Source of the DNA: Planctomycetes bacterium TMED75
GTDB lineage: Bacteria > Planctomycetota > Phycisphaerae > Phycisphaerales > SM1A02
Direction: 5' to 3'
Length of the DNA stretch: 34,262 nt
Assembly (NCBI GenBank): GCA_002171655.1
Contig: NHEC01000053.1
Location: 1-34,262 of the forward strand
This document shows, piece after piece, positions 1-34,262 of the stretch. Under the pieces are notes generated by a model. That model worked only from the letters and a program-made list of their open reading frames with translations. It ran no database searches and was not told the DNA's origin. The translations under genes were made by a program, and so were the position numbers. How positions within the stretch are numbered: position 1 is the first letter of the stretch; each line of letters begins with the position of its first letter.

Positions 1-78
1 CTGGCTTTCGCCGAGATCCGATTGCTCGACTTGTGCAAGGCGGTCCTGGTCGTTGTCAGTGCGTGACTTCTTGGCCAT
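1..78 (-). CDS. Unknown protein, N-terminal 26 residues only (cut by window edge)
   Basis: The first 26 codons of a minus-strand gene are present; the rest lies outside the window. It opens with ATG at 78, preceded by a purine-rich GGAGA about seven bases upstream, a normal Shine-Dalgarno arrangement. The visible peptide begins MAKKSRTDNDQDRLAQ and is very hydrophilic, with no signal peptide or membrane segment. It is too short to assign a family. The gap from the kinase gene upstream is 67 bases in the same direction, so the two may be co-transcribed. Confidence 0.6.
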   Translation of the reverse strand, partial: MAKKSRTDNDQDRLAQVEQSDLGESQ

Positions 79-145
79 CGGGATCTCCGGGGAAAGGGGA
101 ACGGGTCGTGCGCCCGAATCGGCGAGGATACCCCTCTCGAGGGCC

Positions 146-1117
146 TCAGGCAAGATCCCGGGTCTTGGTGTGATCGGTCGAGTGCTGGTTCAGGCACCAC
201 CAATCGAGGCCCTCTTCGAAAATGTTGAGGCAGGCCTCCAGATGCGATCGCCCTCCCTCACTGGCCAGAAACGAGGGTGTGGTGGCCGCCAGGAGCAGTC
301 GACGGGCCATCGCCAGCTCCTGAACCCGATCCCCATTCTCGCATCCCAACGCGGTTCGAGCGGCTTGCATGATTTCCAGAGGCTTTTCGGATTCGAGGCG
401 TTCGGGGTGGGCCCAGTACAACCGTTCCAGGTACAGGGCATCCTCAAGCCAGTGCCCGGGCCGAATCTCCCCGAGGTCGACCAGGCAGACCGACCCATCG
501 GCTCGGTGCATCGCATTGCCCAGGTGCAGGTCGCCATGAATCCATCCGATCGGCTGACGGGAGCGCCAGAGGGCGATGATCTGTTCCCAGTGCGGTCGGG
601 CACGATTGAGTTGCTCAAGCCAGCGCGTGTGGTCTGGAAGGACGTTGTCACGGAGTGCCTGGTGCGTTCGTTGCAACCACAGTTCCCAGTTGTTGCGTCG
701 CTTGGGACGGTCGATGGGAACGGTCTGTGCACAGTGCTGCAGGCGTGCGCCGGCTTCTGCGGTTTGACGAAGGTTGCCAGACACCCACTGCGCCCCCAGA
801 GGCATGCCCGGCAGGCGCTCCATGATCAGCCAGGCGATGTCGTGGCCACCCAGCGACTCGCCGCTTTCGAGCAGTCGGGGAATGACCGGCGGACTGCCAC
901 AGTCCTGCAGCCGACGGAACCATCGCAGTTCGCGACCGGGCACCGGAAACTTGATGAACACATCCACTTCGCGATTGCGCTGGTTGCGGTAACTCGTCAC
1001 CCCGGTCAGTGCGCCCCCGTGCTGCCAGTCCATCCGCACCCAGCGAATCTCGCTCAGTCGACGTGCACAGGCTTCGTGCAGATCCGGTTCCAGCGAACGA
1101 GCCATTGAATCAAGCAT
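146..1117 (-). CDS. APH-family (aminoglycoside/choline kinase fold) phosphotransferase
   Basis: This 323-residue protein has the kinase fold of the APH/choline kinase superfamily. A candidate ATP-anchoring lysine sits in VFIKF (about residue 56), a hinge-like IMERLPG at 98-104, the Brenner-type catalytic loop HGDLHLGN at 194-201 and the metal-binding Asp in VDLGE at about 214. The substrate cannot be told from sequence: family members phosphorylate antibiotics, sugars, choline or lipopolysaccharide. It is cytoplasmic, with no signal peptide. The ATG at 1117 is preferred because TACCCT lies exactly six bases upstream, an arrangement seen at other starts here that would give a leaderless mRNA. 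A weaker in-frame ATG lies at 1105. Resistance should not be inferred from the family alone. Confidence 0.8.
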   Translation of the reverse strand: MLDSMARSLEPDLHEACARRLSEIRWVRMDWQHGGALTGVTSYRNQRNREVDVFIKFPVPGRELRWFRRLQDCGSPPVIPRLLESGESLGGHDIAWLIMERLPGMPLGAQWVSGNLRQTAEAGARLQHCAQTVPIDRPKRRNNWELWLQRTHQALRDNVLPDHTRWLEQLNRARPHWEQIIALWRSRQPIGWIHGDLHLGNAMHRADGSVCLVDLGEIRPGHWLEDALYLERLYWAHPERLESEKPLEIMQAARTALGCENGDRVQELAMARRLLLAATTPSFLASEGGRSHLEACLNIFEEGLDWWCLNQHSTDHTKTRDLA

Positions 1118-1123
1118 GCAGGA

Positions 1124-1129
1124 AGGGTA
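1124..1129 (-). promoter_or_regulatory. Putative -10 box of a leaderless promoter for the APH kinase
   Basis: On the minus strand TACCCT is followed by exactly six bases and then the ATG at 1117. Transcription starting about seven bases after the box would begin at or next to the start codon. No convincing -35 element is visible. The call rests on the same spacing recurring at other genes in the window. Confidence 0.45.
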
Positions 1130-1188
1130 CTCCTCTGAATCGGGCTGATCGTTTCGGGTTGTCAGTCTCCGCAGCGGCCCTGCAGTGT

Positions 1189-1194
1189 TACGCT
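1189..1194 (+). promoter_or_regulatory. Putative -10 box of a leaderless promoter for the HAD phosphatase
   Basis: TACGCT lies exactly six bases before the ATG at 1201. A TTGTCA at 1159-1164 resembles a -35 box, but its 24-base spacing is too long for a standard promoter. This box and the one for the divergent kinase share an 83-base intergenic region. Confidence 0.45.
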
Positions 1195-1200
1195 GTAGTC

Positions 1201-2049
1201 ATGCGTCCCAGTGTGATCGTGAGTGATCTTGATGGAACTTTGCTTGGTCCCGGCGGAGCGTTGTCCGATGGAACCCTGGCGGCGGTCAGCGAGCTTGCAG
1301 CACACGGAATCCCCTTCATTTTAGCCACGGGTCGGTCATTTTACGAGTGCAAGTTCGTACTTGACGCGATTCCATGCTGTCAGGAGATGATCGGAGCGGC
1401 GGGTGCATTGCTGTCTGATGCCCGAAGCGGACAAACTCTTGCCAGAGATGCGCTTCCAAATGAACTCGTGGTTCGAGTGACCGAATTCATTCTGGCTGAA
1501 GGGCACCTCGCGCAGTTGTTGCAGGATCGTTCCTGCGTGGAGTACGACTATCTGCTGGTGGGAAGAGGCGCTCTGCACCCCACGATGGACTGGTGGCTGG
1601 ATCTGCATGAGCTCAACTCCCATCGAGTCCCCTCACTGGAGGGACTCGACCTCTCCCACACCATTCGCATCGGTGTGGTCGGTGGTCCCGGTGAACTCGA
1701 GGCCCTTACCCAGCGCATCGAGACGGCGTTCGGTGAAGAACTGGTGATTCGACATTGGGAAGCAGTCTCCGAGACCGAAAGCCAACCAACCTATCTGCTC
1801 GAACTCTTCAACCGCGGGGTCGACAAGTGGGGCATGATCGAACACGTGCTCGAACGGGATGGACTGGACCCGGAACGGGTGGTGACCATTGGGGACGGCC
1901 TCAACGACATCCAGATGCTTGACCGGGCTCCTCTGGGAATCGCCATGGGCCAGGCTCGCACGTCGGTCCAGGCGGTGGCGAATCAGGTGGTTGGAAGCAA
2001 TCGAGAGGATGGATTCGCCCAGGCGATCCGTACCCTGCTCCGGTCCTGA
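1201..2049 (+). CDS. Cof-type HAD-superfamily sugar-phosphate phosphatase
   Basis: A 282-residue hydrolase of the haloacid dehalogenase superfamily, Cof (type IIB) subgroup, which dephosphorylates small phosphorylated metabolites through an aspartyl-phosphate. Motif I is DLDGTLL at residues 8-14 with the nucleophile Asp, motif II is ATGR, the cap domain lies in the middle, and GDGLNDIQML near residue 237 supplies the Mg-binding aspartates. Length is typical. The reading frame stays open back to 1009, but that stretch overlaps the divergent kinase and has no family match, so the ATG at 1201 is chosen; it also sits six bases after a TACGCT box. The 3' end overlaps the proposed start of the next gene by 41 bases, so the two are probably co-expressed. 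Confidence 0.88.
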   Translation: MRPSVIVSDLDGTLLGPGGALSDGTLAAVSELAAHGIPFILATGRSFYECKFVLDAIPCCQEMIGAAGALLSDARSGQTLARDALPNELVVRVTEFILAEGHLAQLLQDRSCVEYDYLLVGRGALHPTMDWWLDLHELNSHRVPSLEGLDLSHTIRIGVVGGPGELEALTQRIETAFGEELVIRHWEAVSETESQPTYLLELFNRGVDKWGMIEHVLERDGLDPERVVTIGDGLNDIQMLDRAPLGIAMGQARTSVQAVANQVVGSNREDGFAQAIRTLLRS

Positions 2050-5000
2050 TACGATCTGGTTGGTGCCTGCAGGAGAACAGCCAAGTTCCTCGATCGCTCG
2101 CTCCGTGCTCGAACGCGCGGAAGGTGATGTTCTGGTGTCGGCGCTCGAAGCCCTGCTCAAGGGAGTGCTCGAATCGGAAGTACCGCTGCATTCGATCCTG
2201 GGTCCCAGCCGCGGAGTCTTCAAGCGATTGGGACAGGTCACCTCCGAGGAATCTGCGGAGCGACTCTTCGCAAGCCACGGCTGCCGGCTTGAGATCGTTG
2301 ACGAACCCGGACGTGCGGTGGAACTGGGAGCACGCACCTGTCTTTCCGGGCGCAACGTCATGCTCATGCTGCCCGCGGGCGACATTCTTCGCTCTGCGAA
2401 TGCGTTGGTCCGGGTGCGGGAGCTGCTGTCGGGCACCGAGGGCTTCGGACTGCTGCTGCTCATCGAGGATGACGTGGAGCGACTGGATCGGGCTGCGCCC
2501 ATCCACCTGCTTGATGACCTGGCGATCGCGCGCATCGAACCCAACGACGTTTCCGACCTGCGTGACATGGTCGAACATGGCATCCGTCTTTCCCGGGCAG
2601 GCAATGGTCCCGCCGCGATTCTCGCCTCGAGCAACATCCTTCATGCTCAGGACACGATTCGCCTGCGACCCAACCGTATCGTAGACACCATTGACGTCGC
2701 GGCCGCGATGCGGCGTCGGCGCCGGGTGGGCCGTGGCTACGAGGGGATGGAGTTGCTCCGACTGGCCCGACGTCTTGAACTCAATCATGCCCATGGATTC
2801 CCCAGTCCCGGAGAGCTGGCCCCGCTGGGACTGGTCGCGGTCGGCCCGGCGTACTCCGCCGCCGAATACCTCCTGCGACGATTCGGGCTCGAGGGCCGGG
2901 TGCCTTTGCTGCAGTTGGGAATGTCGAGCCCGCTGGATGAGTCGATCACCGAGCGACTGTTTCTGCGGTGCGAAAACGTGGTGGTCCTGGAGACCCGACC
3001 CGGCGTGGTCGGCCGCGAGCTGGTGGGTGCCGCCGAAGCCGCACGACGCAAGGGAGGAACCGCGGCGTCGGTCTGGTGGCGCAGTTTGCCACCGCAGGAC
3101 GGTCAGGAGATCGCTCTCGATCGCGGGGATGCACTGCGTGCTTCACGGGTGGCCCGCAAGATCTCCCACATGCTGGATGCGGTCTCCACCGGACGCACCG
3201 TGACTCGGGGGCTCGAGCCTTCCGACCGCAAGCTCGAGGAGTTGGAGGTTCCGCCTCGAGGTTCCAGCTCCGGGGTCGAGGGCGCCATACGCACGGTTCG
3301 GAATCTGCTCACGGCCACCAGTCAGTGGCTGAATGAACGCGACGAGGAACCCGACAGTGAACGAGTTGCCCTGCAGTTGGATGATTCGGTGGATCCGTCC
3401 ACCTACGACCGAGTGGTTCAGGCGGAGATCTGGGGTCGACAGCGGTTTCTCGCCGACGGACCGGCGGCAATTCGTGAATGCGCGGTCGATTCACGGCCCA
3501 GGATTCTGGTGATCTGTGACATCGGGGTGCTGTCGGGTATCGATGTGGTGCGTCTGGCCACTGCCAGCGTGCCGGAGGAACAGGGTGAGCGGGTGGCGGT
3601 GCGAAGCACCTCCCTCGACGACTTGGACGCAGTACTCGAACTGCTGCGGGAATCGGTTCTCTCGAACCAGGTCACCGTGCTGGTCGCCCGTGATGGTTCA
3701 CCTCCTCGGTTCGATCGTACCGCGGTCGAACGATCCTTCCGGGAGGTCGATCGTCTGGGCTTCACGCCGATGCAGCGAGTGGTTCGTCCCGCCGATCAGG
3801 CCTGCAGTCTTCGCGCTCCGGTCTTTGCCGACCTCCTGGGGACCGGTCTGGACCGCAACAGCGAGGAGCTGGAGAGTTCCTTCCGTCTGGACACCCTGCC
3901 TCGTCGTCTTGGTCGTGGACTCCTGGTCCGACTGCGTCCTCTGACCGAGCAGGTGGAGGTGGTGCGCACCCAGCCTCCGGTGATTCAGCTGCACGACTCC
4001 GAGGGCAATCGACCGACGCTCCCCACGATCAAGCACTCCAATGCCTCCGTCTGGCGTTGCCACGTGGCCGGCTGGCGGGGGGCGGAACCGGGGTTGGTGC
4101 CTCGAATCATCTCTGAAGCTGGACGTGCGATGGGGTACCGGGTGGGGTGCGTGGTCTCGACCCAGCCCGCGGGACCCGGGCGGGGAGCTTGGGCGCAGTT
4201 GCTGTTCACCCGGCCGCGTACGGGGTCGAGTCCGGCGCTGCCGATTTCCATTCCCTACGGTGAGGCCGACGTGTTGTTGGGCGTTGATCCGGTCGAGACT
4301 CTTCGAGCGATCGGTCCGGACCCCACGCTTCGAGTCGCGGCCGCCGACCGAACCGATGCGGTGGTGAACATCGGACTGCTCACCGACCAGGAGGAGCACG
4401 CCCGAGCTCGACCGCGCGGGACGCGGGAGCTGCTTCAGGAGGGAATCGATCAGCGTTGTCGCGATGAACCCTGGGTCTTCGACTTGGTGGCCCCCGCCCG
4501 CCGGACCCTGCTCACCGAACGACTCATCGACATGATGCTGCTGGGAATCACCTTCCAGCGAGGCTTGATCCCGGTCTCGATCGAGGTGCTCGAACGAGTC
4601 ATCGAACGCACCGAGCGCACGGAGTTCGGACGCTTGCTGGTTGCCTTTCGTCATGGCCGGACCCTGGCCGCTGGGCTTCCCGCGCCTCGTGAGCCGCAGA
4701 TCAACTCTAGTGATGTGGAACCAATGGTTCGTCGATTGGTTCGCGGGGTCCGGATGGACGCCGGTCGACGGCGTTCTCGGGCACTCCGGTTTGAAACGCT
4801 GCTGCGCGATGGAATCAGTCAGATGCCGGGTCTCCTGGAAACCGCGCGCGGACGTCCCGCGGTCGCCGATTACTCCATTGGTCTGCGCCACGCCCTGGTC
4901 TGGGGGGGCTTTCCTCTGGCGGAGCGTTTCTCCGAATTGGTGTGCGGTCTGTACATGGCAGACAGTGGCGCACGATCGCGTCGCATGACCTGCTACGCGA

Positions 5001-5440
5001 TCTTTCCCCTCATCGAAATCCTGCTGCCTCGTGATCCGATCTTCATCGCCTCAATGATCTCGAGCATGGAGCAACGGCTTCGGATCCGTGAGCGTCTTGC
5101 GGTCCGCCACGCCCGGGGCGACCGCATCGAGCGGCGATACCTGACGCGGCTGGAACTCATCTTCGCCCGACGTCGCTTTCGGCTGGATTTCCGAACCAGT
5201 AACTGGGCCGCCTGGTCGCTTCGTGCCCTGGGCATGGTGGTTCCCCACGGGTGGCGCGGCACTGCCCAGGAGCGCGGGCTTGCCCGCGAGATGATCGCGC
5301 TGGTCGAAGAAGCGACGCGTCAGGCCTCGGTGGAGCCGGAACACTGGGAGGCGGTGATGTTGAAGCTGAACATGCAGGCGGAGATGGGACGCCTTCGTTC
5401 GATGCGCCCCGGGGACCTGCGCAAGCTCATCGCTCAGTGA
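2009..5440 (+). CDS. Divergent indolepyruvate:ferredoxin oxidoreductase-like protein (2-oxoacid oxidoreductase family), probably without cofactors
   Basis: This 1143-residue protein follows the domain order of the fused aerobic-type indolepyruvate ferredoxin oxidoreductases. A pyrimidine-binding-like domain lies at about 20-240 (LGARTCLSGRNVML matches the conserved GaSlaG region). A transketolase-C-like domain lies at about 270-345 (LGMSSPLDESITERLF, VVVLETRPGVVGREL). A shrunken thiamine-diphosphate region lies at about 475-565, a gamma-type domain at about 683-885 (YGEADVLLGVDPVETLR, LLGITFQRGLIPVSIEVLER), and a C-terminal region resembling DUF6537 follows. The usual cofactor signatures are absent: no CPGCPH, no GDSTFFHSG-type TPP motif, no ferredoxin CxxCxxC clusters, and the gamma GxGGxG reads AGWRGAE. 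Catalytic activity is therefore doubtful. The start is uncertain: ATG 2009 overlaps the HAD gene by 41 bases, while GTG 2063 would avoid overlap. The 3' end overlaps rlmN, on the opposite strand, by 14 bases. Confidence 0.75.
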   Translation: MDSPRRSVPCSGPDTIWLVPAGEQPSSSIARSVLERAEGDVLVSALEALLKGVLESEVPLHSILGPSRGVFKRLGQVTSEESAERLFASHGCRLEIVDEPGRAVELGARTCLSGRNVMLMLPAGDILRSANALVRVRELLSGTEGFGLLLLIEDDVERLDRAAPIHLLDDLAIARIEPNDVSDLRDMVEHGIRLSRAGNGPAAILASSNILHAQDTIRLRPNRIVDTIDVAAAMRRRRRVGRGYEGMELLRLARRLELNHAHGFPSPGELAPLGLVAVGPAYSAAEYLLRRFGLEGRVPLLQLGMSSPLDESITERLFLRCENVVVLETRPGVVGRELVGAAEAARRKGGTAASVWWRSLPPQDGQEIALDRGDALRASRVARKISHMLDAVSTGRTVTRGLEPSDRKLEELEVPPRGSSSGVEGAIRTVRNLLTATSQWLNERDEEPDSERVALQLDDSVDPSTYDRVVQAEIWGRQRFLADGPAAIRECAVDSRPRILVICDIGVLSGIDVVRLATASVPEEQGERVAVRSTSLDDLDAVLELLRESVLSNQVTVLVARDGSPPRFDRTAVERSFREVDRLGFTPMQRVVRPADQACSLRAPVFADLLGTGLDRNSEELESSFRLDTLPRRLGRGLLVRLRPLTEQVEVVRTQPPVIQLHDSEGNRPTLPTIKHSNASVWRCHVAGWRGAEPGLVPRIISEAGRAMGYRVGCVVSTQPAGPGRGAWAQLLFTRPRTGSSPALPISIPYGEADVLLGVDPVETLRAIGPDPTLRVAAADRTDAVVNIGLLTDQEEHARARPRGTRELLQEGIDQRCRDEPWVFDLVAPARRTLLTERLIDMMLLGITFQRGLIPVSIEVLERVIERTERTEFGRLLVAFRHGRTLAAGLPAPREPQINSSDVEPMVRRLVRGVRMDAGRRRSRALRFETLLRDGISQMPGLLETARGRPAVADYSIGLRHALVWGGFPLAERFSELVCGLYMADSGARSRRMTCYAIFPLIEILLPRDPIFIASMISSMEQRLRIRERLAVRHARGDRIERRYLTRLELIFARRRFRLDFRTSNWAAWSLRALGMVVPHGWRGTAQERGLAREMIALVEEATRQASVEPEHWEAVMLKLNMQAEMGRLRSMRPGDLRKLIAQ

Positions 5441-6536
5441 CGGGGGAGCTGGGGTCCTGTCGTTGCTTGTGGCGCAGCTGCCCGCAGGCGGCATCGATGT
5501 CTCGGCCCCGACTGGCGCGGATGTGCACGTTGACACCCTGTTCCCGAAGCAACGCCTGGAATCGGTGCACGTCCGAGGACACCGGACGTCGGAAGGGCAG
5601 TCCCTCGACCTCGTTGTATCGGATGAGGTTCACGTTGGCTCGCAGACTGCCGGCCACGCCCGCCAGTTCCCGGGCGTGTTCGGCCTGGTCGTTGAAGGAG
5701 CCCAGCAGAATGTATTCCAACGTGATTTCTCGTCCGGTCGCCTTGAAGTAGCTCGAACAGGCGTCGAGTATCTCCTTGATCGTGGCGTGCTGCGCCCAGG
5801 GAATGATCTCTCTTCGGAGTTCGTCATTGGGTGCGTGGAGGCTCAAGGCAAGCGTCACCGGAAGTTCGAATTCCGCCAGGCGACGGATGGCCGCCGGCAG
5901 GCCGACGGTCGAGACCGTGATCCGGCGCGCACCGATGCCCAGACCCCAGGGCGCATTGAGGGTTCGAATCGCGCCGATCACGTTCCCGTAGTTGGCCAGA
6001 GGTTCGCCCATTCCCATGAAGACGACGTTGCTGATGCGCTCGACTCCCGGCAGTCTTCCCAGCCGCCACGCCTGCTCGACGATCTTGCCCCGGGTGAGGT
6101 TGCCCTCCAGTCCGCCGAGTCCCGAGGCGCAGAACCGGCAGCCCACCGGACACCCGACCTGGGATGAGATGCAGGCGGTCTTTCGATCCTCGGTGGGGAT
6201 CATGACGCATTCGGTCTCTTTTCGAGAGGGGGGTGCCAGCAGTCGCAGGGAGGAGGGCTCGTCCCCCGGGTCCTGGTCCGGCTTCCAACCCAGCAGCAGC
6301 TTGCGGGTGCCATCACTGGCCGATTGGCTGGTGAGTTCTTCCGCGTGCTCGAATTGCAGGAGGGCGGCGAGTCGGGTTCGATCCCCGCGCGAAAGATCGG
6401 TCATCTTCTCCAGGTCGATCTCACCCCGCTGATAGACCCAGCGCAGGAGTTGATCCGCGACGAAGGTGCGAAATCCGTGTTCCTGCATGAATGCAACAAG
6501 CTGGTCGCGATCGAGATCGAAGAAATGCGTGCTCAC
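5427..6536 (-). CDS. rlmN: Dual-specificity 23S rRNA/tRNA adenine-C2 methyltransferase RlmN
   Basis: A 369-residue radical-SAM enzyme that methylates C2 of adenine 2503 in 23S rRNA and of A37 in some tRNAs. The radical-SAM cluster is Cys129-x3-Cys133-x2-Cys136 in GCPVGCRFCASG. The two methyl-transfer cysteines are present at 122 (TACISSQ) and about 351 (RDIDAACGQL). GMGEPLANY is the SAM-binding GxGEP element. Length is normal. Its ATG overlaps the stop of ispH as ATGA, so translation is likely coupled and the pair forms an operon. The 3' end overlaps the convergent oxidoreductase-like gene by 14 bases. Confidence 0.96.
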   Translation of the reverse strand: MSTHFFDLDRDQLVAFMQEHGFRTFVADQLLRWVYQRGEIDLEKMTDLSRGDRTRLAALLQFEHAEELTSQSASDGTRKLLLGWKPDQDPGDEPSSLRLLAPPSRKETECVMIPTEDRKTACISSQVGCPVGCRFCASGLGGLEGNLTRGKIVEQAWRLGRLPGVERISNVVFMGMGEPLANYGNVIGAIRTLNAPWGLGIGARRITVSTVGLPAAIRRLAEFELPVTLALSLHAPNDELRREIIPWAQHATIKEILDACSSYFKATGREITLEYILLGSFNDQAEHARELAGVAGSLRANVNLIRYNEVEGLPFRRPVSSDVHRFQALLREQGVNVHIRASRGRDIDAACGQLRHKQRQDPSSPVTER

Positions 6537-7591
6537 CCGCTGCGGCCGACGGTGAGGTCCACACTGGCGTGCGGAATCTTCTGATCGTCCAGCCAGGCAT
6601 CGATCTCGTCGCCCATGTTCACGTGAATGCGGCGCCCGGTGGGATCCACTCCTCGTTTTCGCATCACCTTCTTGAGTGAACCGGGCAGGCCGAATTCGAC
6701 ATCTTCACGGTCGATGTGGTGCTGTTCGACGTGTCCACCGAAATCATCAATCAGTCGGGTGATCACCGCTCGAACCAGATCCTCAGGCGCACTCGCTCCT
6801 GCGGTGATCAACACCGTCCCAATGCCCTTGAACCAATCACCGCACATTTCACTGGCGTCATCGATGAGGTACCCCGGAGTACCCACGTTTTCGGCGATCT
6901 CGGTGAGGCGAACCGAATTGGAACTGTTGCGGCTTCCCACCACCAGCACCAGCTCGGTGCTGGGAGCGAGTGCGCGCACCGCTCGCTGACGATTGGTCGT
7001 CGCGTAGCAGATCGAATTGGAGCTCGGATCCTTGATCCCGGGAAACCGCTCCTTCAGGACTCGGATGATCTTTTCCGCGTCATCGGTGGACAGGGTGGTT
7101 TGGGTGAGGTACGCCAGCGGATTCGTGGTCGAGAGCTCCAGGGACCGTGCATGCTCTTCGGATTCGACCACGGTGATCGCATCGGGAACCTCCCCCCGGG
7201 TGCCGATCACTTCCTGGTGGTCGGCGTGTCCGATGAGCAGGATGTGGTAGTTCTTGCGGGCCAGACGGATCGCTTCTGCGTGGACCTTGGTCACCAGGGG
7301 GCAGGTGGCATCGACCGCAATCAGTTCACGGGATTCAGTCTGGGCTCGAATCTCCGGAGAAACCCCATGGGCGCTGTAGACCACGATCGAGCCATCAGGG
7401 GCCTCGCTGATGTCCTCGACGAAGAGCACCCCGCGATCTCGGAAGCGATCGACCACATGACGGTTGTGTACGATCTCGTGGTAGACGCAGATCGTCTCTT
7501 CGGGGCAGATCTCGAGCAGTTGGTCGACGACGTCGATCGCCATGTACACACCGGCACAGAAACCACGAGGATTGGCAAGGATGATTTTCAC
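6533..7591 (-). CDS. ispH: 4-hydroxy-3-methylbut-2-enyl diphosphate reductase (IspH/LytB)
   Basis: IspH performs the last step of the MEP pathway, reducing HMBPP to IPP and DMAPP with an Fe-S cluster. Its three conserved cysteines are at 12 (NPRGFCAG), 97 (DATCPLV) and 195 (ICYATTNRQ). With the GTG at 7591 the protein begins MKIILANPRGFCAG, exactly as the family does. An ATG at 7639 would add 16 unmatched residues and leave only six bases before the divergent hpnC. A TATGAT box six bases before the GTG suggests a leaderless mRNA. At 352 residues it is about 35 longer than the E. coli enzyme, through a charged C-terminal tail. It lies upstream of and overlaps rlmN, and is divergent from the squalene genes that use its products. 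Confidence 0.95.
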   Translation of the reverse strand: MKIILANPRGFCAGVYMAIDVVDQLLEICPEETICVYHEIVHNRHVVDRFRDRGVLFVEDISEAPDGSIVVYSAHGVSPEIRAQTESRELIAVDATCPLVTKVHAEAIRLARKNYHILLIGHADHQEVIGTRGEVPDAITVVESEEHARSLELSTTNPLAYLTQTTLSTDDAEKIIRVLKERFPGIKDPSSNSICYATTNRQRAVRALAPSTELVLVVGSRNSSNSVRLTEIAENVGTPGYLIDDASEMCGDWFKGIGTVLITAGASAPEDLVRAVITRLIDDFGGHVEQHHIDREDVEFGLPGSLKKVMRKRGVDPTGRRIHVNMGDEIDAWLDDQKIPHASVDLTVGRSG

Positions 7592-7597
7592 TCCAAG

Positions 7598-7603
7598 ATC
7601 ATA
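7598..7603 (-). promoter_or_regulatory. Putative -10 box of a leaderless ispH promoter
   Basis: TATGAT (five of six bases of the sigma-70 consensus) lies on the minus strand exactly six bases before the GTG start at 7591. Seventeen bases upstream is CGGACC, which shares only the central GAC with the -35 consensus. It falls in the 54-base intergenic region shared with hpnC. Confidence 0.5.
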
Positions 7604-7627
7604 CCCTCGCGGGGGCCGCAGGTCCGC

Positions 7628-7633
7628 TAGAGT
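7628..7633 (+). promoter_or_regulatory. Possible -10 box for the hpnCDE-queG operon
   Basis: TAGAGT ends 12 bases before the hpnC ATG at 7646, which would give a leader of about six bases. There is no recognisable -35 and no Shine-Dalgarno sequence before hpnC. The region is only 54 bases long, so any hpnC promoter must lie here or inside ispH. Confidence 0.3.
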
Positions 7634-7645
7634 GACCAATCATCC

Positions 7646-8605
7646 ATGACCTCTTCTCCCGTGCCAATTCGCGATCAAGTCCGCCTCTGGGGCCCTGAAT
7701 CAGACGTCCGACTGGATGAGCGGGAGTCGATTGCATACTGCCGTGCCCTCGCAGGAGGGCATTACGAGAATTTTTCGGTCCTGAGTTCCCTGGTTCCCAG
7801 TTCCTTGCGGGATGACTTTGCAGCGGTCTACGGGTTCTGCCGTTGGTCGGACGACCTCGCCGACGAGATCGGTGATCGCAACGAGTCGCGTGCCCTGCTT
7901 CAGTGGTGGCGACGTGAGCTCGACGATTGCATCGATGGGCATCCCCGCCATCCGGTGATGTGCGCTCTTTCGGCCACGATCCAGCGCCACGACCTACCCG
8001 CCCGTCCGTTCCATGATCTGATTGATGCCTTCGACCAGGACCAGGAGTTCACTCGATACCAGACCTGGGATCAGCTGCTTCATTATTGTGCGCGCAGTGC
8101 CAATCCGGTGGGTCGACTGGTCCTCATGCTCCTGGGGGAGCCTCGAGACGACGCTCGCTTTCTGCCTTCGGATCTGATCTGCACCGCGCTGCAACTGACC
8201 AATCACTGGCAGGATGTGTCGCGTGACATTCTCGAGCGTGATCGAGTCTACATTCCCTCCGAGATGGTGGAGATCGAGAACTTCGAGCAGCGATTGCGGG
8301 ATTCCGCTTCCCAGGGATACTCGGTCGACGAGCCCTTTCTGGAAGACAGCCGGCAAGTCATCCGGGCCTGCGTGGATCGGACCGAAGCGATGTTCGAGAA
8401 CGGTCGAGTGCTGCTGGACCGGATCAAACCCCAATCGCGTCCGGTCATCCGGTTGTTCATCGACGGCGGGAGCCACGTGCTCAACCTCGTGCGTCACTGG
8501 AACTATGAGACTGCAATCCACCGGCCCCGCCTCTCCAGGCTTGTGAAGCTCGGACTGGTCGCACGTGCCTGGACCGCCGCTCGACTGACGGGACGGGAGC
8601 GCTGA
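7646..8605 (+). CDS. hpnC: Squalene synthesis protein HpnC (hydroxysqualene synthase)
   Basis: HpnC belongs to the trans-isoprenyl diphosphate (squalene/phytoene) synthase family and converts presqualene diphosphate to hydroxysqualene in the HpnC-HpnD-HpnE route. The first Asp-rich motif is SDDLADE at about residues 68-74. The second is QDVSRDILERDRVYIP at about 189-204. Both bind the Mg-diphosphate. At 319 residues it is slightly longer than usual, mainly by a polar N-terminus. It is the first of four overlapping genes and is assigned HpnC rather than HpnD by order and by similarity. The product is a soluble or membrane-associated helical protein without a signal peptide. Confidence 0.9.
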   Translation: MTSSPVPIRDQVRLWGPESDVRLDERESIAYCRALAGGHYENFSVLSSLVPSSLRDDFAAVYGFCRWSDDLADEIGDRNESRALLQWWRRELDDCIDGHPRHPVMCALSATIQRHDLPARPFHDLIDAFDQDQEFTRYQTWDQLLHYCARSANPVGRLVLMLLGEPRDDARFLPSDLICTALQLTNHWQDVSRDILERDRVYIPSEMVEIENFEQRLRDSASQGYSVDEPFLEDSRQVIRACVDRTEAMFENGRVLLDRIKPQSRPVIRLFIDGGSHVLNLVRHWNYETAIHRPRLSRLVKLGLVARAWTAARLTGRER

Positions 8606-9552
8606 TGGCCAAGCTGGATTCCACCCTCGTTCCTGTCGCTCTGCCTCTGGAACAGGCCTTCGTTCGCTGCAGCGAGGATGTGCGTTCCCGTGCCCGAAAC
8701 TTCTGGTACGGGCTGAGACTGCTTCCTCCTGAACAGTTCATGGCCCTCTGTGCGATCTACTCCTGGATGCGGTTGGCCGATGACCTGGCCGATGCCGAGG
8801 ACGGTGGGGCACCTGCGGATCGCCATTCCGCACTGGAAGGCTTCCGAGACCGGACCCTCGAACTCTTTCGCGGGCAAACGCCCGAGGTCGTTCTCGCTCC
8901 CGAAGCCCACATCTTTCCCGCGCTGCGCAGCGTGCTCGACCAGCATGAACTCGACCCGGTGGATTTCACGCTGATGATCGATGGCCAGTTCGCGGATCTT
9001 CAGCCGCGCACGCTCCAGACGCGTGCGCAACTGCTTGAGTACTGCGATCAGGTGGCTTCCACCGTCGGACGTGTCTGCGTTCGAATCTGGGGAGGAACCA
9101 GTGAGGAATGTCTTCGACTGGCGACCGAACGAGGGAAGGCGCTTCAACTGACGAATATCCTCCGCGACGTTCGGGAAGACGATCAGCTTCAGCGTCAGTA
9201 TCTTCCAGAAGAGGAATTCGCGGCGGCAGACCTCTCCCGGAAATCGCTCGTGCGATGGGAGCATTCCGAGGCCTGTCGTGCATTCATGCTCCAGCAGATT
9301 GCGGCCGCCGAGCAGCACTACCGCGCGGCCGAAGGGCTCGAGTCCATGATTGAACCCGCCAGCCGACCCACCTGTTGGGCGATGACGCGGATCTACCACG
9401 CCTTGCTGATGAAGATGCGACGTCGTCCCGAGTTGATCGCGGGAACAACCCGAATCCGCCTGAGTTCGCTGCGTAAGTTGTCCATCGGCATGCGCGCTCG
9501 TCGACTGGCTCGGCGACACGGTCTCAACACCCCCCCGGGGGGTGCGACGTGA
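8605..9552 (+). CDS. hpnD: Presqualene diphosphate synthase HpnD
   Basis: HpnD condenses two farnesyl diphosphates into presqualene diphosphate, the first step of squalene formation. The two Asp-rich motifs of the squalene/phytoene synthase family are visible: RLADDLADAED at about 56-66 and NILRDVREDDQLQRQYLP at about 184-201. The ATG shares one base with the hpnC stop (TGATG), which indicates translational coupling. Length (315 residues) is a little above the family norm. The last codons contain a C7G6 run at 9530-9542 that encodes the PPGGAT tail and lies just before the hpnE start. Confidence 0.92.
   Translation: MAKLDSTLVPVALPLEQAFVRCSEDVRSRARNFWYGLRLLPPEQFMALCAIYSWMRLADDLADAEDGGAPADRHSALEGFRDRTLELFRGQTPEVVLAPEAHIFPALRSVLDQHELDPVDFTLMIDGQFADLQPRTLQTRAQLLEYCDQVASTVGRVCVRIWGGTSEECLRLATERGKALQLTNILRDVREDDQLQRQYLPEEEFAAADLSRKSLVRWEHSEACRAFMLQQIAAAEQHYRAAEGLESMIEPASRPTCWAMTRIYHALLMKMRRRPELIAGTTRIRLSSLRKLSIGMRARRLARRHGLNTPPGGAT
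9530..9542. repeat. C7G6 homopolymer run at the hpnD-hpnE junction
   Basis: Seven cytosines are followed directly by six guanines, ending six bases before the hpnE GTG. The sequence is self-complementary over 12 bases. It lies inside the last codons of hpnD, and its G-run could double as the ribosome-binding purine tract of hpnE. A length change would alter only the hpnD tail and the overlap with hpnE. Confidence 0.8.
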
Positions 9553-10931
9553 AGCGGCGGGTCGTCATCCTCGGTGGTGGTCTCGCGGGCATGGCGGCCG
9601 CGCTGCGGGTTCTCGATGCCGGGGATCAGCCGGTCCTCCTGGAGACTCGTGCTCAGCTGGGGGGTCGTGCCACCAGTTTTCAGGATCCCCGCAGCGGTGA
9701 ACTCATCGACAACTGCCAGCACGTGGTGATGGGCTGCTGCACGAATCTCCTGGACTTCTACGAGCGACTGGGCGTGGGCGACCTCATCGAGTGGCACACT
9801 GAAACCTACTGGGCGAATCCCCCGCACGAGCCCGACGTGATGCGGCCGGGCTTCGGGCCAGCTCCGGGACACTTCACCTTCAGCTTCGCTCGGATGTCGT
9901 TTCTCAGTTGGGCAAGCAAGCGCGCAATCGCGCGCGCGATGTTCAAGATGATCCGCATGGGCCTGGCGGGTCGTGCCGGTTGGTCGGATCGCACGTTCAT
10001 GGAATTCCTCGAGGAGACTTCCCAGCCCCCCGAAGCGATCGATCGCTTCTGGCGGGTGGTGGTGGTCAGTGCCTGCAACCTCGACCTGGACGAGGTGGGG
10101 GCGGCGTTCGCACTGCAAGTCTTTCAGGAAGGGTTTCTCGCCCACCGATTCGCCTCGGCGATGGGTCTCGCCCGGGTGCCGCTTTCGCAACTCTACGATC
10201 CCTTCGTCGAGTACTTCCGGCGCGAGGGCGGACAGCTGGAACTCAACACCGCGGCACTCAGCATCGGCTTCGATGGTCGACGGGTCACCGGAGTGGTCAC
10301 CAAGAACGGCATGGTCGAGGGTTCGGCGGTGATCGCCGCGGTTCCCTTCGAACGACTGGCACGGCTCTGTTCGGACACCCTCGTTTCTGCGGATGCCCGC
10401 CTCCAGCAACTCGATCAACTGGAGGTCAGTCCGATTCTCGGAGTGCACCTCTTCTTTGACACCGAGGTGATGACCCTGCCGCACCTGGTGCTTCCCGGGC
10501 GCTCGACCCACTGGTTGTTCAACAAGGGAACTGATGCGCAAGGGAAGCAGCATCTGCACGCGGTAATCAGCGGTGCGGATGAGTGGATGGGGCTGGATCA
10601 GACGCAAATTCTCCAGCGGGTCCTCGAGGACCTGGTGTGGGCACTGCCCGCGGCGCGTGGCCTCGATCCGATCGGCCACCGAGCGATCAAGGAGAAGAGA
10701 GCGACCTTTCGGGCGGTGGCCGGGGTGGATCGACATCGGCCCGCCGTGACCCCGGGGCTCGGGGTTGAGAACCTGATGATCGCCGGGGACTGGTGTGATA
10801 CCGGCTGGCCCGCGACCATGGAGGGTGCGGTGCGCAGCGGGTACGCCGCGGCCGCCGCGGCCAGTGGGGGGTCGGGTGAGGTTGCCGACTTGCCGGGTTC
10901 ACCGGTCGGTCGTCTGCTGGGTCTGCGATGA
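9549..10931 (+). CDS. hpnE: Hydroxysqualene dehydroxylase HpnE
   Basis: HpnE is an FAD-dependent amine-oxidase-fold enzyme that reduces hydroxysqualene to squalene, completing the three-step route. The N-terminal Rossmann motif is VVILGGGLAGMAAALRV, followed by the acidic ribose-binding residue in LLETRAQLGGRAT. The C-terminal FAD motif NLMIAGDWCDTGWPATMEGA is typical of squalene and carotenoid desaturase relatives. It has 460 residues, normal for the family. The GTG start overlaps the hpnD stop by four bases (GTGA), and the stop overlaps the queG start (ATGA). The product feeds hopanoids, sterols or C30 carotenoids, but no gene for a later step is in the window. Confidence 0.92.
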   Translation: MKRRVVILGGGLAGMAAALRVLDAGDQPVLLETRAQLGGRATSFQDPRSGELIDNCQHVVMGCCTNLLDFYERLGVGDLIEWHTETYWANPPHEPDVMRPGFGPAPGHFTFSFARMSFLSWASKRAIARAMFKMIRMGLAGRAGWSDRTFMEFLEETSQPPEAIDRFWRVVVVSACNLDLDEVGAAFALQVFQEGFLAHRFASAMGLARVPLSQLYDPFVEYFRREGGQLELNTAALSIGFDGRRVTGVVTKNGMVEGSAVIAAVPFERLARLCSDTLVSADARLQQLDQLEVSPILGVHLFFDTEVMTLPHLVLPGRSTHWLFNKGTDAQGKQHLHAVISGADEWMGLDQTQILQRVLEDLVWALPAARGLDPIGHRAIKEKRATFRAVAGVDRHRPAVTPGLGVENLMIAGDWCDTGWPATMEGAVRSGYAAAAAASGGSGEVADLPGSPVGRLLGLR

Positions 10932-12046
10932 ATCAAGCTGACGACAGTCCGCTTCTGGAGGATGGTCTGGATGGACTGGCCTCACCGGAGCGGACCGCAC
11001 GGGTGCTCGACGCAGCGTCGGCCCTGGGGTTCGCCCACATGGGGGTCTGTTCTGCTCGGCCGGTCGAACGCCGGGAGGTGCTTGAAAAGTGGATTGCCGA
11101 GGGCCGACATGGCCAGATGCACTACCTGGCGGACCGCATCGAGGCGATGCTCGATCCCGAGTCAGTCCTTGAAGGGGCGCGGTCGGTGCTCTGTGTTGCG
11201 GATCGATACCACGCGGGAGCCGATCCCCCCGAAGACAGCGTGCCTCGAGGTCGCATCGCTCGCTACGCACGGGGCCGTGATTACCACGATGTCTTTCGCC
11301 GGCGGTTGCGACGCCTCGCGGAGGCGATCGAACGGGCCGCGCCGGGGCAACGGGCACGCGGAGTCGTCGACACCGCGCCCCTGATGGAACGCGAGCATGC
11401 CCAGCGTGCGGGACTGGGACTCATCGGCAAGCACACTCTGCTGATTCGACCCGGTGAAGGGTCGTGGATCCTGCTTGGCGAGGTCCTCACCACCCTGGAA
11501 CTCGAGGCCACCGCACCTCCCGACTGGGCAACGCGTTCGGATCCTTGTGGAAGCTGCACGCGCTGCATCGATGCCTGCCCGACCGGAGCCATCGAGCCGT
11601 TCAGTGTCGACGCCACTCGCTGCATCAGCTACACCACCATCGAGCATCGGGGCCCCATCGAACCCGAACTCCTGGAGCCCACGGGTGACTGGCTGTATGG
11701 GTGTGACGTCTGCCAGGAGGTCTGTCCGCACAACGGGCCGGACCGTCGCGTCGCGCGCCTGCCGGTGCTCGAGGTGTACCAACCCCGTCGCAGTGGATTT
11801 GATCTCCTGGAGGTGCTCGGCTGGCGGGAGTCGGATCGACGCGAAGCATTCACGACCAGCGCCCTGAAGCGTGCGAAGCTTGCGATGTTCAAGCGCAACG
11901 CTCTCGTCTGTGCGGGGAACCTGCTCCGTGAAGAGGACCATCCCGTTCTGCTGGCTCGGATTCGCGAACTCTCGACCGACCGCTCGGAGGACCTGCTGGT
12001 CCGCACGACCGCTCTCCAGGTGCTCGAGCAGCTGGAGCAGTCGTGA
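10928..12046 (+). CDS. queG: Epoxyqueuosine reductase QueG
   Basis: QueG performs the last step of queuosine synthesis on tRNA, reducing epoxyqueuosine with cobalamin and two [4Fe-4S] clusters. The ferredoxin-like cysteine motifs are CGSCTRCIDACPTGAI (from about residue 207) and CDVCQEVCPHN (from about residue 259). The cobalamin-binding domain precedes them, and a short helical-repeat tail follows. Length (372 residues) is typical. It overlaps hpnE by four bases, so it is co-transcribed with the squalene genes although there is no metabolic link. The next gene is convergent and starts 21 bases after the stop. Confidence 0.95.
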   Translation: MNQADDSPLLEDGLDGLASPERTARVLDAASALGFAHMGVCSARPVERREVLEKWIAEGRHGQMHYLADRIEAMLDPESVLEGARSVLCVADRYHAGADPPEDSVPRGRIARYARGRDYHDVFRRRLRRLAEAIERAAPGQRARGVVDTAPLMEREHAQRAGLGLIGKHTLLIRPGEGSWILLGEVLTTLELEATAPPDWATRSDPCGSCTRCIDACPTGAIEPFSVDATRCISYTTIEHRGPIEPELLEPTGDWLYGCDVCQEVCPHNGPDRRVARLPVLEVYQPRRSGFDLLEVLGWRESDRREAFTTSALKRAKLAMFKRNALVCAGNLLREEDHPVLLARIRELSTDRSEDLLVRTTALQVLEQLEQS

Positions 12047-12067
12047 AGTCTCACCCTCAGCTGGGGG

Positions 12068-13885
12068 TCAGTTGCGCCCGCGCCCACGACCGCCGCTGCG
12101 GTTGGATTCGGAATTTTCCATCAGCTCGACGAGCTTGTTGACGTCGATGTACCACTTGCCGCCAACCTTCATCAGCGGCATTTGGGTCGCACCGGGCACG
12201 TCGATCATCGCGGTGTCCCCGCGTTCACTCACCACGCGTGCTGGTCCCGCCGCGCCAGTGCCGCCACGCATCGCTTGTTGCTGAAGGCCTTGCAACTTTG
12301 GCAAGGCCGAGGCATCGCTGATGTACATCATGCCGAGCATCTGCTGCATCATCTCCATGCCACCGGGACCGGCATCCCGCATCGAGTTGAGGAAGTCGCA
12401 GATCGCCTGGGGCGAACTCATGCCGTTGGTGGCGAAGGGAGGCATGTTCGCGCCACCACTGGGCGGGGCGGGGGCGTTGGCTGGCGCGCCCGCTGTCGCG
12501 GCGGAAGCGGTGCCACTGGCCATCGCGGCCGGGGCCGTGTTGTTGCTGGCAGGTGGGGCGATTCGAACTCCGTCGAGCGCCTTGATCAGACTTTCCACCG
12601 CAGTTTGCCCGGCTTCATTGCCGTTGATCATGGTGAGTTTTTCAAGTGCGGTCTCGTAAGCACTGCGCGCTTCGGCGATGGATGCTTCCGCGGCCGTGGA
12701 CGCTTCGGTGGCCAGATTGGTCCATTCCGAGGCGTCGACCCCGGTGATCGAGCTGGTGTTGGCCAGAGCGGTGTAGAGACGGGCGTCCTCGAGATCGGAG
12801 GAGGCTTGGATCGCGTGGAGTTCGCCCATCAGGGTGCTGGCATCCGCCGCAATCTGACGTTCCCCCTTGCTGGAACCTGAGCGCTGAGCCTGGTTGAGGT
12901 TGCGCAATGCGGTTTCCATGAGTGGTTCGATCTGTTCGGACTGCATCGTGCCGTAGGTCTGAAGCAACGTCTTGAGTTCCTGAACCTGGGTCTGGGCTCG
13001 CTCTCGACCCATCTGGCCAGCGGCAAGCACGGCGGCCCTGATCGATTCGATGTTGCCTTCGGCGCGGTGGGTGGCGTCGATGAGTGCCTGGGAGTTTTCT
13101 TCCATCGTCCTCTTGCGGGCGAGTTCCGGCTGCAGTCCGGCAAGCTGAATCTCCGCTTCGGCGATGGTGGTCTTGATCGGGATCATCTTCGCACGGATCT
13201 GGGAGGATTCCTCCACCAACGGGTAGCCGTCGATGGCACTGACGTTGTTGGCCTGACGGGAAAGCTGCGCGGAGTCGGTGGTCATCTGATCCAGTTGCTG
13301 ATTGTTTCGATCGCGTTGCTGGCTGACCTGAGTGATCTGTTCTTCGAGCCGCGAGTTCTCACCGCGGATCTGCTGGTGGGGCTGCTGAAAGCCCGCACGG
13401 GTCTGGTTGACTTCGCTGTTGGGAGTGCTGAAGTCCGAAGCCATGCGGACTTGTGCACCGGCGGCAATGATCATGGCCGCATCGGCCTTCAGAGCGATTC
13501 TGGCTCGCATGGCGCGCAGGTCGAGGTCCATGCTGATCAATGACATCGCCTGGAGCTTCCCGCTGGTGGCGGCGATGCTTGCGGCGAGTTTCGTGGCCAC
13601 CTGCTTCTGCTTGCTGGAGGTGCCCTTGATCGATTGCAGACTCCTTCCGAGTTGATCCAACTTGTTCGCAACGGTCAGCGGATCGGAATCCACCCCGACT
13701 CCCGAAATCAACGTTCGGTACTGATCCCCGGCCTCATCGATCTCCGCCTGAGCCTGCGTCTGTTCCTCAAGCTGGGCGTCTCCGAGACAACCGGCAAGAA
13801 CGCAGGTGCCTCCGGCAAGGGCGAGGATGCCAAGTCGTCGTGCGAAGGCATTGACTGCTCTGGATGCTTGGACGGGTCTGCTCAT
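12068..13885 (-). CDS. Coiled-coil lipoprotein with a C-terminal NTF2-like segment, function unknown
   Basis: The N-terminus carries a lipoprotein signal: basic residues, a hydrophobic stretch and the lipobox LAGC, with the lipidated Cys at 33. Residues about 35-400 are rich in Ala, Gln, Glu and Arg with long heptad-like stretches, suggesting extended coiled coils. A Pro/Ala/Gly linker follows at about 435-475. The last 110 residues contain MPLMKVGGKWYIDV, like the end of NTF2/DUF4878-type domains, and the protein finishes in an RGGRGRGR-like basic tail. It would sit on the periplasmic side of a membrane. I recognise no family for the whole protein. The ATG at 13885 is the only sensible start because the signal follows it directly. 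Confidence 0.8.
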   Translation of the reverse strand: MSRPVQASRAVNAFARRLGILALAGGTCVLAGCLGDAQLEEQTQAQAEIDEAGDQYRTLISGVGVDSDPLTVANKLDQLGRSLQSIKGTSSKQKQVATKLAASIAATSGKLQAMSLISMDLDLRAMRARIALKADAAMIIAAGAQVRMASDFSTPNSEVNQTRAGFQQPHQQIRGENSRLEEQITQVSQQRDRNNQQLDQMTTDSAQLSRQANNVSAIDGYPLVEESSQIRAKMIPIKTTIAEAEIQLAGLQPELARKRTMEENSQALIDATHRAEGNIESIRAAVLAAGQMGRERAQTQVQELKTLLQTYGTMQSEQIEPLMETALRNLNQAQRSGSSKGERQIAADASTLMGELHAIQASSDLEDARLYTALANTSSITGVDASEWTNLATEASTAAEASIAEARSAYETALEKLTMINGNEAGQTAVESLIKALDGVRIAPPASNNTAPAAMASGTASAATAGAPANAPAPPSGGANMPPFATNGMSSPQAICDFLNSMRDAGPGGMEMMQQMLGMMYISDASALPKLQGLQQQAMRGGTGAAGPARVVSERGDTAMIDVPGATQMPLMKVGGKWYIDVNKLVELMENSESNRSGGRGRGRN

Positions 13886-13914
13886 GGTCGATCTGCTCTC
13901 AGGTTACGCCTCAA

Positions 13915-13944
13915 GGGGGGGCCGGTTCCCGGATGTCGGGGGGG
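13915..13944. repeat. Two G7 tracts upstream of the coiled-coil lipoprotein gene
   Basis: Runs of seven guanines lie at 13915-13921 and 13938-13944 on the plus strand, with two GG steps between them. They fall between two minus-strand genes, upstream of the lipoprotein start at 13885. The G-rich strand is the template for that gene's leader. Confidence 0.7.
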
Positions 13945-13982
13945 TCACAGTGTATCGGAAAGGTGCCCGTGAAGCCCCGGAA

Positions 13983-15395
13983 TCAGCGAGTGATTCGCGG
14001 CAGGGTCGAGCCCTGAGGGCTGTTGGTCAGCACCGGAGCCTCGTACTCCACCGGATAGTACGGACGAGGCTGGTACATCGCTTCAATGAATTCGAGGGTG
14101 TCGGCCATCGTCTTGCCGCCGCCAGACGGAAATGCGGGGCTGAACCCCGGCACCGCGGGGTGCTTGATCCGTGCCTCGGATTGTGGAAGGGCATACTGGA
14201 TCAGCAGACTCATCCGCGGATTTTCATAGTCGATGAGCTTGTGAGGGCCCTCGAGCTTGGTTCGTTCCAGAATCAAGAGGTTCTCATAGAGGGTCTTGGG
14301 GGTGTTCATTCCGTATCGATGGAGAAAGAAGTTCCCCGCGTTCACCCCTCCGTGGCAGCCGCTGGTGGCGCAGTTGCGAATCAGCCAGGCGTTGTGCACC
14401 TTGGTTCGAAAGACGTTGAGGGAGTGCGGTTCCCCCTTGACCTGGATCTCAGGGTAGAGCTCGCGTGCCTGGACATCGAAGATCAATTTGACCTGATCCA
14501 GGTCGTCCAGCCCGAACAGCTGTTCCTGCCGGGATTTCTGGTTTGGGATCAACGCGTTGGCGGCGTGGTTCTCGATCAACTTGCGAATCGTCTTGGGATC
14601 GACCTCGACCTGCGGCGGGCGGCGGAAGTCGATCTCGTATACGCGGATCAAATTGACGTCTTCAGCGGTGAGGGTTCGATCGGGGAGGCCGGTGGTCCGA
14701 TCGCTCTTGGGGGGAAGCGGTCGGCGCGTGTCGCGGCCCTCGGCCTCGAGGGCGATGCGTGCTTCGACCAATTCCATCAGCTGCCGTGCCCTGGGGTTGT
14801 CCTCCATCTGGAGGATCTCCTGAAGCTCGGCCTGGGCGAGGTCGAGTCGACCCCGTTCCATGATCCATTGCGCGAGTTCGACCCGCATCGATCCGTTGGT
14901 CTGGTCGATCGAGGCACGGGCGACCTCGAGCTCGCGTTCAAAGCTCGGTGCCAGGTTGATGTGGGAGACCTCGGCCCGAGGAATCTGGTGGTGGATCCCC
15001 TCGATCAGCAGTGTGACCTGTTCGAATCCGTCTTCGATCACCCGACCGCTGATCTGGCTGCCATCACGCAGCCGAACGATGCCATCGCTTCCTTCCTCCG
15101 AAAGTTCCAGCAGCGTGATGAAGCCGAGCACCTTGTCCTTCTCGTAGGTCTCTTCCCGTTCGTCACGTCGAACCACGAACGACCGCTCATCCTCCTGGAT
15201 GAGAATGCCACCGAATTCCTTGAACCGATCAACCACCACAAAGATCCGGACCGGCGGGGCCTCCGCGGGCGTCTCGGCGGGGGTGGTGGCCTCCTGATCG
15301 GGCAGGTGCGGTGAAACGGCCGAGGCACCCAATGAGGCCGGCAGTGCCGTGGCGAGGCATCCAAGCAGAAGGCAGTACGAAGAAGGTCGAAGCAT
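13983..15395 (-). CDS. Exported protein with a single CX4CH c-type-heme-like motif
   Basis: This 470-residue protein has an N-terminal hydrophobic signal (about residues 5-26, probable cleavage after ASA), so it is exported. The middle (about 50-130) looks like small beta-rich repeats (VRLRDGSQISGRVIEDG), and helical stretches follow at about 150-210. At 342-348 is CATSGCH, a CX4CH arrangement: cytochrome c3-type proteins use CX4CH to attach heme c, and planctomycete exported cytochrome-like domains carry comparable CH motifs. The following GGVNAGNFFLHRYG supports that kind of domain. No second heme motif is visible. Redox function is inferred. It lies 97 bases upstream of the lipoprotein gene in the same direction. 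Confidence 0.75.
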   Translation of the reverse strand: MLRPSSYCLLLGCLATALPASLGASAVSPHLPDQEATTPAETPAEAPPVRIFVVVDRFKEFGGILIQEDERSFVVRRDEREETYEKDKVLGFITLLELSEEGSDGIVRLRDGSQISGRVIEDGFEQVTLLIEGIHHQIPRAEVSHINLAPSFERELEVARASIDQTNGSMRVELAQWIMERGRLDLAQAELQEILQMEDNPRARQLMELVEARIALEAEGRDTRRPLPPKSDRTTGLPDRTLTAEDVNLIRVYEIDFRRPPQVEVDPKTIRKLIENHAANALIPNQKSRQEQLFGLDDLDQVKLIFDVQARELYPEIQVKGEPHSLNVFRTKVHNAWLIRNCATSGCHGGVNAGNFFLHRYGMNTPKTLYENLLILERTKLEGPHKLIDYENPRMSLLIQYALPQSEARIKHPAVPGFSPAFPSGGGKTMADTLEFIEAMYQPRPYYPVEYEAPVLTNSPQGSTLPRITR

Positions 15396-15537
15396 CCGGG
15401 TGATTCTCTCACCGGACGCCCCGATGGTGCAAGCCCGCAGCGTCGCTTTCTTCGGAGGCCGGGTGTCCGAGATCGGCCAACCCTCCGGCTCCCACGGTCG
15501 GCCTTCCGGCTTTCTGGTACGGTCCGGATCCCTCTGT

Positions 15538-15555
15538 CCGGGCCTCAGAGCCCGG
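15538..15555 (+). promoter_or_regulatory. GC-rich hairpin in the leader of the TIM-barrel isomerase gene
   Basis: CCGGGC (15538-15543) and GCCCGG (15550-15555) form a perfect six-base-pair stem with a six-base loop. It lies 31 bases before the ATG and about 15 bases after a possible -10 box TACGGT (15518-15523). There is no T-tract after it, so it is not an intrinsic terminator. It could be a 5'-end stabiliser or a leader structure. Confidence 0.4.
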
Positions 15556-15586
15556 TTCTCACCGACCCCGACGAAGGAGATGAGCG

Positions 15587-16576
15587 ATGAAACTCGGCGT
15601 GATGGCAGCCCTTTTCAACGGACGAGATTTCGAGGAGACCCTGGCGTACTGTGCCCAAAGTGGCCTGGATGCGATCGAGTTGCCGGTGGGCGGCTACCCC
15701 GGGACCGGACTCATCGATCCTGCCAAGGCACTTTCGTCCAAACGGGAACGAGACCGAATCAACGGACTTCTCGCCGAGTACGGCTTGAGTTGTTCCGGAC
15801 TTGCGGTGCATGGGAATCCCGTTCATCCGAGTAAGCGACACGCCAAGAAGGACCACGATGACTTCGTTCGTGCAGTCAAACTCGCTCCGATGCTGGGCAC
15901 CGACATTGTGATCACGTTCAGTGGCTGCCCCGGGGGAACCCCCAGCGACAAGCAGCCCAACTGGGTGACCTGCCCGTGGCCACCGGAGTATCTGGAGGTT
16001 CTTGAATACCAGTGGGATCAGGTCCTCATTCCCTACTGGGCTCAGCAAGTGAAACTCTGCCGCAAGCATTCGGTCCGGGTTGCGTGGGAAGCGCACCCCG
16101 GATTCTGCGTCTACAACCCCTCGACCCTGATCCGGCTTTCGGAAACTGCGGGCAAGGCGGCGGGCCGAGGCAAGAACGTGCTGGGCGCGAACCTCGACCC
16201 CTCGCACTTCTTCTGGCAGGGCATCGATCCGATCCTGGCCGCACGCGAACTGGGAGAGGCGGGCCTGCTTTTCTACTGCCATGCCAAGGACACCGAACTG
16301 GATCCTCATGAAGGCCCCGTCAATGGGTACCTCGATGCCCGTCCCTACGGAGCACTTCGGGAGCGTTCCTGGACGTTTCGGACCTGCGGCTACGGAAATG
16401 GGCACGAGTTCTGGAAGCCGTTTGTCTCGATGCTGCGTCGATACGATTACGACCACGTGCTCTCCATCGAGCACGAGGACGCCTACATGTCGGTCGAGGA
16501 AGGCCTGCAGCGAGCGATCGAGTTCCTGACCGAGGCGATCATCTACGAGGATGCGTCCTCACCCTGGTGGACTTGA
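15587..16576 (+). CDS. Sugar phosphate isomerase/epimerase family TIM-barrel protein
   Basis: A 329-residue xylose-isomerase-like TIM barrel of the sugar phosphate isomerase/epimerase family. Likely metal ligands lie on barrel strands: Glu in VAWEAHPG, Asp and His in NLDPSHFFWQG, His in FYCHAKDTE, and Glu in LSIEHEDAYM. The substrate is not known; relatives act on free or phosphorylated sugars and polyols. The start is clear: AAGGAG (15574-15579) lies seven bases before the ATG. There is no signal peptide, so it acts in the cytoplasm. It appears to be a single-gene unit, with convergent or divergent neighbours on both sides. Confidence 0.87.
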   Translation: MKLGVMAALFNGRDFEETLAYCAQSGLDAIELPVGGYPGTGLIDPAKALSSKRERDRINGLLAEYGLSCSGLAVHGNPVHPSKRHAKKDHDDFVRAVKLAPMLGTDIVITFSGCPGGTPSDKQPNWVTCPWPPEYLEVLEYQWDQVLIPYWAQQVKLCRKHSVRVAWEAHPGFCVYNPSTLIRLSETAGKAAGRGKNVLGANLDPSHFFWQGIDPILAARELGEAGLLFYCHAKDTELDPHEGPVNGYLDARPYGALRERSWTFRTCGYGNGHEFWKPFVSMLRRYDYDHVLSIEHEDAYMSVEEGLQRAIEFLTEAIIYEDASSPWWT

Positions 16577-16601
16577 GACTTGGGCGAGTGTTTGCAGCGG
16601 T

Positions 16602-18164
16602 TCATTCCGGAATCGGAGTCGTCTTGATGTCCGCCGAATGACGGACCTCCACGGTCCACTCGACGACCGTGGGCTCGGCATCCGGGCCTCCAGCGGGCAG
16701 TTCCAGCGCCCAGCGCAGCTGACCGGTGTCCTCGCGAACTTCCATCGTCGGACTGCTGGGTTCGGTCACGCGGATCTCTATGTCTCCACTCGATGAGGTC
16801 GGCAACCGATCTTCGAGCAGAAGTTCCAAGGCTTCATTCTCGAGATTGCGAACGGTGATTCGAAATCGAAGCTGGGTGAGTCGCCCTCCGTTGAGGAGTC
16901 CGGTTCTGATGCTGCGGCGCTCGAGGAGTTCCCGTTCGACCTGGATATTCGGTCGCAGGCCCCAGGAGACCATGAACGAGGCTCCGGCAGGCACCTGTTC
17001 GATTTCGGTCCTGCCAATCATGACCCCTCCCTGGTGGAGGTTGACCGGTGCCTGGGAAATCCTCTGATCGGTCTCGTTGCGCAGGCGACTCTGCACATGG
17101 CAGCTGGAGTCGATGAGTGGGCGGGCGAGGTACTGCAGGGAGCAGGCGGTCTGGAATCGTTCAATCAGAAGCGCCTTGCTCTGGTTGTGTTCCAGTGTGA
17201 CCGGTCTGGGCAGTTGGTGGAACGCCTCCAAGTTGGTGCCCTGGAAGATCGAACTCCGGTCATCAACGACCGCTTGCGGCGAATCCTGTTCCAGCACCTC
17301 GATGATGGCCGGATCGAGGGGTGGCAGTACCTGGAAGTCTCGGGTCTGCACGGTGGAAAGAGTCATGTCGACTTCATTCCAGTCACGAGTGGTGTCGTTT
17401 CTGATGCGTGCCAGCAGCGACACTTCCGCAGTCACCCCGTCAGAGTCGCGGGTGATGCTGAGTTCCTGGGACCAGCCTGCGTCTTCCAGAAAACGACTGG
17501 CAATCAGTTCGGCCGGTCCTTCAGAGTCTGCCTCCACGAGCAGTCGTGCTTGAAGTTGGGGCGTTCCGGATTGAAGCACCAGATGACGTTTCTCGAGCTC
17601 TGCAAGTTCCTCGCGCAATGCCTCCCGCCGAGTCTCACGGCGCCGGAGTTCCGTCGAGATTTCACGTCGTTGGGTGGTGAGAAACTCATACAGTTGCGTC
17701 GCGGAGTCCGGATCCGCGAGGTCCACTTGTTCGGCCATCGTCCGACCCATCACTTCCAGCGTCGAAAGATCAGATTGACTCTCGTTGACGAGCGCCTCCG
17801 CCGCACGTACCTCGAGTGAAGCCTCCGCAAGCGCGCGTTGGGAACCCTCAATCTGCTCGGGGGTGGCAGGCTTAGCCACCCTTCGAAGCGAGTGTTCAAG
17901 AAGGCGGCATCCCAGGGTCGTGAACCGATAGCTTGAGAACAGCAGGGGGGTGTCCTCCTTCAGTTCTGAATTCAGTACCAGGGTCACCTCGGATCCTCCG
18001 CGAGGGAGGTCCAGCCGGGTGCGATGGGTGCTCAGCGCTCCTTCGGGGTAGAGCGTGATTTCGCTGATCGGACACTCGATCTGAAGAGTTCGTTCCTGTG
18101 CACCGGTTCCTGCGGTCAGCCACCCGATCAACAGCAGGCTCAAGAGGGCACTCACGCGTGTCAT
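16602..18164 (-). CDS. Exported DUF4139-domain protein
   Basis: This 520-residue protein matches the DUF4139/mucoidy-inhibitor-like family. Its N-terminal part is beta-rich (ITLYPEGALSTHRTRLDLPRG), followed by a long coiled coil at about 110-200 and the C-terminal DUF4139 region with ARIRNDTTRDWNEVDMTLST. A signal peptide follows the start (MTRVSALLSLLLIGWLTAG), so it is exported. ATG 18164 is chosen because GGAG lies seven bases upstream; a TTG at 18194 would overlap the previous stop. It begins 26 bases after glutamate dehydrogenase in the same direction and is likely co-transcribed. The biochemical role of the family is not established. Confidence 0.82.
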   Translation of the reverse strand: MTRVSALLSLLLIGWLTAGTGAQERTLQIECPISEITLYPEGALSTHRTRLDLPRGGSEVTLVLNSELKEDTPLLFSSYRFTTLGCRLLEHSLRRVAKPATPEQIEGSQRALAEASLEVRAAEALVNESQSDLSTLEVMGRTMAEQVDLADPDSATQLYEFLTTQRREISTELRRRETRREALREELAELEKRHLVLQSGTPQLQARLLVEADSEGPAELIASRFLEDAGWSQELSITRDSDGVTAEVSLLARIRNDTTRDWNEVDMTLSTVQTRDFQVLPPLDPAIIEVLEQDSPQAVVDDRSSIFQGTNLEAFHQLPRPVTLEHNQSKALLIERFQTACSLQYLARPLIDSSCHVQSRLRNETDQRISQAPVNLHQGGVMIGRTEIEQVPAGASFMVSWGLRPNIQVERELLERRSIRTGLLNGGRLTQLRFRITVRNLENEALELLLEDRLPTSSSGDIEIRVTEPSSPTMEVREDTGQLRWALELPAGGPDAEPTVVEWTVEVRHSADIKTTPIPE

Positions 18165-18190
18165 GGGCAGTCTCCAGATTCTGGTCGAGT

Positions 18191-21142
18191 TCAACCCTCT
18201 CGAAGGAGTGCGCTGGTGCCGCCCCGCTCCAGCAGGTCCGCGATGCGTTCTGCATCCTTGAGCCCACTGCCGCGGACGATTCGAACCAGTTGTTCCACGT
18301 CGCCGTCCTTGCGGAGGTAGCTCGCGGCCATTTCCGAGATGATTTCCGGTTCCATGGACGCGAAGAAGTCGATTCCCTCGCGATAGACGATCGCAGTGAC
18401 CAGCTTGCAGGCGATGAGTCGTGCGAGGTAGGCCGCTGGCAGCTCCGAGGCGATGTCCTGTCCGACTTCACCACACAGGACATCCGGGAAGTGGCTGTGC
18501 ACCAGACTGCGTGCCAGGACCTCATCGGCTTCCGACCAGCCGGACATGCCGTCTTCGACGGCATCGGCTGCGGAGTTGATCACACGGCTGAGTCGAACAC
18601 TGATCTCCGGCAGCGGCATGCACGGATGGCGTTTCTGTTCGTTCACCAGAAGATTGGCTTCATCGCGTGCGAGGACCCGCAGTCGGTCGAGTACCTGTTC
18701 GACGAATGATTTCTTGATCCGCATGAATGCCGATTCATCGAGCAGCATGCACCCGGCCACTTCGAGGCTCGAGCAAATCACCCCGCACTTGTTGGCGGAG
18801 GAGTCCTTGATGATTGTCACGCCCTCTGCACTCAGTCGTTCTCGAGCTTCGGGGGTCAGGAACAGGTTCGCACCCTCGACGATGAGTGAACTGCTGGGGG
18901 ATCCGTCTTCACAGATGAATTCACGCCAGTTGTGCTTGTGGATGGTCGCCGGTCGTCCACCGCAGGGGACGAAGGCATCCGCCACCACCCGGTTGTGCAT
19001 GGTGTTGCGCAGCAGGAAACCATCGGATTCATCCAGGGTGGAGATCTTGCCTCGCTTGCCCAGCTTGCGAGGATCGAATTCACCGATCGCCTTCTCCTCC
19101 TCGACCAGTCGGAGGAGTTCGGTGTGGTCGAGTCCGTCGGGATCCTCGCCGCAGCCGGAGCCGTCGGCGATACCCACGATCCTGGCGTTGGCTCCATAGT
19201 CGCGGTTGAGGATCTTGATCATGTTGCCAGCCACGTCGCCGTCGGGGCCGCCGGTGATCTTGACCGTGAAGGGGTCCTTGGTCGGGTCGATCTCCATCGA
19301 CCGCAGGAAGGTCTCCAGGAAAACGTTGACGCCTTCGCTGGTCACTCCGTAGCGCTTGTGGTTGATGCCGGCTCCGGGCTTGGAACTGATGAACGCGGTG
19401 GGCATCGGATAGTCGCGCATCTGGGCGCGTCGCACCATCCATTCGATGTGGCTGGGGAGGATGTTCTCGTCGGGGCCCAGGTAGATCAGCTCCGGCTTGC
19501 CGAAGTGATCGACCACCAGGGAGCGAGTCGCCTCGTCGGGAGAGATCAAGTCGAGGATGCAGTCCACGAAGCTTTTCACGCAACGGTCGATCCCGGCATC
19601 GGGTTCCACGAGGATGGCGGCCTTGGCCCCGCCTTCGGGAATATCCTTGTTCTTCAAGTGCTGAGCGAAGCTCAGTCCGTAGGCTTCATCGTAGAGCCGT
19701 TCGCTTTCCCGGCCGTGTTGGAAGCTGGTTCGGGGCTTGACCACACGAAGTCCGCCGCGCGCGATGTCCTGGAACCGGATGTGGAATCCGTCGAAGCCCC
19801 GGCCGTGCACGTAGAACACTCCGTAGGGCAGTTCCGGACGAAGCTCGTTCATGAGCACTCGGGGGTCGAGTCGGAGTGCGAGGCCGAACCGGTTCGGCAG
19901 GAAGTAATTGGTGCGAAGGGTCGCTTCCACGGCGTCGACCAGGGTCAGGAGCGTGGTGCGGCCGGCTTCTGAATCGACTTCTCGTTCGATCTGTTCACGA
20001 ATCTTCGTGCCATCACGTCGCAGCTGCTTCTCGCCCGCGGCATTGGTCGGGTTGAATCGATCCATGAAGAGTTGTGTGATCTGTCGGGAGATTCCCATCG
20101 ACGCCTCGGCCCGGCTGAGAATTCGTTCCCGGGTGAAGGCGAATTCGTTGCGAGGGCAAAGCACCTGGTGGGCAAGGTGGCAAAGTCCGAGGATCAGCTC
20201 CGCCTCATCGACGCCAAGTCCGGGATGTCGCTGGGAGAGGTTGAGGACTCCGAAGTGAACCCACTTGATCCGACGCAGGTCGTTGCTCAGGGATTTCCAG
20301 AGCTTGCTGCTGCGGTCGATTGATTCTCCCTCGGGGTCCTCGATGATGAATCCCACGAAGGTCACCGAGCCGTGGGGAGCATCCTTGACGATGTCGAGGT
20401 AGGCGCGGTGGATGTTGAGACCGTAGGCCGCGATGACGTTCGCGCATCGCTCGAGCGTGGTTCGGGTCCGGGCATTGGCCATTGCAATCGTGATGCGGGA
20501 ATGTTTTTCGTCGGCCTTCTCCTGCTCGATCTCGACCTCGCCAGAATCGGTTCCACTGGAACCGGTGTACAGTCGATAATGCTTTGAGATCCTCAAGGGG
20601 GTCAGGGTCTTGACGTAATCAGCGGTGCATCCCTCGAAATACGAACGAATCTGTTGCTCGGTCCACTCGGGCGCATGATCCCGAGCGTAGGCAAGTGTCG
20701 CCTCGAGTTTTTCAATCTGTTCCGGATCTGATGAATCAAACGGATCCTGCTTGCCGAACTCGAAGGTGTCCAGCACCAACGATCCGTCTGCGGCGCTGTG
20801 GATCGTCGCACTTCGCAGGGACTGTTCCAATGGAAGTTCGGAAACGATCTCCGCCAGGATTCCGGGGTGATTCGAGGGGCGCATCGCAGTCCACATCCGC
20901 CCGTCTTCACTGCGCATCGTGATTTCCAGAGGTCCGCCTGATGCCCGGAGTGCGATGATCGTTCTCAGGTGAGAAAGCTGCACTTCGGGTTCGGTGTCCT
21001 GAAAATACATGCGTGGCATTGCCTGCAGGAACCAAGGGACGACTTCTTCAGCGGTTTCGCGGTAGTCGTGAAGAAGCTCCTTGAGCAGGGGCTCCGAATC
21101 GGTCGGGATGCTGTCCGATAGGTTGCTGAGGTCGGTGCGCAT
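18191..21142 (-). CDS. gdh: Large NAD-type glutamate dehydrogenase
   Basis: This 983-residue protein belongs to the large NAD-dependent glutamate dehydrogenases, which oxidatively deaminate glutamate to 2-oxoglutarate. The N-terminal half has two ACT-like segments (about 82-130, with NHPGILAEIVSELP; about 215-270), likely regulatory. The catalytic half has ARGGLRVV (461-468), the conserved QHLKNKDIPEGGAKAAI (494-510) and a Rossmann motif GDVAGNMIKILNRDYGA (635-651). It is nearer the 115-kDa class than the 180-kDa class. The frame is open about 100 residues further upstream, but that stretch has no family character, so ATG 21142 is a best guess; no Shine-Dalgarno is evident. It is followed by the DUF4139 gene and is divergent from ribF. 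Confidence 0.87.
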   Translation of the reverse strand: MRTDLSNLSDSIPTDSEPLLKELLHDYRETAEEVVPWFLQAMPRMYFQDTEPEVQLSHLRTIIALRASGGPLEITMRSEDGRMWTAMRPSNHPGILAEIVSELPLEQSLRSATIHSAADGSLVLDTFEFGKQDPFDSSDPEQIEKLEATLAYARDHAPEWTEQQIRSYFEGCTADYVKTLTPLRISKHYRLYTGSSGTDSGEVEIEQEKADEKHSRITIAMANARTRTTLERCANVIAAYGLNIHRAYLDIVKDAPHGSVTFVGFIIEDPEGESIDRSSKLWKSLSNDLRRIKWVHFGVLNLSQRHPGLGVDEAELILGLCHLAHQVLCPRNEFAFTRERILSRAEASMGISRQITQLFMDRFNPTNAAGEKQLRRDGTKIREQIEREVDSEAGRTTLLTLVDAVEATLRTNYFLPNRFGLALRLDPRVLMNELRPELPYGVFYVHGRGFDGFHIRFQDIARGGLRVVKPRTSFQHGRESERLYDEAYGLSFAQHLKNKDIPEGGAKAAILVEPDAGIDRCVKSFVDCILDLISPDEATRSLVVDHFGKPELIYLGPDENILPSHIEWMVRRAQMRDYPMPTAFISSKPGAGINHKRYGVTSEGVNVFLETFLRSMEIDPTKDPFTVKITGGPDGDVAGNMIKILNRDYGANARIVGIADGSGCGEDPDGLDHTELLRLVEEEKAIGEFDPRKLGKRGKISTLDESDGFLLRNTMHNRVVADAFVPCGGRPATIHKHNWREFICEDGSPSSSLIVEGANLFLTPEARERLSAEGVTIIKDSSANKCGVICSSLEVAGCMLLDESAFMRIKKSFVEQVLDRLRVLARDEANLLVNEQKRHPCMPLPEISVRLSRVINSAADAVEDGMSGWSEADEVLARSLVHSHFPDVLCGEVGQDIASELPAAYLARLIACKLVTAIVYREGIDFFASMEPEIISEMAASYLRKDGDVEQLVRIVRGSGLKDAERIADLLERGGTSALLREG

Positions 21143-21470
21143 TTGGAAATTGGGCCCATGAGTGAACAGGTGCGTACGGCGACTTGGCCAGGTTGGCATT
21201 CTTGCATGAGATTGCTGAAAAGGGGGATCAGTTTCCCAGTGATTACGAAGTTCCTGAAGGTTCCTGGATTCAAAATTAAATGCGGGCCGCCGAGGTTCCC
21301 GGCTTCCGGGGGATCGACTCCGGATGCCGGTGGGCAGGTGGCAAAAATTACTGGACCTGCAGGGGGAAAGATCGACGAGATCAAGCCTCCTTCTGCGTGA
21401 TCCCCTACGATCGGAGAGTCCGGTAGCCCCGGAACCCGCCCCTTGAAGCACTTCATGGAATCAAACTCGG
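21143..21470. promoter_or_regulatory. gdh-ribF divergent intergenic region with an AT-rich island and TTCC repeats
   Basis: This 328-base region has no convincing gene. An AT-rich island at 21265-21281 contains TTTAAT on the minus strand, a possible -10 box for gdh with a leader of about 130 bases. Next to it GTTCCT occurs at 21250-21255 and 21260-21265, exactly one helical turn apart, with GTTCCC at 21295-21300. For ribF, TACGAT at 21406-21411 is a possible -10 box. No -35 boxes are recognisable. Confidence 0.35.
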
Positions 21471-22373
21471 ATGAGCTCCCTGACCATCGGTAATTTCGAC
21501 GGCGTCCACCTCGGCCATCGCCGCCTGGTGGAACGAGCCAGGACCCTGGCCCCTGACGGAACGGTGACCGTGGTTACGTTCGAACCTCATCCCGCCATGA
21601 TTCTGGATTCTCGCCGGTGTCCCCCTCGTCTGACGTCCTCGGAAATGCGCCGCACGCTCCTCGAGGAACTTGGCGTGGATCAGGTGATCGAACTGGAACC
21701 GACTCCGCAGCTGCTCGAACTGGATGGTGAGGCGTTCATCAAGCGGCTGCGCTCGACCCAGGAGTTCAACGTGGTGGTGGAAGGCAGTGATTTCCGCTTC
21801 GGTCGGGGCCGAAGCGACGGGATCACCCAGCTGCAGTCAATCGGTCTGCGAATGGGCTTCGAGGTGGATGTGGTCGAGGACGTTTCAGTCACCTTGGAGG
21901 ACCGCACGCTGCTGGATGTCCGCTCGACCGCGATCCGCTGGTTGCTGGCCCGCGGCCGGGTGGTTGATGCGGCGATCGCGTTGGGTCGACCCCATCGAAT
22001 CACTTCAACGGTAGTCCAGGGCGATCAGCGTGGCCGCGACCTCGGGTACCCCACCGCGAACCTCGCTCCCGGTGAAGCGGTGCTTCCCGGTGATGGCGTC
22101 TATGCCGGTACGGCCCATCTGCCCGACGGCACCCGCTGCCTGGCGGCAATCAGCGTGGGAACCAAGCCGACCTTTGGTACCCACCAGCGCGTCTGCGAAG
22201 CGCACCTGATTGATCACGAGGCTCCGTTGGACGACTACGGTTGGGCGATCCAACTTGAATTCAATCGCTTTCTTCATCGCCAGTTCGCCTTCGATGGTGT
22301 CGCGCCGCTGATCGAGCGCATGCGACGCGATTGTGACGACGCTCGTTTCTTTTCCCAAGGACTTCATGCCTGA
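21471..22373 (+). CDS. ribF: Bifunctional riboflavin kinase/FAD synthetase RibF
   Basis: RibF makes FMN from riboflavin and then FAD, both with ATP. The nucleotidyl-transferase signature GNFDGVHLGH is at residues 7-16. FRFGRGRSDG belongs to the FAD synthetase domain. The flavokinase domain starts at about 180 with GRDLGYPTANL and PGDGVYAGTA. At 300 residues it is near normal length; the N-terminus is about 15 residues shorter than many homologues, but no in-frame start lies upstream. Its stop shares one base with the next ATG (TGATG), which implies coupling with the DHH phosphoesterase. Confidence 0.94.
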   Translation: MSSLTIGNFDGVHLGHRRLVERARTLAPDGTVTVVTFEPHPAMILDSRRCPPRLTSSEMRRTLLEELGVDQVIELEPTPQLLELDGEAFIKRLRSTQEFNVVVEGSDFRFGRGRSDGITQLQSIGLRMGFEVDVVEDVSVTLEDRTLLDVRSTAIRWLLARGRVVDAAIALGRPHRITSTVVQGDQRGRDLGYPTANLAPGEAVLPGDGVYAGTAHLPDGTRCLAAISVGTKPTFGTHQRVCEAHLIDHEAPLDDYGWAIQLEFNRFLHRQFAFDGVAPLIERMRRDCDDARFFSQGLHA

Positions 22374-23434
22374 TGACTGCATTCACCTACGAGACCACTG
22401 CCACCATCGATGCCATCGCCGAACGCATGCGCTCCGCACGAAAGGTTCTGGTGACCAGCCACGAGAAGCCTGATGGGGATGCCATCGGTTCCTGCGCCGC
22501 CGTTGCCCGGGCCCTGCGCGCCCTCGACATCGAGACCGATGTGTGGTTGCAGGGGGCGGTGACGCCAAATCTCGCGGCTTTGATCGAGGATCTTGCGCCC
22601 CATCTGGCGCCTCCGAAGCTTCCCGACGACGACTACGACCTGTGTGTGGTGGTCGATACCGGGGCGTGGACGCAGCTGGGGCCGCTTTCTGAATACCTGG
22701 CGACTCGTCGGGATTCGATCATCGGAATCGACCACCATCGTCGAGGTGACGACCTGGCCTCGATGCGGTTCGTCGATGCCAGTGCGGCGTCCTGTACGCA
22801 GGTGCTGGTTCCCCTCATCGATGCTCTGGGGGTCCCCCTGACCGAGGGAGGTACCGCAGCCGGATGGTTCTCGATCGCCGAGGCGATCATGCTGGGTTTG
22901 GCCACGGACACCGGGTGGTTCCGATTCGAGAGTTTCGATGCCTCGGGTTTCATCCTTGGGGCCCGCCTGCTGGAAGCTGGTGCGGACAAAAACCGACTGA
23001 TCCGGATGGTCGAGGAGTGCGACCGTCCACAGCGCATCCTGATGGCTGGACGAGCGCTCGCCTCGGCGCGCTTCCTGCATTCAGATCGGTGCGTACTCAT
23101 GGCCCTGGGTCAAGATGATTTCAAAGCGGTGGGGGCCCGGCCCGAAGAACTCTCTGGCATCGTGAATCAGCCGATGAGTGTTGCGGGCGTCGAAGTCTCT
23201 GTTCTGCTGACCCAGTCGGAACCGGGACGGGTCAAAGGCAGCTTTCGTTCCAAGCCCCCGATGGATCCCGGGTCGCCCCGATTCATCGACGTCAATCAGG
23301 TGGCGGCTTGCTTCGGCGGTGGTGGGCATATCCACGCAGCAGGAGCCCGCTTCGAGTCGACTCTCGAAGAAGTGATTGCAGAACTGGAAAGAACCCTGGG
23401 GTCCGCGCTTCAGGAAGCGGGGTTCACCGGCTGA
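22373..23434 (+). CDS. DHH/DHHA1 phosphoesterase (NrnA-like nanoRNase/pAp phosphatase)
   Basis: A 353-residue DHH-family phosphoesterase. The metal-binding motifs are HEKPDGDAIGS (30-40, with Asp34 and Asp36), VVDTG (93-97) and IGIDHHRR (118-124, the DHH-type motif). The C-terminal DHHA1 domain carries GGGGHIHAAG near 316-325, which binds substrate. Relatives degrade two- to five-base RNA fragments and dephosphorylate pAp. In many bacteria such a gene lies near ribF, truB and rbfA, which fits the one-base overlap with ribF here. The 3' end overlaps the convergent HMA lipoprotein gene by 25 bases. Confidence 0.9.
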   Translation: MTAFTYETTATIDAIAERMRSARKVLVTSHEKPDGDAIGSCAAVARALRALDIETDVWLQGAVTPNLAALIEDLAPHLAPPKLPDDDYDLCVVVDTGAWTQLGPLSEYLATRRDSIIGIDHHRRGDDLASMRFVDASAASCTQVLVPLIDALGVPLTEGGTAAGWFSIAEAIMLGLATDTGWFRFESFDASGFILGARLLEAGADKNRLIRMVEECDRPQRILMAGRALASARFLHSDRCVLMALGQDDFKAVGARPEELSGIVNQPMSVAGVEVSVLLTQSEPGRVKGSFRSKPPMDPGSPRFIDVNQVAACFGGGGHIHAAGARFESTLEEVIAELERTLGSALQEAGFTG

Positions 23435-23796
23435 TCGCCGGTTTCCACCGAAACGGTGTAGCCGAGCTTCTTGATGGTGTCTTCGACGTTCTTTTCCGCA
23501 TCAGGGTTCGAGAGTGCGACTGAGGCACTGCCCTTTTCGTAGGAAACGTCGCAGGAGACCACGCCGTTCACGGAGTCGACCTTGCTCTTGAGTGCGTTGG
23601 CGCATCCCTGACAGCTCATGCCCGTGACCTTCATGACCACGGTCTTGGTCACGGAGTTGTTGGCTTGAGTGGTCTCGGGTGTGGCGACCGCGGCAGTGGT
23701 CGTTTCTTCGCAGCTGCCGCCGCCGAAGAAGCAATCGCAACCACTTGCGAAGACACTGGTGAGGGCAAACATTCCAAGGAGTGTGGTGGTCTTCAT
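23410..23796 (-). CDS. Small lipoprotein with a heavy-metal-associated (HMA) domain
   Basis: This 128-residue protein begins with a lipoprotein signal ending in ASGC (Cys20). Next come a Cys-rich segment (DCFFGGGSC), a Thr/Ala linker, and an HMA domain at about 51-118 with the metal-binding GMSCQGC (Cys62 and Cys65). HMA domains usually bind Cu(I), or Zn and Cd, in the cytoplasm; here the domain would be tethered on the outer face of a membrane, which suggests periplasmic copper or metal capture. ATG 23796 is chosen over an earlier frame opening at 23898 because the lipoprotein signal follows it and AGGA lies about ten bases upstream. A TATACT box precedes it. It overlaps the convergent phosphoesterase gene by 25 bases. 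Confidence 0.85.
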   Translation of the reverse strand: MKTTTLLGMFALTSVFASGCDCFFGGGSCEETTTAAVATPETTQANNSVTKTVVMKVTGMSCQGCANALKSKVDSVNGVVSCDVSYEKGSASVALSNPDAEKNVEDTIKKLGYTVSVETGDQPVNPAS

Positions 23797-23839
23797 GGGG
23801 TGTAGTTCCTTATTTGGGGACGGACAATCGAGAATTCGG

Positions 23840-23861
23840 AGTATACCTGGGTCGGATACCC
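23840..23861 (-). promoter_or_regulatory. Predicted promoter -10 box and inverted repeat upstream of the HMA lipoprotein
   Basis: On the minus strand TATACT (23840-23845) is a near-consensus -10 box 43 bases before the ATG. Just upstream lies an inverted repeat GGGT-N5-ACCC (23849-23861), where a repressor could block the spacer. Copper-sensing CsoR operators use related GGGTA/TACCC half-sites, so metal regulation is possible but unproven. Confidence 0.35.
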
Positions 23862-23983
23862 GAGGCGCTGAATGGATCCGGTGAAAGTCTCCACTCAATA
23901 CAGTCTGACATAAGAATAGTTCTTTCTTCGGGAAATGAGACCTCTGAAACCAGTCTTTTTTCTTTGAAACCCCTGTTTTGAGC
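23862..23983. other. AT-rich spacer without a recognised gene
   Basis: This stretch between the membrane-protein stop and the HMA promoter is clearly richer in A and T than its surroundings. TGAAACC occurs twice, flanking a six-T run. A weak AGAC/GTCT stem followed by those Ts could act as a terminator on the plus strand. I see no coding potential. Confidence 0.3.
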
Positions 23984-25150
23984 TCAGGAGGCCGCCCGGC
24001 GTCCGGTGGCCCATACGATCAGGCACGCGAGCAACAGCAGAAGCGCCACGGCGAAGGGAACCCCCAGCGTCTTGTGGCCTATGAACGCGAGGTCATAAGC
24101 CACGGCACAGGGAAGCAGGACCACTCCAAAAAGCAGCAGTGGGCCAAGAGCTGATCGAACCGCGCCCAGGGGAGACATGAACAACAGGACATACCCCGGA
24201 AAGACCAGTCCGTAACAGCCCATGAATCGGAGGTAGGTGGCTTCATTGGCGCACCAGGGAAGGGTGCCCAGCAGAATACACGCCGCCGGGAGCAGCGCCG
24301 CCCAAGGCCAGTGAGCTGCACGGTCCTGGGCCGCACCGAGGCCTCCCAGCCAGGCTTCGCGCATGTGGACCGCAGTGGTGAAGGTGATCTGCAGAAGCAG
24401 TTGAACAACCACCAGCGCATTGACCACCAACCCACCGCCTGCTCCGTAGGCGACGGTGAAGAGGATGATCGGAAGAAACGTCACGCCGAACACCGCGAAG
24501 GTGTGTGGGCTGCCCGAGCGCAGCCTCGCTCGGTGGAAAGAGCCATCAAGCCACGGGCAGAGCAGGAAGCCAAAGATGATCGCCGGGGCCAGCGCGATGG
24601 TGTCGATGGTCTCCAGTGCACCCGACCAGGGGGGGTCGGCGAGGGTGCCGGGCCCGTAGGTGGCAAGAAACCCGATGAAGAGACCGATCGAGATCACCCA
24701 GCACAACACCCCCAGAGGCATCCAGACACGGTCGGGAAGCGCGGCGAGGAGGAGTGCCACCACCCAGATTCCCAACGCGATCAACGCCCCGGCGGTCCCA
24801 CCGGATTCGGGCATCAAACCACTCATGATCCACGCCACGAAGAAGAGCTGATAGGCGACGGTCACCGTCGAGAAGATCCTGATCGCCGGTCGGTAGCGGG
24901 TGAGCATGCGCCGCGAGGCAGCAGCGTCGAAGAGGTAGCCAAACGCCACAACCCCGAGGATGTTGGGAATGGCGAAGATCAGGAAACCGGGCCACCCGAG
25001 GTACTTCATCAGCACGATCGGCAGGAACAGGCCGATGCACCATGTCCAGCTGCTGGAGGTGTACAGTCCCCAGCCAAGCACACCGAGGGCCGAGGTGCGA
25101 CCGGGGGGTCCCGAGATCAGGTCCGCGTTTCGCAAGCTGTTGGACGACAT
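23984..25150 (-). CDS. Polytopic membrane protein, function unknown
   Basis: A 388-residue, very hydrophobic protein with about eleven predicted membrane segments from residue about 20 to the end. The first pair (SSSWTWCIGLFLPIVLMKYL, WPGFLIFAIPNILGVVAFGY) is loosely reminiscent of sodium:solute symporters, but I cannot assign it to a transporter family. The start ATG 25150 sits exactly six bases after TAGAAT, whose TAG is also the stop codon of the upstream DUF4442 gene. It may therefore be transcribed both with that gene and from its own leaderless promoter. Confidence 0.7.
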   Translation of the reverse strand: MSSNSLRNADLISGPPGRTSALGVLGWGLYTSSSWTWCIGLFLPIVLMKYLGWPGFLIFAIPNILGVVAFGYLFDAAASRRMLTRYRPAIRIFSTVTVAYQLFFVAWIMSGLMPESGGTAGALIALGIWVVALLLAALPDRVWMPLGVLCWVISIGLFIGFLATYGPGTLADPPWSGALETIDTIALAPAIIFGFLLCPWLDGSFHRARLRSGSPHTFAVFGVTFLPIILFTVAYGAGGGLVVNALVVVQLLLQITFTTAVHMREAWLGGLGAAQDRAAHWPWAALLPAACILLGTLPWCANEATYLRFMGCYGLVFPGYVLLFMSPLGAVRSALGPLLLFGVVLLPCAVAYDLAFIGHKTLGVPFAVALLLLLACLIVWATGRRAAS

Positions 25151-25156
25151 GCGGGG

Positions 25157-25162
25157 ATTCTA
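25157..25162 (-). promoter_or_regulatory. Putative -10 box overlapping the DUF4442 stop codon
   Basis: TAGAAT lies on the minus strand six bases before the membrane-protein ATG at 25150. Its first three bases are the stop codon of the upstream gene. It is one of the best consensus matches among the TANNNT-N6-start sites in the window. Confidence 0.45.
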
Positions 25163-25909
25163 GTTCGCGATGGTGTCGCGTGCGTTCTCGTTGTCCCGTA
25201 CGCGTTTGGAGCTTTCCCGTGGGGTGCTGTCGGGCAGACGTGTCTCACCCTGGGAATGATGGGGACGTCTGCTGGCCTCGCGTTTCTTGGTTCGCACGCG
25301 CTGCTCGCGGTACATGCCCTTCGGAGTGCAGTGGAAGGTGATGAAGCAGCGACCGACCCGGTGCTGCTTCGTCTTGGGCTTGCGCATGTGCTGGCGGATG
25401 TCCATCTGCAGTTCGATGTTGAATTCACCGCCTTCGTTCATCTTGGACTGCAGGTCCTCGGTGTTGACGATGTGGTAGATCGCCGGACCGAAGCAAGGGC
25501 GCAGGAAGCGGTAGCGCATCTCCTTGCAGATCACGATGTAGTCGCTGCCGCACTCTCCGAAGAGGTACATCCCGGCTGCGACCTCGGAGTTGCCCAGAAG
25601 CGCCGCCCCCGCCATCGCGTTGTACCAGTTGCGGTTGAAGCGACGAAAAGGCAGCACGGCGGTGAAGGTGTCGGTGTCGAGACGGCGAAAACTGATGCCG
25701 GATCGAAAAGCGTAGGGCAGCCAGATCAGTGAACACAGCTTGTTCCAAAAAGCGTTGCGGGTGCTCAGTCGACTCAGCCATGCCTCCAGGCGTGCTCCCA
25801 GCCGCTGGGGGGGCGCCTGATCCTCGGCCAGATTCGTCAGCCCACCGGGGGCGACGATCTCTGAGTGGGGTTCCGTTTCCGGAGTCTCGTTGTGTTCATG
25901 CGCGCTCAT
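25160..25909 (-). CDS. DUF4442-type hotdog-fold protein
   Basis: This 249-residue protein has a central region (about residues 50-175) resembling DUF4442 proteins, a hotdog-fold group related to PaaI-type thioesterases. The stretch from LIWLPYAFRSGISF to ICKEMRYRFLRPCFGPAIYHI carries the family pattern, including NAMAGAALLGNSEVAAG. The C-terminal 70 residues form a basic, probably disordered tail (RTKKREASRRPHHS). No signal peptide. Acyl-thioester hydrolysis is possible but not shown. ATG 25909 follows TAGGAT by ten bases; an in-frame ATG at 25939 with GGGGA upstream is an alternative. The gap to the next gene is nine bases. Confidence 0.7.
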   Translation of the reverse strand: MSAHEHNETPETEPHSEIVAPGGLTNLAEDQAPPQRLGARLEAWLSRLSTRNAFWNKLCSLIWLPYAFRSGISFRRLDTDTFTAVLPFRRFNRNWYNAMAGAALLGNSEVAAGMYLFGECGSDYIVICKEMRYRFLRPCFGPAIYHIVNTEDLQSKMNEGGEFNIELQMDIRQHMRKPKTKQHRVGRCFITFHCTPKGMYREQRVRTKKREASRRPHHSQGETRLPDSTPRESSKRVRDNENARDTIAN

Positions 25910-25982
25910 ACTCGACCCGATCCTACTTGGGAACTTCATGGTACGTCCCCATCCGGATCGAGGCCAGCCCCGAATCTCCGGG

Positions 25983-25988
25983 TACACT
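25983..25988 (+). promoter_or_regulatory. Putative -10 box before a leader mini-ORF
   Basis: TACACT lies exactly six bases before the ATG at 25995 that opens a ten-codon ORF. It matches the spacing seen at five annotated genes here. The mRNA would start at the mini-ORF and carry the isomerase gene about 30 bases later. Confidence 0.4.
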
Positions 25989-25994
25989 CTCACG

Positions 25995-26027
25995 ATGCCC
26001 ACTGTATTTTTCAGGAGACTCGCATGA
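25995..26027 (+). CDS. Ten-codon leader ORF overlapping the isomerase start
   Basis: An ORF of ten sense codons (MPTVFFRRLA) ends in TGA at 26025-26027, overlapping the ATG of the downstream isomerase gene as ATGA. The Shine-Dalgarno AGGAG for the main gene (26013-26017) lies inside the mini-ORF. A TACACT box six bases before its ATG would make it leaderless. The arrangement suggests translational coupling; nothing suggests that the peptide itself has a function. Confidence 0.4.
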   Translation: MPTVFFRRLA

Positions 26028-26904
26028 TGACGGACCTCCCGCACTCCAGTACCGAACCCCCGGGGGCTCAGCGCCCCCGATCAGTCGGGGTGTGCAGCTG
26101 GAGTCTCCAGCCAATCGGGCCCAAGCTGCTGGTGGAGTTGGTCCGCAATTGCGGCATGGAAGCGGTCCAGCTTGCCTTGAATCCCCTGATCACCCACCCT
26201 CGGGACTGGGCGGACACCTTCATGTACCTTCAGGACGCCGGTATTCGAGTCCTCAGCGGGATGATGAGCTCAATCGGTGAGGACTACTCGAGTCTGGATT
26301 CAATCCGTCGAACCGGTGGCCTGCTGCCCGATGCGACCTGGCCTCGAACCCTGGAGCAGATGCTCCGGGTGGCTGATCTGGCTGCGGAATCCTCGATTCG
26401 ACTGGTCAGCTTTCATGCGGGGTTCATCCCGCACGAACCGGATGCCCCGGAGCGCAGGGTGATGGTGAAGCGCTTGCAGACGGTCGTGGATGCCTTCTCG
26501 GAGCGCTCGATCCACCTCGCGCTGGAAACCGGTCAGGAGACCGCCGCCACTCTGCTGGAGGTGCTCGAACAGATCGATCGACCCACCCTCGGAGTCAACT
26601 TCGATCCCGCCAACATGATCCTCTACGACAAGGGTGATCCCGTTGAGGCGCTCACGATGCTCGCACCGCACGTGGTTCAGCTGCACATCAAGGATGCCCG
26701 CCCCACGGCAACTCCGGGGTCGTGGGGACAGGAGGTCGTCGTGGGCGAGGGCGCGGTGGACTGGCCGGCCTTGTTGGAGGTGGTCCATTCGCTGCCCGAA
26801 GAAGTCGATCTGGTGATTGAACGCGAAACCGGCACCCAGCGGATCGCCGATGTGATCACCGCTCACGGAATATTGAAGAGTCACCTCCCAGGGAGTGTCC
26901 ACTG

Positions 26905-26905
<1 letters not shown>
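26024..26905 (+). CDS. Sugar phosphate isomerase/epimerase family TIM-barrel protein (second copy type)
   Basis: This 293-residue protein belongs to the xylose-isomerase-like TIM-barrel family. The pattern includes SVGVCSWSLQPIG at the first strand, VSFHAGFIPH, LALETGQET (metal Glu), LGVNFDPANMILYD (metal Asp), VVQLHIKDARPT (metal His) and LVIERETG (metal Glu). It is only distantly similar to the one at 15587. ATG 26024 is chosen because AGGAG lies six bases upstream; a longer frame opens at 25865 but overlaps the divergent DUF4442 gene. Its stop shares one base with the FmdB-like gene (TGATG), and ligA follows, so the three form an operon. The substrate is unknown. Confidence 0.87.
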
Positions 26906-29218
<2,313 letters not shown>

Positions 29219-29220
29219 GT

Positions 29221-29226
29221 TATCCT
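29221..29226 (+). promoter_or_regulatory. Putative -10 box for the membrane-anchored unknown gene
   Basis: TATCCT lies between the ligA stop and the next ATG, exactly six bases before that ATG at 29233. There is no Shine-Dalgarno sequence before the start, which fits a leaderless transcript. No -35 was found. Confidence 0.45.
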
Positions 29227-29232
29227 CTGCGG

Positions 29233-29790
29233 ATGGCAGTCGCCCAGGTCATGCTCGGTCTCCGCAGTCTCCTCGTGAAGGTGGCAATCTTCTTCGTGAT
29301 GGCGGCGCTTCTGGCGTGGGCCCTCGGGGGAACACTCTTTCCCCGCCCGGAAGTCGTGGACTATTCGAGAATCACCTTTCAGGGAACCGAGTGGTGGTTG
29401 CGAATGCTCGCCGGTGGCGACGAACCCGGTGCGGTCCGGTGGTTCCTCATGGAGCGCAACGGCGGAAAGACCTATCGCCAGCCGGCTCTGCACGAAGGGG
29501 ACGATCCGAGTGGTTGGTTGGATGCAACCACACCGGTGGTGGCCAATGACACCCTCTACGTCGGTTTTCGCACTGCCCGGCAGGGCTGGCAGATTGCAGT
29601 GTTCGAACAGCCGGCTCCCCTCACGCGGGTGATGCCGGTGCTCGATCGTCTGGCACTCGAGCGGCAGCTCGAACGCGTGCAACAGGGATTGCCCATTCAG
29701 GCAGAAGCCGTCGAACGGGCCGCTCGCGAGCAGGTACTCGACGCTGGTGGAACCTCGAGCAAGGCTTCGCGGGTCAGCTCCACTCCCTGA
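29233..29790 (+). CDS. Membrane-anchored protein, function unknown
   Basis: This 185-residue protein has one N-terminal membrane segment at about residues 14-36 (VKVAIFFVMAALLAWALGG) and an otherwise polar body that would face the periplasm. The body includes WWLRMLAGGDEPGAVRWFL and VVANDTLYVGFRTARQGW, which look beta-rich, and a charged helical end. I do not recognise a family. ATG 29233 lies six bases after TATCCT, 14 bases after the ligA stop. The 3' end overlaps the convergent uppP by 17 bases. Confidence 0.65.
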   Translation: MAVAQVMLGLRSLLVKVAIFFVMAALLAWALGGTLFPRPEVVDYSRITFQGTEWWLRMLAGGDEPGAVRWFLMERNGGKTYRQPALHEGDDPSGWLDATTPVVANDTLYVGFRTARQGWQIAVFEQPAPLTRVMPVLDRLALERQLERVQQGLPIQAEAVERAAREQVLDAGGTSSKASRVSSTP

Positions 29791-30823
29791 GTGGTCCGAA
29801 GTCGATTCCACGTTCAACCAGCGGTGCTTCGGCATGCTTCTTGTGGCTGTGCCGCTTTTTCTTGGGGTCCTGCGGCGTGAGGGTCTTGGGGTTGACGTTC
29901 TCGAGGTCCGGCGGGGCGGTGATGGTGAGTCGCCCGCTGAGGATCCCTGCCAGCAGCAGGGCGGAGAGAACGATTCTCCACCATCCAAAGATGCCCAGTC
30001 CGTGACTGCCGAGCCAGGCCACCAGCCAGTGCACCGCAAGTGCGGCGGCTCCAGTGGCGACCACCAACCCGACGATCAGGGGGAGCCAGCCACCCAGGTC
30101 CTCAAGGAAAGTGCTGTTGCCCTCAAACGAGATCTTCAGCAGCTTGTACGCGCAGGCCCCGCCCAGTGTCGGCAAGCCGAGAAGAAAGCTGAACTCCGCT
30201 GCTTGCCGCGGGCGCAGACCCATGAACATGCCTCCGACGATCGTCATCATCGAGCGGCTGGTTCCCGGCCACATCGCCACGCACTGAAGCAACCCGATCA
30301 CCAGTGCCTGTTTCCAGCTCAGCCCTTCGATGTCCGTGAACCGACGACCGCTCTGCGCGGATTCCGAGGTCGGGGTCTGATCATCCTGGGCCTGGTAGAT
30401 CCGTCGCTGCCAGGGACCGATTCCAAGCAGCACCAGACCACCCAGAAAGAGTGCGAGCAGGACCGGAATCGGGTGGAAGAGGTAGGTCCCGATCAGTTCG
30501 TCGAAGAGGACTCCAAGAACCGCTGCAGGAATGAAGGCAATCACGAGGTTGAAAAACAGCTTGCGGCCCGGTTGGTCGTGACCGAAGAGACCCCGGATCA
30601 TCTGCCAGACCCGGCCTCGATAGAGACCCAGCACCGCAAGAATCGCCCCGCCTTGAATGATGATGTTGAATGCGTCAACCGCAACCTTCGTTCGCCACTC
30701 TTCGCTGAGGCCCAGCAACCATGCAGTGATGATCAGGTGGCCGGTCGAGGAGACCGGAAGGAATTCGGTGATTCCCTCGACAATTCCCAGGATGACGGCA
30801 TCGATCAGATCCATCGGTGGCAT
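29774..30823 (-). CDS. uppP: Undecaprenyl-diphosphatase UppP (BacA family)
   Basis: UppP removes a phosphate from undecaprenyl diphosphate so that the lipid carrier for cell-wall synthesis can be reused. The signature motifs are EGITEFLPVSSTGHLI (residues 16-31) and PGTSRSM, which together form the active site in the membrane. Several membrane segments are visible. At 349 residues it is longer than the usual 265-280, because of a polar loop of about 35 residues in the middle and a basic His/Lys-rich tail of about 35 residues (KKKRHSHKKH). It is downstream of aroK in the same direction with a 121-base gap. The start could also be the in-frame ATG at 30814. Confidence 0.94.
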   Translation of the reverse strand: MPPMDLIDAVILGIVEGITEFLPVSSTGHLIITAWLLGLSEEWRTKVAVDAFNIIIQGGAILAVLGLYRGRVWQMIRGLFGHDQPGRKLFFNLVIAFIPAAVLGVLFDELIGTYLFHPIPVLLALFLGGLVLLGIGPWQRRIYQAQDDQTPTSESAQSGRRFTDIEGLSWKQALVIGLLQCVAMWPGTSRSMMTIVGGMFMGLRPRQAAEFSFLLGLPTLGGACAYKLLKISFEGNSTFLEDLGGWLPLIVGLVVATGAAALAVHWLVAWLGSHGLGIFGWWRIVLSALLLAGILSGRLTITAPPDLENVNPKTLTPQDPKKKRHSHKKHAEAPLVERGIDFGPLREWS

Positions 30824-30944
30824 TCTCTTTTCGTGATCGTCTTCTGGTACCGGAGAGAGCCTGACGGGAGGTTCCCCTGTTCATATCGGCGATCTTCCAG
30901 CGAAGCCTGCACCATCGGATACCGGCTGGAGCACTGGAGACTTC

Positions 30945-31535
30945 TCAGGGAATTCGGGGGAGGATCCGATCCAGCGCATCCTCGATCGATTGCTTGTTCT
31001 CGATGACCAGGTCGCTCACGCCAGCGTAGGCCAGGGTTCGCTCCGACCGAAGCAAACGGCTTTCCTCAAGGGGCGTGAGGGGCGTCCCCTTCGAGTCGAA
31101 TCGAAGCGGGGGGCGGGAGTGGTCGTGGGTGCCGATTCGTTCGGCCAGAAGCTCCGGGGCGGCGTCGAGCCAAAGCACCCACGCTCGGTGTCGCGCACGA
31201 GCTTCATTGAGCAGGGCAGCGATTGCGGGCACCGTTGGTGCGCCCCCTCCCAGAGAGAGCACCATTGGTTCACCTTGCAGTGCGTCCCGCAATGCGGCTT
31301 CTTCCGCGGCCCGCCAGCGCGACTCGCCGGGGCCGGTAAAGACGGATTCGATCGTGGGCAGGGCACACGCGGTCAGGGCCAGCTCATCCAGGTCCAGACA
31401 GGGGCGCTCCAGACGTTCGGCGAGTGCCCGGGCGATCGTTGTCTTTCCGGAACCGCGCAGACCCACGACAACGACCGCGTGCACTCGGGGGTCGGGCAGT
31501 CGATCGCTCTCTGGTTGGTCAGTGTGCTCGGACAC
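30945..31535 (-). CDS. aroK: Shikimate kinase
   Basis: Shikimate kinase phosphorylates shikimate in aromatic amino-acid synthesis. This 196-residue protein has the Walker A loop GLRGSGKT at 25-32, LDLDELA for shikimate and metal binding, LSLGGGAP (the GGG motif near residue 95) and RPPLR in the lid. An extra 20 polar residues precede the core. The GTG at 31535 follows rpmH by 13 bases, with GAGG about 11 bases upstream, so the two are probably co-transcribed. No other shikimate-pathway gene is in the window. Confidence 0.9.
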   Translation of the reverse strand: MSEHTDQPESDRLPDPRVHAVVVVGLRGSGKTTIARALAERLERPCLDLDELALTACALPTIESVFTGPGESRWRAAEEAALRDALQGEPMVLSLGGGAPTVPAIAALLNEARARHRAWVLWLDAAPELLAERIGTHDHSRPPLRFDSKGTPLTPLEESRLLRSERTLAYAGVSDLVIENKQSIEDALDRILPRIP

Positions 31536-31548
31536 GAACTGAATCGCC

Positions 31549-31683
31549 TCAGCGAACGTTCACAGAGCGGCCTCGTCGACGCTGGCGGTTGACGATCTTG
31601 CGCCCGGCCTTGGTTTTCATCCGTGCACGGAATCCCTGCTTGCGGATCTTCTTGATTCGGCTGACTCGTCTGGGGTAGTGCAT
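31549..31683 (-). CDS. rpmH: 50S ribosomal protein L34
   Basis: This 44-residue, very basic protein is ribosomal protein L34. The core GFRARMKTKAGRKIVNRQRR matches the conserved L34 stretch GFRARMxTKxGRKVLxxRRRKGR. The N-terminus (MHYPRRVSRIKKIRKQ) differs from the usual MKRTYQPS. In most bacteria rpmH is followed by rnpA, the protein of RNase P. Here the next gene is shikimate kinase only 13 bases on, so rnpA must be elsewhere. A possible -10 box TAGACT (31741-31746, minus strand) lies about 58 bases upstream of the ATG. Confidence 0.93.
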   Translation of the reverse strand: MHYPRRVSRIKKIRKQGFRARMKTKAGRKIVNRQRRRGRSVNVR

Positions 31684-31740
31684 CTGAAGGCCCTTGCGCA
31701 GTGCGTCGAGTGGTCGGTATCGCCCTGAGGCGAGCCGGGT

Positions 31741-31746
31741 AGTCTA
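31741..31746 (-). promoter_or_regulatory. Possible rpmH promoter -10 box
   Basis: TAGACT on the minus strand is a four-of-six match to TATAAT. CTGGCA lies 18 bases further upstream as a weak -35. The leader to the rpmH ATG would be about 50 bases. It is in the 354-base divergent gap between rpmH and rnc. Confidence 0.35.
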
Positions 31747-31771
31747 GCGGCAACCCTCCGGTGATGCCAGT

Positions 31772-31816
31772 GGGGGTCGGGCAGCCCCCCAAGCAAGGCC
31801 CGATAGTCGCCCTTGC
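31772..31816. promoter_or_regulatory. Two adjacent hairpins in the rpmH-rnc gap
   Basis: GGGGG (31772-31776) pairs with CCCCC (31785-31789) around an eight-base loop. Immediately after it GCAAGG (31793-31798) pairs with CCTTGC (31811-31816) around a 12-base loop. Neither is followed by a clean T-tract on either strand. The gap from 31684 to 32037 holds no convincing protein gene. Confidence 0.4.
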
Positions 31817-31893
31817 GCTGTTCCTGTATGGGTTTTTGGGCCCTCTCGCCCGAATCGATCCAGCAGACTGCTGCAGTATGCCGATCCATTCAG

Positions 31894-31899
31894 TAGGAT
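31894..31899 (+). promoter_or_regulatory. Possible rnc promoter -10 box
   Basis: TAGGAT lies in front of rnc and would start transcription near 31906, giving a leader of about 130 bases to the chosen start. Exactly six bases after it is a GTG opening a three-codon ORF, so the spacing again matches the window pattern. No -35 was found. Confidence 0.3.
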
Positions 31900-31933
31900 C
31901 TCGGCGTGATTGCATGAGTCTTCCCCCAGCCGT

Positions 31934-31975
31934 TGGATCGATATCCCGTGGCCGTGGGAAGGGGCGTTCGATCCA
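31934..31975 (+). promoter_or_regulatory. Two-tier hairpin in the rnc leader
   Basis: TGGATCGA (31934-31941) pairs with TCGATCCA (31968-31975), eight base pairs. Inside it TCCC (31944-31947) pairs with GGGA (31956-31959). It ends 62 bases before the rnc ATG. In E. coli RNase III controls its own mRNA by cutting a leader stem; this could be an analogous target, although the stem is shorter than a standard RNase III substrate. Confidence 0.4.
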
Positions 31976-32037
31976 CTTAGTAGTGAAGGACAGTGGCTCC
32001 AAGCGGGGCCCGGGTGCCCCAGGCATCCCCAACGCCC

Positions 32038-32832
32038 ATGGACGACGAACTCATCAGGCTGACCCAGGAACGTGTGAAACATGTGTTCACCGACCCCACG
32101 TTGGTCCTCAGGGCCCTGCGGCATTCCTCCCAGGCCGATGATCGAATCGACAGCAACGAGCGTCTGGAGTTTCTTGGCGACAGTGTGCTCGGGCTGGTGA
32201 TCTGCGAGCACCTCTACCAGACCTATCCGCACTACCTTGAAGGTGAACTCACCAAGATCAAGTCCAACATCGTCAGTCGCAAGACCTGCGCGGACCTGGC
32301 AGAGGCACTGAACCTGGTCGATCTGCTCCAGCTTGGCAAGGGGATGGGCAACCGCGAGGACATCCCACTCTCACTGGCTGCGGCGGTTTTTGAATCGTTG
32401 ATCGGAGCCATCTATCTGGATGCAGGACTGGGTGCAGCGCGTCGATTCATTCTTCGTCACGTCGGAGAACTCGTCGTGGCAGCGGAACGGCTTGGACACC
32501 AGGAGAACTTCAAGTCCGTGCTCCAGCAGGCGCTTCAGAAGCTGGGGGCGGACAACCCCGTCTACCCCGTCATCGAGGAAGAGGGTCCGGACCACGACAA
32601 GTGCTTTCACGTCTGTGTTCAGATTGGATTGCGGCGATTCAGTTCCTGCTGGGGCAAATCAAAGAAGCAGGCGGAGCAGGATGCGGCTTTGGGCACTCTG
32701 CTGGAACTCGGAATCGCGACCCTCAGCTCGGATGAAGAAGTCGTCATCCTCGACTCTTCCGAACTGAATCCTCAGGATGTTCTGCAGATGATCGAGGCCA
32801 AGGACGTCTTCGATCCCCTGACTCAGAGTTGA
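32038..32832 (+). CDS. rnc: Ribonuclease III, with an apparent change at one metal-binding position
   Basis: RNase III cuts double-stranded RNA, including rRNA precursors. The signature NERLEFLGDS is at 40-49 (Glu41, Glu44, Asp48), with Glu68 in LEGELT. The second metal region reads AAAVFESLIGAIYLD: Glu119 is kept, but the Asp three residues before it (Asp114 in E. coli) is Ala116 here. A double-stranded-RNA-binding domain runs from about 157 to 230 (ending CWGKSKKQAEQDAA), then an acidic tail of about 30 residues. The start at 32038 fits the family; a GTG at 31993 would add 15 unmatched residues. It is divergent from rpmH and convergent with the next gene at a distance of ten bases. Confidence 0.92.
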   Translation: MDDELIRLTQERVKHVFTDPTLVLRALRHSSQADDRIDSNERLEFLGDSVLGLVICEHLYQTYPHYLEGELTKIKSNIVSRKTCADLAEALNLVDLLQLGKGMGNREDIPLSLAAAVFESLIGAIYLDAGLGAARRFILRHVGELVVAAERLGHQENFKSVLQQALQKLGADNPVYPVIEEEGPDHDKCFHVCVQIGLRRFSSCWGKSKKQAEQDAALGTLLELGIATLSSDEEVVILDSSELNPQDVLQMIEAKDVFDPLTQS

Positions 32833-32842
32833 CGCTCGGACC

Positions 32843-33340
32843 TCAGCCCATCATCCAACTCGCGGCGTAGTGTGCGACCAGCACGCCCGAGGCAGCCACC
32901 GCCAGCCAGATTGCCAACCATGGGGTGGCCGCTTCGGATCCTGATTTCGTGCGGAGTGCGCGCGGGCCACAGGACACGATTGCGGGAATGCCGTCGAGTG
33001 ATTCTCCCCGACGTGCTCGGTCCTGGGCGAGTGCGATCATCAGACTCGCGTCGAAGGGGCGCACTCCCAGTTTCCGGGCCTCGGACAGAATGGATGCTCG
33101 CGAGTCGGCACTCACCAGTGAGCCCTCCAAGGCTTCTCCGATCACCGTCAGCAGCTCGCGGTGGCTCGCCTCGTCCGCAGGAGGAAGGTAGGTTCTCGTC
33201 TGTTTGAGACGAGTCCGAGTGCGATTCGCTCGAAGGTGTTCCAGACCTTTTCGCCGTGCCGGAAGCAACGCCAGCGTTCCGGCCACCAGCTGTTCATGCC
33301 TGGTGCATTCGGTGGTGGAGTGAGCGTTCGACGTGGTCAT
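32843..33340 (-). CDS. Small protein with a C-terminal membrane anchor, function unknown
   Basis: This 165-residue protein is basic and helical through most of its length (ARRKGLEHLRANRTRTRLKQ) and ends in a single hydrophobic segment, TPWLAIWLAVAASGVLVAHY, followed by only a few residues. That is a tail-anchored topology with the body probably in the cytoplasm. I recognise no family. ATG 33340 is chosen because GGAT lies about eight bases upstream; a longer form would start at 33367 inside a large inverted repeat. It lies 101 bases after phoU in the same direction. Confidence 0.6.
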   Translation of the reverse strand: MTTSNAHSTTECTRHEQLVAGTLALLPARRKGLEHLRANRTRTRLKQTRTYLPPADEASHRELLTVIGEALEGSLVSADSRASILSEARKLGVRPFDASLMIALAQDRARRGESLDGIPAIVSCGPRALRTKSGSEAATPWLAIWLAVAASGVLVAHYAASWMMG

Positions 33341-33352
33341 GGGGAGAATCCT

Positions 33353-33395
33353 GAACCGGACTGTCATTCCAACGTCGTTGGAGCAGTCCTGGTTC
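33353..33395. repeat. Nested inverted repeat (18 base pairs in three blocks) between phoU and the tail-anchored gene
   Basis: Three blocks pair in order: GAACC (33353-33357) with GGTTC (33391-33395), GGACTG (33358-33363) with CAGTCC (33384-33389), and TCCAACG (33368-33374) with CGTTGGA (33376-33382). The interruptions are one bulged T and a four-by-one internal loop. The centre is a perfect 15-base palindrome. It lies 46 bases after the phoU stop and 12 bases before the next ATG, with no T-tract on either strand. Confidence 0.75.
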
Positions 33396-33441
33396 GTCGA
33401 ATTCTCGGATCACCGACCACTTTGGCGGCTCCGGCGTCAGG

Positions 33442-34098
33442 TTATTCCACGCCGTGTCGTACGATGCGTCCCTCGACCTGGAAGATGACTTCCTCGACGA
33501 TCAGGGTCGTGATGTCGCAGATGCGTTCCAGTCGCTGAGCGATGGTCAACAGGTGAATCGCCGCGTTGGTGTTCTCGACGTTGCGGGGGATCTCATTGCG
33601 ACTCCAGTGGAGGACTTCCTTGTTGAGGTTGTCGACCAGATTGTCGGCATGCCGCACCTGGCGGCAGAGTTCGACGTCTTCATTGCTCAGGGCGACCAGG
33701 GCGTCCGCGATCATCTTCCGCGTTGCTTCGGCCATCTCCAGAAGAGAGGAAGGCAATCTGATTGCGTCGAGCTTCGAAAGCTTGATGGTTCGCTTGCTGA
33801 TTCCCTTGGCAAGGTCCGCGATGCGTTCAAGCTGGCCGCTGATTCGCAGGGTTGAGAGGATCTGACGGAGGTCACCGGCCATCGGAGAGCCCAGTGCGAG
33901 CAGGCGCATGCACTGTTCCTCGATCCGGAGGTCCATCGCGTCGACTTCGGTGTCCGAGCCCTTCACCTCCCGGGCGAGTTCAGCATCGGATTTGGTCATC
34001 GCCTCGATGGTGCGGGATACCTGCTGTTCCACGAGTGCGCTGAGCGCAAGCAGGTCTCGCCGGAGTGCGAGGAGGTCGTTATGCAGATCGATTGACAT
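33442..34098 (-). CDS. phoU: Phosphate-specific transport accessory protein PhoU
   Basis: PhoU links the PstSCAB phosphate transporter to the PhoR sensor kinase and damps the phosphate-starvation response. This 218-residue, all-helical protein has the two PhoU repeats: MDLRIEEQCMRLLALGSPMAGDLRQIL in the first half and NTNAAIHLLTIAQRLERICDITTLI in the second, with the acidic metal-binding positions. Length is typical. It follows pstB by 52 bases in the same direction, the standard gene order. There is no clear Shine-Dalgarno before the ATG. Confidence 0.95.
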   Translation of the reverse strand: MSIDLHNDLLALRRDLLALSALVEQQVSRTIEAMTKSDAELAREVKGSDTEVDAMDLRIEEQCMRLLALGSPMAGDLRQILSTLRISGQLERIADLAKGISKRTIKLSKLDAIRLPSSLLEMAEATRKMIADALVALSNEDVELCRQVRHADNLVDNLNKEVLHWSRNEIPRNVENTNAAIHLLTIAQRLERICDITTLIVEEVIFQVEGRIVRHGVE

Positions 34099-34150
34099 AG
34101 AATTGCTTTCGCAGGTTCGGAATTCACCCGGGTCGTGTCTGAATCAAATC

Positions 34151-34262
34151 TTAACCAAACCGTCCGCTGATGTAGTCGTCGGTCTGCTTTTTCTCAGGCG
34201 TGGTGAAGATCTGCTCGGTCACACCGGTCTCGATCAGTCGCCCTTCGTAGAAGAAGGACGTC
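34151..34262 (-). CDS. pstB: Phosphate ABC transporter ATP-binding protein PstB, C-terminal end only
   Basis: The last 37 codons of a minus-strand gene are present; the rest lies beyond the window. The peptide [19 protein letters not shown], followed by DDYISGRFG at the very end, is the typical PstB C-terminus (FxxxGxLIExGxTxxIF ... DYxxGRFG). PstB is the ATPase of the high-affinity phosphate importer. Its position directly before phoU supports the call. Confidence 0.9.

Follow-up and report, generated by a model that had tools for sequence, protein, structure and literature searches.

The window, meaning the whole 34,262-nucleotide stretch analysed here (contig NHEC01000053.1 of Planctomycetes bacterium TMED75), contains on its forward strand a frame that is open from 2009 to 5440 and translates into 1143 residues. 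The start codon is most likely the GTG at 2063, since the closest orthologue carries the same GTG with a TGA in frame directly upstream of it; the protein would then have 1125 amino acids up to the stop at 5440. Residues are numbered here from the ATG at 2009 (residue 1), though the GTG is the more likely start. The upstream HAD gene stops at 2049 and the GTG comes 13 bases later, so that the two genes would have no translational overlap. The overlap with a HAD phosphatase given in the first-pass annotation was rejected for this reason, as the start codon moves past the end of the HAD gene. At its 3′ end, the gene shares 14 bases with the convergent RlmN gene. The features of the locus are collected in Table 1.

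Table 1. Features of the motif-less gene, its domains and its immediate neighbours (window coordinates)
Feature	Position	Strand	Basis
Motif-less single-chain IOR homologue, 1125 aa	2063..5440	+	Open frame, conserved start, 1084-column profile homology
Pyr (POR_N-like) domain, residues 19-225; lacks the substrate loop and the TPP-activating Glu	2063..2683	+	Alignment
Alpha-II domain, residues 226-400; 21 family columns conserved at >=90%	2684..3208	+	NCBIfam match, alignment
Former TPP (PP) domain, residues 401-590; deletions, without cofactor residues	3209..3778	+	Alignment
Former ferredoxin-like Fe-S segment, residues 591-660; single remaining cysteine C599	3779..3988	+	Alignment
Gamma (POR-like) domain, residues 661-890; most strongly conserved part	3989..4678	+	NCBIfam match, alignment
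GWRGAE replacing GxGGxG in the gamma domain	4070-4087	+	Alignment
DUF6537-like C-terminal domain, residues 891-1143	4679..5437	+	Pfam in 7/22 relatives, alignment
HAD hydrolase (Hydrolase_3/Cof type), upstream, co-directional, no overlap	1201..2049	+	Pfam; neighbour in most family loci
APH-type phosphotransferase, divergent, conserved neighbour	146..1117	-	Pfam
RlmN-like gene, convergent, conserved neighbour	5427..6536	-	Named from sequence

Profile comparison shows that the encoded protein is homologous along its whole chain to the single-chain indolepyruvate:ferredoxin oxidoreductases (IORs) of the 2-oxoacid:ferredoxin oxidoreductase (OFOR) type. In what follows, f1 is the taxonomic family of the window, f2 to f6 denote further families of its order and g174 is one genus of f6. 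Aligned by hhalign, a family profile of 22 orthologues from f1 (A3) matches motif-complete relatives (A1) with a probability of 100% and an E-value of 1e-105 over 1084 columns, in agreement with the full domain order of a fused enzyme that had been read from the sequence at first. The closest named record, the Phycisphaerae MAG L001, is 77% identical along the whole length. NCBIfam models recognize the window protein itself (PRK13030, 1.7e-16, residues 747-890; IOR_alpha, 2.2e-4, residues 176-342), and PRK13030 is matched by all 22 aligned f1 members, at best with 2.1e-24. The PRK13030 score of the window protein is 59 bits (59.2) against a curated cut-off of 816; this cut-off alone is not decisive, motif-complete relatives of the class likewise falling under it (492 bits). 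A Pfam search of the window protein gave no match, including to POR gamma (PF01558) and DUF6537 (PF20169). Among the 22 relatives two match PF01558, whose cut-off some orthologues exceed, and seven match DUF6537 (best 7.1e-7). The single window sequence found nothing in the PDB, the family profile reached E-values of only 0.1-0.35 there, and no match to the window protein turned up among plasmids. The structure predicted from a two-sequence input has a mean pLDDT of 31, and no structural claim is based on it.

With PRK13030 (NF009589) and PRK13029 (NF009588) the window protein has in common the order of Pyr, alpha-II, TPP domain, Fe-S segment, gamma and DUF6537; it differs from them in the absence of the TPP, substrate and Fe-S residues and in the partial deletion of the TPP domain. 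Its Pyr and alpha-II domains are homologous to those of solved OFORs by way of the motif-complete relatives, which match 1yd7, the alpha subunit of a Pyrococcus-type 2-keto acid:ferredoxin oxidoreductase, at E 6.9e-8. In OFORs of known structure, substrate binding falls to the YPITP loop and TPP activation to a Glu; Mg2+ is held by GDG together with an Asn, and the proximal cluster by CXGC (PMC5020499). Unlike OFOR1/2 of Sulfolobus tokodaii (PMC5020499), the window protein is devoid of YPITP, the activating Glu, GDG, Asn and CXGC.

Alignment with motif-complete relatives locates these changes. The substrate loop GYPGSP has become GPSRGV (residues 65-70), and the TPP-activating Glu of ANNEAL aligns to Pro100. 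Nothing remains of the proximal-cluster CPGCPH, which is deleted, or of HGDTGC; GRQRFLADG (residues 476-484) stands in place of GDGTFFHSG, and most of the DNKTTAMTG loop has been deleted. Among the ferredoxin-type cysteines a single column keeps its Cys (C599), and in the gamma domain GVGGMG reads GWRGAE (residues 688-693). The first-pass annotation, which had described CPGCPH, the TPP GD/FHSG motif, the ferredoxin cysteine clusters and GxGGxG as absent or changed, is borne out at each of these sites. Its estimate of a TPP region reduced to about 90 residues holds for the first half of the domain (409-496, versus 407-526 in the motif-complete L040); the second half, of about 94 residues, is retained. 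Intact TPP-binding residues, had they been present, would have spoken against the loss, and at the sequence level the profile alignment of the window's family places none. The invariant residues of the enzyme were taken from 16 motif-complete proteins that span three phyla, four of the proteins belonging to other phyla. Of these residues the window protein retains 6/34 in the TPP domain, where 11 others lie in deletions, and 2/14 in the Fe-S segment, compared with 15/27 in gamma (Fisher p=0.0007 for gamma versus TPP plus Fe-S); the figures are 6/13 for alpha-II, 7/25 for Pyr and 4/11 for DUF6537.

The loss is shared by orthologues and is not that of a lone degraded copy. Among f1 genomes of at least 85% completeness, to which the window's own genome at 79% was added, searching with the A3 profile found the motif-less gene in 98 of 99, nearly always as one long open frame; split or short copies sit on short contigs or at contig ends. 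Forty-one full-length f1 sequences were read, and none shows cofactor motifs at the aligned sites; the sampled f1 genomes contain no motif-complete single-chain copy. In f4 the motif-less gene is present in the six genomes sampled, and all six copies were read. In g174 (L120-L123) the motifs are gone while the length of the TPP domain is kept. Three other f6 copies are partly eroded, namely L117 (CSGCPH, FHGG), L119 (CAGCPQ, GQG for GDG) and L033 (GDAAYFHTG), with all their ferredoxin cysteines intact; from their motifs, they may possibly be intermediates. One f1 genome, G012, has beside the motif-less gene a second, distant IOR-like frame with GDSTFFHSG and a CxxCxxC cluster (L128, 4075-7569, forward strand).

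The first-pass annotation had proposed that orthologues be examined for purifying selection and for conserved residues at the former cofactor sites. Selection on the gene is purifying, at a level similar to that on its housekeeping neighbours. Between the window and L001, dN/dS is 0.136 for the whole gene; taken segment by segment it stays within 0.12-0.15 in all five, the former TPP region among them (approximate values, dS being above 1); the neighbours give, also approximately, 0.11 for IspH, 0.17 for RlmN, 0.20 for the kinase and 0.21 for the HAD gene. In the 41 f1 sequences, gamma has 40 columns conserved at 90% or more, 29 in common with motif-complete relatives and 11 new, followed by alpha-II (21), DUF6537 (20) and Pyr (11). 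Such columns are rare at the former cofactor sites, with five in the 190-residue former TPP region and two in the former Fe-S segment. The new family-specific residues comprise the 11 of gamma (e.g. R690, E752, R831, R838 and D841) and six in alpha-II. As most conserved columns lie in gamma and alpha-II, the retained function is most likely located in this core.

Motif-complete single-chain enzymes occur in f5, in most f6 copies read and in one f2 genome. Outside the order, TPP and Fe-S motifs are complete in L040 (f7) and in 18 of 18 further loci from eight families of the class, one of which (L158) does not show the GxGGxG pattern. In a tree rooted on the class-level copies, all motif-less forms are nested inside the motif-complete clade of the order. 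Given these relatives and this nesting, motif completeness is, on the sequences compared, the ancestral state. It may have been lost once or several times. Free trees group f1, f4 and g174 (SH-aLRT 99), long branches being involved; an AU test does not reject the placement of g174 with the motif-complete group (p=0.59), which has a slightly higher likelihood. All four g174 loci and most motif-complete f6 copies adjoin the same divergent beta-ketoacyl synthase, and this common locus fits a separate loss in place, without proving it. A bolder reading, which we regard as doubtful, is that a second, non-catalytic role already exists in the motif-complete IOR of Phycisphaerales and preserved the protein while catalysis was lost more than once in the order. 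The losses might then be counted, with the same reserve, as one in f1 and f4, one in g174 at the beta-ketoacyl synthase locus, and the partial erosion of L117, L119 and L033. If true, nature would here have turned a single large metabolic enzyme into a pseudoenzyme repeatedly.

The order of genes in most f1 loci is APH kinase (reverse strand), HAD (forward), motif-less gene (forward), RlmN (reverse), IspH (reverse) and two squalene/phytoene-synthase-like genes (forward); the HAD gene is absent from some of them. Kinase and HAD were named by Pfam, and RlmN, IspH and the synthase-like genes from sequence. In the window, two adjoining squalene/phytoene-synthase-like genes and a phytoene-desaturase-like gene beside IspH (7646-10931, forward strand) are reminiscent, by sequence naming, of hopanoid HpnC/D/E. 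In the f4 locus, the motif-less gene lies between a small gene without Pfam match and a Rho-like gene. In g174 it lies directly upstream of a single gene fusing E1-alpha, E1-beta, a lipoyl domain and a FabH-type ketoacyl synthase III (8764-12222, forward strand, in L120; also in L121-L123). Comparable E1-FabH fusions are seen elsewhere in f6, and some of the genera concerned have no IOR homologue at all. A divergent beta-ketoacyl synthase is found in more than 20 loci (L132, 3153-4355, reverse strand, and equivalents), beside the motif-complete IOR of f6, one f5 and one f2 genome and beside the motif-less copies of g174; this neighbour suggests a possible link of the IOR locus to lipid synthesis.

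E1_dh genes are present in all sampled f1, f4 and g174 genomes. The f5 genomes with the motif-complete enzyme have zero to two, mostly weak, and motif-complete f6 genomes often have them. A rule by which a genome would have either the motif-complete enzyme or an E1 dehydrogenase, never both, was dropped on account of these f6 genomes. It is plausible that E1-type dehydrogenases have taken over the catalytic role, an association confounded with phylogeny.

By the definition according to which pseudoenzymes are recognized, through sequence analysis, by the absence of the conserved catalytic motifs of their enzyme family (PMC10211241), the window protein resembles pseudoenzymes in general: its catalytic motifs are missing, and its gene is intact and under selection. 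We infer that it would no longer carry out oxidative decarboxylation or electron transfer; a small probability stays with an unusual TPP site. That the protein is dead as an OFOR and nevertheless functional is highly probable. The favoured explanation, held with moderate confidence, is that of a lineage-wide pseudoenzyme derived from an OFOR, which would have lost its cofactor sites and been kept for a binding or scaffold role. The reading as a retained pseudoenzyme, suggested in the first-pass annotation, gains support from the lineage-wide loss, the intact frames and the purifying selection. The ancestor would be the single-chain indolepyruvate-type enzyme found throughout the class, turned pseudoenzyme by the loss of its TPP and substrate residues and of those for every Fe-S cluster. 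The selected function would most likely be seated in the gamma and alpha-II core, probably a scaffold or small-ligand binder that organizes or regulates another protein, for which a 2-oxo acid, CoA or acyl-CoA would be the obvious leftover ligand. Any specific ligand-binding or scaffold mechanism is put forward tentatively, the odds being somewhat against it. With the GxGGxG loop of gamma changed as well, it is no more than guesswork that this domain still has a site for a nucleotide or CoA.

The conservation of the core could also reflect a neofunctionalized enzyme with new chemistry in the gamma/alpha-II cleft, performed without TPP or Fe-S. The strength of this conservation, the new family-specific residues of both domains and a long stem branch followed by conservation would all be expected of such an enzyme; no known catalytic motif or Pfam match occurs in the window protein, however, and no context gene points to a reaction, which makes this reading rather unlikely. 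Less likely still is a separate partner supplying the TPP chemistry, either an OFOR or an E1-type 2-oxoacid dehydrogenase, an alternative already raised in the first-pass annotation. For an OFOR the proposal finds no support: no other POR or POR_N gene exists in the window's genus or in about half of the sampled f1 genomes, which argues against such a partner and led to its rejection for the window's genus. An E1 partner would agree with the E1_dh genes of all sampled genomes that have the motif-less form and with the adjacent fusion gene of g174, but E1_dh is widespread, also in motif-complete f6 genomes, and in f1 the motif-less gene does not adjoin an E1 gene.

The graded series of f6, from motif-complete through partly eroded (L117, L119, L033) and motif-less (g174) to absence of the gene from several f6 genera carrying the E1-FabH fusion, is what a decaying relic of a redundant enzyme, retained by chance, would leave behind. 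In f1, near-universal retention (98/99 genomes, among them some of about 2 Mb), the intact frames and a dN/dS near 0.14 strongly disfavour a relic, and as a general explanation it is very improbable. An assembly, frameshift or alignment artefact might be suspected from a MAG that is 79% complete and in 125 contigs, but it is refuted by the 77% identical full-length orthologue in another MAG and by full-length orthologues across f1, so that its probability is negligible.

A retained pseudoenzyme, as preferred here, would be unusual in its size of about 1,100 residues, in the loss of several cofactors and in the purifying selection across a whole bacterial family. A literature search, of limited coverage and without most subscription journals, found neither an OFOR-derived pseudoenzyme nor a function for DUF6537. 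Annotation by similarity would wrongly assign indolepyruvate oxidoreductase activity to these planctomycetes. Eroded and motif-complete sister lineages allow comparison, and the series from motif-complete through eroding to motif-less offers a direct route to the part of the fold that holds the retained function. Elsewhere, in f87 and f95, motif-complete IORs carry an extra C-terminal extension (L156, 2511-7331, reverse strand; L157, 5069-10240, forward strand), which, judged by eye, resembles a glutamate-synthase-small-subunit / NAD(P)H oxidoreductase domain.
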